From assembly GCA_903922605.1 (NCBI GenBank), contig CAIXUG010000003.1, positions 1-64,000 of the forward strand: a stretch of DNA of 64,000 bases. Reading direction: 5' to 3'. Origin of the DNA: an uncultured Verrucomicrobiota bacterium (lineage in GTDB: Bacteria > Verrucomicrobiota > Verrucomicrobiia > Limisphaerales > UBA9464). Position numbers and translations under genes: made by a program. How positions within the stretch are numbered: the stretch's first letter is position 1; every line of letters begins with the position of its first letter. This document shows, piece after piece, positions 1 through 64,000 of this stretch. Under the pieces are notes generated by a model. That model was not told the origin of the DNA, searched no databases, and was given only the letters and a program-made list of their open reading frames with translations.

Positions 1-194
1 CCTCCCGCTTCGCCACCGGCGTCCGCACCCGCCCCAGCTGGTCCGACTTCAGCGGCTCCGCCCCTCCCGTCATAGATGTCATAGCCGTAATCTATGACGT
101 TTATGACCACCCGACTACCGGCGCTCCGCGTGACGCTTACGCTTTTGAACTTACATCGTTTTGCGCACCTTCGGATGAAAAGAGCTGCAGAGCC
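1..194. other. Left edge with short inverted repeat; no gene assigned
   Basis: A plus-strand frame is open from base 3 to a stop near 212 and could be the 3' end of a gene that begins outside the window, but its translation is not recognisable. Bases 69-77 (GTCATAGAT) and 90-98 (ATCTATGAC) form a perfect 9-bp inverted repeat with a 12-base loop, resembling the palindromic repeats found between genes elsewhere in the window. Confidence 0.3.
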
Positions 195-1292
195 TTATTT
201 CCTTTTGGCAATGTCGCCTAAGATTTTCGCAACGTCCATGAAACGTTGGGAATCGAGCCTGGCTTTTTCAATCTCGGTGGTAGTTTCTCCTTTCTTGAGA
301 ACGAAATTACGCTCAGTGGAAGCTAGAGAGCGGATTACTTCAACGTAGACTGCTGAATCGCATCTCTCTAATGAGCCCGTCACACTGAGCGCGGCAAATT
401 TGCTCTCGATGTTTGTAAGCTCGTTTTGGAAGTACTTAATCTCTGAAAGATTTGATTTGTAAAGTTTTAGGAAGAAATAGGCAAACACTTCAATGAAAAG
501 CACAAGCGAGATGCGTGGTAAATAGAATGCTGCGATTAAGGCTGGGTCTTTAGATGTGTGGTCTGAAGTGTAAACAGCGACCCCTAATAAAATCGCACCG
601 ATCACGCTAATTATAATCCCGATTACCAAGTTAAGGTTCGCACGGGTGCCTAGCGCATCCACCTCATTTCCTAATCTTTCACGTGTAGCCGTAAATGAGC
701 TGTCAATCAGCTTCTGAAGCGAGTGTAACTTTATTCCCTGCTTTATTTCGTCAACTATGGCAATTGCTGTTTCCGCTTTAATCTTCGCGTATAGATTTGA
801 AACAAGCTTTTGCTTCTCAGCTTCAACCAGAATTGATGGATCTCTATTGATGCGATCCAATCGACGTTTAATCAGTCTAAAACTGACATCATTGATTTCA
901 GGCTCTTTTTGCCTTCCAACTGAGAATCTGCTTTTCTCAAGATAGCCAATAAGTACACCGAACATCACCGATACTCCCGCTGCTATCATCGACCCAATCA
1001 ACCAAAATGGTTGTTCGCTGGATGCCCCGGTATTGTCGCTTCTTGCTCGCCCGGAGACGTAGTACCCGGCCAGTACAACGAGAGATCCAAACGCAATGCT
1101 TAGAAAGGCAGGGCTAGCAGATAGCGATAGCGTGCGTAGAAGCTTTAGCGTGAAGATTAGAGAGCTATCTTCCTTTGAATCTTTTTCCATGATTTGTTTC
1201 CAATAATCCCAGATTAGACTGAGCTTTGGAAGCGAAATCTGTAGGTGATTCGAAAACCTGTGATGAGATTTCTTTCTGCAATCTTCATTCAT
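195..1292 (-). CDS. Hypothetical multi-pass membrane protein
   Basis: I do not recognise the family. The 365-residue product has hydrophobic segments at roughly residues 52-75 and 92-112 and another pair at about 222-280, separated by a charged, probably helical region rich in Glu, Lys and Arg (about 115-215). This suggests a membrane protein with a cytoplasmic coiled segment between two hairpins. An in-frame Met at residue 35 (base 1190) is an alternative start, just before the first membrane segment. The gene is clearly AT-richer than everything downstream and uses A/T-ending codons freely, so it was probably acquired by transfer. It stands alone, with about 500 non-coding bases between it and a tRNA. 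Confidence 0.6.
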   Translation of the reverse strand: MNEDCRKKSHHRFSNHLQISLPKLSLIWDYWKQIMEKDSKEDSSLIFTLKLLRTLSLSASPAFLSIAFGSLVVLAGYYVSGRARSDNTGASSEQPFWLIGSMIAAGVSVMFGVLIGYLEKSRFSVGRQKEPEINDVSFRLIKRRLDRINRDPSILVEAEKQKLVSNLYAKIKAETAIAIVDEIKQGIKLHSLQKLIDSSFTATRERLGNEVDALGTRANLNLVIGIIISVIGAILLGVAVYTSDHTSKDPALIAAFYLPRISLVLFIEVFAYFFLKLYKSNLSEIKYFQNELTNIESKFAALSVTGSLERCDSAVYVEVIRSLASTERNFVLKKGETTTEIEKARLDSQRFMDVAKILGDIAKRK

Positions 1293-1794
1293 TTGTTCTC
1301 GCCGGCTAAAAGCAGTGCAGGGTCCTGTAATTTGTGGATTCCAATCTATCTAATAGATGTACTTCTCGACCCGGGAGGTATCGATCTGTTAGTCTAACCT
1401 TGGAAAATAAATCTTTATATGCTTCACAGATAACATTGTTATGAGCGTACTGGATTAACTCCTCCTTATTCTAAATGATCGGCATTTGCTGATGGTTGAT
1501 AAAGGCCGTCGTATAACCGAGAGCGACCGTTGTGCAGATGCCAACAGCACCCACCATCTACTCGAGAAAGTTTGCAAATTCCGACTCTTTGGGAGGCAGT
1601 GTGGCGCGGAAGGGCGATTGGAAAAGCAAAAGGCAATGTATACAGCGGTTTGTCGCTGGTCGTCGCTCCACGTTCTCCGCTCCGCCTTGACTTGGCTCCT
1701 GACTCCGTACGTAAGCGCCTCCTGTCTCCGCCAGTTTCCGCACAACTTTCCGGCTCGCGTTTGCTCCTGCCGCGTGGTTCAACCAGTCCCGGCG
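1293..1794. other. 502-base stretch with no convincing gene
   Basis: Base composition shifts here from the AT-rich gene on the left to the GC-rich chromosome on the right. Short overlapping open frames exist in several phases, but none has consistent codon use or a recognisable product. No integrase or clear attachment-site repeat is visible. The promoter of the following tRNA presumably lies at the right end. Confidence 0.4.
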
Positions 1795-1871
1795 GCACCG
1801 GTAGCTCAATTGGATAGAGCTTCTGACTTCGGATCAGACGGCTGGGGGTTCGAGTCCCTCCCGGTGCACCA
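1795..1871 (+). tRNA. tRNA-Arg (anticodon TCG)
   Basis: A full cloverleaf can be drawn. The acceptor stem is GCACCGG/CCGGTGC, the D stem GCTC/GAGC, the anticodon stem TCTGA/TCAGA with loop CTTCGGA (anticodon TCG, reading CGA), and the T arm has loop TTCGAGT. The discriminator is A and CCA is encoded at 1869-1871. The AT-rich segment lies on its 5' side, not at the 3' end that integrases usually target. Confidence 0.97.
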
Positions 1872-1891
1872 GTTCAAACTTCGATCCCACA

Positions 1892-2554
1892 ATGGCATCC
1901 TCCTTATCGGCCAAGGTTGCGACTCCCGTGGGCCTCGGACTGCGTGCGTTCAAAGGAGGTGCCTCGGTCGTCTCTGTCGCCATGGAAGGCGGCGAACCCC
2001 GCGTTGTGCTCGCCACTTTTCTCGCTACCGGTGCCGAAGGTGACCGCCTCTCCGTCGAACCCTATACTGTGGCCGCCGAGTTGAAGCGTGATCCGCAAGG
2101 CCGGGCTTCGGTCGAAGTGGCGGCTACCGTCGCCGAGGGACGCAAACGCCAAGATCGACTGGCTGCGAAGGGTCTGCACGCCATTGTTCGAACCCTTGAG
2201 GAAGCGGGCTGCAAGCCGGTTGTCGCCGCACTGCTCGTCAATCGCGCCGGCTGGGTTACCGACCTGCTGGAATACAGTGTTACGTGGCCAGAGCATGTGC
2301 CCGTCGCCGAAGGACTCGCCGTACGTGACGCCCTTCGGTTCGCATTGAAGGAATGCCGCCTCAAAGCCATCGAGATGGACGAGAAATCCCTTCCTGATCT
2401 CGCGGTGCACAAGCTCGGTAAGTCGTCTGCAGAGATCGACGCACGCCTGAAGGCGTTTGGCGCGAGCGTCGGCAGACCTTGGCGGAAAGAGCAGAAGCTG
2501 GCCTGTCTGGCGGCTTGGCTCGCCCTCGCTTCAATGGACGCCGTGCTGCCGTAA
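1892..2554 (+). CDS. Hypothetical protein, possibly RNase H/RuvC-like fold
   Basis: The 220-residue protein begins 20 bases after the encoded CCA of tRNA-Arg and has normal high-GC coding bias. I do not recognise a named family. An N-terminal run of three predicted strands (residues about 12-45, starting GLGLRAFKGG), a central strand-helix with conserved-looking acidic residues, and a C-terminal helix after KSSAEID and WRKEQKLA are reminiscent of RuvC-like nucleases. This is inference from pattern only, and I cannot point to a complete catalytic tetrad. Its 3' end overlaps the convergent ankyrin gene by 24 bases. Confidence 0.6.
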   Translation: MASSLSAKVATPVGLGLRAFKGGASVVSVAMEGGEPRVVLATFLATGAEGDRLSVEPYTVAAELKRDPQGRASVEVAATVAEGRKRQDRLAAKGLHAIVRTLEEAGCKPVVAALLVNRAGWVTDLLEYSVTWPEHVPVAEGLAVRDALRFALKECRLKAIEMDEKSLPDLAVHKLGKSSAEIDARLKAFGASVGRPWRKEQKLACLAAWLALASMDAVLP

Positions 2555-3820
2555 GACGGCGCGTACCGTTTCGGTGCCATCCAGTTTGCCGGGAGGTTTC
2601 GCACCGGCACGAAGCAGCGCCTCGACGGTGGCGGCATAGTCGCCGGTCTGGCGATGCCAGCCATGCATCGAGCCGTAAATGGCCCATCCCAATGACGTCG
2701 AATGGTGGTCGAGGTCGGTCACTTCGAGGGGCGGCTGATGGCCTAGAATGACTTTCACCATCTCCGCATTGCCATGGAAGGCGGCCCAGTGTAGTGCCAT
2801 GCCGCCGTGCTGGCCCCGGGCATCCACCGGCCAGCCGCAGGCGAGCAGGAGGCGAACGACCGCGAGCTGGTTATTCCGCGCCGCATGGGCCAGGTGGCGC
2901 TGATCGGCGAGGGAAAGTTGCCCGACCAGACCCGGATGGGCGGCCAGCAGGGACTTCGCGCCGGCCTCGTCTTCATCGAGCACCACGGCTAGCAGCTTCA
3001 CGTCGGCAGGGCTGCGCTCGATGAGCAATCGCAGCAGGTTCGGATGGCCGAACTCCTTGGCGACCGCGTGGGCGGACACATACCAGCCGAGCGTCCACTG
3101 GTAGATGGTCCCACCGGCCTTTGCGCCAATCATCGGGAAATACTCGTCGGTGACCCGCATCCGGATGCAACCGGGATCGGCGTCGAGGTGCTGACGGACC
3201 CGGTCCATATCACCGAGTGCCGACGCCAACAGAATGTCGGTCTGGGCACCCCGCTGGACTAGGAAGCGCGCTACCTCGGTCCGATCCTTGATCATCCACT
3301 GCGCTGGAGTGGACTCGTGATCCACATCACGGGCGTTGATGTCGGCGCCGTGCGCCAGCAGAAACTCGGCAACCTCGATCGTGCCGGCAAAGTGCAGGGG
3401 CGTCTGGCCGTCACCGCCGCGCGCGTGAACTAGCGCCGCGTCGCCGGCCACGAGTTCGCGGAGCCGGGGCATTAGGCCCAGTCGGGCTGCCGCATGGATC
3501 GTCACGATCGCGCCACGACTGATCGCGTAGGCCGCCAGTTCTGGACTGGCGCTGTCGAGCAGTCCGAAGCTGCCGGCCCACCACTGGCTCCTAGCATTGA
3601 TGTCGGCGCCGGCCGCGAGCAGCACATCCAGCATCGCCTGGCTGCGGGCGTGGATGATGGGCGGCGAATCAAAGGCGCACACCGGCGCGTTGACGAGCGC
3701 CTTCAGCTCCGGATGTTCCGCCAGCAGCCGTTGCAACCCGGCCGCATCATCCTCGTGGAAAGCCCGCTTGGCCTGCTCGGCGGGGCTGTCCGCTCCGGGT
3801 GGGTTGGCGTTCGTGGCCAT
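2531..3820 (-). CDS. Ankyrin-repeat protein
   Basis: The 429-residue product carries repeated ankyrin units. The clearest are GQTPLHFAGTIEVAEFLLAH (about 137-156) followed by GADINARD, VLLAAGADINAR (about 66-77), and a C-terminal unit GMALHWAAFHGNAEMVKVIL. Such repeats form a helical scaffold for protein-protein contacts. There is no signal peptide or membrane segment, so it is probably cytoplasmic, and no catalytic domain is visible. Degenerate units between the clear ones suggest the repeats run through most of the chain. It is a single gene, convergent with the upstream hypothetical and 56 bases downstream of the stretch that ends ilvE on the same strand, so co-transcription with ilvE is possible. 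Confidence 0.85.
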   Translation of the reverse strand: MATNANPPGADSPAEQAKRAFHEDDAAGLQRLLAEHPELKALVNAPVCAFDSPPIIHARSQAMLDVLLAAGADINARSQWWAGSFGLLDSASPELAAYAISRGAIVTIHAAARLGLMPRLRELVAGDAALVHARGGDGQTPLHFAGTIEVAEFLLAHGADINARDVDHESTPAQWMIKDRTEVARFLVQRGAQTDILLASALGDMDRVRQHLDADPGCIRMRVTDEYFPMIGAKAGGTIYQWTLGWYVSAHAVAKEFGHPNLLRLLIERSPADVKLLAVVLDEDEAGAKSLLAAHPGLVGQLSLADQRHLAHAARNNQLAVVRLLLACGWPVDARGQHGGMALHWAAFHGNAEMVKVILGHQPPLEVTDLDHHSTSLGWAIYGSMHGWHRQTGDYAATVEALLRAGAKPPGKLDGTETVRAVLRQHGVH

Positions 3821-3876
3821 GTTTTGGGCGGAGAAATCAGAGCCTCCTCACGTCGGCTCCTACGAGTGTCACGAGA

Positions 3877-4749
3877 TCACGGGAAGATCACTTCGCCGTC
3901 CGTCTTGGTGACTTCGTGGAAGGCGGCGAGCAGCTTGGCGGTGATGGGGCCGGGCTTGCCGGTGCCGATCGCGCGGCCGTCCACCTTGACCACGGGCACC
4001 ATTTCGGCGGCGGTGCCGGTGACAAACATCTCGTCGGCGATGTAGAGGTCGTAACGGGAGAGGTTCGGTTCGCCCGTCGGTATGCCCAGCGCACGGGCGC
4101 AGTCGAGCACCGTGTTGCGCGTGATGCCGTAGAGCGCGCCGGCGCTGAGGGGCGGCGTGTAGAGCTTGCCCTTCTGCACGATGAAGACGTTGTCAGCCGT
4201 GCATTCGGCCACGAAGCCGTCGCTGTTCAGCATGATCGCCTCTTCGACGCCGGCGTTGTTCGCCTCGATGCGGGCAAGCACGTTGTTGAGGTAGTTCAGC
4301 GATTTGATCGCCGGGTTGATGGCGTTCACCGTGTTGCGCGTCGTCGGCACGGTCACGATGGTCAGACCGTCGGTGTAGGTCTTGTCAGGGTAAAGCTGGA
4401 TCGTGGTCGCGATGATGATGACCGAGGGCTTCGGGCACTTGCGCGGGTCGAGGCCGAGCGTTCCCTTGCCGCGGGTCACGACGAGGCGGATGTAGCCGTC
4501 GCGCAGGCCGTTCTGGCGGCAGGTCTCGACGGTTGCCGCCGCCACTTCCTCGGGCGTCATCTGGATGTCCAGCAGCAGCGCCTTGGCCGACCAGAAGAGG
4601 CGCTCGATGTGCTCCTTCAGCTTGAAGACGCGGTTGTGATACATGCGGATGCCCTCGAACACGCCGTCGCCGTAGAGCAGGCCGTGGTCGAAGACGGAGA
4701 TTTTGGCGTCCGCCTCGCTGAAAAATTGTCCGTCGATGTAGATCTTCAT
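3877..4749 (-). CDS. ilvE: Branched-chain amino acid aminotransferase
   Basis: This is a class IV (fold type IV) PLP aminotransferase that interconverts Leu, Ile and Val with their 2-oxo acids. The start is placed at MKIYIDGQF (base 4749), which matches family N-termini and gives 290 residues; an upstream in-frame Met would add six residues. Visible signatures are DHGLLYGDGVFEGIR, the PLP-lysine region NPAIKSLNYLNNVLA, EAIMLNSDGFVAECTADN for phosphate/cofactor contacts, and TGTAAEM near the C-terminus. D-amino acid aminotransferase shares the fold, but the Lys context and EGIR motif favour IlvE. It lies 73 bases downstream of the DUF455/ATP-grasp gene on the same strand. Confidence 0.93.
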   Translation of the reverse strand: MKIYIDGQFFSEADAKISVFDHGLLYGDGVFEGIRMYHNRVFKLKEHIERLFWSAKALLLDIQMTPEEVAAATVETCRQNGLRDGYIRLVVTRGKGTLGLDPRKCPKPSVIIIATTIQLYPDKTYTDGLTIVTVPTTRNTVNAINPAIKSLNYLNNVLARIEANNAGVEEAIMLNSDGFVAECTADNVFIVQKGKLYTPPLSAGALYGITRNTVLDCARALGIPTGEPNLSRYDLYIADEMFVTGTAAEMVPVVKVDGRAIGTGKPGPITAKLLAAFHEVTKTDGEVIFP

Positions 4750-4822
4750 GCGTCGAAGTCGCGACACGCTACGGGAGCAAAGCGGAGCGGGGCAACGGTT
4801 TTGGCGACGCGGCCGGCCAAAT

Positions 4823-6910
4823 TCATGCCGCCAGCGCGCGTCCGCCCACCTCCAGCACCGCGAGATAGCCCCGGGCGGTCGCCGGATCGTTGAGGCAGAC
4901 GATGCCTTCGCGGATGCGGGGAACCGGTTCGCCTTCGAGGCGCAATGGATGGCGTTGCGTCAGCAATTGCGCCAGGGCAGGGAACTCCGCCGCTCCCTCG
5001 GCGCGGGCGTGGGCTTGGCTGAGGATACGGAAGCGTCCATAAGCGCCGGGGCAGACCTGCCGCATCAGCTCCAAGGTCAATCGGCCCATCGTGTAGCGGG
5101 GGTTGATCTCGACGATGGGCTTGAGCCGGCAGCGACCGGTGGCGTCGCGATAGACGAAGGCGTCAATGCCCAGGGGGCCGCGATAGCCGACGCGACGGAG
5201 TTCGGCGGCGAGCGGTGCGAGCAATCCCGGGAAAAGCCGGGGAAGCCGAGCTGACGCGGCAGGGTCGTCCTTGAAGGCGGTGCGGACTTCGGCAGGCAGG
5301 CGACGGGCGAAATCCGGTTCTGCCCAATTGGCCTGGAACTGGCCACGCAGATCGGTCTTGAGCCCGGTGTAGCCGATGAGCTTCAGACCGCCTGCCTCCA
5401 TCTCCAACTGGACCGAAAAGTCCATCACCCGATCCAGCCACGGCTCGATCACGAGCTGGCGGCCCTGCTCGAACGCGCGGGTCAGCCAGCGATGCTGAGT
5501 ATCGAGCAGTTCGGGTTCCCACAGGCGGAGCGCATTGCTGCCAGCGAGGCCAAAGGCTTCCTTGACCACGACGCGGTGATGTCCCCGTGCCCGAATGGCG
5601 GCGATGGCTGCGAGTGCATCGGCAAGCGAAGTGACCGCGACGCCGACTTCGTCGGGCGAACAGAGCCATGATTCTGCGGGGTGCGACCGGAGCCATTGAC
5701 TGAGAAATTCGGCGCTCCATGCCTTCGAGTAGAGCTGGGCAATGCCGGCATTGAAGCATTCTTCCGCGGGTCTCGGCGCATCCGTCACATTCGCAAACAG
5801 GGGACGGAGCAGTTCCGCGCTGTCCGGACCCCACGCCCACGGACGCAGACCGCCGAGCTTGCGCTGGGAGAGTCCAGGCATGTCCGCCAACTCCACGAAT
5901 TCGGGCAGCGGGAAGCCGGACTGCTTCAGGCCGCTCAGAAATTCCACGGACGGGCGCTGGGGCAGCAACACGAGATCGCCCTGGCGGGCGAGGAACTGGG
6001 GCAGGTTCGCGAGATCGCGGGCGAGGGTGGCTTGGGCTTTGACGGGGGCGAATTTCGTTCCCTGAGCCAGAAATCCTTCGGTGAAGGGATTGAAAATGAA
6101 AACGCCGGGTGTACGGCCCTTGGAAGCAGAATAGACGTCCAGCTCGGCGATGAAGGCCGGGTCCAGCCCGGCGGCACGACGGCCCTCGACGTTGAGCGAA
6201 ACCCCTTTTGCGCGCTGCGGCGAGAGAGGGAACTTCAGCTGCTGGCAGTAGGCTTCCCAATCGCTTTTGTCCGACTCCTTCCAACGGCGGAACCATTTCA
6301 ACCCATGGGCCACGTGGGCGATTTCGTCGCGGTAGATGCGGTCGAGCAGCGCGGCGGAATCCGCATCGCCCACGGTCGCCAGGTTGCGGGAGAAGTGGCG
6401 CGCGTAGTCGAGATTCGCCTGCTCGAAGGTCAGGCTCAGGCCGGCAACGAAATCCATCGGGCTCTCCATCGGCGCGATGCTGCGCCAGAAGTAGCCGCTC
6501 ACCGGCAGCTCGCCGAACCGGATGCCACAGGCCGCCATGCGCTCCAGATAAAGCCGGGTGTGCTCCTGCTCGTCGCGCAGCGTCTGCAGGACGCCCCGCC
6601 GGAATGCGGCCGGGGCCTCGGGAAAGCGCAGCAGCACGAGGGCCATCAGCTCCGTGGCCAGCAACTCGTGGTTGGCGAAAAAGTGCAGCAGGCGGCCGCG
6701 TTCCGCTGTTTGCTCCAATCGGTGCAGGCTGGGAAAATCGTTTGTTCCAGTAGTCGTCGGCTTGAAGCCAAGGTCGAAAGGCCGTCCGGGAGCTGAGGGG
6801 GATTCAAAGGCCGGGCCGGGACGCTCGTCAGTGATGGAATCCGGGCTCCGGAGTTTTTCCTCCAGAGTCGTGGCAAAGAGCACCTGCTCGGCAAAGTCGC
6901 GGAGTTCCAT
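4823..6910 (-). CDS. DUF455 ferritin-like domain fused to an ATP-grasp-like domain
   Basis: The 695-residue protein combines two domains. The N-terminus (about 1-280, beginning MELRDFAEQVLF) is a DUF455 ferritin-like domain with candidate di-iron ligands in NHELLATELM, RDEQEHTRLY, FEQANLDYA and YRDEIAHVAHG. The C-terminal half (about 400-690) looks like ATP-grasp: a VVVKEAFGLAGSNALRL nucleotide-binding stretch, a catalytic-core strand YRGPLGIDAFVY and the metal-binding KPIVEINPRYTMGRLTLEL. DUF455 proteins are normally about 270 residues and lack this extension. A role in modifying a small molecule or peptide, with oxidation and ligation on one chain, is inference. The start agrees with family N-termini. 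Confidence 0.85.
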   Translation of the reverse strand: MELRDFAEQVLFATTLEEKLRSPDSITDERPGPAFESPSAPGRPFDLGFKPTTTGTNDFPSLHRLEQTAERGRLLHFFANHELLATELMALVLLRFPEAPAAFRRGVLQTLRDEQEHTRLYLERMAACGIRFGELPVSGYFWRSIAPMESPMDFVAGLSLTFEQANLDYARHFSRNLATVGDADSAALLDRIYRDEIAHVAHGLKWFRRWKESDKSDWEAYCQQLKFPLSPQRAKGVSLNVEGRRAAGLDPAFIAELDVYSASKGRTPGVFIFNPFTEGFLAQGTKFAPVKAQATLARDLANLPQFLARQGDLVLLPQRPSVEFLSGLKQSGFPLPEFVELADMPGLSQRKLGGLRPWAWGPDSAELLRPLFANVTDAPRPAEECFNAGIAQLYSKAWSAEFLSQWLRSHPAESWLCSPDEVGVAVTSLADALAAIAAIRARGHHRVVVKEAFGLAGSNALRLWEPELLDTQHRWLTRAFEQGRQLVIEPWLDRVMDFSVQLEMEAGGLKLIGYTGLKTDLRGQFQANWAEPDFARRLPAEVRTAFKDDPAASARLPRLFPGLLAPLAAELRRVGYRGPLGIDAFVYRDATGRCRLKPIVEINPRYTMGRLTLELMRQVCPGAYGRFRILSQAHARAEGAAEFPALAQLLTQRHPLRLEGEPVPRIREGIVCLNDPATARGYLAVLEVGGRALAA

Positions 6911-7003
6911 CGGGCAATAGGACGGCCAGATGGGGCCGGAAACGGGGCGGTCATCGCAATCGGCAATTCACCGGGTTTGTTGCCTGGGCACGCACCGCCT
7001 CCA

Positions 7004-7117
7004 AATCCTAATCGTAATCTCACTCATAATCTTACTCTCTCCCGTTCCTGTTTGTGTGGACCAGAACCGGGGCAGCACGATTAGGATTAGGAGTAAGATT
7101 ACGATTAGGACCTGGCC
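7004..7117. repeat. GATTA-type palindromic intergenic repeat, copy 1
   Basis: Bases 7006-7020 (TCCTAATCGTAATCT) are an exact 15-base inverted match of 7096-7110, and both arms continue in AATC/GATT-rich runs. A diverged copy occurs at 12058-12140. It fills most of the gap before proB. Confidence 0.8.
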
Positions 7118-7167
7118 GCGCTTCGCCGTTCTCGACGCCCGTTCCTCCCATCTGCTAACAACCGCGC

Positions 7168-8244
7168 GTGCGTTCCGACCTTCTGGGCTCCGTCAGCCGC
7201 ATTGTCGTCAAGCTGGGCACCGGCGTCCTCACGGACAGCCGGAAGCGCCCGGACCAGGTGCAGTTTGCCCAGCTCGTGGCCCAGATCGCGGCGCTGCGGG
7301 CGGCAGGCAAGGAGGTCGTGCTGGTCACCTCCGGCGCGGTCGGCGCCGGCATGGGCGTGCTCGGCCATGAGGAGCGTCCGGCGGCGCTCGCGGAGCGACA
7401 GGCCTGTGCGGCGGTGGGCCAGTCACGCCTCATGGCAATGTACGAGGCGCTCTTCCGCCACTACGAGCTGACGGTCGGCCAGGTACTGCTCACGCATGAG
7501 GATCTCGCGGATCACACCCGCCACCTAAATGCCCGCAACACGCTGCTGACGCTGCTCAAGCGCGGCGTGGTGCCCATCATCAACGAGAACGATGCCGTTT
7601 CGGTCACCGAGCTGAAGTTCGGCGACAACGACAAGCTCTCGGCCCTCGTCGCGAGCCTGTTGCCGGCGGATTTGCTGGTCATCCTCACCACGGCGGACGG
7701 CCTGCTGCAAAATTTCGGCAAGCCCGACGAAAAACTGCTCTCCATCGTCGAGCGCATCGATGAACGCATCGAGGACATGGCCGGCGGAACGACCAGCGTC
7801 ACGGCGACAGGTGGCATGGCGACGAAGATTCTGGCCGCGAGGACCGTGGTTCGCGCGGGCATCCCGCTGGTCATTGCCCCGGGCAGGAAGTTCGACGTGC
7901 TCGCCCGGATTTTGTCCGGAGAGGAAGAGGGCACCTATTTCGTGCCGAACGTCACGCGTCTCACGAGCCGCAAGCGGTGGATTGCCTTTTACCATCACGC
8001 CGCCGGCACATTGGTGGTGGATGATGGTGCCAAGCGCGCGCTGCGCGACCAGTCTCGCAGCCTCCTCGCTCCCGGCATCAGCCGCAGCGAAGGCGAATTC
8101 GTCGCGGGCGATGTCGTCCGTATCTGTGACCTCGCGGGCCACGAATTCGCGCGCGGACTCGCCCGTATCAGCGCCGCCGAACTCCGCTCAGGGGCAGCCC
8201 CGCGCAAAGAGGTGGTCCACCGCGACGACCTCGTGATCTTGTGA
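7168..8244 (+). CDS. proB: Glutamate 5-kinase
   Basis: Phosphorylates glutamate to gamma-glutamyl phosphate, the first step of proline synthesis. The 358-residue chain has the amino-acid-kinase domain first (about 1-255): RIVVKLGTGVLT near the start, VLVTSGAVGAG, the NARNTLLTLL and INENDAVSV glutamate/ATP region, and FGDNDKLSALVA. A PUA domain follows (about 270-350), with GTLVVDDGAKRAL and the SRSLLAPGI and FVAGDVV turns, as in full-length proteobacterial-type ProB. No proA is adjacent. The next gene, mazG, follows after a palindromic repeat, so an operon is uncertain. Confidence 0.96.
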   Translation: MRSDLLGSVSRIVVKLGTGVLTDSRKRPDQVQFAQLVAQIAALRAAGKEVVLVTSGAVGAGMGVLGHEERPAALAERQACAAVGQSRLMAMYEALFRHYELTVGQVLLTHEDLADHTRHLNARNTLLTLLKRGVVPIINENDAVSVTELKFGDNDKLSALVASLLPADLLVILTTADGLLQNFGKPDEKLLSIVERIDERIEDMAGGTTSVTATGGMATKILAARTVVRAGIPLVIAPGRKFDVLARILSGEEEGTYFVPNVTRLTSRKRWIAFYHHAAGTLVVDDGAKRALRDQSRSLLAPGISRSEGEFVAGDVVRICDLAGHEFARGLARISAAELRSGAAPRKEVVHRDDLVIL

Positions 8245-8249
8245 TGAAA

Positions 8250-8338
8250 CTGCGAACAGCGAACGGCGAACAGCGCGCCTATTTACGTTTGCAGACCTTT
8301 TACCAATCGCACGCTGTTCCCTGTTCGCTGTTCGACGT
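8250..8338. repeat. GCGAACAGCGAAC-type palindromic repeat
   Basis: Left arm 8250-8275 consists of tandem GCGAACAGCGAACGGCGAAC-like units. Right arm 8309-8338 carries the reverse complement (CTGTTCCCTGTTCGCTGTTC). The element starts 5 bases after the proB stop and ends just before mazG. Similar units occur inside gcvP. Confidence 0.8.
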
Positions 8339-8349
8339 TTCCGCCGTCT

Positions 8350-9078
8350 ATGCCTAAAGCGCCTTCCAAGAAGCTCCCTCCCATCCGCCAGCTCCTCGAA
8401 CTGATGGCCGCCCTGCGCGCGCCGGATGGCTGCCCATGGGATCGCGAGCAGGACCACCAGACGCTCCGCTGGCATGCGGTCGAGGAGGTTTACGAGCTCA
8501 TGGACGCCATCGAGAATGGCGACGACCACGAAATGGCGGAAGAGCTCGGCGACCTGCTGCTCCAGGTGGTGTTCCACGCCCAACTCGCGCGCGAGCGCGG
8601 CGCCTTCGATTTCGACGCGCTAACCCAGCGTCTGGTGGACAAGTTGGTCCATCGTCATCCGCACGTCTTCGGTGACGTGAAGGTCGCGAACATCGACCAG
8701 GTCTGGGCGAACTGGGAACAGCTCAAGAAGGCGGAGAAGATCGGCTCCAAGCACGAGCGCAAGTCCGTCCTCGACGGCGTTCCCGCCCGTTTGCCGGGCC
8801 TGATGCGGGCGCAGAAGCTGGTGAAGAAAGCCAAGAAGGCGGGCCTGGCGGACGAAGGGGTCACCGCCCAATCCGAAAAGACCCGGCGCGCCGCGAAGAA
8901 GAGCGAAGTGGCGCAGGGCCTGTTTTACATCGCCCAATACTGCCAGGACAAAGGCTGGTCCGCCGAGGAACTCCTCCGCCAGGAAATCGCCCAGCGCAAA
9001 CGAGCCTGGCGCAAGCTCGAAATGGAAGGAAAAGAGGTGGCGAAGCAGCCAGGCAGCAAACGGAAGAAGCAGAAGTGA
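8350..9078 (+). CDS. mazG: Nucleoside triphosphate pyrophosphohydrolase MazG
   Basis: Hydrolyses (d)NTPs to monophosphates plus pyrophosphate, serving house-cleaning and stress functions. The 242-residue protein has the MazG helical core with CPWDREQDHQTLRWHAVEE (about 27-45), where the WD..Q and EE positions bind substrate and Mg. EELGDLLLQVVFHAQLA (about 64-80) supplies the EExxD metal site. The second half, with VWANWEQLKKAEK and SVLDGVPARLPGLM, matches the C-terminal MazG repeat. The last 20 residues are a Lys-rich tail (KRKKQK), unusual for the family and possibly nucleic-acid binding or simply disordered. Confidence 0.95.
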   Translation: MPKAPSKKLPPIRQLLELMAALRAPDGCPWDREQDHQTLRWHAVEEVYELMDAIENGDDHEMAEELGDLLLQVVFHAQLARERGAFDFDALTQRLVDKLVHRHPHVFGDVKVANIDQVWANWEQLKKAEKIGSKHERKSVLDGVPARLPGLMRAQKLVKKAKKAGLADEGVTAQSEKTRRAAKKSEVAQGLFYIAQYCQDKGWSAEELLRQEIAQRKRAWRKLEMEGKEVAKQPGSKRKKQK

Positions 9079-9310
9079 GCGCGTAAACGGGTGGCTTTCT
9101 GGTAACCGAACTGTCGTCGAATGGCGGACGAACCGAATGGGTGCCCCGGGATGTAGTGCAGCTTTTCAAGCTGCCTTATCGCATAACGGATACGGTCCAT
9201 ACCCCATAGCGAGGGATGCGGTTGTGCCGTAGCCTTGAAAAATCGAATGAATGGCGGCCACATTTTGCCATCGCGCCGGAGGGAATGCGCACGAAAATAG
9301 GGATAAACAT

Positions 9311-9763
9311 ATGAATTCGACTATCGCCGACCGGACAACTCATCTGCTCGGGCTCATGAAGAAGGGCGACGACGCCTTCAACTCCCGCGATGTTGCAGGG
9401 ATGAACGCCACACATCACCCAGACATAATCGCGCACGTCATGGGGGTCGCAAAGCCGATCAAAGGGCGAAAAGAGCACGCCGCGATGATTCAACAGATGA
9501 TTAGCGTGTTCCCCGACATACGCGTCCACAATGACCCATACCCAATCCAGTTCGGAAGCGGCGACTGGATCACCGTAATCACCCGCGCCACCGGGACCTT
9601 CACCGGGAAGATGACTCTGCCCAGCGGCAAGGTGATCGCCCCGACAGGAAAAGCGTTCGACCTCGACTTCAGCACGACCGCCCGGTGGAAAGGAGACGAG
9701 CTCATTGAAGAGCACGTCTTCTTAGACCCCGCACTTCGGGCTCAGCAGATCGGCATTGCATAA
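9311..9763 (+). CDS. SnoaL-like ester cyclase / NTF2-fold protein
   Basis: A 150-residue alpha+beta-barrel protein of the SnoaL-like polyketide cyclase group. Signatures are the N-terminal helix with MKKGDDAFNSRDVAGMNATHHPD, the GRKEHAAMIQQMISVFPDI segment, WITVITRATGTFTGKM strands, and the final DELIEEHVFLDPALRAQQIGI. Family members act as hydrolases, isomerases or cyclases, and the substrate cannot be told from sequence. The start at MNSTIADRTT is chosen because the 20 residues upstream in frame are not family-like. The region upstream is less GC-rich, with no obvious operon partner, so lateral acquisition is possible. Confidence 0.82.
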   Translation: MNSTIADRTTHLLGLMKKGDDAFNSRDVAGMNATHHPDIIAHVMGVAKPIKGRKEHAAMIQQMISVFPDIRVHNDPYPIQFGSGDWITVITRATGTFTGKMTLPSGKVIAPTGKAFDLDFSTTARWKGDELIEEHVFLDPALRAQQIGIA

Positions 9764-9771
9764 ATGGCACG

Positions 9772-10002
9772 TCATCGCGCCTTGAACTCGGCAATGTACC
9801 ACCCTTCGACCCTCAGGCGCGCCCACGGAGTTTTGCGGAGAAACGTCAGGCTGGATTTCACGCTCGGGTTGAATTGGAAGCACCGTACCGGAATGCGCTG
9901 CGACATTTCAGCCCAGCCGTAGCGCTCCACGAGCTGGTTGAGGATGGTTTCGAGGGTGATGCCATGCAGCGGATCGCGGGGATGAGGTGTAGACGGGGTC
10001 AT
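9772..10002 (-). CDS. VF530 family small DNA-binding-like protein (DUF2132)
   Basis: The 76-residue product matches the VF530/DUF2132 family across its length: DPLHGITLETILNQLVERYG, then IPVRCFQFNPSVKSSLTFLRKTPWAR and a final helix. A structure of Vibrio VF530 is known to resemble small helical DNA-binding proteins, but the biological role is unproven. The start at MTPSTPHP is preferred over a Met 17 codons upstream because homologues begin near here. It lies just downstream of the kinase gene on the same strand. Confidence 0.88.
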   Translation of the reverse strand: MTPSTPHPRDPLHGITLETILNQLVERYGWAEMSQRIPVRCFQFNPSVKSSLTFLRKTPWARLRVEGWYIAEFKAR

Positions 10003-10053
10003 GGGGCGAGAGCTGAAAGCGTGGACGTAACTTGGTGTTTTTCGCGGTGGCAA

Positions 10054-11961
10054 TCAGGTGGATTGATGCGGGGTGGGAGCCCTTAACCGTGAGCGCATGC
10101 GCTGTTCCCAGCGGCTGCCGCCACCGGCCTCGGAAATCTGCGCCATCACCTGCGTCATGGTCTCCCCGCCCAACTGGCGCATCTTCAGGTAGAGGAGGGC
10201 AGGGAGGATCGTCACCAGCGGCAGCAGGAAGATGCTGGTCAGGGAGGTGAACTGGGAAAGGGCCTTCAGCACGGCGCTGCTCTGTTTGGAGTCGTCGAGA
10301 CCGAAGCCCAGATGAATCACGCCTTTCACCGTGGCGGGCACCAGAAACTGGAACAGCACGGCCACGAGGATGCTCTTCCATGAGCGCGAGGCCAGCTCCC
10401 GCGATCGCTTCAGGGCGGCCTTCGTTTCCAAACCCTCCATCAGCACCACCGGGGCCCAGAGAGAATAGCGCATGGCGAGCACGATTCCGGGAATCACCAG
10501 CAGGACGAAACCGATCGTCGTCCGCACGGCGACGTGCAGGCCGGTCTTGAAGAAGGGTCGCCAGCGCCGCTTCCAGATGGCGAAAGCAGACCGCAGCTCC
10601 AGCCGCTTCAGGGGCATCACGGCCGCTTGCGTGATCATGACGGCGGTAACGCCCGAAATGACGGACGCCGTCACAAAGGTTGCAGTGCCCTCTAACAATC
10701 CGAAGACGCCATCGAAAATGGTCTCCTGGATTTTGCCCCACGGAGGATGCGCCAGCGCGACCCCGACGTGCAACAGGGTCAGGACGATCACCGGGATGTG
10801 CGCCAGCAATGACAGCCGCAGCATCAGGGGAAAGTGTTCGCTGTAGAGGGCAAACGCGCGGCGGTAGAGCGCGCCCAGATCATCGGCGTTGGCCCGGAGC
10901 GCATTGGCGAAGGCCATCGCCGTCGCTGGCCGGCGGGCCGGATCTTTTTCCAGGGCGGACATGACCACGCGCGACACGCCCTTGGGCAAGCGGCGATCGT
11001 GCGTGCGCAGTGGAGCCGGCTCCTGACCGATGTGTGCCTGTATGACCGAAAGCGGCTCGCCATCGAAGGGCGACACGCCGGCAAGCATCTGATAGGCGAT
11101 GACACCGAGGCTGTAGATGTCGGACCGGGCATCCTGAAAGTCACCCCGGCACTGTTCCGGCGACATGTACCAGGGGGTGCCCAGCACGGCACCCGCACGC
11201 GTCAGTTGCGGCGTCGATGCGCTCGCGGAGCGAGGCGGCCCGGCGAGGGGATCGCTGGCGACGGGAGCAATTCGCTCCGTTCGCGCGCCTATCTTCATAC
11301 CAGGGAGCACAGCTCCAGGTGTCTGTTCTGTCGGTGGCTTCGGCTCCGACGACTCCTCGAAATCGAACGGAGTAAGCTGGATTGTGGCCTTGGTGGTCGG
11401 TCCGCGATTCGCCGGAATTCCTTCCGGCTTTGGAGCGCTGGCTTCGGCCAGCTTGGCGATGCCGAAATCGAGGACCTTGGCGCGAAAGCCGCCGAGGCTG
11501 TTGGGTTCCAGCCAGATGTTGTCCGGCTTCAGGTCCCGGTGGACGACTCCTTGCCGATGCGCCTCATCCACGGCGCTGCAAACCTGTTCCAGAATATCCA
11601 CGACCCGGTCCAGCGGGAGGCGGCGCTCTTCCGCGAGCACCTGGCCCAGCGTGCAGCCGTCCAGATACTCCATGACCAGATAGGCGACCTTGGTTTCTCC
11701 CACCTGGGCGAAACCGAAATCGGTCACATCGACGATGTTTGGATGCCGCAGGCGGCCGGCGGCGCGGGCTTCGCGCTGGAAACGTTCGACCGAGTCGTCC
11801 TGGTTCACGAGCTGGGGGGTGATCAGCTTCACGGCGACGTACCGCTCCGTTCCCAGGTGGGTGGCGAGATAGACCGCGCCCATGCCGCCGCGCCCCAGCA
11901 GGCGTTCCAGGCGGTATTTTTCATCCAGCGTCTGACCGAGATAGCGATCCGAACCGTTCAT
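10054..11961 (-). CDS. Serine/threonine protein kinase with C-terminal membrane domain
   Basis: A Hanks-type kinase of 635 residues. The kinase domain begins at about residue 16 with the glycine loop LLGRGGMGAVY, followed by catalytic Lys in YVAVKLI, HRDLKPDN and DFGIAKL. About 90 Pro/Ser/Thr-rich residues then separate DFG from GTPWYMSPEQ, an unusually long activation-segment insertion. After the kinase domain (to about 365) come several hydrophobic segments (about 385-405, 425-450, 475-500, 550-590) forming a multi-pass tail, unlike PknB, which has one segment plus PASTA repeats. It may therefore sit in the inner membrane by its C-terminus. Targets are unknown. Confidence 0.92.
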   Translation of the reverse strand: MNGSDRYLGQTLDEKYRLERLLGRGGMGAVYLATHLGTERYVAVKLITPQLVNQDDSVERFQREARAAGRLRHPNIVDVTDFGFAQVGETKVAYLVMEYLDGCTLGQVLAEERRLPLDRVVDILEQVCSAVDEAHRQGVVHRDLKPDNIWLEPNSLGGFRAKVLDFGIAKLAEASAPKPEGIPANRGPTTKATIQLTPFDFEESSEPKPPTEQTPGAVLPGMKIGARTERIAPVASDPLAGPPRSASASTPQLTRAGAVLGTPWYMSPEQCRGDFQDARSDIYSLGVIAYQMLAGVSPFDGEPLSVIQAHIGQEPAPLRTHDRRLPKGVSRVVMSALEKDPARRPATAMAFANALRANADDLGALYRRAFALYSEHFPLMLRLSLLAHIPVIVLTLLHVGVALAHPPWGKIQETIFDGVFGLLEGTATFVTASVISGVTAVMITQAAVMPLKRLELRSAFAIWKRRWRPFFKTGLHVAVRTTIGFVLLVIPGIVLAMRYSLWAPVVLMEGLETKAALKRSRELASRSWKSILVAVLFQFLVPATVKGVIHLGFGLDDSKQSSAVLKALSQFTSLTSIFLLPLVTILPALLYLKMRQLGGETMTQVMAQISEAGGGSRWEQRMRSRLRAPTPHQST

Positions 11962-12057
11962 TGTGAAACGCCGGGCAGGAAAGCCACGGCTTCAGGCGTC
12001 GCGGGAGGTTTCTTGGTTTGGCGGGACTTGTCGATGGGGCAGGCGAAAGGCCGTCCT

Positions 12058-12140
12058 GATCGTAATCCAAATCGTAATCGTAATCTTCCTCTCGTGAAAC
12101 AGAGGGGAGCGGAGGGATTATGATTAAGATTAGGACTTGG
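12058..12140. repeat. GATTA-type palindromic intergenic repeat, copy 2
   Basis: A left arm of AATCGTAATCGTAATC units and a right arm GATTATGATTAAGATTAGGA form an imperfect inverted repeat. The same unit occurs at 7004-7117. It separates the kinase gene from the divergent secreted-protein gene. Confidence 0.75.
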
Positions 12141-12240
12141 GAAGCGCTCGCCGCCTGATTTGCTTTTCTTCCATCGCCAGTCGGTGGATATTTCGGTCAC
12201 CGCCGTCACAAAACACCGCCCGACATTTCTCCAAGCCACC

Positions 12241-12987
12241 ATGCGCCCCTTCCTGATCCTCGGTTGCTGCCTCGCCACCATCGCCTCGGCGGCCGAGCTG
12301 CCGTCCATTCCCGCCGGAGCCATCGCCCAGAAGAAGGAGTTGCTGTTCTCCGATGATTTCGAAGGCGCCACACATCCCAAGGTCTGGCACGACGTGGTCC
12401 CTACCTTTGTCTTCGAAAAGGGCATGCTCAAGGGCACTCAGACGCGCGATCAGAATATCCCCGCGGCCGATGGCAAACCCGCAGTGACACCCCACGCCGC
12501 CGTTTACGGCTTGGAAATCCCCACGAAAGACAGCGTCGTCGAGGTGAAGATCCGTTTCGAAGGCGCCTCAATGCTCGATGTGGAGTTCGACGACCGGAAA
12601 TTTGAAGGCTCACACTACGGCCATCTCTGCCGTGCCCAGGTCCGCCTCGACAAGGTCGTGCTGTTGGACGAGCGCGACGGCAGCCAGAGCAACGCGATCA
12701 TCGAGCTGCGCAAGGACGCCGCGAAGAACAAGGAGGCCATCGAACAGCTGCTCGCCTCCCATCGGGCTACCTTTCCCGCCAAGCTGGAAGCGGGGAAATG
12801 GTACGTGCTCGTCGTCGAGACGGTCGGTGAGGAGATGCGGGTCACCATTGATGGCCAGGCCGCCGGCTACCTGAAATCCCCCGGCATCGGGCACGTCACC
12901 AAGTCCAAGATCGAACTCGGTGTGGCCGGCAAAGACGGCTTCTTCGACGACATCAAGGTCTGGAATGCAGAACCGGCCAAACGCTAG
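12241..12987 (+). CDS. Secreted LamG/DUF1080-like protein
   Basis: A 248-residue exported protein. The start at MRPFLILGCCLATIASAAE gives a typical signal peptide with predicted cleavage after about residue 18. The mature part opens with LLFSDDFEGATHPKVWH and ends with GFFDDIKVWNAEP, the paired beginning and end typical of jelly-roll domains of the 3-keto-disaccharide hydrolase/DUF1080 and LamG type. WYVLVVETVGEEMRVTIDG in between is the usual central strand pair. It is probably a periplasmic glycan-binding or glycan-processing protein, but no catalytic residues are identifiable. Two hairpins end the gene. Confidence 0.75.
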   Translation: MRPFLILGCCLATIASAAELPSIPAGAIAQKKELLFSDDFEGATHPKVWHDVVPTFVFEKGMLKGTQTRDQNIPAADGKPAVTPHAAVYGLEIPTKDSVVEVKIRFEGASMLDVEFDDRKFEGSHYGHLCRAQVRLDKVVLLDERDGSQSNAIIELRKDAAKNKEAIEQLLASHRATFPAKLEAGKWYVLVVETVGEEMRVTIDGQAAGYLKSPGIGHVTKSKIELGVAGKDGFFDDIKVWNAEPAKR

Positions 12988-13038
12988 GCGTTCGGCCGGT
13001 CGTATAGTGCTCCGGTGTAACACAACAAACACCGGAGC
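12971..13038. terminator. Two stacked hairpins between convergent genes
   Basis: Hairpin 1 spans 12971-13000: ACCGGCC, one mismatch, AACGC, loop, GCGTT, GGCCGGT; it overlaps the stop codon of the upstream gene. Hairpin 2 spans 13009-13038: GCTCCGGTGT paired with ACACCGGAGC, 10 bp. Neither has a strong T-run, so a bidirectional or factor-assisted terminator is inferred. Confidence 0.6.
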
Positions 13039-13066
13039 GTCTGGGCGAGCAGGAGGAACTGCTCGC

Positions 13067-13591
13067 TTAAAAGACAAAGCGCACGCCGGCGCGGAACAAA
13101 CCGTAATTGGGGGTCCGCTCCGTGAACACATAGCGGCCGTCGGTGAAGATGCCGATCTGGGGCGTAAACCTGAACTCGATGCCGGCCCCGGCATCGAGAA
13201 ACCAGAGTTCTGAAGGGTCAAACTGACGGCCCCCACCACCGAGGACGTAGGGGGCAAAGCCCGAATCGCCCAAAGGAAAACGCGCGAGGAAATTCGCGGA
13301 GACACGATCCACAAGGTAGTGGCTGGTGCTTTCCGTGTCCGCATCGATCCCCAAGCCCAGGTTTTGGGTGAAGAAATAGTTCACGCCCAATCCGACACCC
13401 AGCCGACCGTCATGCTGGATGCGTGCTCCGGAAATGTGGTCGAGGGTATATTGCCCCACGGTCCCGCTGCCGAAGAGATCGGCGCTGAATTCTTCGGCCC
13501 GGTAAGGGGACACGGCCGTTTGAGCCATCCCGGCCAGGCAGCAGAAGGAGGTTCCGAGTACCAGCAATCCATGTTTTGCGTATGCGTTCAT
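13067..13591 (-). CDS. Small outer-membrane beta-barrel protein
   Basis: A 174-residue protein with an N-terminal signal peptide (MNAYAKHGLLVLG through GMAQ, cleavage about residue 23). It is followed by alternating amphipathic strands such as GRLGVGLGVNYFFTQNLGLGI, VSANFLARFPL and FAPYVLGGGG, and ends with the aromatic-terminal strand LFRAGVRFVF typical of outer-membrane insertion. Its length fits an eight-stranded OmpA-transmembrane-like barrel (OMP_b-brl superfamily). No extra domain is present. It converges on the secreted protein gene across two hairpins. Confidence 0.85.
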   Translation of the reverse strand: MNAYAKHGLLVLGTSFCCLAGMAQTAVSPYRAEEFSADLFGSGTVGQYTLDHISGARIQHDGRLGVGLGVNYFFTQNLGLGIDADTESTSHYLVDRVSANFLARFPLGDSGFAPYVLGGGGRQFDPSELWFLDAGAGIEFRFTPQIGIFTDGRYVFTERTPNYGLFRAGVRFVF

Positions 13592-13680
13592 GGAAAGGAC
13601 GCTCCTCCTTAGAAGGGCGGTGGTCTATGGGGTGAAACCCGGCGGTTTTCCCGGCCAGCCGAAATCGGCTTCTGCCACGG

Positions 13681-14091
13681 TCAGCGCAACGGATCTTCCG
13701 GCTTCAGCATCCAGGCCGAAGGATGCTGGGTCAGGCCGATGCGCGGATAGTATTCCATCGCTTTGGGGGCGCTCAGGAGGATCAGCAGGGCCTGTCCGCC
13801 CAGTTGCTGGGTGCGGCGGATCAGCTCGCGGCCAATCCCGTGGCGCTGATGCGAAACCAGCACCGCGAGGTCGCTCAGGTAGGTACAGTACACGAAGTCG
13901 GACACAGAGCGGGCGATGCCGACGAGCAGGTCGCCATCCCAGGCGGTGACGACCAGGTTCGCATTTCGAAGCATCGCTGCCATGCGGGGACGATCCTCGA
14001 CCGGGCGACGTTCGCCCAAGGTGGAGCCCCGATAAAGCTCCTGGACCTGGTCGAGATCCAAGTCGTTCCCCACGCGATAGGTGATCGGCAT
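13681..14091 (-). CDS. GNAT family N-acetyltransferase
   Basis: A 136-residue acetyl-CoA-dependent acyltransferase. MPITYRVGNDLDLDQVQELYRG opens the fold. ADLAVLVSHQRHGIGRELIRR contains the (Q/R)xxGxG/A acetyl-CoA pyrophosphate loop, seen as RHGIGRE, and AMEYYPRIGL is the late strand-helix. The start is set at MPITYR (base 14091) because homologues begin there; the longer in-frame extension to 14172 is basic and low-complexity. The substrate is not deducible. Confidence 0.85.
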   Translation of the reverse strand: MPITYRVGNDLDLDQVQELYRGSTLGERRPVEDRPRMAAMLRNANLVVTAWDGDLLVGIARSVSDFVYCTYLSDLAVLVSHQRHGIGRELIRRTQQLGGQALLILLSAPKAMEYYPRIGLTQHPSAWMLKPEDPLR

Positions 14092-14303
14092 GGAGGGAGG
14101 TTTGGGCGTCCGGTCGCGGGGCTCAAGCCTTCGTTCCTTGTTCACCATGAGCTTCGTGGACCGCTTCCGCATCAGGTCGATCCTACGTAGTCAACCCTAC
14201 GTAGTCTGAGCAGTTGCCATTCTCCAAGCCATTTGAGAGGTTACTTTCTTAGGTTCCAACGCACCAACGTTTGACCGAGCCAGCCGTGCCCATAACCCGC
14301 CCT

Positions 14304-17300
14304 ATGAACTTAGCCCGACTGTTTCCAAGCCGACCTCATCCAGGATTCCAGATGTCGGTCCTGATTGGCCTGCTGCTGGCCCTTCGGCTGACCGCCGCCG
14401 CGCCGGCTCCCGGTGCGACCATACCTCTGAGCGAGATCGGAGCGGCGGCACAAAAACAGTATCATGGTGATGGCCTGTCCGTCCGTCCGGGAGCTGACGG
14501 GGCCGCCCTGCGTTGTGTGTTTCAAAAGCTGGAAGGCCAGGTGACCAGCCAGGGCCTGTGGCTCAGTTCCACAGCTGACAAGGTTGCCGGCACTCCGTTT
14601 CGCGTGCTGGCCCAATCGTTGGGACGGAATGGTTCCGCAACGGAGGTGCTGGCAAACGGTGGGCAGGTGAAGACTCAGGAAGGGCTCGCCCGGTTTATCC
14701 GTCCTGGCTTGGAGGAGGAATACAGCGTCAGTGCGGAAGGCGTACGCCAAGACTTTGTCGTGACCCGACGCCCCGACGGCCAGGCCGCTCTCAGGGTGAA
14801 TCTCACTGTTGAAGGGGCGACCGCCGAGCTGGTGGACAACGGGGTGCGCCTCGTGCTGGCCGATTCGGGACGGAAGCTGGCCTATCACCGGTTAAAGGTG
14901 ACCGATGCGCAGGGCCGCCAACTCTCCGCCCGCATGGAGGTCACGTCAGACCGGCAGATTGAAGTCACGGTGAACGATGCTGCCGCGGTCTACCCGGTCC
15001 GAATTGACCCGACCTTCACGGATGCCAACTGGATCAGCCTGGGGGCTTTGGTGGGACTCGATGGCGCGATCAAAGCGGTCGTTACGGATGGCACGAACAA
15101 TCTGTATGTGGGTGGCTCCTTCGCCATCGCCGGCTCTGCCATGGCGAACAATATCGCCCGCTGGGACGGCACCAACTGGTTCGCGCTCGGCAGCGGCACC
15201 GACGGAGCGGTGTTGGCCTTGGCGTTGGACAGCAACGGTGTCCTCTACGCCGGCGGTGACTTCTTTGGCGCCGGTGGCGAAAGCACCCCCTTCATCGCCC
15301 AATGGGATGGCAGCGCCTGGTCGGGCCTGGACATAGGAATGGATGATACGGTTTATGCGCTGGCGGCGGACAGTGCCGGGAATGTCTATGCGGGTGGCGC
15401 TTTTGCCAATGCTGGCAGCACGCCCGCCAATTACATCGCGAAGTGGGACGGGACCACCTGGTCAGCCCTTGGCGACGGAACTGACGATGTGGTCGAGGCG
15501 GTCACTGTGGACGCCTCGGGACACCTTTACGCCGGGGGCGCATTTCTGACGGCCGGTGGAGTACCCGCCAGCAGCGTCGCCAAATGGGATGGCAGCGGAT
15601 GGTCGCCGCTCGGCGACGGCATGGACGATGTGGTCCTTTCCCTGGCTCTGGATGGCACCGGAAATCTCTATGCCGGTGGGGCATTCCTGACGGCCGGGAC
15701 CGCGCCCGCCAACTACGTCGCCAAGTGGGATGGCACCGATTGGTCACCTCTGGGTGATGGCATGGATTTCGTGGTTTTCTCCCTTGCGTCGGATGGTGCC
15801 GGCGGCATTTACGCGGGTGGAATCTTTAGCATGGCTGGCAGTGTGTCAGCCAGGGGCGTGGCCCAATGGGATGGCAGTGCATGGACAGATCTCGCCGGAG
15901 GGATCAGTGACCACAGCCCCGCCGGGGTGTATGCGCTGGCTCTGGATGGCTCTGGCAATCTCTTCGCCGGCGGCAACTTTCTCACCGTTGGCGGCATCAC
16001 CGCCGGGGGCATCGCCCAATGGGACGGTGCAGATTGGTTGGCACTGGGTGCGGGCACGGATAACTCGATCTATGCGCTGGTGGCGGATGGCAGCGGGAAT
16101 GTCTATGCGGGCGGGGCCTTCACGTCCGTGGGCGGTGTGAGCGCCAGTTTCGTCGCGAAGTGGGATGGCACCAGTTGGTCGGCTTTGGGCACCGGGCTCG
16201 ATGATCAGGTTTCCGCCCTCCTACTGGATGGGGCAGGCAACCTTTATGCCGGTGGTGATTTTACTACGGCGGGAGGAAACCCCGCCGCCTACATCGCCAA
16301 ATGGGACGGTTCAGCGTGGTCGGCCATGGGTGGTGGTATGGATGCGCCTGTCTTTGCCTTGGCAAGGGACAGCTCTGGCACCCTCTATGCCGGCGGAGAC
16401 TTTCTCAACGCCGACGGAAATCCGGCCAACTATCTGGCGAAGTGGGACGGCATGACCTGGTCAGCCTTGGGGGGCGGGGTGGACAGCACCGTCAACGCCT
16501 TGGCGGTGGACAGCTCCGACAACCTTTATGCCGGAGGCTATTTCACCCATGCTGAAGGCAATCCGGCGAACTACCTGGCCAAATGGGACGGCTCCGCTTG
16601 GTCGGCGTTCCCGGCCGAGCTCGACGGCCAGGTTTTCGCCCTCTCGTTTGACTCTTCGGGAAATCTTTATGTGGGCGGATTTTTCGCCAACGCCGGGGCG
16701 GTGCCGGCTAACAACATTGCCAAATGGGATGGCTCGGCCTGGTCGGCTTTGGGTGCCGGGACGGCTGGTACCGTGTACGCCTTGACGCTGGATGCCTCCG
16801 GAAATCTCTACGCGGGCGGCTATTTCTACAAGGCAGGTGGAATCGTGGTCCAGGGCGTTGCCCTATGGGATGGCACCCAATGGTCGGCGCTCGGCTCCGG
16901 ACTCGACAGCGGGGTCAATGCGCTGGTCGTAAACAGCGCCGGCGACCTTTATGTAGGCGGGGATTTCATCGAGGCCGGCGACAAGGTCTCGGCTTTCGTT
17001 GCCCGGTTCCTGCTGAATTTTGCCGGAATCTCCGTGGCGAACGATTCGGGCCCCCTGAGTGACGGGATGGGCAGCGTGGATTTTGGCACCATTCTGTATG
17101 GTAGCAACACCGTCCAGTTCTTCTCCATCACCAATACCGGCAACCTCAGCCTGACCGGCATGGTCATCGACAAGGATGGTGCCAATGCGTCGGACTTCAC
17201 AGTGGATACCTCGGGCATGCTGACAACGTTGGCGCCCGGTGACAGCACCAGCTTTGCAGTCACATTTTCGCCGGTCGGTGGTGGCGACCGAAGTGCCGCC

Positions 17301-18182
17301 CTGCATATCGTCAGCAATGCGGTGGGCGAGAGCAATCCTTTCGACATGGCTCTCATCGGTTACGGCGACGTCGGGTCGGCGGTGATCGATCTGAACAACA
17401 CATCGGTGGATGAGAACCTGCCCGCCGGCACGGTCGTGGGGACATTGAGTGCCACCGATCTCGATCCCGGTGACACCTTCACCTTCTCGCTGCACTGCGG
17501 CTGCTTTGACAATGACCTGTTCCAAGTCGTAGGTAACTCGCTGGTGACCCGCGGCCCCTTCGATTACGAGGCGCAGAGCAGCTACATCGTGTTCATTCAT
17601 GCCGTGAATGCGGGCGGCCAGTCCTTTGACCAGTCCTTCGGGATCAACATCAATGATGTCAACGAGGCACCGATCTTCAGCGGCTACGGCATCACCGCTC
17701 TGGAAAATACTGCCGCCACCATCGCCTTGCCGAAGCTGCTGGCGCGGGCCAGCGATCCAGAAAATGATCTCGTGTCCATCCCCTCGACCGACGCCACGAG
17801 TGCGCAGGGCGGGGTCGTGGAACTGCTGGCCACGTCGATCAAATATACGCCGCCGCTCGATTTCACCGGCAGCGACAGTTTTTCCATCACGCTGAGTGAT
17901 GGCGTGCTGACGACTCCGGCCACGATCAGCATCACCGTGGACACCGGGCCTTCGGGCAATGGCACGACGTTGCTGTCGATCACGCCCGCCGGTTCGGATG
18001 TCCAACTAAAGTTCGCGGGCATTCCCGGGGCCAGTTATCTCGTGCAACGTTCCGAGACGCTCGTTGCACCGGTGGTCTGGACCACCCTCGCAACCGTGAC
18101 CGCCGATCCCAGCGGTTATGCCAGCTACCTGGATACTAGCCCGCCCAGTCCTTCCTACTGGCGCACCATCACCACACCGTGA
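14304..18182 (+). CDS. Large secreted protein with about 13 tandem YAGGxF...KWDGxxWSALG repeats
   Basis: About 1290 residues. The start at MNLARLFPSR gives a signal-like segment (SVLIGLLLALRLTAAAPA). After an N-terminal domain of about 240 residues come about 13 units of 40-45 residues built on NLYAGGxFxxAG, then KWDG and WSALGxG (beta-propeller-like delta-60-type repeats, about residues 255-905). A choice-of-anchor-D/HYDIN-like domain follows (about 910-1015), then a cadherin-like unit (SVDENLPAGTVVGTLSATD, about 1030-1120), an Ig-like unit, and a final SYLVQRSE...YWRTITTP sub-domain seen on many verrucomicrobial secreted proteins. It is probably an adhesin or surface protein. Its stop overlaps a possible GTG start of the next gene by 3 bases. 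Confidence 0.88.
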   Translation: MNLARLFPSRPHPGFQMSVLIGLLLALRLTAAAPAPGATIPLSEIGAAAQKQYHGDGLSVRPGADGAALRCVFQKLEGQVTSQGLWLSSTADKVAGTPFRVLAQSLGRNGSATEVLANGGQVKTQEGLARFIRPGLEEEYSVSAEGVRQDFVVTRRPDGQAALRVNLTVEGATAELVDNGVRLVLADSGRKLAYHRLKVTDAQGRQLSARMEVTSDRQIEVTVNDAAAVYPVRIDPTFTDANWISLGALVGLDGAIKAVVTDGTNNLYVGGSFAIAGSAMANNIARWDGTNWFALGSGTDGAVLALALDSNGVLYAGGDFFGAGGESTPFIAQWDGSAWSGLDIGMDDTVYALAADSAGNVYAGGAFANAGSTPANYIAKWDGTTWSALGDGTDDVVEAVTVDASGHLYAGGAFLTAGGVPASSVAKWDGSGWSPLGDGMDDVVLSLALDGTGNLYAGGAFLTAGTAPANYVAKWDGTDWSPLGDGMDFVVFSLASDGAGGIYAGGIFSMAGSVSARGVAQWDGSAWTDLAGGISDHSPAGVYALALDGSGNLFAGGNFLTVGGITAGGIAQWDGADWLALGAGTDNSIYALVADGSGNVYAGGAFTSVGGVSASFVAKWDGTSWSALGTGLDDQVSALLLDGAGNLYAGGDFTTAGGNPAAYIAKWDGSAWSAMGGGMDAPVFALARDSSGTLYAGGDFLNADGNPANYLAKWDGMTWSALGGGVDSTVNALAVDSSDNLYAGGYFTHAEGNPANYLAKWDGSAWSAFPAELDGQVFALSFDSSGNLYVGGFFANAGAVPANNIAKWDGSAWSALGAGTAGTVYALTLDASGNLYAGGYFYKAGGIVVQGVALWDGTQWSALGSGLDSGVNALVVNSAGDLYVGGDFIEAGDKVSAFVARFLLNFAGISVANDSGPLSDGMGSVDFGTILYGSNTVQFFSITNTGNLSLTGMVIDKDGANASDFTVDTSGMLTTLAPGDSTSFAVTFSPVGGGDRSAALHIVSNAVGESNPFDMALIGYGDVGSAVIDLNNTSVDENLPAGTVVGTLSATDLDPGDTFTFSLHCGCFDNDLFQVVGNSLVTRGPFDYEAQSSYIVFIHAVNAGGQSFDQSFGININDVNEAPIFSGYGITALENTAATIALPKLLARASDPENDLVSIPSTDATSAQGGVVELLATSIKYTPPLDFTGSDSFSITLSDGVLTTPATISITVDTGPSGNGTTLLSITPAGSDVQLKFAGIPGASYLVQRSETLVAPVVWTTLATVTADPSGYASYLDTSPPSPSYWRTITTP

Positions 18183-18193
18183 TTCAACGAAAC

Positions 18194-18886
18194 ATGAACC
18201 CTTTTCCCTTTTCGCTCATGAATTTCCGTTCACGCCTGTTTCTTACTGCCGGGCTCCTGCTGGCACCGCTTGCCCAGGCCGGTGTCATCATGGTCAGCGA
18301 CACCCTCAGCTCCGGCAACGCGATCAGCGATGCACCCGGGCCCGGATTGGCGCGGGTGCTGAATGTCCCCGTCACAGGAGCGCTGATCACGGACATTTCC
18401 GTCGATCTCAACATCGGGAGCTATGTCGGTGACACCGCCTGGAATGGGGATCTTTATGCCCAGCTCACCGGTCCGAGCGGTTCGCTTTCCGTGCTCATCA
18501 ACCGGACCGGCGTTTCTTTGCCGGACGATGCCGGCTATGGCGACGCTGGCTTTCACGTCACCCTCAACGACAGCGCCACCGATGACATCCACACCTACCA
18601 GTCGGTGAGCTACAGCTTGAATGGAGCGGGGCAGCTGACTGGCACCTGGCAATCCGATGGTCGTGCCGACCCCACGGCTCCGGACCGGAGCAAATCCCTG
18701 AGCCAGTTCATCGGTCAGAATCCCAATGGCAACTGGACTTTGCTGGTGTCCGACCTGGCCAATGGCAATCGCGCGCAGCTCAACAGCTGGAGCATCAGCA
18801 TTACGACCGTGCCGGAACCGGCCACGACGTCTGCCCTGAGCGGCCTGGCCCTCCTGGGCTTCGCGTTCTGGCTGAAGCGAAAGTAG
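18194..18886 (+). CDS. P-domain (proprotein convertase-like) protein with PEP-CTERM anchor
   Basis: A 230-residue exported protein. The signal peptide contains RLFLTAGLLLAPLAQA. The body (about 40-205) is a P/homo B domain, with SVDLNIGSYVGDTAWNGDLY and a closing IGQNPNGNWTLLVSDLANGN plus LNSWSISI. The C-terminus is VPEPAT, a hydrophobic stretch and a basic tail (WLKRK), the PEP-CTERM signal recognised by exosortase. Possible starts are GTG 18179, ATG 18194 and ATG 18218; all keep the signal peptide. It is tightly linked to the large repeat protein and is probably co-translated and surface-displayed with it. Confidence 0.9.
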   Translation: MNPFPFSLMNFRSRLFLTAGLLLAPLAQAGVIMVSDTLSSGNAISDAPGPGLARVLNVPVTGALITDISVDLNIGSYVGDTAWNGDLYAQLTGPSGSLSVLINRTGVSLPDDAGYGDAGFHVTLNDSATDDIHTYQSVSYSLNGAGQLTGTWQSDGRADPTAPDRSKSLSQFIGQNPNGNWTLLVSDLANGNRAQLNSWSISITTVPEPATTSALSGLALLGFAFWLKRK

Positions 18887-18933
18887 CCGCCAACTCAGTC
18901 CTGGGCGTGGCGAGCAGTTCTGCGCGAACGGCG

Positions 18934-19827
18934 CTATTGCACGCCTTCGACCCGCATTTTCGCGCCGTACACGTTCTTGCTGGCGGTGACGAAAAGGTAG
19001 TCGTGATTCTTGCCGCCGAAGGTGATGTTGGCCGTCCAGGGCTCGGCCACTTCGAAATGCTCGATCTGTTTGCCCATTTTGTCGAAGACGGTGACTCCTT
19101 TGCCCGTGAGATAGACGTTGCCTTCGCTGTCCATCGTCATGCCGTCCGAACCGAGGTTGCAGAAGAGGGCTTTGCCGGTAAGCGAGCCATCCGGCTGCAC
19201 GGAGTAGCGGTAGGTCTTGCCGCCGCCAATGTCGGCAACATAGAGCGTCTTGCCGTCGGCCGTGCCGATCAGTCCATTGGGCTGGTTGAGGTCGGTGGCC
19301 ACGGGTTTCACCGACTTGTGATCGGCGCTCAGGAAGTAAACGTATTCTCCCGGTTGCTGCATCGCGGGGTCACGCTTCCAATAGGGGCGCGGATAGAGCG
19401 GATCCGTGAAGTAGAGCGCGCCGTCGGGGCGGATCCAGAGATCGTTGGGCCCGTTGAGGAGCTTGGAGCCGAAATTCTTCACGAGCACGGTGACCTGCTT
19501 GTCCGGCGCGATGGACCACAGCTCATTCTTATCGTCGGCGCAGGTCAGCAGGTTGCCGTCGCGGTCGAAGTAAGTGCCATTGGAGCGGCCAGCGGGCTTG
19601 AGCCAGTCGCTGAAGGTGCCGCTCGCGGCGTCCCAGCGCACGATGCGGTCGTTGGGCTGGTCGGTGAAGAACACGTTGCCCTTGCGGTCGGCGGCCGGAC
19701 CTTCGGTAAACTCATAGCCGCCACCGATCTTTTCCAGTTTGGAGCCGGGGGCGAGCAGGCTGCCGTCGGCGAAAACGGGGTTCAGGGCGAGCAGGAGCAG
19801 GGCGGGGGCGAGTTGCGCGGTCTTCAT
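18934..19827 (-). CDS. SMP-30/gluconolactonase family exported protein
   Basis: A 297-residue six-bladed beta-propeller of the SMP-30/gluconolaconase/LRE family, which typically opens sugar lactones with a divalent metal. The start at MKTAQLAPALLLLALNPVFA provides a signal peptide, so the enzyme is periplasmic. Family features are EFTEGPAADRKGNVFFTDQPN (metal Glu in TEGP), NGPNDLWIRPDGALYFTDPLY (Asn/Asp ligands), QPNGLIGTADGKTLYVAD and DGMTMDSEGNVYLTGKGV. The following gene is divergent and encodes an AraC-type regulator, a plausible local control. Confidence 0.93.
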   Translation of the reverse strand: MKTAQLAPALLLLALNPVFADGSLLAPGSKLEKIGGGYEFTEGPAADRKGNVFFTDQPNDRIVRWDAASGTFSDWLKPAGRSNGTYFDRDGNLLTCADDKNELWSIAPDKQVTVLVKNFGSKLLNGPNDLWIRPDGALYFTDPLYPRPYWKRDPAMQQPGEYVYFLSADHKSVKPVATDLNQPNGLIGTADGKTLYVADIGGGKTYRYSVQPDGSLTGKALFCNLGSDGMTMDSEGNVYLTGKGVTVFDKMGKQIEHFEVAEPWTANITFGGKNHDYLFVTASKNVYGAKMRVEGVQ

Positions 19828-19969
19828 GTGAGAGGGCGCAAGTAGGCACCGAAATCCGGATTGCCACAACCACACTTTGGAGGGCGACGCGGCCTGAAAC
19901 CGTTTCCGCTTGAGCCGTGAAACCGCGTGCTCCCATCCTCTACCCGCCAGCCGATGAAGGAGAATCAGG

Positions 19970-20311
19970 ATGCCACATAGTCTGCGTTTCGATGCCCGTA
20001 ATACGCGGGATTGGTCCCGGCTGGCGTGGCAGGCGCGATATCATCCCCAGGCGCTGGTCCGCCTTGCGGGTGTCAGTCGCCGCCAGCTGCAGCGTCTCTG
20101 TCAGGACCGGATGGGTCTGGGACTGGAAGAATGGCTCTTCCGGCAGCGCCTGATGGCCGCCGGCTATTTGCTGCCCGAGACCGGTTCGGTGAAACGGGCC
20201 GCCTTTGCCGCCGGTTATCCCAGTGCCGCCCAGCTCTGCCGGGAATTCAAACGCTACCACGGCATCACCCCCGGCAAATATCTGCAGCGCTTCCGCTACT
20301 GGTGGGGCTGA
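19970..20311 (+). CDS. Stand-alone AraC-type DNA-binding domain protein
   Basis: A 113-residue protein consisting only of the AraC/XylS double helix-turn-helix: ALVRLAGVSRRQLQRLCQDRMGL (first HTH), EEWLFRQRLMAAGYLL as connector, and KRAAFAAGYPSAAQLCREFKRYHGITPGKYL (second HTH with the family GY...F....G.TP signature). No ligand-binding domain is present, so it behaves like MarA/SoxS-type or truncated regulators. It is divergent from the SMP-30 lactonase with about 140 bases between, which makes that gene a plausible target. Confidence 0.88.
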   Translation: MPHSLRFDARNTRDWSRLAWQARYHPQALVRLAGVSRRQLQRLCQDRMGLGLEEWLFRQRLMAAGYLLPETGSVKRAAFAAGYPSAAQLCREFKRYHGITPGKYLQRFRYWWG

Positions 20312-20699
20312 AGGCCTTATGCGGTAAGGATCGGGCAAAAAAAGCGTGCCAATGTCCGGCTCAGCTAGCTCTTTGTCGTAGTCTTGGCGCAGCAAACTGC
20401 TAGAACAAAAGGCGTTGCCGCTCCCCTGTTTGCATTTGTCCATCTTGACCGATGGACGGTTTCGGATGGGTGAGTTCTACCGCAACAACAATGACGCCGA
20501 GGAGTGTTCATGTTGGGCTGGGCAACCCCGCTGGCCAACCCCACTGCCGCCCGGCGAACAGCCGGTGCGGCTTTGGGGTGTCACCAGCCCCGCAAAAACC
20601 CGTGGGCCTGCGCATTCTTCGTTTTTGGCTCCCTTTGGTCCGGCCTGAATTCGTTCGTCCGCCGTGGGACTGTCTGGTAGGCTTTACCCCCTGATTGAC
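20312..20699. other. 388-base intergenic region
   Basis: No gene was recognised. Short open frames on both strands lack coding bias and any recognisable product. The stretch probably holds the promoter of the following SDR gene; no standard terminator with a T-run was seen. Confidence 0.4.
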
Positions 20700-22283
20700 A
20701 TGGGTGTTCCTTCCACCACACCGGCCGCCACAGACAACGAGACCTCGCCAAAGCCAGAATCGCTGGCCACGCGACTGAAGGCGGCTGCCGAGATACTGGA
20801 GATGGCGGTGAAAGATCGGGCTTTGCTCGCTGAGCTTTCGGTCGCCGATCGTACCCGATTGCTGACGGCGGCGGGCGACATCTATTGCCCCGACCTCAAG
20901 GAGCGCCGCCGGCTGGTCAAGGCCCGGGTGAAGCAGCGCAAGGCCGACAAGCGTGAGCGTGACGAATCGGTACTGTCCGAGACCGGCATCCGCCAGCTTC
21001 GTCGCCAGCCGGTATTCACCACGCCCAATCTGCCTCCGCCGCCCGAGATCGAACCGGTAGAGGTCAAAGACGACCCGGATTTCCGGGAAGTGCTGGAAGC
21101 GCAGAACTGCTACATTTGCAAGCAAGACTACTCGGTCATCCACCACTTTTACGACCAGCTCTGCCCGAAGTGTGCCGAGCTCAATTTCCGTAAGCGCACC
21201 GAATCGGCCGATCTGCGCGGGCGGGTCGCATTGCTGACCGGCGGTCGGGTGAAGATCGGCTATCAGGCAGGCATCAAGCTGCTTCGGGCCGGTGCGCATC
21301 TCATTGTGAGTACGCGGTTTCCGCGTGATTCCGCCCGACGCTACGCGGCGGAGCCGGATTTCTCCGAATGGGGGCACCGGCTGGAGATTTTCGGGCTCGA
21401 CCTGCGGCACACGCCGAGTGTCGAGGCCTTCTGCAAGCACCTGCTGGCCACGCGAGAGCGGCTGGATTACATCATCAACAATGCCTGTCAGACCGTCCGG
21501 CGCCCGCCCGATTTCTACCGCCACATGATGGCGGCCGAGACGGCGTCGCTGGGCGACTTGACGGAAAATGCCCGGCGCCTGCTGGGTGCCTATGAAGGCC
21601 TGCGCGGTTACCACATCCTGCCAGAAGGTGAAACCAAGCCAGCCCTGTACGAACGCCAGATCGGCGAAGTGGCCGGGTTGACCCATGCCGCCGAGCTGTC
21701 GCAGCTGCCCCTGTTGCCCGAAGAGATCACCGCCCAACAGGGCCTCTTTCCCGAGGGCAAGCTGGATCAGGATTTGCAGCAGGTGGACCTGCGTGACCGC
21801 AACTCCTGGCGGCTGATGCTCCATGAGGTTTCCTCGGTCGAGCTGCTGGAAGTTCAACTGGTAAACGCCGTTGCGCCGTTCCTGCTGAACGCCCGGCTGA
21901 AGCCGCTGATGCTGCGCACTGCGGAGCGTGACAAGCACATCGTGAACGTCTCGGCGGTCGAGGGGCAGTTCTACCGTAAGTTCAAGACGACCCGGCATCC
22001 CCACACCAACATGGCCAAGGCCGCGCTCAACATGATGACGCGCACCTCGGCCGCCGATTATCACGCCGACGGCATCCACATGAATGCCGTGGATACCGGC
22101 TGGGTGACGGACGAGGACCCGGCGCAGATCGCGGCGCGGAAGGTGGAAGAGCACCGTTTCCATCCGCCGCTCGACATCGTGGACGGCGCGGCGCGGATCG
22201 TGGACCCGATCATTGCAGGAGCGAACACGGGTGAGCATATCTGGGGCAAGTTCCTCAAGGACTACCTGCCCACGGACTGGTGA
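20700..22283 (+). CDS. SDR oxidoreductase with N-terminal helical and zinc-ribbon-like extension
   Basis: The 527-residue protein starts at MGVPSTTPAA. Residues about 1-135 are helical and charged. A four-cysteine cluster follows: CYICK near 142 and LCPKC near 161, a likely zinc site. The C-terminal part (about 175-525) is a Rossmann SDR: VALLTGGRVKIGYQAGIKLL (nucleotide loop), STRFPRD, DYIINNACQTVR, NVSAVEGQFYRKFKTTRHPHTNMAKAAL (active-site Tyr/Lys shifted compared with YxxxK) and MNAVDTGWVTDE. Ordinary SDRs are about 250 residues. Redox activity is expected, but the substrate is unknown. The canonical YxxxK is not cleanly present: Y-R-K-F-K lies upstream of H-T-N-M-A-K. Confidence 0.82.
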   Translation: MGVPSTTPAATDNETSPKPESLATRLKAAAEILEMAVKDRALLAELSVADRTRLLTAAGDIYCPDLKERRRLVKARVKQRKADKRERDESVLSETGIRQLRRQPVFTTPNLPPPPEIEPVEVKDDPDFREVLEAQNCYICKQDYSVIHHFYDQLCPKCAELNFRKRTESADLRGRVALLTGGRVKIGYQAGIKLLRAGAHLIVSTRFPRDSARRYAAEPDFSEWGHRLEIFGLDLRHTPSVEAFCKHLLATRERLDYIINNACQTVRRPPDFYRHMMAAETASLGDLTENARRLLGAYEGLRGYHILPEGETKPALYERQIGEVAGLTHAAELSQLPLLPEEITAQQGLFPEGKLDQDLQQVDLRDRNSWRLMLHEVSSVELLEVQLVNAVAPFLLNARLKPLMLRTAERDKHIVNVSAVEGQFYRKFKTTRHPHTNMAKAALNMMTRTSAADYHADGIHMNAVDTGWVTDEDPAQIAARKVEEHRFHPPLDIVDGAARIVDPIIAGANTGEHIWGKFLKDYLPTDW

Positions 22284-22298
22284 ATGGAGGATGCAGGA

Positions 22299-22456
22299 AC
22301 GTCCAACGCTCAACGTCCAACGCTCAACGTCCAACGTTGAACGTTCAAAGGGGCTGCCTCAGTTCCAAGCCGTCCCTGTGGAAGCATCTGGATCATGGGC
22401 CGCCAGAGGTCTCCGGCTTTGAACGTTGGGCGTTCAACGTTGGACGTTGGACGTTT
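22299..22456. repeat. AACGTTGAACGTTCAA-type palindromic repeat, copy 1
   Basis: Left arm 22299-22349 is a run of tandem CAACGTCCAACGCT units ending TTGAACGTTCAAAG. Right arm 22419-22456 starts CTTTGAACGTTGG and reverses the pattern. The same units appear at 48524-48696. Confidence 0.85.
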
Positions 22457-22513
22457 AAAAGATCTGCACGACACTCCTTGCGGCCGGCCTCGCTTCCTTC
22501 GACGCTGTAGCCG

Positions 22514-23431
22514 GTGACACCCACTAAAAAAGGTTCCATCCATCTGTTCCGTGCCTGGGGGATTGATGTGTACCTGCATTGGTCCTGGTTTATCCTGGCC
22601 TGGTATTCCATCCAGGCGCGGGTTGGCCAATATGACTCGCACGTCTGGCCAGTGCTCGAATATCTGGCGCTCTTCCTGACCGTGCTGCTGCACGAATTTG
22701 GCCATTCACTCGCGTGCCGGCAGGTGGGTGGACAGGCCGACCAGATTGTCCTGTGGCCGTTCGGTGGTGTGGCCTATGTCGCGCCACCGCCGCGACCGGG
22801 AGCAACCCTCTGGAGCATTGCGGCGGGCCCGCTGGTCAACGTGGTGCTGCTCCCGCTGTTTCTAGCGCTGACAATGCTCGCGCGTGAGCAGGGCTGGGGG
22901 ACGTCGCACCCGGATGCTTATCAGTTTCTCGGGTCAATGGCTTGGCTCAATAGTCGGCTGCTGATGTTCAATCTGCTGCCCATTTATCCGCTGGATGGCG
23001 GCCAGATTCTTCGCTCCCTGCTGTGGTTTCCATTGGGCCGCGCCCGTAGTCTTCTGGCGGCCTCAGTCATTGGCTTTGCGGGAGTGTTGGCCCTGTTCGC
23101 GTGGGCATTTTTTCAGCGTTCTCCATGGTTGGGAGCTATCACCGTCTTTGTGCTGATGAACTGCTGGCAGGGCTTTGTGCACGCCCGGGCCCTGATGCGG
23201 ATTGAAAAGGCTCCGCGACGCCCCGGGTATGCTTGTCCTGCCTGCGGCGCCCCTCCGATCGCGGCGGCTATCTGGCGATGCCAAGGCTGTGGGACACCCA
23301 GTGATGTCTTCCTGTCGAACGGTGTCTGCCCAAACTGCCAACGCGTGGCCGACGCTGCCACTTGTACCGACTGCGGCTCGGCCTCACCGCTCTCGTTGTG
23401 GCGGAAGCTGCCACCTCCGCCTCCCGTCTGA
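22514..23431 (+). CDS. Site-2 protease (M50) family metallopeptidase with C-terminal zinc ribbons
   Basis: A 305-residue integral membrane protein; a GTG start is likely, since the frame opens at GTGACACCC. The M50 active site is HEFGHSLACR in the second membrane region, with the third metal ligand and fold signature in NLLPIYPLDGGQILRS. Hydrophobic segments lie at about 18-35, 45-65, 95-120, 150-170 and 185-220. After residue 235 come two CxxC pairs each in CPACGAPPIAA...CQGCG and CPNCQRVADAATCTDCG, giving a double zinc-ribbon tail that is an addition to the compact S2P core. It probably cleaves a membrane-embedded regulator, but no partner is adjacent. Confidence 0.9.
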   Translation: MTPTKKGSIHLFRAWGIDVYLHWSWFILAWYSIQARVGQYDSHVWPVLEYLALFLTVLLHEFGHSLACRQVGGQADQIVLWPFGGVAYVAPPPRPGATLWSIAAGPLVNVVLLPLFLALTMLAREQGWGTSHPDAYQFLGSMAWLNSRLLMFNLLPIYPLDGGQILRSLLWFPLGRARSLLAASVIGFAGVLALFAWAFFQRSPWLGAITVFVLMNCWQGFVHARALMRIEKAPRRPGYACPACGAPPIAAAIWRCQGCGTPSDVFLSNGVCPNCQRVADAATCTDCGSASPLSLWRKLPPPPPV

Positions 23432-23467
23432 GTCGCCGCAGCCGGCCAATGCCGCTGCCGTTCGGCA

Positions 23468-23586
23468 AGTAGGTCGGGCCGCTGGCCCGACATAGTAGGA
23501 AGGGCTGCCAGCCCGTCGGGTACGCGAACACATTTTCAGTGGGCTGGCAGCCCGCTGTACGTGTCGGGCCAGCGGCCCGACCTACT
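23468..23586. repeat. Palindromic repeat with GGCTGCCAGCCC and GTCGGGCCAGCGGCCCGAC cores, copy 1
   Basis: Bases 23468-23492 are the exact reverse complement of 23562-23586 (25 bases). A nested GGGCTGCCAGCCC / GGGCTGGCAGCCC pair lies inside. Related copies occur at 38593-38712 and 62958-63079. It separates convergent genes and may act as a terminator. Confidence 0.9.
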
Positions 23587-23629
23587 ACGGGGATGATGGT
23601 GCCGCAGCGCGATCCTTCCAAACAACCGC

Positions 23630-26542
23630 TTACACCTGGTACGCCTCCATGCCGACGCAGGAGCATACGAGGTTGCGGTCGCCAAAGACGTTGTCCACGC
23701 GGCCGACCGCCGGCCAGAACTTCCAGTCCCGCAGGCTTTCCATCGGGAAGGCGGCCTGTTCGCGGCTGTAGGGGCGGTTCCAGCCGTCGCCGCTGACCTG
23801 GTCGGCGGTGTGCGGAGCGTTCTTGAGCAGATTGTTCTTCGCGTCCTCGCGGCCCGCCTCGATTTCGACGATTTCCTGGTGGATGGCGATCATCGCGTCG
23901 CAGAAGCGGTCCAGCTCGCACTTCGGCTCGGATTCGGTCGGCTCAACCATCAGGGTGCCGGCCACCGGCCAGCTCAGGGTGGGTGCGTGGAAGCTGAAAT
24001 CCATCAGCCGCTTGGCGACATCCTCGGCGGTGACGTGCTTGACCGGGATATAGGTCCGTTCACCCGCCACCGGGTCCGCCACGATCCGTCGCAGATCGAG
24101 GATGCACTCGTGAGCCACCAGGCCATTGGCGCGGTAGAGCGTCGGGAAATAGTTTTCCAGGCGCTTGGCGATGTAATTTGCGCTGAGGATGGCCACCTTC
24201 GTCGCCTCGGTAAGACCGGTGGCTCCCATCATCACGACATACATCCAGGAGATGACGTTGATGCTCGAGCTGCCCCAAGGCGCGGCGCTGACGGCCCCGA
24301 TGGGGTTTTCACCGCCCAGATTCACCACCACGTGACCCGGGAGGAAATCCACCAGGTGCTCGGCCACGCAGACCGGGCCGACGCCAGGGCCGCCACCACC
24401 GTGGGGGATGCAGAAGGTCTTGTGCAGGTTCAGGTGACAGACGTCCGCGCCGATCGCACCGGGGGAAGTGAGTCCAACCTGGGCGTTCATGTTCGCGCCA
24501 TCCATGTACACCTGACCGCCCGCCTCGTGGATGACGGCGCAGATGTCCTTGACGGCCGTCTCGAACACACCGTGCGTGCTCGGGTAGGTGATCATCAGGC
24601 AGGAGAGGTTGGCGCGGTGCTGCTCTGTCTTCACCCGGAGATCGGCCAGATCGATGTTGCCCTGTGCGTCGCAACCGACCGCCACGACGGTCATGCCGGC
24701 CATCACGGCGGAGGCCGGGTTGGTGCCGTGCGCGGAGGTGGGGATGAGGCAGATATTGCGATGGCCTTCGCCGCGCGATTCATGCCAGGCATGAATGATC
24801 AGCAGTCCCGCGTATTCGCCCTGGGAGCCGGCGTTCGGCTGGAGCGAGATGCCGGCGAATCCGGTGATCTCCGCGAGCCACTGCTCCAGCTCCTCAAAGA
24901 CCTGCTGGTAGCCCCGGGTCTGGGTGATCGGAGCGAAGGGATGCAACTTGGCAAACTCCGGCCAGCTCACCGGGAACATCTCGGCCGAGGCGTTGAGCTT
25001 CATCGTGCAGCTGCCCAGCGGGATCATGCTGTGGCAGAGCGAAATGTCCTTCGATTCCAGACGGCGCAGATACCGCAGCATCTCGGTTTCCGAATGATGC
25101 CGGTTGAACGTCGGATGGGACAGGAACGGCGAAGTGCGAACGGCGAACGGCGAAGTTTTGGGCGACAGGTCCGTAACGGTGAAAGCGGGGGCCTTGTCGG
25201 CATTGAAGATGCGCAGCAACAGCTCGACGTCGCCGAGGGTGGCCACCTCATCCAACGACAGTCCTACATGCGTCGCATCCAGACGACGAAGATTGATATG
25301 ATGCGTCTCAGCGAGCTTGTGGACCTCGGCCGCGCTCTTCACGGCGACTGTCAGGGTGTCGAAGAAACTTCCGTTGATCACCGTCAGCCCCAATTTCTCC
25401 AACCCGGCAGCAAGCAAACCGGTGAGTGAATGGATGCGCTGCGCAATGGCCGTGAGTCCCTTCGGCCCGTGATAGCAGGCGTAAGCCATGGCCATGTTCG
25501 CGAGCAGGGCCTGGGCGGTGCAGATGTTCGACGTGGCCTTTTCGCGGCGGATGTGCTGCTCGCGGGTGCCCAGCGAAAGGCGCAGCGCCGGCCGCCCCCG
25601 GGAATCCTTGGACACACCGACCAGCCGGCCGGCCATCTGGCGCTTGAAGGCGTCGCGCGTGGCGAAGAACGCGGCGTGCGGTCCACCGTAGCCGAGCGGT
25701 ACTCCCAGGCGCTGCGCGCTGCCGACCGCGACGTCCGCGCCGAACTCGCCCGGCGGCTTCATCAGCGTGAGGGCCATTAGATCCGTGGCCACGACGAGCA
25801 ATGCGCCGGCGGCATGGGTGGCTGCGGCAAAATCGGTGAGATCGGCGGTGGAGCCGTCCGTCGCGGGATATTGCACCAGTGCTCCGAAGACATCGGCGTT
25901 GAAGGCGAAAGATTTCCAGTCGCTCACCACAACATTGATGCCGAGCGCCTTGGCCCGGGTGCGGACGATGTCGAGGTTCTGGGGATGGCAGTCGGCGGCG
26001 ACGAAGAACGTGTTGCGCACCGTGCCGCTGGCACCCGCCTCCGCTTCCTTCACGCGATGGCAGAGCATCATGGCCTCGGCACAGGCGGTGGCCTCGTCGA
26101 GCATCGAGGCGTTGGCGATGTCGAGCTTGGTGAGATCGGTGACGAGCGTCTGGAAGTTCAGGAGGCCTTCGAGGCGGCCCTGCGAGACTTCCGCCTGGTA
26201 AGGCGTGTAAGGGGTGTACCAGCCGGGGTTCTCGAGGATGTTCCGCTGGATGACCGGAGGCGTGATCGTATCGTAATAGCCCATCCCGATGAACGAGCGG
26301 AACACCTGGTTCTTTGCGGCCATGGATTTCAACCGGGCCAGGGCGTCGAATTCGCTCAGGGGGGCCGGCAGATTCAGCGGCTGCGCCGAACGGATGGTGG
26401 CAGGAACAGCGGCATCCACCAACGCATCGAGCGTTTCGTGGCCGCAGAGGCGGGCCATGCCGGCGATTTCTTCCGGGCGGGGGCCAATATGGCGTTGGGC
26501 GAAGATGTCAGTACGGGCGAAGGCGTCAGCAGGGGTGCTCAT
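23630..26542 (-). CDS. gcvP: Glycine dehydrogenase (decarboxylating), P-protein
   Basis: The PLP enzyme of the glycine cleavage system; it decarboxylates glycine and passes aminomethyl to lipoyl-GcvH. The 970-residue single-chain form has both halves. The N-terminal half starts [26 protein letters not shown]; the C-terminal half carries the PLP-lysine motif [34 protein letters not shown] marks the junction region. The start at base 26542 fits homologues; an upstream in-frame extension is not family-like. The linker between halves (about residues 460-480) is encoded by short direct repeats (see 25124-25155). No gcvT or gcvH is adjacent. Confidence 0.97.
25124..25155. repeat. GAACGGCGAA repeat units inside gcvP
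   Basis: Three GAACGGCGAA units occur in 32 bases within the coding sequence, in frame, encoding [11 protein letters not shown] on the minus strand. They resemble the intergenic repeat at 8250-8338. Confidence 0.65.
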
Positions 26543-26741
26543 CAATGTTGGCAAATGGTCGCAGAACCAAAAACGAGGACGAACGGTATCTGCGAGCGGC
26601 GAGGGCGCAAGCGGTGTTTGTTTCGAAATGGAAGGGCTGAGGGATTTGGCGAAATTTGGCCAATGCGCGCGCCTCATGTGCAGGCCATTTGACAGGCGGG
26701 CGGGGTTGACGCCGGCCCCAGACAGCGGGTAGCCACCGCGC

Positions 26742-27704
26742 GTGCCGGTCGTCGAAACGTCTTCCTATCGTCCGCCGTGGTGGCTGAAGAACGCCCATGC
26801 CCAGACGGTCTGGCCGGCGCTGGTGAGAAAAGTTACGGCCCCGGTCTGGCAGCGGGAACGGCTGGAGCTGACGGACGGCGACTTCCTGGACCTCGACTGG
26901 GTCCGAGCCGGTTCGCCGCGTCTGGTGGTCCTCACACATGGTCTGGAAGGGAATTCCCGGCGGACCTACATGGTGGGCATGGCCCAGGCCTTCCATCGCC
27001 GTGGCTGGGATGTGCTGGCGTGGAACTTTCGCGGATGCTCGGGTGAGCCCAACCGGCTGTGCCGCTCGTATCACAGCGGCGCGACCGAAGATCTGGCGGC
27101 GGTCATCGCTCACGCCACTCGCACCGGCGCATACGATCGGGTGGCAGTCGTCGGCTTCAGTCTTGGCGCGAACCTCACCTTGAAATTCCTGGGCGAACTG
27201 GGTGCCGCTCCGGGATTGGTCTGCGGCGGAGCGGGGATTTCGGTGCCCTGCGATTTGCAGGCGGCGGCCCAGCAGATGGCCGGGCCCGCCTGTGCCAGCT
27301 ACATGCGGCGATTTCTCCATGACATGGGCGATAAGATGCGCGCGAAGGCCCGGCAATTTCCTGACCGCATCGATCTCGCACCGCTGGAAGGCATGACGAC
27401 GTTCCAGGAATTCGACGACGCCTACACCGCCCCGTTGCACGGCTTTCGCGATGCCGAGGATTACTGGACGCGCTGCTCCGCCCGGCAATTTCTCCCGCAG
27501 ATCCGGGTGCCGACCCTGATCGTGAGCGCCCTGGATGATCCCTTTCTCGCGCCCGAGTGCTTCCCGTACGCGGAGGCGAAGGCCAGTCCATGGGTGACGC
27601 TGGATGCTCCCGCCCGGGGCGGGCATGTGGGCTTCGCGAGCCTGGCCGCCGAGTATTGGAGCGAACGGCGAGCGGCAGAATTCCTAACCGGTGCCGTTCG
27701 ATAA
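26742..27704 (+). CDS. YheT-like alpha/beta hydrolase
   Basis: A 320-residue cytoplasmic alpha/beta hydrolase of the YheT/ABHD1-3 group. N-terminal [21 protein letters not shown] is characteristic of this group. [14 protein letters not shown] is the oxyanion region. The nucleophile elbow is [18 protein letters not shown] with Ser in G-F-S-L-G. The acid Asp lies in [12 protein letters not shown] and the His in GGHVGFAS. Members are esterases of uncertain substrate. It overlaps the convergent GNAT gene by 21 bases. Confidence 0.92.
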
Positions 27705-28235
27705 CGTTCGTCGCATGCGCACGAAAAGGATTTCCAAGCCATCCGGCAAGGCGTGCATGACACGCTCCACCGTGGCAAATCCATGCGCGGAGTAGAGCCG
27801 TTCGCCCGGCAGGGTTGCGACGAGTTCGGCGGTGTTGAAACCGGCCGCCTTCGCTGCCATCAGGCTGGCCTCAAGCAGCTGCGTACCCAGCCCTTTGCGG
27901 GCAAACTCCGGAGCGACGAAGAACGCCCGGATGCGCGCGGGCTCTGTCGCGGGATCGAGCAGAGGATCGTCGCCCGCCTTCATCTGGTCGCCTCCGTACA
28001 GGGTGCGCCGACGGCTCCAGCCACCGCAGGCGGCCAGTTGCGTGCCCGCGGTCACCACAAAATAGGTGCCATCCGCAATCAGTCGCGTGTCGGGCCCGAA
28101 GACATGTCGGAGAGCACTTTCAATCTGGGCCTGGGAGTAGAGTGCCGCACTGAGCGCCCGCACGGACTGCGGGATCAGCTCGTTAATCGCCGGCAGGTCG
28201 TCGGTGTTGGCAAGGCGGAGGTGGAAGTCCGGCAT
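27684..28235 (-). CDS. GNAT family N-acetyltransferase
   Basis: A 183-residue acetyltransferase. The acetyl-CoA loop is EFARKGLGTQLLEASLMAAKAAGF, containing RKGLGT. AFFVAPEFA is the strand before it, and GFATVERVMHALPDGLEI closes the fold. The start at MPDFHLRLANTDD is typical of the family. The gene follows the serine hydrolase gene by 16 bases on the same strand, suggesting one transcript. The substrate is unknown. Confidence 0.88.
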   Translation of the reverse strand: MPDFHLRLANTDDLPAINELIPQSVRALSAALYSQAQIESALRHVFGPDTRLIADGTYFVVTAGTQLAACGGWSRRRTLYGGDQMKAGDDPLLDPATEPARIRAFFVAPEFARKGLGTQLLEASLMAAKAAGFNTAELVATLPGERLYSAHGFATVERVMHALPDGLEILFVRMRRTLSNGTG

Positions 28236-28251
28236 GGCAATCCGAAGGGCT

Positions 28252-29517
28252 TTAGTCCCGCACGGAGGCGGAAACCATTTCCAGCACCCGCCGCAGGCCG
28301 TCGTCGCCCCCCAGGCTGCCTTCGTTGAAAGGCGTGCGCGGGATGGGCGTCCAATTGTCTCTGGAATGGTCCACCTCCGTCGGCTGCGGAATCCCCGTGA
28401 GCGTCGGATCGTACTGGCCGTTGTTTCCGCCCATCTTGTAGATCACGAGATCGAGCGAGGGCACGATGAAGATGCCAAAGCCGCCCGCGCCGGACTTGTA
28501 GAACGCATCACGGGGCGCGCCGGCGACGTGGCCATCGGCGTTATGCTCGAATTGCAGGCTGAAGGGCGTGTGCACGTTGTAGGGCGAGGGCAGGTTGCAG
28601 CGCGCGATGTAGTCGGCGGGCACCAACTGCTTTCCGTTCCACTGGCCATGGTGCAATAGGCAGTAACCAAAGCGCAGCGCATCCGTGGCGTGGACCGCGA
28701 TGCTGCCCGCGCCATTGGCGTGCGGCATGACGAAGTCGCCCCGGTGCAGGCAGTAGCCCCACGGGCCCCACCCCATCGGCTTGGCGAGCCGTTCATTGAT
28801 GTAATCCTGCAAATCCATGCCGGTGACGTGGCGCAGCACGATCGAGGCGATGTGCGGGGCGGGGGACGAATACGAATAGCCGGCACCGGGATCGGTCCAC
28901 AACGGTACCCGCAGGGACGACTGGTCTAGATCGTGGATGTCCTGGCCCGGCACGGGCTTCAACTGCTGGACCTTGCCCATAACGACGCCCGTGGGCGCAC
29001 CACCTTCGCCCCAGTATCCCGCCGACATGCTGAGCAGCTGTCCCAGCCGGATGTCGGCCTTGCGCGGGTCATTGAGCGGGAAGGCTTCCGGCAGGAAATG
29101 CTCGGTGAACACCTTGGTGTCGAGGCCGTCGGGAATCTGGTCGTGAAACTCGTGCAGCATGATGCCGCAGGCGATGCTCGTGTAGGCCTTGCCGGTCGAG
29201 GCCATGTCGGGATTCACATTGCGCTGCGCCCGGCCGAAGTACCGCTCAAACACCAGATAGCCGTGGCGCACGACGAGCAGGGCGCCGTTCTGGGTGCCAC
29301 GCTGCGTGAGCGTGTAGGCCTGCTCCAGGCGATCCAGGTCCATGCCGGCACGCTTCCGGATTGAGGCGGCGTCTTTCAGCGTCCGCCAGCCGCCTTCGCT
29401 GTCGGGCGGCGGAAAATATTCGGCGGCCTCAGACGTCAGGACAGCCGTGCAGGACAGAAGAACCGAGGCTGCGAGCGTAGAGGGGTGAAGCAATGTGTGA
29501 AGCGCGCGGAGAAGCAT
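28252..29517 (-). CDS. Exported serine hydrolase, beta-lactamase/PBP-like
   Basis: A 421-residue class C beta-lactamase-like (S12) enzyme. A signal peptide spans about residues 1-32 (LAASVLLSCTAVLTSEAA). The SxxK catalytic motif is seen as STGK in DMASTGKAYTSIACGIML, and a Tyr-containing second motif appears as YSYSSPAPHIASIVL. HADGHVAGAPRDAFYKSGAGGFGIFIVPSLDLVIYKMGG contains the third, KTG-like element seen as KSGAGG. Family members are esterases, D-aminopeptidases or carboxypeptidases rather than true beta-lactamases. It is probably the first gene of a two-gene unit with the GNAT. Confidence 0.88.
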   Translation of the reverse strand: MLLRALHTLLHPSTLAASVLLSCTAVLTSEAAEYFPPPDSEGGWRTLKDAASIRKRAGMDLDRLEQAYTLTQRGTQNGALLVVRHGYLVFERYFGRAQRNVNPDMASTGKAYTSIACGIMLHEFHDQIPDGLDTKVFTEHFLPEAFPLNDPRKADIRLGQLLSMSAGYWGEGGAPTGVVMGKVQQLKPVPGQDIHDLDQSSLRVPLWTDPGAGYSYSSPAPHIASIVLRHVTGMDLQDYINERLAKPMGWGPWGYCLHRGDFVMPHANGAGSIAVHATDALRFGYCLLHHGQWNGKQLVPADYIARCNLPSPYNVHTPFSLQFEHNADGHVAGAPRDAFYKSGAGGFGIFIVPSLDLVIYKMGGNNGQYDPTLTGIPQPTEVDHSRDNWTPIPRTPFNEGSLGGDDGLRRVLEMVSASVRD

Positions 29518-29584
29518 GCCCCAATGGGACCAGCGATCCGGCCCAGTTCACAACGCCGTTTTTCATCCGGCCTCACGGTACACC

Positions 29585-29620
29585 AATCACTGATTACCGT
29601 TTACTGATTGACTGATTACT
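29585..29620. repeat. ACTGATTACTGATTG repeat, short copy
   Basis: Tandem CTGATTAC and ACTGATTG units abut and overlap the stop codon of the cytochrome P460 gene. Longer copies are at 35194-35303 and 41862-41942. Confidence 0.7.
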
Positions 29621-30125
29621 TGGTCCCCACGCTCCCGAGCCGCGCCTGATAGACGAAATCCTTCTCCTTGCCCGCCTTGATGTGGCAGGCCGAGCAGGTG
29701 GCCGACTTCGCCGGCGGCGTGATGTAGGAGCCATCCGCGTGGTACTCGGTGTATTCCCATTCGCCGGAGCGATTGGCCTCGTAGGCGGCACCAAAGCCCT
29801 TTTCCCGGCGCATGACATGAAGACCCGATACTTGGGGTTTGCCCGCGCCATCCTTCGGAACGAGCGCGGTTTCCATCACGATGACTGAACCGTAAGGGTA
29901 GGGGAGCTGGGTGGTGTTCGTGATGGAAGCCGCGGCGGCATTGCCATAGACCGTCACGACTTTGCCCTCCTTTTCGTGCTTCACAGTGCGGAGCACCTGG
30001 AACGATTGCTGGTAGCCTGCCGGGAAACCGACCCGGTCGGTCGTCGGCGCGGGGGCGTCTTTGGTTTCCTCGGCCAGAGCGAGGCAGGCAATACTGACGG
30101 TCAACAACAGGAGGGGCAGTTTCAT
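29616..30125 (-). CDS. Cytochrome P460 family protein
   Basis: A 169-residue periplasmic haem protein. The signal peptide is MKLPLLLLTVSIACLALAEE. GFPAGYQQSFQVLRTVKHE opens the domain, YGNAAAA and PYPYGSVIVMETAL form the strands, and the haem c attachment site is TCSACH followed by IKAGKEKDFVY. P460 proteins carry a Lys-haem crosslink; the Lys cannot be assigned here. Family activities include hydroxylamine oxidation and cytochrome c' beta-type NO binding. No ammonia-oxidation genes are near, so NO/hydroxylamine detoxification is the safer inference. Confidence 0.9.
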   Translation of the reverse strand: MKLPLLLLTVSIACLALAEETKDAPAPTTDRVGFPAGYQQSFQVLRTVKHEKEGKVVTVYGNAAAASITNTTQLPYPYGSVIVMETALVPKDGAGKPQVSGLHVMRREKGFGAAYEANRSGEWEYTEYHADGSYITPPAKSATCSACHIKAGKEKDFVYQARLGSVGTK

Positions 30126-30328
30126 GAATTCGCGGGAGCGCAGGCAGACTAAAGTTCAGGAATGCGGCGTCAACGCCCCCGTCGGTTGAACTTCGGCAAT
30201 AACCTTGAATGCACCGGTTGCGTCTCCAGTCAGGTGACGATTGCCGTTTGCATCTGAAAAGACGGCAGGACACAGTTTTGACTCTGGACGCGGCAGGGCC
30301 GCGTCGGCACAAGATTTCAACCGCACCT

Positions 30329-32698
30329 ATGCACCTAATGATGACTTCGCGTCTTAACCGCCTGTTCCCGGTTCTCGCCGTGACGGCCCTCTCGCTGTCC
30401 GCAGCGACGGGGTACGCCCAGGAAAAATACCGCATGCTCCAGGACGACTTCCCGTTCCAAGGGGCCTGCATCAACGCCAATTTCCCCTCGAACAACATCG
30501 CGCTGAAGGGCCTCGCGATCCACGTCGGCAACGGTGCCCACGTGCTCTTCGATACCGATCTTTGCCGCATGGCGGCGGGCTGGACCGGCGGCTTCATCTC
30601 CACGCACGGTGTCGCGTTTGACGGCGCGCACGGGCATCACCCGGCCATTGCCGGCACGCAGAAGTTCGGCACGGCGCAGGTGCCCGGCGTGGCCGGTGCG
30701 GACGGAGTTTACAAGGATACCCGCCCCGTTCCCTTCGGGCCGATGGACAAGAATGTTGCGCATTGGGGCGGCCTTTACGTGAACGGGGCCGATGTCCTGC
30801 TGACCTACACGGTGGGCGGCAGCACCAAGATCAGCGAACAGCCGGGCAGCGTCGCGGCGGGCGGCCAGGTGGCGTTCACGCGCACCTTCAAGGTCGAGGG
30901 GGTTTCCTCGGGCTTCCTCTTCAAGTCGCACAAGGTCGCGCAGCCGTTCTCCCTGCTCGTGGCGGACGTGGATGGCGGCAACGCCAAGGTGCAGGACGGC
31001 GTCGTGACCTTCAGCGCCAACGGCACGGTCACCAAGGTCGCCGCCGTCGGCCTGCCGAAAGGTGCGAGCCTGCAGGTCGATGGTGGTCGCCTGAGCCTGC
31101 GCGTGGCCAAGGGCACGCCTTCGGCCACCTTCAAGCTGGTGATCTGGAGCGGCGACGAGGCGGATGCGGGCAAGTTCGCCCAGTTGGCGGCCGGTACGCC
31201 GGCTCTCAAGGATTTCGCCCACGGTGGCGCGCTCCGCTGGACGGAGTCGGTCAAGACCAACGGGGTGCTCAACACGAGCGTCACGCCGGACGGTGCCTAC
31301 GTGACCGACGTGATTTCCACGCCGGAGACGAATCCCTGGAATCGCCGCGTGCGCTTCGGCGGATTCGATTTCTTCAGCGATGGCAAGCGGGCGGCCTTCT
31401 GCACGCATGACGGCGACATCTGGATCGTCTCCGGCATCGACGACAAGCTCGACCACCTCGAATGGCGGCGCTTTGCCTCCGGCATGTACGAGACCCTCGG
31501 CCTGTCGATCGTCAACGACGTCATCTACACCAGCGGCCGCGACCAGATCACCCGCTACTACGACCTGAACGGCGACGGCGAGGCCGACTTCTACGAGAAC
31601 TTCAACAACGACTACATGTCGTCCGAGGGCTTCCACGAGTTCGTGTTCGACTTCCAGCACGACGACGCGGGCAACTTCTACTTTGCCAAGGCCAACCCGG
31701 TGAACGGTGGCGGTCGCGGTTTCGGTGACCAGAAGGCTTCGCGCGGCAACGGCACCGTCAGCCCGCATGCCGGCAGCGTCTTCAAGCTCAGCCCCGATGG
31801 CAAAAAGCTCGAGATCATCGCCCGGGGCGTGCGCGCCCCCAACGGCATCGGCGTCCGGGGCGATGGCCAGGTCACGACCAGCGACAACGAGGGCACCTGG
31901 GTTCCCTCCACGCCCATCAACTGGGTCAAGCAGGGCAACTTCCTCGGGGTCGTGAACACCCTCACCCCGAAGGAGCTGGCCGACACGTGGACGCCGCCGC
32001 TCACCTGGCTCTCGCACGCCGACTATGACAATTCCGGTGGCGGCCAGATCTGGGTGACCAGCGACAAGTGGGGGCCGTTCAAGGGCGAACTGCTCCACGA
32101 GTCCTACGGCCGCTCCAGCCTCTTCCTCGTGATGAAGGAACCGATCTCCGGCGGTCGCATGCAGGGTGGCGTGGTCCGCTTCCCGCTCAAATTCACTTCT
32201 TCCGTGATGCGGGCGCGCTTCAATCCGAAGGACGGCCAGCTCTATGTCGCGGGCCTGAGCGAATGGCAGTCCAACGCCTCACGCATCACCGGCTTCGACC
32301 GCGTGCGCTACACCGGCAAGACCGTTTACTCGGTGCGCGACGTGAAGGCGACGCCCGGTGGTGTGACGCTGACGTTTACCCAGCCGCTGGATCCCGCCTC
32401 GGTGGGTGACCTCCAGAACTGGAGTGGCAAGCGTTGGAACTACGAGCGCGCCGAGCACTACGGTTCGCCTGAGTTCCAGGTGAAGAATCCGCAGAAGCAG
32501 GGCCGCGAGCCGCTCGACATCACCTCGGCGAAGCTTTCCGCCGATGGCCGCTCCGTCACGCTGGGCATTGCCGACTTCAAGCCCGTCATGCAGGAGGCCA
32601 TCAAGTGGGATATCAAGGCCAAGGATGGCACGCCGGTCGCGCAGGAAATCCAGCACACCGTACACGTGGTGCCGGTGGCTTCATCCTCTCTGAACTGA
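30329..32698 (+). CDS. Exported DUF6797-like / beta-propeller dehydrogenase-like protein
   Basis: 789 residues from MHLMMTSRLNRLF; ATGs at 30338 and 30341 are equally possible. A signal peptide ends at about GYAQ. The N-terminal part (about 20-130) with FQGACINANFPSNNIALKG and LCRMAAGWTGGFI matches the DUF6797-type domain common in Planctomycetes and Verrucomicrobia. The middle (about 320-600) has propeller-like strands: RRVRFGGFDFFSDGKRAAFC, DGDIWIVSGIDD and GVRAPNGIGVRGDGQVTTSD, as in sorbosone/glucose dehydrogenase-like proteins. A beta-rich tail follows. No haem motif is present. The neighbouring penta-haem protein is a plausible electron acceptor, although the two genes are separated by a terminator. 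Confidence 0.78.
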   Translation: MHLMMTSRLNRLFPVLAVTALSLSAATGYAQEKYRMLQDDFPFQGACINANFPSNNIALKGLAIHVGNGAHVLFDTDLCRMAAGWTGGFISTHGVAFDGAHGHHPAIAGTQKFGTAQVPGVAGADGVYKDTRPVPFGPMDKNVAHWGGLYVNGADVLLTYTVGGSTKISEQPGSVAAGGQVAFTRTFKVEGVSSGFLFKSHKVAQPFSLLVADVDGGNAKVQDGVVTFSANGTVTKVAAVGLPKGASLQVDGGRLSLRVAKGTPSATFKLVIWSGDEADAGKFAQLAAGTPALKDFAHGGALRWTESVKTNGVLNTSVTPDGAYVTDVISTPETNPWNRRVRFGGFDFFSDGKRAAFCTHDGDIWIVSGIDDKLDHLEWRRFASGMYETLGLSIVNDVIYTSGRDQITRYYDLNGDGEADFYENFNNDYMSSEGFHEFVFDFQHDDAGNFYFAKANPVNGGGRGFGDQKASRGNGTVSPHAGSVFKLSPDGKKLEIIARGVRAPNGIGVRGDGQVTTSDNEGTWVPSTPINWVKQGNFLGVVNTLTPKELADTWTPPLTWLSHADYDNSGGGQIWVTSDKWGPFKGELLHESYGRSSLFLVMKEPISGGRMQGGVVRFPLKFTSSVMRARFNPKDGQLYVAGLSEWQSNASRITGFDRVRYTGKTVYSVRDVKATPGGVTLTFTQPLDPASVGDLQNWSGKRWNYERAEHYGSPEFQVKNPQKQGREPLDITSAKLSADGRSVTLGIADFKPVMQEAIKWDIKAKDGTPVAQEIQHTVHVVPVASSSLN

Positions 32699-32721
32699 CT
32701 GCACTTTCAACGCTCCCCCAA

Positions 32722-32748
32722 AGCCGCCCTTAGTCGGGCGGCTTTTTT
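32722..32748 (+). terminator. Rho-independent terminator
   Basis: The perfect 8-bp stem AGCCGCCC/GGGCGGCT with a 6-base loop is followed by six T. It lies 23 bases after the stop of the DUF6797-like gene. Confidence 0.92.
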
Positions 32749-33099
32749 CTTCGCCGACTAGGCTGTTTCAAAGACCCGGTAAGGAAGGCTCCTAACCTTC
32801 GTTGGCTTGTGGAAGGGCTTTAAGTCCAGTTGGATCAGGACGTTGATGCTGACTGCTGCCGAGCTCGAACCGACTAACACGGGCTTCCTTCCTCCGAAGG
32901 AAGCGAGCATTTCCGCCTCATCGGCGCTTGATCTGTTGGGGCTGGGTGCCTCCGGACGGGCCGCTTCATTTTCCCCCGCAAACGCTGCCAACCCCCAACG
33001 ATGCACAACGCCGGGATTCGCCCGGCGGAAGACCTGAAACCCTGCCAAATCGGTAGTCAGTAGCCGATGAGCGCCCCGCGAAAGCGGGGCGTTTTTTTT
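32749..33099 (+). ncRNA. Candidate non-coding transcript unit bounded by two terminators
   Basis: About 350 bases lie between one plus-strand terminator and a second plus-strand terminator, with no convincing protein gene. A second terminator implies a second transcript. I compared it mentally with tmRNA, RNase P RNA, SRP RNA and 6S RNA and found none of their conserved blocks. A minus-strand open frame through the region has no recognisable product, so a decayed gene remains possible. Confidence 0.3.
33072..33099 (+). terminator. Rho-independent terminator with GAAA loop
   Basis: The perfect 8-bp stem CGCCCCGC/GCGGGGCG is closed by a GAAA tetraloop and followed by eight T. It points in the plus direction only, as there is no A-run on the left. 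Confidence 0.93.
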
Positions 33100-33184
33100 G
33101 GCGCGTCCGCCTTGAAGCCCTGCGTCGGCCTGCCTACCGTCTCGCCGCCCTGAAGCCGAAACCGGCCGCAGGCGTCCTAGCCTC

Positions 33185-35128
33185 ATGACATTTCGCCGAC
33201 TTGCCACCGTTGCGCTTGCCGCCTTCACCACTGCTGTCCTCCGGCTGGCGGCAGAAAATCCTGCCGGGCTCGTGGCCACGTTTGGCGCGGGGGGCGTCAA
33301 CGATCAGATCGTGGCGGACAATGTCTGGCTTTACGTGCCGGCAGGGCAGCCGGCCACACCGTTCATTGCACCGGGCGCGTTTACCGCGACGTGGCGGGGA
33401 CAGGTCACGGCGGAGTTGCGCGCGGATTTCACCTTTCACGCGGAGTTCAGTGGCGACCTCAAGCTCACCATCAACGACACGGTGGTGCTGGAGGGAAAGG
33501 GTGAGGGGGACAAGACGGTCACGGGCAAATCCGTCCGCCTGAACAAGGGGGCCAACAATCTGGTGGCGGAGTTCAAGTCGCCCGAAGCCGGGGATGCCTT
33601 CATCCGCCTCTACTGGTCCAACAAGGAGACGCCGTACAATCCGATTCCGCTCGGAGTTCTCAGCCATCCTGAGAACGACGACCTGAAGAAGTCGCTCCTG
33701 GCCCATCGCGGCCGGGATCTCTTCGCCGAACACCGCTGCATCCGCTGCCATACTTCCGCCGGTGGCATGCCGGAGCTGGCCGCCGACGCGCCGGCCTTTA
33801 CCGGCATCGGCGGACGCCGCAACTTCGACTGGCTGGCGCGCTGGATTGCCGATCCCCACGCGCTGCGTCCGGGCACGCCGATGCCGCAGGTCCTGTTCGG
33901 AGCGGATGCGAAGGACAAGGCCGAAGCCGTTGCCGCCTACCTCGCCTCCCTCAAGGGTAACACTCAGTTTGAAGCCAAGGCCGGCGATGCCGAAACGGGC
34001 AAAGCCCTCTTTGAAAAGCTGCACTGCGTGGCCTGCCATAATCAACCCGAGGGCGGGGACGCCGATGCGAAGAAAATCGCGCAGAAGCAGGTGAAGGCCA
34101 AATTCGCCCCCGGCGCGATGACGGCGTTCCTTCAGAAACCTTCCGAGCACTACGCGTGGATTCGCATGCCGAATTTCCGGCTCTCGCCTGAAGAAGCCGG
34201 CAATCTCGCCGCCTATCTCGAGGCCAATGCCGACGCGCCCAATGATCGGCCAGCCCCGACCGACGCCGCTCTGATCGAAAAGGGCAAGGGATTGGTCCAA
34301 AGCGTCGGCTGCCTGAATTGCCACACGCTGGAAGGTTCCAAGAATGAGTTTGCCGGCAAAGCGCTCGCGGATCTCGGCGCTGACAAATGGACTGCCGGTT
34401 GCGTCGCCGACCAGCCTGCGGCCGACAGCAAGGCACCGCATTATTCTTTCTCCGACGACGACCGGGCGGCCTTGCGAGCCTTTGCGGCGACCGATCGCAG
34501 CGCGTTGACGCGACATACTGCCGCCGACTTCCTGGCGCGGCAGTCCGAGCGGCTGAACTGCCGGGAGTGCCATGGCAAATTCGATGGCTTCCCGACTTAC
34601 GAGCTGCTGTTGGGCAAGCTGCGCCCCGAGTACGCCGCCGGCTTCATTGCCGGGACGGAGACGTGGAAGCCCCGTCCGTGGCTCGATGCCCGCATGCCGA
34701 ACTTCCCGGCCTATGCCGAGCATCTGGGGACGGGGCTTGCCATGATTGCCGGTCTGCCGCCGAAGACGGCCGCTGACCCGGCACCCGCAGATACCGCCGA
34801 GCTGGCCAAAGCCGGCCAGAAGCTCGTGAGCGCCAACGGCGGCTTTGCGTGCATCTCCTGCCATCCGGTCGGCGCGATGGGGGCCACGCAGGTCTTCGAG
34901 GCACCGGGCATCAACCTCGCCCATTCGTTTGGGCGAATCCAGAACAGCTATTTCCGCCGCTGGCTGCGCGCCCCGACTTCGGTCGATCCTGCGACGAAGA
35001 TGCCCACCTACTTCGACGAGGAAGGCAAAAGCCCGTTCCCCGACGTTCTCGGTGGCGATGGCAAGAAGACCATCGGCGCGGTGTGGGAATACCTGCGGTT
35101 GGGCGAGCAGATGCCCCGGCCGGAGTGA
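33185..35128 (+). CDS. Exported penta-haem c-type cytochrome
   Basis: The 647-residue periplasmic protein has a signal peptide (LATVALAAFTTAVLRLAA). The N-terminal beta-rich domain (about 25-160), with ELRADFTFHAEFSGDLKLTI and NLVAEFKSPEAGDAFIRLYW, resembles PA14-type modules. Five CxxCH sites follow: CIRCH (about 183), CVACH (about 283), CLNCH (about 378), CRECH (about 459) and CISCH (about 557). Distal Met ligands are plausible in the PGTPMPQVL and IRMPNFRLSPEE contexts. It is likely an electron carrier or terminal subunit for a periplasmic dehydrogenase. It stands alone between a terminator and a repeat. Confidence 0.9.
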   Translation: MTFRRLATVALAAFTTAVLRLAAENPAGLVATFGAGGVNDQIVADNVWLYVPAGQPATPFIAPGAFTATWRGQVTAELRADFTFHAEFSGDLKLTINDTVVLEGKGEGDKTVTGKSVRLNKGANNLVAEFKSPEAGDAFIRLYWSNKETPYNPIPLGVLSHPENDDLKKSLLAHRGRDLFAEHRCIRCHTSAGGMPELAADAPAFTGIGGRRNFDWLARWIADPHALRPGTPMPQVLFGADAKDKAEAVAAYLASLKGNTQFEAKAGDAETGKALFEKLHCVACHNQPEGGDADAKKIAQKQVKAKFAPGAMTAFLQKPSEHYAWIRMPNFRLSPEEAGNLAAYLEANADAPNDRPAPTDAALIEKGKGLVQSVGCLNCHTLEGSKNEFAGKALADLGADKWTAGCVADQPAADSKAPHYSFSDDDRAALRAFAATDRSALTRHTAADFLARQSERLNCRECHGKFDGFPTYELLLGKLRPEYAAGFIAGTETWKPRPWLDARMPNFPAYAEHLGTGLAMIAGLPPKTAADPAPADTAELAKAGQKLVSANGGFACISCHPVGAMGATQVFEAPGINLAHSFGRIQNSYFRRWLRAPTSVDPATKMPTYFDEEGKSPFPDVLGGDGKKTIGAVWEYLRLGEQMPRPE

Positions 35129-35193
35129 ATAGTGCGTTTGGTTGGAGGGGGAGTTATGCCTGGTTGGGAGGCGCTGTCCTCACGGCCAGCGAA

Positions 35194-35303
35194 CAGTAAT
35201 CAGTGAACCAGTGATCAGTAAGACAACGGTTGGACGCGATCCGAGGACTGAACACTGTTTTACTGATTACTGATTCACTGATCACTGGCTCACTGATTAC
35301 TGG
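35194..35303. repeat. ACTGATTACTGATTCACTG-type inverted repeat
   Basis: Left arm CAGTAATCAGTGAACCAGTG (35194-35213) is mirrored by right-arm units TACTGATTACTGATTCACTG and CACTGATTACTG, ending at 35303. It lies between the cytochrome gene and the LptF/G gene. Confidence 0.85.
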
Positions 35304-35342
35304 CGACGGGAGGCCGCCGGGCCTTAGCCTCCGCGCACCGGA

Positions 35343-36797
35343 ATGCGTCTCCTTGACCGTTATCTTCTGCGGGAATTGCTCCTGCCGCTCAGCGTCTGTC
35401 TGGGCGGCTTTCTGGTGTTTTGGATCGCTTTTGACCTGTTCAACGACCTGCGGACCTTCCAAGAGGAGCACGCCACGCTCAGGGGAATCGTGCAGCTCTA
35501 CGGTATCCGTCTGCCGGATTTGCTGATGACCATCCTGCCGGTCGGCGAGCTGCTTGGACTGCTCTATGCACTGACCCAACTGGCCCGGCATAACGAGATT
35601 ACGGCAATTCGGGCGGCGGGCGTAAGCCTGTGGCGGATCGCCCTGCCTTATTTCGCCGTCGGCATCCTATTTTCCGGCGGCCTGTACTGGTTGAACGAAG
35701 AAGTGGCCCCTCATGCCGTCGAACGGGAGCAGCAGCTGCGCCTGGGTTGGCTGGACCCGCAGGCGGGCAACGCAGCCCGGCTCTGGCAGACGAATGTGAA
35801 TTTTCAGAACAGTACGGAACGGCGGGCGTGGAGCATTGGCCGGTTCAACCTGGCCACGTATGAAATGGAGCAACCGCGGGTGGACATGTACCTGCCCAAG
35901 GAGGCCTTCCGCGAGCTGACGGCCAGCACCGCCCGCTGGACCAACGGCGCCTGGAGTCTGACCAATGGATTGGAATTGCTGCATCGTTTTGGTGGCGATC
36001 CGGCCCCCGCCAGCCGCATCCAGCGCCGGCTGGTGTCGGGCGAACTGGCTTCACCCTCCGAAAGCCTGGCTCATTGGGAAGGCAGCGATGTGCTGGTGTC
36101 CAACTTGTTGGTGCTGCGTACCAATCTGAGCTTCACCAACGCGGTATCGCGGCAGGGCTGGAAAGCCTCCGAGTTTGCCCCCGCCACCGGCGATTTGAAG
36201 GACTTGGCCAGCGCCGAACCCCTAGGGGCTAATGCGCGGCGTCTGATCATGGCGGAACGAGCCGTATGGACCAACGGGATGTGGCGTTTCCTGAACGCAC
36301 GCGAATTTCTTTACCGTTCCGGCACCGATGACCTGCCGTTTGACCAGACCTTTGCCGAACTGGATTTGCCGGAGCTGACCGAGATGCCGGAGATCATCAT
36401 GAGCGAGGTTCGGGTGAGCGCGCTGCTGACTCAGGCCAAGGTGATCCGCAAGCCGTCGCTTTCGGTGGCCGAGGTGAGGGATTACCAGCGGCTGCACCCC
36501 CGGCTTTCGGATCGGGATCGAGCCCTCCTCGATACGGTGCAGCAGGCACGACTGGCGGGGCCGTGGACCTGCCTGGTGGTGGTGCTGATTGCGATTCCCT
36601 TCAGCGTGGCTTCGGGCCGTCGCAACGTGTTCTACGGTGTCGCGGGCAGCATCGGCCTCGCCTTCGGCTATTTCGTGCTGCAGCGCGTCGGGTTCGCCCT
36701 GGGACAGAGCCAAACTGCCCCGGCTTGGCTCGCTGCCTGGCTGCCCAACTTCTTCTTTGGCCTCCTCGGCCTCGTGTTGATAGCCCGCGTGAGATAG
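35343..36797 (+). CDS. LptF/LptG family lipopolysaccharide-export permease
   Basis: A 484-residue inner-membrane protein of the YjgP/YjgQ family, which with LptB and LptC moves LPS from the inner membrane to the periplasmic bridge. MRLLDRYLLRELLLPLSVCL is the canonical N-terminus. Membrane segments lie at about 15-35, 55-80 and 97-120, and three more at the C-terminus (about 402-480). The long periplasmic beta-jellyroll-like domain between them (about 125-390) exceeds the usual size (E. coli LptF/G about 360 residues in total). Whether it is F or G cannot be decided. Its stop is 2 bases before the histidine kinase start, so the two are very likely co-transcribed. Confidence 0.92.
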   Translation: MRLLDRYLLRELLLPLSVCLGGFLVFWIAFDLFNDLRTFQEEHATLRGIVQLYGIRLPDLLMTILPVGELLGLLYALTQLARHNEITAIRAAGVSLWRIALPYFAVGILFSGGLYWLNEEVAPHAVEREQQLRLGWLDPQAGNAARLWQTNVNFQNSTERRAWSIGRFNLATYEMEQPRVDMYLPKEAFRELTASTARWTNGAWSLTNGLELLHRFGGDPAPASRIQRRLVSGELASPSESLAHWEGSDVLVSNLLVLRTNLSFTNAVSRQGWKASEFAPATGDLKDLASAEPLGANARRLIMAERAVWTNGMWRFLNAREFLYRSGTDDLPFDQTFAELDLPELTEMPEIIMSEVRVSALLTQAKVIRKPSLSVAEVRDYQRLHPRLSDRDRALLDTVQQARLAGPWTCLVVVLIAIPFSVASGRRNVFYGVAGSIGLAFGYFVLQRVGFALGQSQTAPAWLAAWLPNFFFGLLGLVLIARVR

Positions 36798-36799
36798 CC

Positions 36800-38551
36800 A
36801 TGAGCAACGAGCCAGCCAGCGACGGTGAACTGCAACAGCTGCGCAACCGGCTGGATCGGCTCGAGGCGCTGCATCTGGTGGGGCAGGTGATCCATTCGAC
36901 ACTGGACCTGCGCGAGGCCTTGCAGCTCGTGATGCGCGAGGCGGTCCGGCTCATGCGCGCAAACAGCGGTTCGGTCTGTCTGGTGAACCCGACGACCGGC
37001 TTTCTGGAACTGGAAGCGGCGCATGGCTTGCCGAGCGGGGCGCGCAATCTGCGGCTCCGCCTCGGCGAGGGCATCACCGGCTGGGTGGCCCGGGTGGGCA
37101 AGCCCGCCCGTGTCGGCGACGTCACCAAGGACAAACGCTATTTCGCGCTGCGCCCCGGCGTGCGCTCCGAGCTGGCTGTGCCCTTGCGGGTGGCGGACGA
37201 GGTGCGCGGGGTCATCAACGTGGATTCCGAGCGCCTGAACGCCTTCACCGAGGACGATCAGACTTTGCTTCAGGATCTGGCCACGCTGGCGGCACCGGCC
37301 ATCGGCAATACGTGGCTTTACGAGCAGGCCAAACTGAAGGCCCGGCTGCTGGAGTCGCTGGTGCGCGTGGGCAAGATCATCAATTCCACGCTCAATCTGG
37401 ACGACGCGCTGCTCGTCATCACCCGCGAGGCCCGCACGCTGCTGCGGGCCAAGATGGTGTCCCTGACGATGCTCAATGAATCGGGCGAATGGCTGGAGCT
37501 GCGGGCGCATTTCGGTGCGGGCAAGACCTACGTGGAGAAGCCGCGCCTCAGCGTCTCGGAAAGTTTCATCGGCATCGTCATCCGCCGGAAGAAGTCGATG
37601 CAACTCGAGAACGTGCAGAGTTCAGGCCGCTACCAGAACGCCTCGCTGGCGCGTCGTGAAGGGCTGGTGTCGCTGCTGAGCGTGCCATTGCTCTACGGCG
37701 GCAAGGCCACGGGGACGCTCAATCTTTACACCGGCGAGCCGCACACCTTCTCCGACGAGGAGGTGCGCGTGCTTTCCACCTATGCCGAGCTGTCCGCCCT
37801 CGCGCTGGAGAAGGCGCGGCTCTACGACCGCATCGTCTCGGTGGAAGAGGAACTGCGGCAAAGTGAGCGGCTGTCCGCGCTCGGCCTGCTCGCCGCAGAA
37901 ATCGCGCACGAGATCCGGAATCCGCTGACGGTGATGAAGATGCTCCATCACTCGCTGGATCTGGATTTCCCAGCCGACGACCCCCGTCGGAAGGACGTGC
38001 GGATCATGGGGGAAAAGATGGACCACCTGAACCGCATCGTGGATCAGGTGCTGGATTTTGCCCGCAGCACGGAACCCCGGCTGGAGCCCGTGGATATAAA
38101 CCAGCTGCTCGATGACCTCAGTCTGCTCACACGCCACAAACTGCGCGATCAGGACGTACACTTTATCCGGCGGCTCGACCCGAACCTGCCGACGATCATC
38201 GGCGACGCCACCCAGTTGGAGCAGGCTTTCCTGAATCTGACCCTCAACGCCGTGGAGGCGATGCCGCAAGGCGGCCGCCTGACGGTCCGCTCACGGACCT
38301 TGCCGCTGAAGCGCGGCACGGAGCGTCCCACCCATGTGCTGGTGCGTTTTCGCGACACGGGCGTGGGCATGACCCAGGAACAGCGTCGGCGGGTGTTTAC
38401 CTCGCTGCTCAGCACCACCAAAGCCCGGGGCAATGGCATCGGTTTGGCCATTGTCTCACGGGTGATCGAACAGCACCAGGGCAAGGTGCGTCTCTGGTCC
38501 CATCCGGGAAAGGGGACGACCATCGCGCTCCTGCTGCCAATTGAACGCTGA
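36800..38551 (+). CDS. Sensor histidine kinase with two GAF domains
   Basis: A 583-residue cytoplasmic kinase without membrane segments. GAF 1 covers about 18-175 (LREALQLVMREAVRLMRANSG, AVPLRVADEVRGVINVDS), GAF 2 about 190-345 (LDDALLVITREARTLL, SVPLLYGGKATGTLNLYT). The HisKA H-box is LGLLAAEIAHEIRNPLTVMK. The ATPase has an N-box in LNLTLNAVEAMPQGG, a G1 box in FRDTGVGM and a G2 box in GNGIGLAIV. The H-box type is that of NtrB/AtoS kinases, which usually pair with sigma-54 activators. The NtrC-type regulator at 48.7-50.1 kb is an unlinked candidate partner, though this is inference. It is translationally close to the LptF/G gene. Confidence 0.93.
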   Translation: MSNEPASDGELQQLRNRLDRLEALHLVGQVIHSTLDLREALQLVMREAVRLMRANSGSVCLVNPTTGFLELEAAHGLPSGARNLRLRLGEGITGWVARVGKPARVGDVTKDKRYFALRPGVRSELAVPLRVADEVRGVINVDSERLNAFTEDDQTLLQDLATLAAPAIGNTWLYEQAKLKARLLESLVRVGKIINSTLNLDDALLVITREARTLLRAKMVSLTMLNESGEWLELRAHFGAGKTYVEKPRLSVSESFIGIVIRRKKSMQLENVQSSGRYQNASLARREGLVSLLSVPLLYGGKATGTLNLYTGEPHTFSDEEVRVLSTYAELSALALEKARLYDRIVSVEEELRQSERLSALGLLAAEIAHEIRNPLTVMKMLHHSLDLDFPADDPRRKDVRIMGEKMDHLNRIVDQVLDFARSTEPRLEPVDINQLLDDLSLLTRHKLRDQDVHFIRRLDPNLPTIIGDATQLEQAFLNLTLNAVEAMPQGGRLTVRSRTLPLKRGTERPTHVLVRFRDTGVGMTQEQRRRVFTSLLSTTKARGNGIGLAIVSRVIEQHQGKVRLWSHPGKGTTIALLLPIER

Positions 38552-38592
38552 GACTGGCGGCAACCATTGGGTTGGGATGGCGTGGGGTTCCA

Positions 38593-38712
38593 TAGTAGGC
38601 CGGGCTGCCAGCCTGGCACGTACGGCGGGCTGCCAGCCCGCCGAAAAGGCAGGGCAGCAGCCGACGGGCTGGCAGCCCGTCCTACGGTGTCGGGCCAGCG
38701 GCCTGACCTACT
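38593..38712. repeat. Palindromic repeat with GGCTGCCAGCCC core, copy 2
   Basis: Contains CGGGCTGCCAGCC, GCGGGCTGCCAGCCCGCC and GTGTCGGGCCAGCGGCCTGA, with TAGTAGG/CCTACT at the ends. It is a diverged copy of 23468-23586 and lies between the convergent kinase and clpB genes. Confidence 0.85.
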
Positions 38713-38776
38713 TGGCGGTGCGACCACCCCGCGCACGAACCTCCGCCAAGATACCGTTTCTTTCAGGGAACTGTTA

Positions 38777-41380
38777 TCAGCCCTTCGAGAAATTCAGTTC
38801 ATCCTCGCGCCCGGCGCTGACTTTCACGGTGTCACCCGGCTTGAACTCGCCGGCCAGCAGCCGTGTGGCGAGCGGATTGAGGAGCTTGTCCTGAATGGCA
38901 CGTTTGAGCGGGCGGGCGCCGAACTGCGGGTCGTACCCCTCGGTGGCGAGCAGCTTCTTGGCGGCCTCGTCCACGACGAGGGTGAGATGCTGGTCCGCGA
39001 GGCGTTTCACGACGCGGATCAGCTGGATGTCCACGATCTTCGTCAGCTCCGCCTCGTCGAGGCTGTGGAAGATGATCGTGTCATCGACACGGTTCAGAAA
39101 CTCGGGCCGGAAATGGCGCTTCAGCTCGGCCATCACCTTTTCCTCCATCGTGCGCCGGGCACCGACGGTCGTGCGGCCGTCCATGAAATATTCCTGAATG
39201 ATCGGTGAGCCGATGTTCGACGTCATGATCACGATGGTGTTCTTGAAATCCACGGTACGGCCCTGACCATCGGTCAGACGGCCATCATCCAATACCTGTA
39301 GGAGGACGTTGAAGACATCGGAGTGCGCCTTCTCGATCTCGTCGAAGAGCACCACCGAGTAGGGCCGGCGACGGACGGCCTCGCTGAGCTGTCCGCCCTC
39401 CTCGTAACCGACGTACCCCGGAGGCGCACCGACCAGCCGGGAGACGGTGTGCTTTTCCATGTATTCCGACATGTCGATGCGGATCATGGCCTGCTCGTCG
39501 TCGAATAGGAATTCGGCGAGCGCCCGCGCCAGCTCGGTTTTGCCGACTCCGGTCGGTCCCAGGAAGATGAACGAACCGATGGGGCGGTTCGGGTCACCCA
39601 GCCCGGAACGCGCACGACGCACGGAATCGGAGACGGCCTTGATGGCCTCCGCCTGGCCGATGACGCGATCGCTGAGGCGATGCTCCATTTTTACGAGCTT
39701 CTCACGCTCGCCTTCGAGCATTTTGGTCACGGGAATACCCGTCCACGAAGCGACCACCTTGGCAATGTCCTCCTCAGTGACTTCCTGCCGTAGGAGATGC
39801 GTCTTGGCACCGCTGTTGAGCGACTGTTTCTCGACGGCGGCGAGTTTTTTCTCCAGGTCGGGAATCTTGCCGTACTGCACCTCGGCGGCCTTGTGAAGAT
39901 CGCCCTTGCGACTGGCCTGTTCCAATTCGGTCTTTGCCTGTTCCAACTGTGTCTGAATCAGGCTGACGGCGTTGATGGCGGCTTTCTCGTTCTGCCACTG
40001 GGCGGTGAGCGCGGCGGACTTCTCCTTCAGGTTGGCCAGTTCGCCATCGAGCTTCTTGAGCCGTTCCTTGCTGGCATCGTCGCGCTCCTTGGCGAGCGAG
40101 GTGCGCTCAATCTGAAGCTGCAGGATTTGCCGGTCGAACTGGTCGAGTTCGGTCGGTTTGGAATCGAGCTCCATCTTGAGGCGCGAAGCCGACTCATCCA
40201 CGAGGTCCACGGCCTTGTCGGGCAGGAACCGGTCGCTGATGTAGCGGTGGGAAAGGGTGGCCGCAGCCACGAGCGCGGAATCCTGGATGCGCACGCCGTG
40301 GTGCGTCTCGTAGCGCTCCTTCAGGCCGCGCAGGATCGCAATCGTGCTTTCGACGCTGGGCTCGGCGACATAGACCGGCTGAAAGCGGCGTTCCAGCGCG
40401 GGGTCCTTCTCCACGTGCTTGCGGTACTCATCGAGCGTGGTGGCACCGACACAGCGGAGTTCGCCGCGGGCGAGCTGCGGTTTGAGCATGTTCGCCGCGT
40501 CGGCCGAACCCTCGGCCTTGCCGGCGCCAACGATGGTGTGCAGCTCGTCGATGAAGAGGATGATCTTGCCCTCGCTCGCGGTGACCTCCTTGAGGAAGGC
40601 CTTGAGGCGTTCCTCGAATTCACCCCGAAACTTCGCGCCCGCGACCATCGCGCCGAGGTCCATGGCGATGACGCGCTTGTTCTTCAGCGACTCCGGCACA
40701 TCGCCATCCACGATGCGCTTGGCGAGGCCTTCGACGATGGCAGTCTTGCCCACGCCCGGTTCGCCGATGAGCACGGGATTGTTCTTCGTGCGGCGGGTGA
40801 GTACCTGCATCACCCGGCGAATCTCGTCGTCACGCCCGATCACCGGATCGATCTTTCCTTGGCGGGCCAGGGCGGTGAGATCCTTGCCGTATTTCTCCAG
40901 GGTCTGGATCTTGTCCTCGGGGCTCTGGTCGGTGACACGCTGGTTGCCGCGCAGTTCGAGGAGTGCTTTGAGTACGGTGTCGCGCTTGAGGGCATGCTTG
41001 GCAAAAATGCGCCTGAGGGAATCGCCGCCCTTGTCCAGCAGGCCGAGCAGGAGGTGCTCGGTGGAAACGAATTCATCCTTCAGCTTCTTGGCCTCGCCGG
41101 TGGCGGCGTTCAGCGAGTTTTGAAAATCTTGCGAAGGATAAACCTGCGAAGAACCTTGCACCTTGGCGCGGCGACCGAGCTCAGCGTCCAAATCGGCGGT
41201 GAAACCGCCAACGCTCACGCCCAGCTTTTGTAAAAGCTGTGGCACGAAACCGTCTTCCTGTTCCGCCAAGGCCAGGGCCAGGTGCTCGCCATCGAGTTGC
41301 TGGTGTGACCGCGACTGGGCGGTTTCCTGGGCTGCCTGAATCGCCTCCTGAGCCTTGATCGTAAGTTTGTCCATCTGCAT
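38777..41380 (-). CDS. clpB: ATP-dependent chaperone ClpB
   Basis: A Hsp100 disaggregase that works with DnaK on aggregated proteins in the cytoplasm. 867 residues from [14 protein letters not shown] (MDKLTIK two codons later is equally likely). The N-domain covers about 1-145. AAA1 has Walker A GEPGVGKT and Walker [11 protein letters not shown], and a middle coiled-coil domain follows (about 405-520). AAA2 has [16 protein letters not shown] and [13 protein letters not shown]. The middle domain distinguishes it from ClpA and ClpC. The preceding region shows no recognisable heat-shock element. Monocistronic by context. Confidence 0.97.
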
Positions 41381-41529
41381 GGCCGACGTTACGCATGGCA
41401 GATGCCATGACGGCAACGCCCGGATTGGCCGGAATTAAGCCCCGATTGTTCCCCGCCGGTGTGCCTGAGTGAGCCAATTAGGCGCGACTGGGCAACCACT
41501 GTGCCTTGGGTCCCAACCCGGCGAAAGGG

Positions 41530-41853
41530 TCAGTAGCGCGGCACCTGCGGGTCCACCTCGACGCTCCAGCGGTCGATGCCGCCGCTAAGATTGGTCAGCC
41601 GCGTAAAGCCCTGGCCGCGCAGGAAAGCAATGGCATGCGCGCTGCGGACGCCATGATGGCAATAGACAACGATCTCTTCGTCCTTCCACGCGTCCAGTTC
41701 ACCAGCGCGTTCGGCCAACTCGCCGAGCGGTACCAACGTGGAGCCGCTCAGCGCGCAAAAGGCGTGCTCCTCCGCTTCCCGCACGTCCAACAAGTGAGGC
41801 GGCGTGGCAGAACCCAGGCGGGCGGCGAGCTCGGTTGGCGAAAGGGAGGACAT
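41530..41853 (-). CDS. Single-domain rhodanese-like protein
   Basis: A 107-residue sulfurtransferase-fold protein. LLDVREAEEHAFCALSGSTLVPLGEL is the N-terminal signature. The active-site loop is IVVYCHHGVRSAHAIAFLRGQGF with catalytic Cys in the CHHGVR loop, a six-residue loop as in GlpE-type rhodaneses. VEVDPQVPRY is the C-terminal tail. It may carry sulfane sulfur in the cytoplasm. It lies 96 bases downstream of trxB on the same strand, with a palindromic repeat between, so a functional link is only suggestive. Confidence 0.92.
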   Translation of the reverse strand: MSSLSPTELAARLGSATPPHLLDVREAEEHAFCALSGSTLVPLGELAERAGELDAWKDEEIVVYCHHGVRSAHAIAFLRGQGFTRLTNLSGGIDRWSVEVDPQVPRY

Positions 41854-41861
41854 GCTTTAAC

Positions 41862-41942
41862 GATCAGCAAATCAGTGTTTCAGTGAACCAGTGGGCAGCG
41901 AACTGAAAGTCTGATGACTGATTCACCGACTACTGATCACTC
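41862..41942. repeat. ACTGATTACTGATC-type inverted repeat
   Basis: Left-arm units GATCAGCAAATCAGTG and TTTCAGTGAACCAGTG face right-arm units GATGACTGATTCACCG and CTACTGATCACT. It belongs to the same family as 35194-35303 and occupies the gap between trxB and the rhodanese gene. Confidence 0.8.
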
Positions 41943-41949
41943 GCTTTGC

Positions 41950-42879
41950 TCATGCGTTCAGTCCCGCCAGATACCGCTCGGCCTCAATGGCTGCCGCGCA
42001 GCCCATGCCGGCGGCGGTGATGGCCTGGCGATAGACGGAGTCTGCGCAGTCGCCGGCGACGAAGACGCCCGGGACCGTCGTGGCCATGCCTTTGCCGAGG
42101 ACGAAATAGCCGGCATCGTCCAACGCCAGCTGGCCCTTGAAAAGCTGGGTGTTCGGCACATGGCCAATGGCGACGAAGAGGCCGGCGCTGGGGAGGAACG
42201 ATTCCTCGTCCGTCTTGAGATTCTTGAGCTTCACGCCCGTCATCTTGCCCGAGGTGACGTCCTGCACTTCGGTCACGGCGGAGTCCCAGATCGGCTTGAT
42301 CTTGGGATTCGCCAGCGTGCGGTCGGCCATGATCTTCGAGGCCCGCAGCGAGTCACGGCGATGCACGAGATAGACAATGGAGCCGAAGCGGGTGAGGAAG
42401 TTCGCCTCTTCGCATGCGGAATCGCCGCCGCCGACCACGACGAGCGGCTGGTTGCGGAATACCGGCAGCGCACCGTCGCAGGTGGCGCAGTAGGTCACGC
42501 CTTTCTTCTCCAGCTCGTGTTCGCCCGGCACGCCCAGATGCTTGTGGCCCGCGCCGCTGGCGATGATGAGCGCCTGCGTTTCCACCAGATCACCATCCAC
42601 GACCAGCCTGATCGGCTTCGCGGCGAGATCGACGGACTCGACCGTGCCAAATTTGATCCTCGCGCCGAATTTCTCGGCCTGGGACTGCATCCGCGTCATC
42701 AGCTCATAGCCGTCAACGCCCTCCGGAAAGCCGGGGAAGTTCTCCACAATGCTGGTGGTGGTCAGGAGGCCGCCGGGCATGACGCCGGTGAGGACGAGCG
42801 GGTTGAGATTCGCGCGGGCGGAGTAAATGGCGGCGGTAAGTCCGGCACAACCCGTGCCGATGATGACGACGTTTTCCAT
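41950..42879 (-). CDS. trxB: Thioredoxin reductase
   Basis: A 309-residue FAD/NADPH enzyme that reduces thioredoxin. MENVVIIGTGCAGLTAAIYS is the FAD-binding start. VTYCATCDGALP carries the redox CxxC. VVVGGGDSACEEANFL is the NADPH-binding motif. GVFVAGDCADSVYRQAITAAGMGCAAAIEAERYL is the C-terminal FAD signature. The FAD loop reads GTGCAG rather than the usual GSGPAG, a tolerated variant. Length and domain order are standard for low-Mr bacterial TrxB. Confidence 0.96.
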   Translation of the reverse strand: MENVVIIGTGCAGLTAAIYSARANLNPLVLTGVMPGGLLTTTSIVENFPGFPEGVDGYELMTRMQSQAEKFGARIKFGTVESVDLAAKPIRLVVDGDLVETQALIIASGAGHKHLGVPGEHELEKKGVTYCATCDGALPVFRNQPLVVVGGGDSACEEANFLTRFGSIVYLVHRRDSLRASKIMADRTLANPKIKPIWDSAVTEVQDVTSGKMTGVKLKNLKTDEESFLPSAGLFVAIGHVPNTQLFKGQLALDDAGYFVLGKGMATTVPGVFVAGDCADSVYRQAITAAGMGCAAAIEAERYLAGLNA

Positions 42880-43027
42880 AAGGCGGAGGAACGGTAGGGG
42901 CGGGGCGGAAGCGTAGCAAGAAGACGGAAGATCAGCTCCGGCATGACGTTCACCGGTTGCCGCTTATGGCTGCGGACGCTGTTGACGGAGCCGAGCGCAG
43001 GGAAGAGCCGCCGACGCGTAATTTCGT

Positions 43028-43054
43028 TAAAGTCCTAGGGCACGTTGCCGATGA
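43028..43054 (+). promoter_or_regulatory. Sigma-28 (FliA) type promoter of flagellin 1
   Basis: TAAA at 43028-43031, a 15-base spacer, then GCCGATGA at 43047-43054. The sigma-28 consensus is TAAA-N15-GCCGATAA. A start of transcription near 43061 would give a 5' leader of about 132 nt. Confidence 0.85.
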
Positions 43055-43073
43055 AAGAGGTGTCAGTGAGGCG

Positions 43074-43192
43074 GCCGGCAGCCAGAAATAGCCGGCGGGA
43101 AAACGGTGGACGCCCATTTGAAGGTCCATCCACGGCAAGGACGCCGTGCAACAAACAATGCCCCGCAAGGGGCAAACTCATGGATAGAGTTT
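43074..43192 (+). promoter_or_regulatory. Structured flagellin leader 1 (five hairpins, two with ANGGA loops)
   Basis: P0: GCCGGC 43074-43079 / 43091-43096. A: 43105-43111 / 43124-43130 (7 bp with one G-T). B: CACGGC/GCCGTG 43131-43148 with loop AAGGAC. C: TGCCCC-GCAA-GGGGCA 43159-43174. D: AAACTC/GAGTTT 43174-43192 with loop ATGGATA, ending at the base before ATG. Loops B and D contain ANGGA, the element bound by CsrA/RsmA, and D covers the ribosome-binding region. The same fold recurs at 44172 and 44989. Confidence 0.75.
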
Positions 43193-43996
43193 ATGGTCAT
43201 CAATACTAACATCTCGGCTCAAAACGGTGCTCGCTACCTCGCGGATTCGAGCGCAATGCTCAGCAAATCCCTCGCTCGTCTGTCTTCCGGCTCGAAGCTC
43301 ACTTCGCCGGAGGATGATGCCGCCGGGCTTGCAGTTTCCGTTCGGTTCGACGCGCAGATCAGCCGGATCGGTGCGGCCGTCTCCAATCTGGGAAATGCCA
43401 CTTCATTCAACCAGACGCAGGACGGTTATCTCGGCAAAGTCGGCAACGCGCTCAATCGCATGAGTGAACTCAGCGTCCTCTCGCAGGACGTGACCAAGTC
43501 CGACAGCGATCGGTCCCTCTACAACGCCGAATTCACGCAGCTCGGGGCCTATGTCAATGACATCGCGACCAAGCAGTTCAACGGAGTCAACCTGTTTGAC
43601 GGCACCTCCCTGAACGTGACGACGGACGGCGACGGCTCCACCGTGGCCACCACCGGAGTCAATCTCGCGGCCTCGGCCTACACCACGGCCACGGGTTCGA
43701 CCGTGGACACCGCCGCGAATGCGGCCACCGCCCTGACCAACGTCAAGGCGGCCATCGATCAGCTTTCAACGGATCGCGCCAACCTGGGCGCGAACTTGTC
43801 GGTGATGGGTTCCTACAGCGCGCAGCTGAGCGTGCTGAGCGACAACCTCACCCAGGCCAACAGCCGGATCAAGGATGTCGATGTCGCGCAGGAAAGCACG
43901 AACTTCGCCAAGGCGAACATCCTGGTCCAGGCAGGCACCGCGATGCTGGCCCAGGCGAATTCCTCGTCGCAGTCGGTGATGAAGCTGATGCAGTAA
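43193..43996 (+). CDS. fliC: Flagellin 1
   Basis: A 267-residue filament subunit. The start at MVINTNISAQNGARYLADSS is the conserved flagellin N-terminus; the open frame upstream is the leader. The N-terminal D0/D1 helices include LARLSSGSKLTSPEDDAAGLAV, and FNGVNLFDG closes D1. The variable centre is short (about residues 145-185), so D2/D3 are essentially absent. The C-terminal D1/D0 helix is IKDVDVAQESTNFAKANILVQAGTAMLAQANSSSQSVMKLMQ. It is very similar to flagellin 2. Secretion is by the flagellar type III apparatus. A sigma-28 promoter and terminator bracket the gene as a single-gene unit. Confidence 0.96.
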   Translation: MVINTNISAQNGARYLADSSAMLSKSLARLSSGSKLTSPEDDAAGLAVSVRFDAQISRIGAAVSNLGNATSFNQTQDGYLGKVGNALNRMSELSVLSQDVTKSDSDRSLYNAEFTQLGAYVNDIATKQFNGVNLFDGTSLNVTTDGDGSTVATTGVNLAASAYTTATGSTVDTAANAATALTNVKAAIDQLSTDRANLGANLSVMGSYSAQLSVLSDNLTQANSRIKDVDVAQESTNFAKANILVQAGTAMLAQANSSSQSVMKLMQ

Positions 43997-44016
43997 TCTG
44001 ATCTGATCACAGGTCG

Positions 44017-44052
44017 GGCCCGGATGGTTTCAAAGCCGTCCGGGCCTTTTTC
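44017..44052 (+). terminator. Rho-independent terminator after flagellin 1
   Basis: The 8-bp stem GGCCCGGA/TCCGGGCC with a 14-base loop is followed by five T (one C later). It lies 20 bases after the stop codon. Confidence 0.9.
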
Positions 44053-44126
44053 ATTTCATATCCGGGTCAAGTCCCATGCGCCGTCGTATGCCTGACTTTT
44101 CTCAGTCCCAGGCGGGCGCAAAACGC

Positions 44127-44153
44127 TCAAGTTTCGACGGCATCTGCCGATAT
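44127..44153 (+). promoter_or_regulatory. Sigma-28 type promoter of the orphan middle module
   Basis: TCAA 44127-44130, a 15-base spacer, then GCCGATAT 44146-44153. Distance to the following ATG is 138 bases from the -10 box, against 139 at flagellin 1 and 130 at flagellin 2. Confidence 0.75.
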
Positions 44154-44171
44154 CAGATGGACTAGAAAAGG

Positions 44172-44290
44172 TGCCGGCCACCGAAAACACCGGCAGGGGA
44201 ACGCGGTGAGCATCCCGGTCAAACACGCTCACTCACGGCAAGGAAGCCGTGGCAGCCGCCCGCAAGGGTCAACCACTCACGGATCGAGTC
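44172..44290 (+). promoter_or_regulatory. Structured flagellin-type leader 2, not followed by a flagellin
   Basis: P0: TGCCGG/CCGGCA 44172-44177 / 44190-44195. A: GTGAGC/GCTCAC 44206-44211 / 44227-44232. B: CACGGC/GCCGTG 44234-44251 with loop AAGGAA. C: CCC-GCAA-GGG 44259-44268. D: ACTC/GAGT 44275-44289 with loop ACGGATC. It has the same length (119 nt), order and loop motifs as leader 1, with different stem bases in P0, A and D. Confidence 0.75.
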
Positions 44291-44950
44291 ATGGTCACCA
44301 CCACCAGCGTCGTATCGCCACGCAGCGAGCGACATTCCGCCGAATCGGGCTTCGCGCCCGGCTGGCTTCCCCAGTTTGCCCCGCCCCGACGCTGGCCATC
44401 CCGGTCGGGGGTGAAGCTTTCCGCCGCGCCAACGCTGCCGGCAGGCGATTCTTTGGATTGGTCCGGCGACATTGCCTGGCGTCCCCAAGTCGTCCCCGCT
44501 TTCCATGGTCACAGGCGGCGAGCCTGCCGTTGCCAGATCATCCGGGGTGGTGGCTGCGCGGCTGCGGCGGCGCCCCCCTCCGGCGACAGCTGTCCGCGAC
44601 ATTTCTGCCGCCCCGGAAATGCGGACCCCCTGCGCCCGCCGGAATCAGGCGGGACACCCCGGGAGAGGGTGCCGAGGACGACCCCTTTCCGTATCATATC
44701 CGGACCTCCCCTTTGCCGCGGGTCCCGGGCCAACCGGAGGGGGCGCCATGTCTGATCCGTCTCTGCGGCGTTTCCTGCGGCGTGGCCTGCGTCGCCGGCC
44801 CATCGCAAAATCGCACGATTTTCTCGGAAAGCATCGCCCGGACTGCACCCGGCCGGCACCGGATCGCGGGGCCGGAAATCCCACGGATGCGGCCACGTTC
44901 TGCGTGCTGATCCAAAGATGTGACATGACTGAAGATTTAATATATTTATA
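44291..44950 (+). other. Region after the orphan leader: no flagellin frame, decayed gene or RNA tail
   Basis: An ATG at 44291 sits exactly where the flagellin start should be, and the next codons give MVTTTS, close to MVINTN of the flagellins. The similarity then disappears. The frame runs to 44755 but is rich in Arg, Pro and Ser, with none of the flagellin helices, and no other frame restores them. The GC-rich sequence has no clear T-run terminator. It could be a heavily decayed flagellin gene, a foreign replacement, or the body of a non-coding RNA. Confidence 0.45.
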
Positions 44951-44977
44951 TAAAGAATCGGACGAATGTACCGATAT
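44951..44977 (+). promoter_or_regulatory. Sigma-28 type promoter of flagellin 2
   Basis: TAAA 44951-44954, a 15-base spacer, then ACCGATAT 44970-44977. It sits in a conspicuously AT-rich patch (TTAATATATTTATATAAAG), unlike the surrounding DNA. Confidence 0.85.
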
Positions 44978-44988
44978 AAGATTTGGCG

Positions 44989-45106
44989 GCCGGCGGCCAT
45001 AAAAGGCCGGCAGGGATCAGGGTGATGCCCGGGAAAGTTCACCGCGTGGCAGGGATGCCACGGCAACAATGCCCCCAATGGGGGTGACTCAAGGATAGGA
45101 GTCCAT
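44989..45106 (+). promoter_or_regulatory. Structured flagellin leader 3 (five hairpins, two with ANGGA loops)
   Basis: P0: GCCGGC 44989-44994 / 45006-45011. A: GGTGA/TTCACC-side pairing 45021-45025 / 45039-45043. B: CGTGGC/GCCACG 45045-45062 with loop AGGGAT. C: CCCCC/GGGGG 45072-45084. D: GACTC/GAGTC 45086-45103 with loop AAGGATAG. The likely Shine-Dalgarno AGGAG (45097-45101) lies inside hairpin D, 5 bases before ATG. The B stem shows compensated changes against leaders 1 and 2. Confidence 0.75.
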
Positions 45107-45910
45107 ATGGTAATCAACACTAACACAGCAGCAATGAACGGCGCGCGGATGCTCGCCGACTCGTCAACGGCGCTCAGCAAGTCCCTCGCACGTCTGTCCT
45201 CCGGCTCGAAGATCACTTCGCCGGAAGATGACGCCGCGGGTCTCGCCGTGTCGGTCCGGTTCGACGCGCAGATCAGCCGCATCGGTGCGGCCAGTTCCAA
45301 CATCGGCAACGCCATCTCGTTCAACCAGACGCAGGATGGCTACATGGGCAAGGTCAGCAACGCGCTCAATCGCATGAGCGAGCTGTCGGTCCTTTCCCAG
45401 GACGTGACCAAGTCGGATTCGGATCGCGCCCTGTACAACGCGGAGTTCACCCAGCTCGGCTCGTACATCAACGACACGGCGACCAAGCAGTTCAACGGGG
45501 TCAACCTGTTTGACGGCACGGCGCTGAATGTGACCACTGACAGTGAAGGCAACACGCTGGCCACCACCGGCGTCAACATGGCGGCGAGCGCCTACACCAC
45601 GGCGACCGGTTCCACGATCGACACCGCGGCCAATGCGGCCACCGCCCTGACCAACGTCAAGGCGGCCATTGACCAGCTCTCCACGGACCGCGCCAACCTT
45701 GGTGCCAACATCTCCGTGCTGGGCAGCTACAACGATCAGCTGTCGGTGCTCAAGGACAACCTGACCTCGGCCAACAGCCGCATCAAGGATGTCGATGTCG
45801 CCACCGAGAGCACCAATTTCGCCAAGGCGAACATCCTGGTCCAGGCTGGCACCTCGATGCTCGCCCAGGCGAATTCGTCCTCGCAGTCGGTGCTGAAGCT
45901 GCTGCAGTAA
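45107..45910 (+). CDS. fliC: Flagellin 2
   Basis: A 267-residue filament subunit closely matching flagellin 1 along its length. The N-terminal helices include MVINTNTAAMNGARMLADSS and SSGSKITSPEDDAAGLAVSV. A short centre with LNVTTDSEGNTLATTGVN is followed by the C-terminal helix ending SMLAQANSSSQSVLKLLQ. Differences are scattered and conservative, as expected for a tandem duplication followed by divergence. There is no D2/D3 domain. It has its own sigma-28 promoter, structured leader and terminator. Two filament proteins of equal length suggest alternative or mixed filaments. Confidence 0.96.
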   Translation: MVINTNTAAMNGARMLADSSTALSKSLARLSSGSKITSPEDDAAGLAVSVRFDAQISRIGAASSNIGNAISFNQTQDGYMGKVSNALNRMSELSVLSQDVTKSDSDRALYNAEFTQLGSYINDTATKQFNGVNLFDGTALNVTTDSEGNTLATTGVNMAASAYTTATGSTIDTAANAATALTNVKAAIDQLSTDRANLGANISVLGSYNDQLSVLKDNLTSANSRIKDVDVATESTNFAKANILVQAGTSMLAQANSSSQSVLKLLQ

Positions 45911-45945
45911 GCAGGTTAAGGCGCCTTGAGGCGCGGGTCTCCACG

Positions 45946-45980
45946 CCCCGGCGGTGCGCAAGCGCCGCCGGGGTCTTTTT
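45946..45980 (+). terminator. Rho-independent terminator after flagellin 2
   Basis: The 9-bp stem CCCCGGCGG/CCGCCGGGG is followed by TCTTTTT. It lies 35 bases after the stop. Confidence 0.92.
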
Positions 45981-46002
45981 CACCTGGCCGCATTCCGGCG
46001 GC

Positions 46003-46030
46003 TAAAGCTCCCGGACGTTCCGGCCGATAA
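46003..46030 (+). promoter_or_regulatory. Sigma-28 type promoter of fliD, abutting the start codon
   Basis: TAAA 46003-46006, a 16-base spacer, then a perfect GCCGATAA 46023-46030. The fliD ATG is at 46039, only 8 bases past the -10 box, so the message would start at or next to the ATG. Confidence 0.75.
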
Positions 46031-46038
46031 CACCGGCA

Positions 46039-47769
46039 ATGGCGACAACAGCGACAACAACGGCGCCGCTGGATCTGGGCGTTTCAGGACTGGCCTCGGG
46101 CTTTGACTGGCGTTCGCTCGTGGACCAGCTGGCCCAGGTGCAGCGCGCCCCGGAGACCCGCCTGCAGAGTGACCAGGCCAAGCTGCAGCAGCAGAAAAGC
46201 GCGTACGGCAGCATCAACACGCAGCTGACCAGCTTGCAGACTGCGGTCACGTCGCTGACAGACCCGACGCTCTACGATTCCCGCACGACGCAGACCAGCG
46301 ACAGCACCCTCGGCACGGCCACCGCCGCGACCGGGGCACCGCAGGGCACCTACACGTTCAACGTGACCCAGCTGGCGGTCGCGGCCACGCTGCAGGGCAG
46401 CACCGGCATTGGCGGACCCCTGAGCACCACAGACGATGTTTCCGGGGTGGTGCTGGCGACGGCGGGATTCCATACGCCGGTCACCGACGGTACGATCACG
46501 GTCAACGGGAAGCAGGTCACCATTGCCAGCACGGACACCCTGCAGGATGTCTTCGACAACATCTTCACCGCCACCGGTGGCGACGTGACGGGCAGCTACG
46601 ATGCCTCGACGGACAAGATCTCCTTTTCGGGGGCCGGCGAAATCGTGCTCGGGAGCGTCAATGACACGAGCAACTTTCTCCAGGTCAGCCGGCTGCAGAA
46701 CAACGGCACGGGTGCGATCACCAGTACCAGTGCGTTGGGCGGCGTGAACCTCACCACCAACATCTCCGGTTCCAACCTGGCCACGGCGGTCACCGACGAC
46801 GGCGGCAACGGCGAGTTCACGATCAACGGGGTGTCGATCAATTTCGACCCGGCCGCCGACAGCATCAGCAACGTGCTGAACCGGATCAACAGTTCGTCCG
46901 CCGGGGTTACCGCCAGCTACGACACGGTGAACGACCGGTTTGTGCTCACCAACAAGGCCACCGGTGACGTGGGCATTTCGATGCAGGACGTGACGGGCAA
47001 CTTCCTGGCCGCCACCGGACTTTCCAGCGGCGCGCTCCAGCGGGGCAGCAACCTGCTCTACAACATCAACGGGGGCGGCCAGCTGTCGAGCCAGTCCAAC
47101 ACCATCACGGACACCAGCTCCGGTCTGACGGGTCTGAGCGTCTCCGTTCTGAAGCCAAACTCCTCGTTCACCATCTCCGTCGGTGCGGACACCGACAAGA
47201 TCAAGACGGCGATCAACACCTTTCTCACCCAGTACAACAAGGCCCAGTCAGTCATCGACACGCAGACGGCCAGCAGCACGGATGCCCAGGGCAATGTGAC
47301 GGCCGGCGTGCTGGCCTCGGACCGCGACATCAGCTCGCTTGCCGGCACCCTGCGGTCCACCGCCTTCGATCCGAGTTCGTCGCTCCAAGGTGTCATCAAG
47401 AGCCTGGCCGACCTGGGCATCTCCTCCAATGGCAACGACAATTCGCTGACCATTTCGGACCAGACCAAGATGGACGACGCCCTGCAGAACAACCTGTCGG
47501 CGGTGACGGCCATGTTCACGGATGCGACGAACGGCATGGCGACCAAGCTTGCCGCCCTGCTCAACAAGACCGCGGGGGACAGCGGCACGCTGGTCGCGCA
47601 GCAGAACAACCTGACAAAGCAGTCCAGCGACATCGACACCAAGATCGCGGACATGGAGCGCGTCGTGATGAACAACCGGCAATCGATGATCGACGAGTTC
47701 ACCGCCATGGAAACCGCCGAGTCCCAGACCAACCAGCAACTGGCGTACCTGCAAAAAAGCTTCCCCTGA
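46039..47769 (+). CDS. fliD: Flagellar hook-associated protein 2 (filament cap)
   Basis: The 576-residue cap protein on which flagellin polymerises. Typical N-terminus LDLGVSGLASGFDWRSLVDQLAQVQRAPETRLQ, then a coiled segment and a FliD N-domain to about 110. The central domains are beta-rich with FTINGVSINFDPAADSISNVLNRIN (flagellin-hook IN-like motif, about 255-280). The C-terminal FliD domain (about 345-576) contains LADLGISSNGNDNSLTISDQTKMDDALQ and ends in a coiled coil with MIDEFTAMETAESQTNQQLAYLQKSF. Length is within the family range. It follows flagellin 2 but has its own sigma-28 promoter, apparently without a leader. Confidence 0.95.
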   Translation: MATTATTTAPLDLGVSGLASGFDWRSLVDQLAQVQRAPETRLQSDQAKLQQQKSAYGSINTQLTSLQTAVTSLTDPTLYDSRTTQTSDSTLGTATAATGAPQGTYTFNVTQLAVAATLQGSTGIGGPLSTTDDVSGVVLATAGFHTPVTDGTITVNGKQVTIASTDTLQDVFDNIFTATGGDVTGSYDASTDKISFSGAGEIVLGSVNDTSNFLQVSRLQNNGTGAITSTSALGGVNLTTNISGSNLATAVTDDGGNGEFTINGVSINFDPAADSISNVLNRINSSSAGVTASYDTVNDRFVLTNKATGDVGISMQDVTGNFLAATGLSSGALQRGSNLLYNINGGGQLSSQSNTITDTSSGLTGLSVSVLKPNSSFTISVGADTDKIKTAINTFLTQYNKAQSVIDTQTASSTDAQGNVTAGVLASDRDISSLAGTLRSTAFDPSSSLQGVIKSLADLGISSNGNDNSLTISDQTKMDDALQNNLSAVTAMFTDATNGMATKLAALLNKTAGDSGTLVAQQNNLTKQSSDIDTKIADMERVVMNNRQSMIDEFTAMETAESQTNQQLAYLQKSFP

Positions 47770-47822
47770 CCGGGTGGTTGGCGAACTTTGCGGCAGTCAT
47801 TCGCAGTCACCCCGTTCAAGCC

Positions 47823-48485
47823 ATGAAGCAGCGCAACCGCCTTGTCGCCCTCTCGCTGGCATTCTTGCTGGCCGGTTGCTCGTCGCTCATCGTCGAGGAT
47901 GCCGTGGTGGGGCCGGATTTCGTTCCCCGGAACGTCTTTCTGGCCGCGCCGCAACTTCCCAAATCCCTCCGCACCGTGGCCGTGCTGCCGCTTACCGCCG
48001 ATCCGCGGCTGGCCGATGGCGCCGCCGGCATCATGACCCTGGAGCCGGTGCTGCGCGGTGAACTCACCAAGGAGCAGCGCTTTGAACTGATCTTCATCAG
48101 CCCGCAACAGCTGCGCGAGTGGACCCAGCGGACCAGCTGGACGGCGAACGATGAGCTTCCGCCCAGTTTCTTCGACACGCTCCGCCGGCATGTGCACTGC
48201 GACGGCGTGATGTTCAGCCAGCTGACCCAGTATCAGGCGTATCCGCCGCTCTCGCTCGGCTGGCGGTTCAAGCTGGTGGATGGCGTTTCCTACCAGGCCG
48301 TGTGGGCGGTTGATGAGATTTTTGACTCGCGCGACAAGGCGGTGTCCAACTCGGCGCGCCGCTACCAGCAGGCCAGCCAGACCATGGGAAACACGGCGCC
48401 GGACTCCAAAATCATCCTGACCTCGCCCGACCGGTTCGCGCATTACAGCGCCGCCGCCCTGTTTGGCACGCTGCCGCCGAGGTAG
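47823..48485 (+). CDS. Lipoprotein, GNA1162/CsgG-like
   Basis: A 220-residue lipoprotein: MKQRNRLVALSLAFLLAGCSS carries a lipobox (L-A-G-C), so Cys19 is lipidated. The body, with LRTVAVLPLTADPRLADGA, LRGELTKEQRFELIFIS and HCDGVMFSQLTQYQAYPP, resembles the nucleotide-free alpha/beta fold of GNA1162/DUF799 and CsgG-like periplasmic lipoproteins. Exact family membership is uncertain. It begins 54 bases after fliD on the same strand, so it may be in the flagellar transcript, but nothing in the protein proves a flagellar role. The start at base 47823 is chosen because it gives the lipoprotein signal. Confidence 0.78.
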   Translation: MKQRNRLVALSLAFLLAGCSSLIVEDAVVGPDFVPRNVFLAAPQLPKSLRTVAVLPLTADPRLADGAAGIMTLEPVLRGELTKEQRFELIFISPQQLREWTQRTSWTANDELPPSFFDTLRRHVHCDGVMFSQLTQYQAYPPLSLGWRFKLVDGVSYQAVWAVDEIFDSRDKAVSNSARRYQQASQTMGNTAPDSKIILTSPDRFAHYSAAALFGTLPPR

Positions 48486-48523
48486 GGGTGCCTTGCGGGA
48501 GGCCGGTCCCACGGGCCATTTTT

Positions 48524-48696
48524 TGAACGTTCAACGCCCAACGACCAGCGTTGAACGTTCAAAGCAGACCTCGTTTTCTACTGTGTTCATGGAGCCGAGC
48601 CGCGTTCCACTGGCTGCAGCTTGAGGGCGAAGCGGCCGCCCTTCGTGAATTTCTTTGAGCGTTGCAAGTTCAACGTTGGACGTTGAACGTTCAAAG
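48524..48696. repeat. AACGTTGAACGTTCAA-type repeats, copies 2 and 3
   Basis: A first palindrome (48524-48565) has TTTGAACGTTCAACGCCCAA facing GCGTTGAACGTTCAAAG. A second partial unit (48661-48696) reads GTTCAACGTTGGACGTTGAA then CGTTCAAAG. It belongs to the same family as 22299-22456 and lies between convergent genes. Confidence 0.85.
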
Positions 48697-48703
48697 TCCC
48701 CCA

Positions 48704-50122
48704 TCACTCCGCCGCCGGTTCTTCGCCCTCATCCTTGCTGCCCAGCCCGTACTCGTTGAGCTTGTTGCGCAGGGTGCGGATGCTGATGCCCAGTTTGCGG
48801 GCGGCGTGGGTGCGGTTGTCGTTGCTGCGCTCGAGGGTGAAGAGGATGTGCTGCTTCTCCAGTTCGGCCAGGGAAACCACGTCACCGGTCGCCTGAGTGG
48901 GAGCGGCCGGCGGATTGGTGCCGGAAGGCACGGCTTCCGCAGCCGGGGCGGGGGAAGTGGTCAGCCCCAGGCTGTCCACCTGGATCTCGTCGCCGTCGGC
49001 GGACAGGATCACGGCGCGCTCGATGACGTTCTGGAGCTCGCGCACATTGCCCGGCCAACGGTGCGCCTGCAGTGCCGCCAAGCTGGCCGCCGAGAGGCCC
49101 GTGACCTTTACGCCATGCTTGCGGGCGAAGCGCTTCATGAACTGCGTGGCCAAAAAAGGCACATCCTCGATGCGTTCACGGAGCGGCGGCACCAAAATGG
49201 GCACGACGTTGAGGCGGAAAAAAAGATCCTGGCGGAACTCCTTGCGCTCGACGCTTTGCTCGAGGTTCCGGTTCGTCGTGGCGATGACCCGGACATCCAC
49301 CTTGATGGTGCGGTTGCCGCCGACCCGTTCCAATTCGCGTTCCTGCAGCACGCGCAGCAGCTTGGCCTGAACCTGCGGTGAAACCTCGCTCACCTCATCC
49401 AGCAGAATGGTGCCGCTGTGAGCCAGCTCGAAGCGTCCCTCGCGCTTGGCCAGCGCCCCGGTGAAGGCGCCTTTTTCATGGCCGAAAAACTCGCTCTCGA
49501 TGAGGTTCTCGGGAATGGCCGCGCAGTTCACCTTGATGAAGGGGGCGTTGGCGCGGGGGCTTTCGCGGTAGATGGCGCGGGCGACCAGCTCCTTGCCAGT
49601 ACCGCTTTCACCCTGAATGAGGACGGTGGCCTGCGTGCGGGCGACCTTGCGGATGAGCGCCCGCAGATCCTCCATGGCCTGGCTGCGCCCGAGCAACTCA
49701 TAGCCCGTCTCCGCCGGTTCTTCCTGGCTGAGGAAGCGGTTGACCTTGACCAGCTGCGTGTGTTCCTGCGCCTTGCTGAGCGTGACCTCGATCTGGTCGG
49801 CGGAGAAGGGCTTGATGATGTAGTCGAACGCGCCCTCGCGCATGCAGGTGACGGCCGATTCCACCGAGCCGTAGCCGGTGACGACGACCACGAGGGGCTT
49901 CTGCGCGCGCCCCTGCAGCTTGCGCAGGAGATCGGTGCCTTCGCCGTCGGGCAGCCGCATATCGGTGAAAACCAGGTCGAAGTTGTCCTTGGCAAGCAGT
50001 TCTTCCGCGCCCGCGATCGTCTCGGTCACGGACACGTCGTAGCGCAACCGGCGCAGTTGCTGCTCAAAAATCCGACGGACGAACGGGTCATCCTCCAGCA
50101 CCAAGATTTTTTCGATAGGCAT
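48704..50122 (-). CDS. NtrC-type sigma-54-dependent response regulator
   Basis: A 472-residue regulator with three domains. The receiver (about 1-120) has the acidic pair EDD, phospho-acceptor Asp54 in FTDMRLPDGEG and Lys in IIKPF. The AAA+ activator domain (about 145-380) has Walker A GESGTGKE, the sigma-54-contact loop GAFTGA, Walker B TILLDEV and RWPGNVRELQNVIERA. The Fis-type HTH at the C-terminus includes NDNRTHAARKLGISIRTLRNKL. It should activate sigma-54 promoters on phosphorylation. As the last gene of a flagellar/chemotaxis cluster it is a candidate flagellar master regulator (FlgR/FleQ-like role), though this is inference; no TGGCAC-TTGCA sites were noticed in the window. Confidence 0.93.
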   Translation of the reverse strand: MPIEKILVLEDDPFVRRIFEQQLRRLRYDVSVTETIAGAEELLAKDNFDLVFTDMRLPDGEGTDLLRKLQGRAQKPLVVVVTGYGSVESAVTCMREGAFDYIIKPFSADQIEVTLSKAQEHTQLVKVNRFLSQEEPAETGYELLGRSQAMEDLRALIRKVARTQATVLIQGESGTGKELVARAIYRESPRANAPFIKVNCAAIPENLIESEFFGHEKGAFTGALAKREGRFELAHSGTILLDEVSEVSPQVQAKLLRVLQERELERVGGNRTIKVDVRVIATTNRNLEQSVERKEFRQDLFFRLNVVPILVPPLRERIEDVPFLATQFMKRFARKHGVKVTGLSAASLAALQAHRWPGNVRELQNVIERAVILSADGDEIQVDSLGLTTSPAPAAEAVPSGTNPPAAPTQATGDVVSLAELEKQHILFTLERSNDNRTHAARKLGISIRTLRNKLNEYGLGSKDEGEEPAAE

Positions 50123-50193
50123 TGGACCAACGCTCGCGGCAGGGCGTCAGCCCAAAGTCCCGAAATCAGCGGAACTTCGAAAGCCAACAGCCG

Positions 50194-50613
50194 TCAGACC
50201 TGACACTGCCGCCGGTAGAGATCCGCCACAAAGTGCGGCCGCTGTCGGTTCGGCGAAGGCAGGTGACGGGGGGGCACCAAGCCACGGCGGAGCAGATTTT
50301 GCTCATTCTCCCGGTCCAAGACGATGATTTTCATGATCAGATCCTGATTCTGGCGGAGAAGGGGTTCGATTTCTGCCTGGTTGCTGCGGTCGCAGGCCGG
50401 CAAATTCTGCCATTCCCGGCGATGTGACTTGATCAGGTTGACCGACTCATCCAGGCGTCCCAGCAGGGCTTTTTTGGTCTGATAGAACTCAAAATGCCGT
50501 GAACCGTCACTTTCGCGGAGTGATTGGGACTCCTGCTCCACCAAAACAAGGATTTCGCGGCACAGCAGGAGGTGCTGGTCCAAGGCGACGCGCAGGTCGG
50601 AGATAACTTTCAT
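50194..50613 (-). CDS. FlgN-like protein (putative flagellar chaperone)
   Basis: A 139-residue, almost entirely helical protein: an N-terminal amphipathic helix (LRVALDQHLLLCREILVLVEQESQSL), a middle FYQTKKALLGRLDESVNLIKSH, and a third helix (EIEPLLRQNQDLIMKIIVLDRENEQNLLRRG). This layout, and the LLxxNQ...LL pattern, fits FlgN-type export chaperones for hook-associated proteins. Sequence similarity in that family is weak, so the call rests on pattern plus context. It overlaps the upstream TPR gene by 4 bases (ATGA), implying coupled translation. Confidence 0.55.
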   Translation of the reverse strand: MKVISDLRVALDQHLLLCREILVLVEQESQSLRESDGSRHFEFYQTKKALLGRLDESVNLIKSHRREWQNLPACDRSNQAEIEPLLRQNQDLIMKIIVLDRENEQNLLRRGLVPPRHLPSPNRQRPHFVADLYRRQCQV

Positions 50614-51992
50614 TTAGCCACCGTCACCACAGCTGTTTCTGTGCCGCCGAGATTGGTCGGAATCAGCTGGTGGCGTGAAAGTTCGGCTTTCAGCAGCCAC
50701 TGGAGGTGCTCCACCCGCCATTGGGCGAGTTCGGAGATGGTCTTGAGATTTGGGGTGGTATTTTCGGGCTTCAACTCGCCCACGCGGGCGATGATGTGGC
50801 CGTAGGCATCGAGGGCCTTTTGCGGCTGTTCCAGGCGCTCGTAAACCAGACCGAGCTGGTACCAGACCGGGAGCTCCCATTCGGGCGAATGATCGAGTTC
50901 CAGCAACCGGTTGTAGATTTCCAGCGCATTCAGGTAGTCGCCCTGGCTATAGAGCTGGTTGGCGAGATCGTTGCCAGTGCGGCGCTGCCATTGGGCCCAT
51001 TCGGAAGGGTTTTTGGCCGAATCGGCCTGTGCATTCTGAAGCAGGATCAGCACCTGCTGCACGGCCTCGTGGGCGCGCCCCACCTTGCGTAACGAATCGG
51101 CGAGCAGATAACGGATCTCGGGCGCATCCTTGGATTCAGGGTAGCGTTTTAGAAAAATGTCCGCCTGGGAAGTGGCGTCTGCCGGGCGGTTGAGTTTGGC
51201 CAGGCTGCGGACCAGCTTGGCTCGCACCAAGGCATCGTTCAGTTCGTTATCGTTAAGTTTGAGCAGTCGGCTAAAAAAATCCACGGCCTCACCGTACTTG
51301 CCCTGCAGATAGTAAGTGTCGGCAATCTCGGTCTGGGCTTGCAGCACGAGCCGCCGGTAGTATTCCACTCGTTCCGTTTTGACGTTCAAGGCGGTGGACA
51401 TCACCCCATAAAACTTCGCGATGGCGAGCGTTGGCGCGCCCATTTGACGGTAGATAAGCCCTTGCCGCAAAGTAACCTCCGGCTCATTGGGATCATCGGG
51501 ATAAAGCTTGAGATACTGGGCGTAAAGCTGCTGGGCCCGCGCCAATTCGCCCTGATCCTGGAGCACCATGGCCAGCTCGAGTCGGGCACCCCGTTTCAAA
51601 TCTTCCGAAACATTGGATTCGATGAGGCCGATCAGGTTGGCCTGGGCCAGATCGACCTGTTTGTCGCGGCGCTGCTGGCGGGCGGCGTCCAAAATCCGCC
51701 GGGCCTGCGGGTCATTCGGATTCCCGCTCTCGACCGTCGGCTTGGAAGTCAGGTTGTCCGTGGCCAATTGCGACCGGGATTCGCGCAGAGCAGGGTCGAT
51801 CTCTGCCGGAACCACCGCCGCCGTATGCGCCGGCGGGTTCGTGGGCGGCGGCTCGGCCGGCTTGACCTCCGTGCTCGGGGTGGAGGCTGAATGCCCTTCG
51901 GATTCCTTGCCCCCTTCCGCCAACAGGGAAAGCCAAGGCAGGGCCAGCACGAATGCCAGACACCACCGGAATCGGAGAAGAGAGCTGATCAT
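50610..51992 (-). CDS. Exported TPR-repeat protein
   Basis: A 460-residue protein with a signal peptide (WCLAFVLALPWLSLLAEG), a Pro/Glu-rich linker (about 28-95), then helical repeats to the end. Recognisable TPR-like helices are LARAQQLYAQYLKLYPDDP, YGEAVDFFSRLLKLND, PADATSQADIFLKRYPES, GDYLNALEIYNRLLELDHS and QLGLVYERLEQPQKALDAYG. It probably sits in the periplasm as a scaffold, possibly for the flagellar basal body, given the operon. No enzymatic domain is present. It begins 15 bases after the upstream secreted-protein gene. Confidence 0.85.
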   Translation of the reverse strand: MISSLLRFRWCLAFVLALPWLSLLAEGGKESEGHSASTPSTEVKPAEPPPTNPPAHTAAVVPAEIDPALRESRSQLATDNLTSKPTVESGNPNDPQARRILDAARQQRRDKQVDLAQANLIGLIESNVSEDLKRGARLELAMVLQDQGELARAQQLYAQYLKLYPDDPNEPEVTLRQGLIYRQMGAPTLAIAKFYGVMSTALNVKTERVEYYRRLVLQAQTEIADTYYLQGKYGEAVDFFSRLLKLNDNELNDALVRAKLVRSLAKLNRPADATSQADIFLKRYPESKDAPEIRYLLADSLRKVGRAHEAVQQVLILLQNAQADSAKNPSEWAQWQRRTGNDLANQLYSQGDYLNALEIYNRLLELDHSPEWELPVWYQLGLVYERLEQPQKALDAYGHIIARVGELKPENTTPNLKTISELAQWRVEHLQWLLKAELSRHQLIPTNLGGTETAVVTVAK

Positions 51993-52007
51993 AGAGGCTT
52001 TCTATGG

Positions 52008-52559
52008 CTATTTCTTCTCCTGCGTGAAGGTGGCCGAGCTGGGGGGCAGCACCTCCGGCGGGCGGGCCGGGTGGAATTCCACCGGCAATACCACACTGAC
52101 TTTGGGAGCATTGGTCCCCCCGTTGAATTGCCGTGTGAAAAATGGGATCAGCGCCTGCGTGGCCATGGGCATCAGGAAGGCGGCATCCGGCTGCTCACCG
52201 GCGGCGGGCGTGCCACCTATGACGATCGGGCCCATCCTCGCACTCGGCGGGACTGTGGAATTGGCCGGAGTGGCCGAGCTGGGGGCAGGGGACTGGGAAG
52301 CCGTTTCGCCGGGGCTGTTTCCGTTCGTCGTCGGCGGAGCCCAGGAGGCGGAGTCAGGGGGTTCCTTCCCCGACAGCATCGGATTTACCGGCGGTTGCCC
52401 CATATCCAAGGGCGGCAGCACGAAGCCGGATTCGGCAGGGCGGGGCCCTCGAAAGTAGATCGGCGATGGACCGAGCGCCCGGAGATATCCGGTAGCCGCC
52501 TCGGCAGGCATCGCCAGTGCGATCAACCCGACCAATGCAATGGAACTGTCAGTCTTCAT
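52008..52559 (-). CDS. Exported Pro-rich protein of unknown function in the flagellar cluster
   Basis: I do not recognise this 183-residue protein. The start at MKTDSSIALVGLIALAMPAEA gives a signal peptide; the longer upstream open frame is out of character and overlaps the preceding gene. The mature chain is Pro/Ser/Ala-rich with a disordered centre (about 50-110) and a more ordered end (MATQALIPFFTRQFN, then KVSVVLPVEFHPARPPEVLPP). It lies 56 bases after the REC-STAS gene and 15 before the TPR gene, so it is most likely part of one transcript. Confidence 0.7.
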   Translation of the reverse strand: MKTDSSIALVGLIALAMPAEAATGYLRALGPSPIYFRGPRPAESGFVLPPLDMGQPPVNPMLSGKEPPDSASWAPPTTNGNSPGETASQSPAPSSATPANSTVPPSARMGPIVIGGTPAAGEQPDAAFLMPMATQALIPFFTRQFNGGTNAPKVSVVLPVEFHPARPPEVLPPSSATFTQEKK

Positions 52560-52615
52560 GGCATCCTTGCCGCAACCCTGCCCGACTCCGCCGCAAATCC
52601 TTTTGCGGCGTCGGT

Positions 52616-53761
52616 TCAGGCCGTCACCGCCGAGCCGCCCCGGAGCACCGCCAGTGCTTCCTCGAACGAGCCCACAAAATCCCAGTCCTTCGACTCCTCG
52701 TAATTTTTGCACTCCGTGCTCACGGCATCGGAGCCGATCACGCAATGCTTGAGGGAGAGTTCCTGGCAAAGCTGCAGTGCGCTCAGGCCGAGCTTGATCA
52801 CACTGATGTCCGCCGTACGCACCTGGCTGAGGTCCAGCACCATCTTGCCCAGGCCGGAATCCACCGCCTCCGACACCTTCGACCGCAGGTTGTTGCCCAC
52901 CTCGTTGGAGACGTTCGGAGTGAAATTGGCCGGCAGCCGCAGCACCAGGACGCCGTCCTTCTGTTCGAAGTACTTGTACGACATGTCGAGGTGAAGCGCG
53001 CGGGCGATCTTGACCTTGAGATCCTCAAAATCGATCGGCTTGGTGATGATGCTGGAGAATCCGGCCTGCTGCGCCCGGGCCTGCTCCTCCAGGGCAGTCT
53101 TCACGCTGAGGCCGAACACGGGCACGGCCTTGGTCTTGTTGCTGGCGCGCAACATCTGGAACAGGCTGAAGCCGCCGCCATCCGGCAGCGAAAGGCTCAC
53201 CAGAATGATGTCGGGCAGCTGCTGGCTGCAATAATCCACCGCTTCGCCCGTCTGGGAGCGGCCATGCGTGGTCCAAGGGGTGTCCGACAGTCCGACGCGG
53301 ATCTGGTCCTGGATGGCCGGCTTGTCGTCCACCACGAGCACGTTGATGGCGTCATCAAACCGGCGTGTGCGGACGGTGGATTCGCTCTTGGGCTTGAGAT
53401 CGATGATGCGCCCGACGCGTTCCACCACGAGCTCCTCCTTGAAGGGCTTGATGAGGTAGTCACGCACGCCCATCTTGGCGATCCGGAGCACGTTTTCCCG
53501 GCCCGCCTCCGCTGTGAGCATGATGACCGGGATGGCCTTCAGATCCGGGTTCGACTTCAGTTTGGAGAGCATTTCCGCGCCATCCATGATGGGCATGGTA
53601 AGGTCGAGGATGATGATGTCGGGCTGTTCGCGACTGGCGACCGCCAGACCTTCGACCCCGTTGGAGGCCTCATGGACCTCGCAGTCGAATGATTTAAAGG
53701 CCTTCGAGACGATCAGGCGGATCGTCTTGCTATCGTCAACAGTCAGAATTTTCGGTTTCAT
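52616..53761 (-). CDS. Response regulator with receiver, pseudo-receiver and STAS domains
   Basis: 381 residues from MKPKILTVDDSKTIRLI. The first receiver (about 1-125) is complete: acidic DD at 9-10, phospho-acceptor Asp53 in ILDLTMPIMDG, Thr in VIMLTAEAG and Lys in YLIKPF. The second receiver (about 138-265), starting INVLVVDDKPAIQDQI, has Ser where the phospho-Asp should be (ILVSLSLPDGG), so it is probably not phosphorylated. A C-terminal STAS-like domain (about 275-370) has GVLVLRLPANFT and GKMVLDLSQVRTADISVIKLGLSAL. It is encoded directly after cheX, whose product is expected to dephosphorylate a receiver of this type. Confidence 0.9.
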   Translation of the reverse strand: MKPKILTVDDSKTIRLIVSKAFKSFDCEVHEASNGVEGLAVASREQPDIIILDLTMPIMDGAEMLSKLKSNPDLKAIPVIMLTAEAGRENVLRIAKMGVRDYLIKPFKEELVVERVGRIIDLKPKSESTVRTRRFDDAINVLVVDDKPAIQDQIRVGLSDTPWTTHGRSQTGEAVDYCSQQLPDIILVSLSLPDGGGFSLFQMLRASNKTKAVPVFGLSVKTALEEQARAQQAGFSSIITKPIDFEDLKVKIARALHLDMSYKYFEQKDGVLVLRLPANFTPNVSNEVGNNLRSKVSEAVDSGLGKMVLDLSQVRTADISVIKLGLSALQLCQELSLKHCVIGSDAVSTECKNYEESKDWDFVGSFEEALAVLRGGSAVTA

Positions 53762-53783
53762 GCGGGCGTAAAATGGGGGGGGA

Positions 53784-54281
53784 TCAAGTTCCTTTGAGCA
53801 GCACCTCGACCACGAGCTGTCGGCCGTCACAATTGAAGAAGAAGATCCGTCGTTCGGTGGAGCTCACCGGCTCGATGGTGAAATGGTTTCCCCGCACGAT
53901 GGAGGGAATGGTCAGCACGCAGGGCATGCCGCGGTCGGACAGGCGGGACTTGATATGCCCCACGACCATGTTCGAGAGCTCTCCCATGGCGTCGTTCACC
54001 ATTTCATCGCCCTCGATTTCGAGGTCCGTCAGGCCCAGCAGGCTCGACGTCATGCGCCGGGCAAACGAATTGGTGGAGTAGAGGAAAACCACGCCGGACA
54101 CGCGGCCGATGAATCCGACCGAACCGGCTACGTGCCCCTCCCCGTTAACCATTGCGTTGCAGCTGGCGTCCAGCCGTACCTTAAGGTTGAGCATGGTGCT
54201 GAATACCTCGGTAACGGCCGAGCTGATCAGCTGCTCGATATCTTCGATCATGACAAGGGGTTCATCGACAGAATTGCCCAT
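53784..54281 (-). CDS. cheX: Chemotaxis phosphatase CheX
   Basis: A 165-residue CheC/CheX/FliY-family phosphatase that removes phosphate from CheY-type receivers. EDIEQLISSAVTEVFSTMLNL is the N-terminal helix. GSVGFIGRVSGVVFLYSTNSFARRM forms the sheet. The catalytic ExxN pair lies in NDAMGELSNMVVGHIKSRL, and a single such helix is the CheX pattern. It is the first gene of the minus-strand cluster, 22 bases before the receiver-STAS gene. No sigma-28 box was found upstream. Confidence 0.93.
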   Translation of the reverse strand: MGNSVDEPLVMIEDIEQLISSAVTEVFSTMLNLKVRLDASCNAMVNGEGHVAGSVGFIGRVSGVVFLYSTNSFARRMTSSLLGLTDLEIEGDEMVNDAMGELSNMVVGHIKSRLSDRGMPCVLTIPSIVRGNHFTIEPVSSTERRIFFFNCDGRQLVVEVLLKGT

Positions 54282-54472
54282 GGCTTAAGCCAGCGTCGCA
54301 CAACATTCGCGCGGCTGGCCATTCAGGGCTTCACTGTTGATGGCAAATTACTTGCGACTTTACGTCAGGAATGGTGCGCTTGGGCACTGTGCCGGGAGTG
54401 GCAGCTTTTGGCCCTAGGAAACTGCTCCTCATGGCCACCTAAGATTGCCTCTTAAAAAGGTCTTTGGAGTGA

Positions 54473-54499
54473 TTAAGTTTCCAGGCCCGCAACCGATAA
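54473..54499 (+). promoter_or_regulatory. Sigma-28 type promoter of the HDOD gene
   Basis: TTAA 54473-54476, a 15-base spacer, then ACCGATAA 54492-54499. The chosen ATG is at 54508, 8 bases past the -10 box, the same spacing as at fliD. The position argues against the longer open frame that begins at 54445, since that start would lie upstream of the transcript. Confidence 0.65.
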
Positions 54500-54507
54500 G
54501 CAGTCGT

Positions 54508-55428
54508 ATGCTTGTGGAAGAGGTACCCTCATCCAAAACCCCGCCCGCACCGTTGGATCGCTTCATCATCGGAAGCCGGATCATGGAGTGCCCGCGCCTG
54601 CCCTCGCTGAGCAGTGTCAACGGGGCCCTGCGCGAACTGCTGAGCGCCGACCAAAGCTACACCTCGCAGATCGCGGAGATCATCAGCCGCGATCCCAGCC
54701 TGACGTCACGCCTGCTGCGCCTGGTCGGTTCCGTGTATCACGGTCTCAACGCCCCCGTGAACAACATCGAGGAGGCGGTTTTCTACATCGGGCTGAGCCA
54801 GATCCGCCAGCTCGCGATGATCACTCCGGTGATCGAGGATTTTCAGAAGATGGCCGGCCGCACGCAGTTCCCGTGGCGCGGCTTCTGGCAGCACTGCATC
54901 GGTACGGCCATCATGACCCGGGAGGTGGTCAATGCCGTGAAAGCCCCTCTGGATGAGGCCGACTATGTGGCCGGCCTGGTGCATGACGTGGGTAAAATCG
55001 TCATGGCCGCCACGTTTCCGGACCATTTTGCCGAGATCCATCGCCGGGCGAAAGTCGGGGTGAAGCAACTGCGCCTGATCGAGGTGGAAGTGCTCGGCAT
55101 GGACCATACCGAACTCGGTGCGCTCTATCTGCGCCACCAGTCCCTGCCCGAAATCCTGGTGGAAACGGCCCGGTTCCACCACGCGCCGGAACGTGCGCGG
55201 AAGCACCGTCACGTGATTGCGGCGGTCCAGATTGCCGATCTGCTGGTCAGCCATGCCGGCATCGGGGAGAATGGCAATTATGTGCGGCCCCTCACCGGGG
55301 CCTGGTCGCAGACGGCCGGCTGGAACATCCTGTTCCCCACCCGCGACGAGGCGGTGCAGAACGCGGCCATGGCCACTTTGGAACGCAGCCTGGCGCGGCT
55401 GCCGATGCTGTTGGACGGCCTGATCTAG
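54508..55428 (+). CDS. HDOD domain protein
   Basis: 306 residues from MLVEEVPSSKTPPAPLD. An HDOD domain spans about 25-225: LPSLSSVNGALRELL, IISRDPSLTSRLLRLVGSVYHG, VNNIEEAVFYIGLSQIRQLAM, FWQHCIGTAIMTREV and a retained HD pair in YVAGLVHDVGKIVMAATFP. HDOD proteins usually lack a working HD phosphohydrolase site, but here H-D is present in VHDVGK. They act in signalling and motility control in many flagellated bacteria. It is divergent from cheX and preceded by a sigma-28-type promoter, which ties it to the flagellar regulon. It overlaps the next gene's end by 4 bases. Confidence 0.9.
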   Translation: MLVEEVPSSKTPPAPLDRFIIGSRIMECPRLPSLSSVNGALRELLSADQSYTSQIAEIISRDPSLTSRLLRLVGSVYHGLNAPVNNIEEAVFYIGLSQIRQLAMITPVIEDFQKMAGRTQFPWRGFWQHCIGTAIMTREVVNAVKAPLDEADYVAGLVHDVGKIVMAATFPDHFAEIHRRAKVGVKQLRLIEVEVLGMDHTELGALYLRHQSLPEILVETARFHHAPERARKHRHVIAAVQIADLLVSHAGIGENGNYVRPLTGAWSQTAGWNILFPTRDEAVQNAAMATLERSLARLPMLLDGLI

Positions 55429-55622
55429 CGTGCGCGCAGAAGGAGAAACAGCAGGATAATGGCCAGCGGCAGGATGATGAGCGACCGGCGCAGCCACCGC
55501 TTGGCCGGGCTTTTCCACGCCGGGTTTCCCCGCAGCCAGCGACGGCAACCGGGACAAAGAGCGGGGTCACCAGAAACCGGATGCCCGCAATGCGGGCAGG
55601 GTGACTTGAAAAGCGATAGCAT
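55425..55622 (-). CDS. Small zinc-ribbon membrane protein
   Basis: 65 residues from MLSLFKSPCPHCGHPV. A single zinc ribbon is formed by CPHCG and CPGCR (residues about 9-26), followed by a basic stretch (WKSPAKRWLRR) and one membrane segment at the C-terminus (SLIILPLAIILLFLLL). The arrangement predicts a cytoplasmic ribbon anchored in the inner membrane. Function is unknown. The start is chosen at the ribbon because the upstream frame is not protein-like. Confidence 0.7.
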   Translation of the reverse strand: MLSLFKSPCPHCGHPVSGDPALCPGCRRWLRGNPAWKSPAKRWLRRSLIILPLAIILLFLLLRAR

Positions 55623-55819
55623 GCTGGAAGCGCTTGGGGTGGTTGGTTTGGGTTGGCCAACATCGTAAGAATTCGGCCACACCCGGGAAGGCGCAAGCCG
55701 CAATCTTTGGGGGTTGATTTCGTAACCCGTTTGCCGCCGTTCAGGCACTCATGCCTCTGGAGATGTTTCGGCCCCGGGAATTTGCCGGCCGTGGCGGGCG
55801 GGCAGCTTCAACCAAAGGT

Positions 55820-56020
55820 CGCATCTTTTCACCGTGGTTAGCTCTTTCAGCAAACCCGTTCGGGCCCGGCGAGAGCTGGCGCTGGCGGCCGAAAGAAAAC
55901 CCGGTGGGGCGAGCCGTCCTCGCGAGCCTCGGCTGCCTTGGTCTGGGGCGGCCCGGCTCGCGCGGACGCTCGCCCCACCACGCACCCGGAGCCCAGCGCT
56001 GGCCACGATGAAAAGATGCG
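55820..56020. repeat. 200-bp nested palindromic element, MITE-like
   Basis: The outer arms CGCATCTTTTCACCGTGG (55820-55837) and 56003-56020 match in inverted orientation at 17 of 18 positions. An inner pair is GGTGGGGCGAGC (55903-55914) and GCTCGCCCCACC (55968-55979). No open frame inside looks real. It occupies most of the 510-base gap between the zinc-ribbon gene and the Tat-signal gene. Confidence 0.8.
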
Positions 56021-56132
56021 TCCTGGACGCCGCCGCCGCCCCGTTTGGAATTGACTTTTGGAGTGTCATTGGAGCAGGTTATCACCGTCGCTCCACTGCC
56101 TTTCTAGGCCGAATCCAAAGGAAAACTTCGCC

Positions 56133-57152
56133 ATGACAGCCAATCGCCGGGTCTTCTTGAGTCGGAGTGCCATTGCCGTCGGGGTGGCCCTGGGTGCCTC
56201 ACCCGTGAACCTGCTGGCGCGGGCCCCCCGAGCAGCCGGGACTTTTGCGACTGGCGGAGCGGATCAGGAGGTTCTCGCCTTTGCCGCCACCTATGGACGG
56301 GATCCCTTTTTCATCGGCGGCGGAGTGCTCGCACGGGCCAATGGAATTGTGTCAGCACCCATTTCGCTGGTGGTGAGGACGGATGATGTCGCCGCCCTGT
56401 CCCGATCGCTGGACGCGCTGCCTTTCAAATCGGTTTACGCTTCGGAAAATACCCTTTCATTCGAAGCCGGCGGTGCAGTTTACCGGCTGGAGAATCTGTC
56501 TTCGGAAGAATACGGCCAACGCCTGGGCCAGGTTCAAGCCCGGGGCGGCACCTTGTTCGCCCATGATGCGGTCCGGTATCCGCTGGCCCAGCGGCAGGTG
56601 CAGGATCCCCTCGGTTCCATGACCGGTGGAGAATCCCAGCTTCGGCGCACGGCTGCCGAAATTTCCCTGACCGCCCGGGTTGGCCAGATGCTTCGTGGTC
56701 TCATCGAGGCCGGCCGGTATGCTCTGGTTCCGGATGCCGAATTTGACGCCTTCCGCCGGCGTACCCTCGCGGAAAGCCCGGGCACAGCCGAGGAAACCGC
56801 CGTGGTGGCTTCCCTGTTGATCGGGGCGGTCGCTCCGCTGAGTGCCGGAGGCCAGGCCTCGCGGCTGGCCGAACTGGCCACCTCGCCGCTGGCGTCGGCC
56901 AGTTTCGGACGTCACTCCGCCCGGGGCGGAGCCCAGACGATGGCCCGTTACCAGCAGCTCCGTCCGGTGGGAAACCGGCTCGGTGTGTCCGCCGGGGCGC
57001 TGTGGCTGGCCGCCCTGCTCGGACCGTCCTGGCCGCAATCGGGCGTGCGCCCCCAAGCCACCACCGCCGACTATCTGAGCGAACTGCAAACCCAGGCCGC
57101 TTTGACCGAGGCGCGCCAGCTTTTCAAGTCCGGGCCTTCCAGCAGCAAATAA
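56133..57152 (+). CDS. Tat-signal protein of unknown function in a tail-collar cassette
   Basis: 339 residues from MTANRRVFLSRSAIAVGVALG, a twin-arginine signal (N-RR-V-F-L) followed by a hydrophobic stretch; export is therefore expected after folding. I do not recognise a domain. The mature protein is Ala/Gly-rich, with helical runs such as LRRTAAEISLTARVGQMLRGLIEAG and AEETAVVASLLIGAVAPLSAGG and no cysteine or obvious catalytic motif. It is 27 bases upstream of the first tail-collar gene, in the same direction, so probably co-transcribed. Its link to the collar proteins is the only hint at its role. Confidence 0.75.
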   Translation: MTANRRVFLSRSAIAVGVALGASPVNLLARAPRAAGTFATGGADQEVLAFAATYGRDPFFIGGGVLARANGIVSAPISLVVRTDDVAALSRSLDALPFKSVYASENTLSFEAGGAVYRLENLSSEEYGQRLGQVQARGGTLFAHDAVRYPLAQRQVQDPLGSMTGGESQLRRTAAEISLTARVGQMLRGLIEAGRYALVPDAEFDAFRRRTLAESPGTAEETAVVASLLIGAVAPLSAGGQASRLAELATSPLASASFGRHSARGGAQTMARYQQLRPVGNRLGVSAGALWLAALLGPSWPQSGVRPQATTADYLSELQTQAALTEARQLFKSGPSSSK

Positions 57153-57179
57153 AACCGCAGCACGAACACTGAAGATTTT

Positions 57180-57701
57180 ATGGCAGATCCATTTCTTGGT
57201 GAAATCCGCATCTTTGGTTTCAATTTTCCTCCCAAAGGGTGGGCCTTTTGCGAGGGACAATTGCTTCCGATCTCCCAGTATCAGGCGCTTTTCTCCCTGC
57301 TGGGAACCTTTTATGGCGGCAATGGGGTCAACACGTTCGCCCTGCCCAACCTGCAATCGCGGGTGCCTATCGGGATCGGGCAAGGCCCGGGTCTGTCCCC
57401 CTATGTCATTGGCGATACGGGCGGCGTCGAAGCCGTAACGCTCACCACGGGCGAATTACCGTCGCACAACCATTTGGCCTCGGGGAACAGCGGCAAGGGC
57501 GATTCCCTGGTGCCCACCAACTGTGTTTGGTCGGCGGATGCCGGCGGGAGCGCGCCCTATTCCTCGGCAACACCCGACGGGTACCTTTCTCCGAATGCCA
57601 TTGGCCTTACCGGTGGCAATCAGCCGCATGAAAATCGTCCGCCTTTCCTGGCGCTCAATTTCTCCATCGCCATGGCCGGCATCTTCCCGTCACGGAACTG
57701 A
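57180..57701 (+). CDS. Phage tail-collar domain protein 1 (MdpB-like)
   Basis: A 173-residue protein of the short tail-fibre/collar family. MADPFLGEIRIFGFNFPPKGWAFCEGQLLPISQYQALFSLLGTFYGGNGVNTFALPNLQSRVPIG is the defining block. The C-terminal part has GELPSHNHLASG, with the trimer-forming SHxH motif, and NRPPFLALNFSIAMAGIFPS. Stand-alone proteins of this type are widespread in bacteria outside prophages (often annotated microcystin-dependent protein) and are thought to form trimeric fibre tips. No capsid, portal or tail genes are near. Confidence 0.93.
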   Translation: MADPFLGEIRIFGFNFPPKGWAFCEGQLLPISQYQALFSLLGTFYGGNGVNTFALPNLQSRVPIGIGQGPGLSPYVIGDTGGVEAVTLTTGELPSHNHLASGNSGKGDSLVPTNCVWSADAGGSAPYSSATPDGYLSPNAIGLTGGNQPHENRPPFLALNFSIAMAGIFPSRN

Positions 57702-57781
57702 TTGCGACGGTTGCCGAGGAGTCCGCCCGCATACCGGCTATCCATCAGCGATTCAACCGCAGCCCCAACCAGAACGTTTTT

Positions 57782-58288
57782 ATGGCACAATCATTTGTCG
57801 GTGAAATCCGGCTGCTCGGTTTCAATTTTCCACCGTCCGGCTGGGCCTTCTGCGACGGCTCACTGCTGGCGATCGACCAGTACGAGGTTCTTTTCAACCT
57901 GTTGGGAACCACCTATGGCGGCAATGGGGTGACGACGTTCGCCTTGCCGGACCTGCGTTCGCGCGTGCCTCTCGGCCAGGGCCCTTATGTGCTTGGCCAG
58001 ACGGGCGGTCAGGAAGCCGTGACCCTGACCCAAGGTCAGCTGCCGTCGCATTCCCATGCGGCCATGGGCACCGGCGGTGGAGGAGATGCGATTGATCCCA
58101 CGGAGAAAGTCTGGTCGTCCGATGCGGCTGGTGGCTTGGCACCGTATTCCTCGGCGACACCCGATGTAACGCTGGCTCCGGCTGCCGTCAGCCTCAACGG
58201 TGACGATTTCGCGCACGAAAACCGTCCGCCCCTGCTGACGATCAATTTCTCGATCTCACTGTTCGGCATCTACCCGTCCCAGAGCTGA
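57782..58288 (+). CDS. Phage tail-collar domain protein 2 (MdpB-like)
   Basis: A 168-residue paralogue of the preceding protein: MAQSFVGEIRLLGFNFPPSGWAFCDGSLLAIDQYEVLFNLLGTTYGGNGVTTFALPDLRSRVPLG. The same SHSH element is present (GQLPSHSHAAMG), and the tail NRPPLLTINFSISLFGIYPSQS is shared. The two genes come from a tandem duplication. Sequence differences cluster in the Gly/Ser loop after SHxH, where binding would be expected to vary. Confidence 0.93.
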   Translation: MAQSFVGEIRLLGFNFPPSGWAFCDGSLLAIDQYEVLFNLLGTTYGGNGVTTFALPDLRSRVPLGQGPYVLGQTGGQEAVTLTQGQLPSHSHAAMGTGGGGDAIDPTEKVWSSDAAGGLAPYSSATPDVTLAPAAVSLNGDDFAHENRPPLLTINFSISLFGIYPSQS

Positions 58289-58290
58289 CC

Positions 58291-58806
58291 GTGACGGACA
58301 TGGCCGATCTGCCCCCACCGCAGACCGCCTTTGAATTGCGTCCGGAGTCGCCGGCCGACAGCCCTTTTCTCTTCGCGCTCTATGGCGATGTCCGGAGTGA
58401 GGAACTGGCGCAGACCGGCTGGCCGCCGGAGCAGGTGGAGGCTTTCCTCCGCTCCCAGTTTGACCTTCAGACCCGGGCCTACCGGGCGACATTTCCGGAC
58501 GCCGAGTTTCGCCTGATCGTGTGCGAAGGCAGGCCGGCGGGGCGCATTTACGTGGCCCGGTTGCCGGACGAGCTTCGATTGGTGGACCTCGCGCTGGTTT
58601 CGGAATTCCGCAATCGGGGGATTGGAACGGCGCTGCTGCGTGGGCTGGTGGCAACGGCAGACCAGGCCTCCTTGCCGGTGCGCTTCCATGTCGAACGCTC
58701 CAACCGTGCTCGCCACCTGTACGAGCGCTTCGGTTTCCAGATCGTTTCGGAAAGCGGCCCTTACTTTTTGCTGGAACGGCAGCCTGAAGGCCGCAGGCCT
58801 AGTTGA
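58291..58806 (+). CDS. GNAT family N-acetyltransferase
   Basis: A 171-residue acetyltransferase starting with GTG 2 bases after the collar-2 stop (alternative ATG four codons on). FLFALYGDVRSEELAQTGWPPEQVEAFLRSQFDLQ opens the fold. LVDLALVSEFRNRGIGTALLRGLVATA holds the RNRGIGT acetyl-CoA loop, and NRARHLYERFGFQIVSESGPYFLLER is the late strand-helix-strand. The close packing with the collar genes suggests modification of one of the cassette proteins, but this is inference. Its 3' end overlaps the DUF6916 gene by 8 bases. Confidence 0.9.
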   Translation: MTDMADLPPPQTAFELRPESPADSPFLFALYGDVRSEELAQTGWPPEQVEAFLRSQFDLQTRAYRATFPDAEFRLIVCEGRPAGRIYVARLPDELRLVDLALVSEFRNRGIGTALLRGLVATADQASLPVRFHVERSNRARHLYERFGFQIVSESGPYFLLERQPEGRRPS

Positions 58807-59104
58807 AAGTGGCCAGATAGGTCCAGCCCGTGGCATCGCGCCGCAGGGGTACCAGGAAAAGCTCAATCTCCCCGAAGGTGGCGTGCCTCAGGCTGTAGAT
58901 TCGCTGCGGTTTGAGTGCCGGCGACGACGACTTAAATTCCAGGAAAAATGGCACCCGGAATTCCGGGCCGCTGCGAAGCTCCGGCCGTTCCCGGGCGGAA
59001 ACCAGTTCCAGGGCAGTTTCGGAACCGCCGTCCGCCAAGATAAAGCTCTGCCCGAGCAGCGGTTCGAACACCTGCACGCTGAGGCCCTTTGGCGGCAGTG
59101 CCAT
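58799..59104 (-). CDS. DUF6916-like domain protein
   Basis: A 101-residue cytoplasmic protein. VQVFEPLLGQSFIL opens the fold, SGPEFRVPFFLEFKSSSP is the centre, and PQRIYSLRHATFGEIELFLVPLRRDATGWTYLATFN is the conserved close of the DUF6916 family, which is often found beside tail-collar proteins. Function is unknown. It lies on the opposite strand to the collar genes, converging on the GNAT. Confidence 0.8.
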   Translation of the reverse strand: MALPPKGLSVQVFEPLLGQSFILADGGSETALELVSARERPELRSGPEFRVPFFLEFKSSSPALKPQRIYSLRHATFGEIELFLVPLRRDATGWTYLATFN

Positions 59105-59107
59105 GGC

Positions 59108-59758
59108 TCAGCGGGACCGGCGTCGGCAGCGATGGACCCAAGCCACGCCCAGCAGGGCGGACACGCCAAACCACGCCTCGGTGGCCGGCTCCGGAACCGC
59201 GATATAGAGCTTGGCGAAATCCAGCCCCGCACCATTAAACGTGGTGTTTCCGAGCACACTGGAACCGGGCCCGTTCAGCGTCAGTTGGAAGCCCGCCGAG
59301 CCGGTCAGAAGGGCCGCATAGGCACTCGAGGGCAGATCCACCGTGTAGACATTGTATTCGCCATTGGCCCCGCCATGCGCGGTCATCGCCGCGTTCAGTG
59401 TGCTGGTGAGGTCAGCGCCGCCGGCGGTGAAAAGGCTGACCGGATTGGCCGACGCTTTGGAATCATGGTCGTAGATGCCCAGGGTGATCGTGGCAGAATT
59501 CACCACGGTCGGCATGGTGAAGAGCATCGTCCATTGCGCGTCGAAATTGGGACCGCTGGCGTCGCTGCCGATGAAGTGATCGAAGGGTGCCGGCTGACCG
59601 GAGACCGCAGTCAGATAGGTGCCGGTCCCCAGGATGTCGCCGTCATTGAAATGCTGCGTGCCGACGAAGGACGTGATCTGGGCGGAAGCCATCGGACTTC
59701 CGACCAGCAGCAGGCAGGCGCTGGCGACGGCCCATTGGAGAGGTGGCGAAATTTTCAT
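59108..59758 (-). CDS. PEP-CTERM exported protein
   Basis: A 216-residue protein with a signal peptide (MKISPPLQWAVASACLLLVG...SASAQ-type end at about 27) and a C-terminal sorting signal VPEPATEAWFGVSALLGVAWV followed by RCRRRSR. The mature body is a single beta-sandwich-like domain (TSFVGTQHFNDGDILGTG, SATITLGIYDHDSKA, FNGAGLDFAKLYIA). It is likely exported and processed by an exosortase, which is not in this window. The start codon is 3 bases after the stop of DUF6916 in the opposite reading sense, i.e. the two minus-strand genes are adjacent and could be co-transcribed. Confidence 0.88.
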   Translation of the reverse strand: MKISPPLQWAVASACLLLVGSPMASAQITSFVGTQHFNDGDILGTGTYLTAVSGQPAPFDHFIGSDASGPNFDAQWTMLFTMPTVVNSATITLGIYDHDSKASANPVSLFTAGGADLTSTLNAAMTAHGGANGEYNVYTVDLPSSAYAALLTGSAGFQLTLNGPGSSVLGNTTFNGAGLDFAKLYIAVPEPATEAWFGVSALLGVAWVHRCRRRSR

Positions 59759-60061
59759 GGCGAGGTAAGTCGTGATCCATCCTGCTTTTTCCCACCGACC
59801 AAGGCCGATGCTACCAATCCCGTTTCACTCCAATGGCACCCAAGCACAAGCATGCTTGCGGATGGGATGTTGAGGTGAAGTCTCGGTTGTTTCAGGCCAG
59901 AAACGCAGTGGAATATCCACGGCAACACTGGCCTGAACACCCTCGAAAAGTCAACTTTAAACCGGGATATCCGGCACCTTCAGGAGCGTTGTTTCCGGCC
60001 TCGCTTACCGCGTGGACTATGTTGGCTTCCCACGACCCGACTATACCGGATGGGCGTGCCG
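59759..60061. other. 303-base intergenic region
   Basis: No gene or terminator was recognised. A 12-base perfect palindrome CAAGCATGCTTG lies at 59847-59858 and could be an operator. The stretch probably contains the promoter of the PEP-CTERM gene on the minus strand. Confidence 0.35.
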
Positions 60062-61729
60062 TCAATTGCCCGCTGCCGGGGTGAAATGGGCGCGATACCA
60101 CAGTTCGGGTGCCGGCGCGATGGGCAGATCGAAGTGGGCCAGGCCTTCGAAGGGGGTATGGTTCGTCACCGTCTGCCAGTTGTTGAGGTCGGTGGACTGT
60201 TCCACGACGAGATCGGTCCCCAGCGGCCCGAACACATCCAGGGAATAGCTGTTCGTCGTCCCCAGTCGCCCCAACAGCTCGAGGGCGGGCGAGTTGGTCG
60301 TGGTGACAAACCGGAACAGGTTGAAGGATGCCGGCATGGTCCAGTGCATGCCGGTCGGGAGGACGGGCAGCTGCACATCGGAAAACCAGCCTGAGAGCGC
60401 GGATAGGTTCGTGACCGAGGCAATGGCGACGGATTGCCCGGGTGACCAGGTGATGGGTCCGTTGGTCGTCACCCGGAGGTGTCCGGCCAGATTCAGCTGG
60501 TCACCAATGGCCAGCGCCGGGGCTTCGGCCGCCGGATCATCGGCGGCCACCTTGATCTCGACTGAGGCCGTATCGTCCTGCGTCCAGTCGTTGGTGACGG
60601 TCAGTGGATGGTTCCGCGCCAGGGTCACGGCCGTGTGGTTGGTGAGGGAGCCGTTGATGACGCCGCTGCCCGCGAAAGTCCCGCCGGCCAGCGTGATGCC
60701 TGCCGGGGCCGTGATCTGCCCTCCGCCGAGGGTGAACGCGCCGCCCGTCTGGATCAGGGCGGTGGCAACGCCGAGCGGAGCCCCGCTCGCCACGGTCCAG
60801 GAGCCGGTGTTGACGATGGGCTTATCCCCAAAGAGCCGCAGGGGCATGGCCTGGCTGATGACTCCCGCATTGGTCAGGTTTCCGCTGATGGTCAGGCCCA
60901 ATCCGCTGGCCGCAGTGATGAGTTTGCCCTTGCCCGAGATGAAGAGCCCACCCGGCGCGAGCACCAGGGACATGGGCGAACCGGAAGGCTGCGCCTGGAC
61001 ATTGATCGTGCCATCCAGCTGCGGAGCGTGGCTCAGGGTGAGGGAAAGAGGGGCGAAGCTGCCGTTGATGGTGAGATTGAGCGTCCGTTTTGAGGTCAGG
61101 GCGCCATCATACAGGCAGCCGGGACCGACGAAATTGACGGTGATCGCATTGGTGGCGCTGTCGCCCAATTTTGCGGAAGCCAGCGCCACGTAGATGGGGA
61201 AATCAGTTGATCCGCCATTGTATACAAACTGTCCATTCTGGACCCAGACGTAGGTGCTGGTGTTGTCGGCCTTCACCAGCGCACCCTCCTCCAGATCCAG
61301 GATGGTGCCGGAGCCGTAAAACCCAAAACCGGCATAACCGGAGACGTTGATGGTCCCGTGATTTTCGCACTGGCCGTTCACGTACCAGCTGAAATTGACC
61401 GCGCTGATGTCCATTTCCCCGTAGTTCAGCACCGGGCTGAGCGAGTAGCGTGCGCCTCCGGGGCCGGGCTTCACGTCGATGACCCCCGTCACTGAGTTGG
61501 TGACTTTTCCCACGCTGAGGTTCAACGCGACATCCGCCGGTTCATCAATGGCTTCCAAACGAAGGGTGCCATCATTTTCGAAGCCGAGCAGGGGAGGGTT
61601 TCCGTCAATCCCCTGCAGCCAGAGAACCTCGCCGAAGGGCACATCACCGACGACCAGCAGGCTCGCCAGCCAACCGCTACCGACCCACGCCGCCACCAAC
61701 CGGGCCCGTGGGCATTTCAGAAAGCACAT
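60062..61729 (-). CDS. Secreted beta-helix/autotransporter-like repeat protein
   Basis: A 555-residue exported protein with an N-terminal hydrophobic region (LVAAWVGSGWLASLLVVG). The middle (about 60-430) is made of short beta strands with N-G and T-G turns: LNYGEMDISAVNF, NHGTINVSGYAGFGFYGSG, GKLITAASGLGLTISGNLTNAG and GGQITAPAGITLAGGTFAGSGVINGSLTN, the latter typical of autotransporter-associated beta strands (PATR). The end, DLVVEQSTDLNNWQTVTN...ELWYRAHFTP, is the same small C-terminal domain type as in the 1293-residue protein. No beta-barrel translocator is present, so it is secreted rather than a classic autotransporter. Confidence 0.75.
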   Translation of the reverse strand: MCFLKCPRARLVAAWVGSGWLASLLVVGDVPFGEVLWLQGIDGNPPLLGFENDGTLRLEAIDEPADVALNLSVGKVTNSVTGVIDVKPGPGGARYSLSPVLNYGEMDISAVNFSWYVNGQCENHGTINVSGYAGFGFYGSGTILDLEEGALVKADNTSTYVWVQNGQFVYNGGSTDFPIYVALASAKLGDSATNAITVNFVGPGCLYDGALTSKRTLNLTINGSFAPLSLTLSHAPQLDGTINVQAQPSGSPMSLVLAPGGLFISGKGKLITAASGLGLTISGNLTNAGVISQAMPLRLFGDKPIVNTGSWTVASGAPLGVATALIQTGGAFTLGGGQITAPAGITLAGGTFAGSGVINGSLTNHTAVTLARNHPLTVTNDWTQDDTASVEIKVAADDPAAEAPALAIGDQLNLAGHLRVTTNGPITWSPGQSVAIASVTNLSALSGWFSDVQLPVLPTGMHWTMPASFNLFRFVTTTNSPALELLGRLGTTNSYSLDVFGPLGTDLVVEQSTDLNNWQTVTNHTPFEGLAHFDLPIAPAPELWYRAHFTPAAGN

Positions 61730-61971
61730 GACGGCAGTAAAGCGCCAAACGTGCCAGACGCACAGCTTCCTTCGGTGTCATCCGGGTGCCATCCCAGGCC
61801 GGAAATTCCTGGGTTCACGCACGGTCCACGCGCCGCCATGGGAAGCATCGGCCAGAAGGCGTACATTAATGGCTGAATAGCGATGGCGCATAGATTGCTT
61901 CCCGCTAGGCTGACGGTTGTTTGCAGCAGGCAGATCCTGCTTCGTTTGCCGGATACGGAACCTGTGCCTTG

Positions 61972-62823
61972 ATGAAAATTGTTAACTCGAAAGCCTTTAC
62001 GCTCATCGAACTGCTCGTGGTCATCGCGATTATCGCGATCCTCGCTGGGATGCTGCTGCCCGCCCTCTCCCAGGCCAAAAGCAAGGCGCAGACGATCAGC
62101 TGCCTGAACGGCTTGCGCCAGTGGGGTTTGGCTGCCCATCTCTACGCCACCGACAACCGGGACGTCGTCCCCCGTGACGGCATGGATGAGAACGGACAGT
62201 ATGTGGTGGATACCGGTGCCGCCACCGGTGCCGGCTCTCCCGTGGATTCGGCGGCGTGGTTTAACACCCTGCCACCCTTGATGGGAGATAAGCCGCTGTC
62301 CAACTACTGGAGCGATGCCAACGCCTCGGGCAACCCCAAGGTGTCGCTGCCGTTTCCGGGGGGTAAGGGCAAGATCTGGCATTGCCCGGCGGCCAAGGCC
62401 TACGCCGACGATAGTTTTGTGGAGAAAGGTGCCAATGGCGTCTTCAGTTACGGCATGAATCTGGATCTCAAACTCCAGTCCTCGATCCGTAACGGCATCG
62501 CTGGCAACGTGATCCAGTATCCATCCATGCCGGCCATTGGTGCGGTTTCCGATCCCGCCGCCACGGTGCTTCTGTTGGATCAGGCGTTCAGTCCCAACCA
62601 CGAACTCTACACCCCCACCCCTGCCCGCAACGGCGCGCTCCCGGCCGCGCGGAGCCAGCGTTTTGCCGCGCGCCACGGCAACGGCTCGCACGCGGGGGGC
62701 AACCTCATGTTCATGGACGGCCACGCCCGCTTCTACACGCGCGCCTACGTGACGAACAGCAATGCGACGCTGGAAGAAAAGTTCAATCCGGACGTCGTCT
62801 GGAACCCCAACCGCGACCGGTAA
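61972..62823 (+). CDS. Prepilin-type N-terminal cleavage/methylation protein
   Basis: 283 residues from [20 protein letters not shown]. The type II secretion/type IV pilin signal is the short basic leader KA cut before Phe, then [19 protein letters not shown], with the conserved Glu at position +5. The remainder has [19 protein letters not shown] and the C-terminal H[12 protein letters not shown] block near residue 255. This architecture (pseudopilin plus HGGGxNxxFxDGH-like tail) is expanded to many copies in Verrucomicrobia and Planctomycetes; its role is not established. Confidence 0.95.
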
Positions 62824-62957
62824 AAAAGTTCCGCCCTACGGCAGGAAATGCCCTCTCGGAAAGTGAGGAAAAGGGAGCACCGTCAGGTTTTCCGGCGGTG
62901 GATCAGTTTGAAGCAGAGAAGGGCTGGGCTGGCACATCGCCGGGCGGAGTGTCTTCA

Positions 62958-63079
62958 CGTAGGTCGGGCCGCTGGCCCGACACCGTACGGCGGGCTGCCA
63001 GCCCGCCGAGTATCGAGCGGTTGCTTTCGGCGGGCTGGCAGCCCGCCATACCTGTCAGGCTGTCAGCCTGACCTACTAC
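62958..63079. repeat. Palindromic repeat with GGCTGCCAGCCC core, copy 3
   Basis: TAGGTCGGGCCGCTGGCCCG at the left, GGCGGGCTGCCAGCCCGCC and its reverse GGCGGGCTGGCAGCCCGCC inside, and CTGTCAGCCTGACCTACT at the right form a nested palindrome. It belongs to the same family as copies at 23468 and 38593. Confidence 0.88.
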
Positions 63080-63089
63080 GGTAAGAACG

Positions 63090-64000
63090 TCACGGCGCGG
63101 CGGTGATGCTGGGCCTGAACCGGGGTGGGCGACGGGCTTTGGTGGCCTGCTCGAAGGCGTAGGCCAGGCGCAGCAAAGTTGGCTCGCTCCAGACGCGGCC
63201 GAGGAAGAAGACGCTCACCGGCAGGCCCAGAATGAAACCCGCCGGCACCGCGATGCTCGGATAGCCTGCCACCGCCGCGAGACTGATGCCGCCACCCCCC
63301 GTGTCGCGATCTCCATGGACGTAATCCAGCGCACCCGCCGGCCCGCCGCCGGAGGTGAAGATCGCGTCGAGCTGGTGCCGGTCCATCAGGGCGTCGAGGC
63401 CCTCATTGCGGGTGAGCCGCCGGCACTTGGCGAGAGCGTCGAGATAGGCCGGGTCTGTGAGCGGCCCCTTGGTCTCGGCCAGCCGCAGATTGGTCTGGTT
63501 CATCCAGGGCGTCTCCGGGGGCTGATGGCGCGCGTTGAATTCGATGATCTCCCGGAGCGTATGGACCGGCGCCGCAGGACCGAGGGCGGCAAGGTATTCG
63601 TTGAGGCCGGCTTTGAACTCATACATCAGCACCTCCCACTCGGCCGCCTCATAGCCGGAGTCGGGCGGCAGCTCGAGGGGATCGATGAGCACGGCGCCGC
63701 GGGCCTTCAACTCCGCCACGAGCCGGTCCATCAACGGCGCCACTTCCGGATGCCCGTTGAAGGTCGCGCGGGCCACGCCGATGCGCGCGCCGCGCAGGCC
63801 GTCGGCGTCGAGGAACTTCGTGTAGTCCCGCTGCGCGTGTCCCGCGCTGGCCGCGGTCGCCGGGTCACGCGGGTCTTCGCCGGCCAGCGCGCCGAGCAGG
63901 ATCGCTGCATCGGTCACAGTGCGCGCCATGGGCCCGGCGGTATCCTGCGTGCGCGAAATGGGGACGATGCCGGAACGGCTGACGAGGCCAACCGTCGGCT
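63090..64000 (-). CDS. Amidase (amidase-signature family), N-terminal part outside window
   Basis: The open frame runs off the right edge; about 303 C-terminal residues are visible. The edge carries [29 protein letters not shown], the block just after the catalytic Ser-Ser-Lys core of amidase-signature enzymes. The visible part includes the cis-Ser/oxyanion neighbourhood (GIVPIS...QDT) but not the Ser-Gly-Gly-Ser nucleophile motif. The C-terminal half has [43 protein letters not shown], as in gatA-like and nicotinamidase-like amidases with broad substrate range. It is not adjacent to gatB/gatC, so a general amidase is more likely than GatA. Confidence 0.92.

Follow-up and report, generated by a model that had tools for sequence, protein, structure and literature searches.

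Organization of the flagellin locus

The window, i.e. the whole 64-kb stretch of DNA analysed, comes from an uncultured Verrucomicrobia-type bacterium and contains two flagellin genes, fla1 (43193-43996) and fla2 (45107-45910). A third promoter and leader sits between them and has no flagellin of its own; we refer to it as the orphan. The locus comprises the following features, for which G004 denotes the sister genome:

43028-43996, + strand: fla1, with promoter, leader (43072-43198) and CDS (43193-43996); pattern and covariance model
44016-44047: terminator-like site just beyond fla1
44127-44151, + strand: sigma-28-type promoter of the orphan, TCAAG-N15-CCGAT; pattern match
44163-44366, + strand: proposed orphan RNA, its ends predicted from promoter position, constraint and fold
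44171-44296, + strand: orphan flagellin leader, match to covariance model R1 (66.8 bits, E 7.9e-16)
44172-44195, + strand: helix P1, UGCCGG (44172-44177) with CCGGCA (44190-44195); read from sequence, covaries across leaders
44196-44232, + strand: possible H-type pseudoknot, of which S2 covaries strongly and S1 hardly
44196-44199 with 44213-44216, + strand: S1, GGGG with UCCC
44206-44211 with 44227-44232, + strand: S2, GUGAGC with GCUCAC
44234-44251, + strand: helix P3, CACGGC-AAGGAA-GCCGTG, with hexaloop and CsrA-type CANGGANG site; read from sequence, consensus as quoted in PMC4894983
44258-44269, + strand: helix P4, GCCC-GCAA-GGGU; a G-U pair is G-C in G004
44275-44289, + strand: helix P5, ACUC-ACGGAUC-GAGU, with ANGGA loop above presumed ribosome-binding site
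44291-44350, + strand: ATG and 57 bases, flagellin-start trace (34/60 to fla1), unchanged in G004
44304-44365, + strand: predicted 3' multibranch fold closed by CCAGC/GCUGG; G004 changes confined to loop 44351-44355
44366-44935, + strand: filler or former body, about 81-85% identical to G004 over most of its length and about 92% at 44701-44850
44951-45910, + strand: fla2, with promoter, leader (44987-45112) and CDS (45107-45910); pattern and covariance model
45945-45974: terminator-like site beyond fla2

The orphan promoter is assigned to the sigma-28 type by consensus match alone: the pattern TMAAG-N15-CCGAT has three matches in the 64-kb window, at 43028 (fla1), 44127 (orphan) and 44951 (fla2). 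The expected number in 64 kb is 0.22, and three matches were reached in one of 100 shuffles.

Covariance model R1 was searched against the whole 5.3-Mb genome and gave three convincing matches, at 43072-43198, 44171-44296 and 44987-45112; the next-best match has E 0.15. Because R1 was built from 25 leaders that included the orphan, the score of the orphan is partly circular, and E-values obtained with this model are approximate. The orphan is also recovered when the fla1 leader serves as query in a plain DNA search (73% identity over 64 bases, E 0.0027). In the leader tree (40 of 46 rows) the orphan occupies a long branch with no clear parent, and its identity to fla1 is 66%. The initial annotation had described the middle module as a complete promoter and leader with both ANGGA hairpins and an ATG, which is confirmed by pattern, covariance model and sequence.

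A third flagellin gene of this genome, on contig C86, has no R1 match ahead of it. Elsewhere in the genus, two flagellins are separated by about 250 bases in four members and by about 320 bases in a fifth.

The ATG at 44291 is not followed by a recognisable flagellin. When the first 60 bases from this codon are compared with the fla1 start in register, 34 are identical (background 15.1 +- 3.4), a level reached at 3 of 63,900 plus-strand positions. When the 57 bases that follow the ATG are aligned locally with gaps, the result is not significant (61 of 200 shuffles are equal or better). The in-register match suggests that about 20 flagellin codons persist as a trace. A flagellin remnant in 44351-44935 was rejected, as 98 of 129 window controls score at least as high in global alignment to five flagellin genes and the best E of relaxed tblastn is 0.15; local alignment of this stretch to flagellin has a score of 181, matched by 4 of 60 shuffles. 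The claim that no flagellin-like frame follows MVTTTS thus holds for the body, but not for the first 20 or so codons.

In place of flagellin, a folded tail is predicted. The stretch 44302-44367 has a folding energy of -29.1 kcal/mol (z -2.06; for 44294-44367, z -1.56), and its G004 counterpart has the identical structure (z -2.88).

A separate 84-aa frame lies at 44748-45002. It has a GGAGG-type site ahead of its ATG, is open in both genomes and overlaps the fla2 leader. Its G004 changes in 44748-44935 number 5, 4 and 13 by codon position, and Pfam search (44748-44999) returned no match. The segment 44701-44850, which contains this frame, is somewhat better kept than its neighbours (12 of 150 bases differ from G004).

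The leader as an RNA family

Leaders of many genera have P1, S2, P3, P4 and P5 in common. A strict scan of 293 genomes of the order detected the R1 family in 114 of them and missed at least one leader (that of G009). Among 387 genomes of the phylum, searched with stricter filters and with the number of members of the order in the sample not given, the leader appeared only in this genome, along with one weak match outside the order (E 2.9e-5).

Pairing was evaluated in 45 distinct rows. Paired cells amount to 92.1%, both sides change in 22 of 26 pairs, and there are 168 double-change cells versus 48.0 in shuffles (0 of 500 shuffles as high); the alignment behind these figures was fitted to the structure, which favours pairing, and its rows include near-identical sister sequences. 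Arms were also swapped between leaders in 38 of 46 rows, with chance or poor rows and duplicates left out (41 of 46 rows served for constraint and loop counts). P1, S2, P3 and P4 were clearly shortened by swapping, P5 little and S1 hardly. With 3.53 for native versus 3.32 +- 0.08 for swapped arms, S1 of the pseudoknot is too weak to claim.

Rfam 15 yielded no match for 12 relative loci, and for 42900-45250 of the window, with matches accepted to E 10, it returned seven weak ones that fell far short of their gathering scores. In the open-licence literature, represented mostly by titles and the beginnings of abstracts, neither an orphan flagellin leader nor this leader family was found. The leaders constitute a structured flagellin-leader RNA family without Rfam 15 match, characterised by P1 and S2, a possible pseudoknot and two ANGGA hairpins.

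Compared with shuffles, no extra fold stability was detected for the orphan leader alone (z 0.05) or for the 204-nt proposed RNA (z -0.49). With the full RNA no more stable than shuffles, the argument for function draws on constraint and homology instead of stability.

The two GGA loops are strongly retained across the family: of 41 leader rows, 38 have a P3 hexaloop of the CANGGANG form and 40 have CANGGA in P5. PMC4894983 terms the CANGGANG hexaloop the high-affinity form for CsrA. P3 of the orphan (C-AAGGAA-G) fits this type more closely than P5, whose loop ACGGAUC is a heptaloop. Genes for CsrA (C86:205091-205249) and FliW (C86:204701-205057) are adjacent, just ahead of the third flagellin. 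Among the 293 genomes, 95 have both leader and csrA, 19 the leader only, 26 csrA only and 153 neither, a co-occurrence confounded by the fact that both go with having flagella. Some of the 19 leader genomes (of 114) without csrA match are incomplete.

Leaders without flagellin also occur elsewhere. The leader matches listed were paired by eye with flagellin positions; weaker matches were examined fully in 39 genomes, and weaker orphans in other genomes are missed. Among the matches listed, eight candidates besides this genome and G004 seem to have no flagellin start or a short one. G241, G068, G205:C419, G217 and G078 were dropped, as their leaders lie at or near a contig end, which leaves G016, G292 and G130. 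The last two are single cases and less clear; the G130 contig ends about 480 bases past the leader, in a non-flagellin frame. Among further matches, two in G283 represent contig ends, and a single one in G265 (E 8e-4) probably arose by chance. Loci of particular interest are:

G016:C19:5672-5802 (L128): orphan of genus g3
G300:C92:6821-6950 (L152): orphan of genus g3
G303:C183:5395-5524 (L153): orphan of genus g3
G205:C273:4152-5379 (L164): repeated leader-like units (E 2.5e-6, 8.5e-4 and 8.5e-4)
G268:C163:17880-17991 (L155): leader and promoter before response-regulator gene (PF00072, E 7.2e-21)
G283:C116:70560-70671 (L158): leader and promoter before response-regulator gene (PF00072, E 3.8e-21)
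G009:C16:25074-25209 (L154): leader, then flagellin start stopping after 35 codons

The g3 orphan, common to three genomes, is preceded by boxes of the sigma-28 type (TCAAG-N15-ACGAT) and lacks an ATG at the usual place. It precedes a long gene with a CADCH motif and without Pfam match. Identities among these genomes are 94-97% in the leader, 96-98% in the next 139 bases and 83-85% in the 150 bases that follow; the 240 bases upstream are 91-97% identical and the promoter region 88-90%. Since the upstream sequence is as conserved as the leader, constraint on the g3 leader is not demonstrated. The tail of the G016-type orphan has no extra stability against shuffles (z 0.24).

G205 belongs to another family, is 67% complete and has no csrA match. 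Upstream of a flagellin, it has three weaker units spaced at about 560 bases; ATG-AGT-CCA-stop (MSP) and a common downstream stretch come after each of them. A fourth unit, with identical P5 and start, is located near 8019.

Because the leaders of G268 and G283 precede response regulators, the leader is not bound to flagellin alone and may serve further genes of the motility regulon.

Constraint on the orphan in the sister genome

G004 carries the orphan at the identical place and in the identical arrangement. Between the two genomes, 44127-44366, a span defined by promoter and fold, shows 8 differences in 240 bases, as compared with 104 of 679 in the flanks (44000-44126 and 44367-44935; binomial P 1.6e-9). 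For 44144-44350, a span chosen once the changes had been seen, the figures are 2 of 207 inside and 79 of 460 in closer flanking sequence (P 1.1e-14). The constrained unit stops near 44366, so that the span of the module, initially drawn to 44950, has to be shortened.

The orphan leader is kept about as its neighbours are: 2 of 120 bases are changed in G004, 1 of 124 in the fla1 leader and 0 of 122 in the fla2 leader. With promoters included, changes number 5 of 160 (orphan), 8 of 167 (fla1) and 4 of 171 (fla2); for the proposed RNA, the figure is 5 of 204. Both boxes of the orphan promoter are intact, and its spacer is changed at 44133, 44136 and 44143. The two leader changes are compatible with the fold: 44222 lies in a loop, and 44269 makes a G-U pair of P4 into G-C. 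Constraint extends about 57 bases beyond the ATG, a stretch with zero changes in G004; neither this extension nor the wide distribution of the leader family figures in the initial annotation. The next changes, at 44351, 44352 and 44354, all fall into a 5-base hairpin loop and leave stems intact; being clustered, they may represent a single event.

The evidence for constraint comes from comparison of two draft genomes. Of 50 genomes in the taxonomic family, two, this one and G004, gave full-length matches to the unit, and eight more gave short ones. Among 30 comparison loci from named relatives one was useful, the rest including distant flagellins of Firmicutes and Actinobacteria. The initial annotation had doubted simple decay and proposed alignment with relatives and comparison of leader and downstream substitution rates. 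Both analyses bear out this doubt. The sole relative found with the site, G004, has the orphan there and not an intact third flagellin, and its leader is far from being as degraded as the body (2/120 versus 104/679 around the unit). Since the unit is nearly unchanged in the sister species while its surroundings drifted, the orphan module is probably a functional RNA rather than a dead gene.

Neither csrA nor fliW was found in the G004 assembly, because its contig has a clean 6-kb gap there. The absent 6 kb hold fliW and csrA together with a flgL-like gene (Flagellin_N domain) and the greater part of the third flagellin; the join point is around 3078 of L149, equal to G004:C60 near 392577. In G004 fla1, moreover, 5 bases are deleted shortly downstream of the start (L069, near 2565). 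This reflects either recent decay of the flagellar system or an assembly error. If the gap is real, the orphan RNA has no CsrA in G004 now, and the conserved G004 orphan would predate the flagellar decay or the gap.

Possible roles of the orphan RNA

Titration of CsrA by the orphan RNA is plausible in view of its CANGGANG hexaloop, the presence of csrA and fliW and the Campylobacter jejuni precedent (below). From the computed evidence, namely a promoter match, a homologous leader, constraint and a missing body, we infer transcription, RNA ends, CsrA binding and the effect on flagellin in the following model. The sigma-28-type promoter would yield an RNA of about 200 nt (44163-44366) at the late flagellar stage, alongside flagellin mRNAs. 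This RNA would retain the whole flagellin leader fold, including the CANGGANG hexaloop of P3 and the ANGGA loop of P5 above the former ribosome-binding site, and would terminate in its own folded tail in place of flagellin. One CsrA dimer would most likely be bound via P3 and P5. Less CsrA would thereby remain on the leaders of the neighbours fla1 and fla2, so that flagellin would be translated more readily during sigma-28 activity. With two GGA hairpins, far below the number in CsrB-type sponges, the RNA would have to be abundant. P1 and S2, furthermore, are conserved beyond the needs of CsrA, which counts against the model. A decoy is nonetheless the most economical interpretation, and we see about even chances that the orphan is a leader-derived, sigma-28-timed RNA with CsrA titration as its main role.

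A close likeness is offered by C. jejuni flaA, which resembles the orphan in its sigma-28-driven flagellin leader, its GGA hexaloop hairpins and FliW in the system (PMC4894983). There, flaA_mini, an RNA of about 250 nt that consists of the flaA leader and 17 codons under the native promoter, antagonises CsrA, and its expression in a fliW mutant brought about a roughly 2.6-fold increase in FlaA (PMC4894983). By the same account, flaA_mini is a laboratory construct, and the antagonist that occurs naturally is the complete mRNA. The orphan, by contrast, is a leader-only copy fixed in the genome, and its CsrA role is predicted. The fold of the orphan leader also differs from that of the flaA leader.

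At the Bacillus subtilis hag leader, flagellin translation is controlled by CsrA in partnership with FliW (Hag-FliW-CsrA; PMC6529632). The fold of the hag leader is other than that of the orphan leader. We know of no orphan copy of the hag leader.

The sponge RNAs CsrB/CsrC and RsmX/Y/Z sequester CsrA by many GGA sites and are not copies of leaders. The function proposed for the orphan is alike, but the orphan has two sites, a sigma-28-type promoter and no Rfam match. Membership in the CsrB/RsmZ type was accordingly rejected, given two GGA hairpins and no Rfam match near threshold.

MotR and FliX are base-pairing RNAs, whereas protein titration is proposed for the orphan. The likeness lies in late flagellar timing, as these are sigma-28-dependent UTR-derived sRNAs of Escherichia coli (PMC10578931). 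Listeria Rli55, according to PMC8079631, is a regulatory element in a separate RNA that binds EutV, the regulator of a nearby operon; it differs by employing an antiterminator protein and a B12 riboswitch and is unrelated to the orphan in sequence.

A functional leader-derived RNA might instead have a partner other than CsrA: the P1/S2 domain, with its possible pseudoknot, would bind a protein or small molecule, which the orphan would titrate or sense. Covariation of P1 and S2 is in favour of such a partner, as are the leaders ahead of response-regulator genes in two genomes and the 19 of 114 leader genomes without csrA match, G004 and the orphan case G205 among them. The retention of both GGA loops (38/41 and 40/41) and the lack of a fitting Rfam family, riboswitches included, oppose it, and we regard this alternative as unlikely.

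We also considered that the leader controls a small, fast-evolving protein, e.g. a substrate of flagellar export, encoded from the ATG at 44291 and constrained in its first 20 residues alone. This frame has 154 aa in our genome, the ATG and the hairpin above the ribosome-binding site are retained, and the frame stays open to an identical TGA in both genomes despite a net indel of 15 bases. Against this, substitutions to 44509 number 9, 9 and 10 at the three codon positions, with 6 codons changed synonymously and 19 nonsynonymously; the even spread argues against a minus-strand gene there as well. The first 20 codons are free even of synonymous changes. Past its conserved start, the frame is without coding constraint and changes as expected without selection. 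The 154-aa frame has no Pfam match, the orphan of the other genus has no ATG there, and G205 units stop after three codons. Such a protein is therefore improbable.

The orphan could also be a second, upstream promoter and leader of fla2, acting in cis by read-through over about 740 bases. The two are on the same strand, and no terminator-like site was found between 44366 and 45945, hence none before fla2, which makes the 3' end of the orphan RNA a guess. On the other hand, fla2 possesses its own promoter and leader, the intervening stretch is mostly little constrained, and the constrained unit closes in a fold at 44365; we judge read-through to be quite unlikely.

A dying third flagellin gene with a leader that has not decayed yet is very unlikely, for although the first 20 codons leave a trace, tandem flagellins with three leaders exist in the order (e.g. 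G275), the G009 flagellin start is cut after 35 codons and G004 fla1 bears its 5-base deletion, the body is unrecognisable, its place drifted by about 15-17% while the leader changed by less than 2% over the same time, and the orphan state shared with G004 means that the body was lost before the two genomes split.

Flagellin genes of the order might repeatedly bud off leader-only RNA genes, which acquire tails of their own and are retained as sigma-28-timed decoys for CsrA or another partner. We put this forward tentatively; the corresponding reading of single copies here, perhaps also in a second genus, and of repeated units in G205 is likewise possible but doubtful.

An RNA family accompanies the orphan, namely the flagellin leader without match in Rfam release 15, and the orphan makes it possible to test whether these bacteria control flagellin through CsrA. 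The artificial mini-transcript of C. jejuni tested a leader acting apart from its gene, and evolution seems to have made such a construct here. If confirmed, this would represent a route to the birth of a regulatory RNA gene, in which a leader is copied, the protein is lost and the fold is kept.
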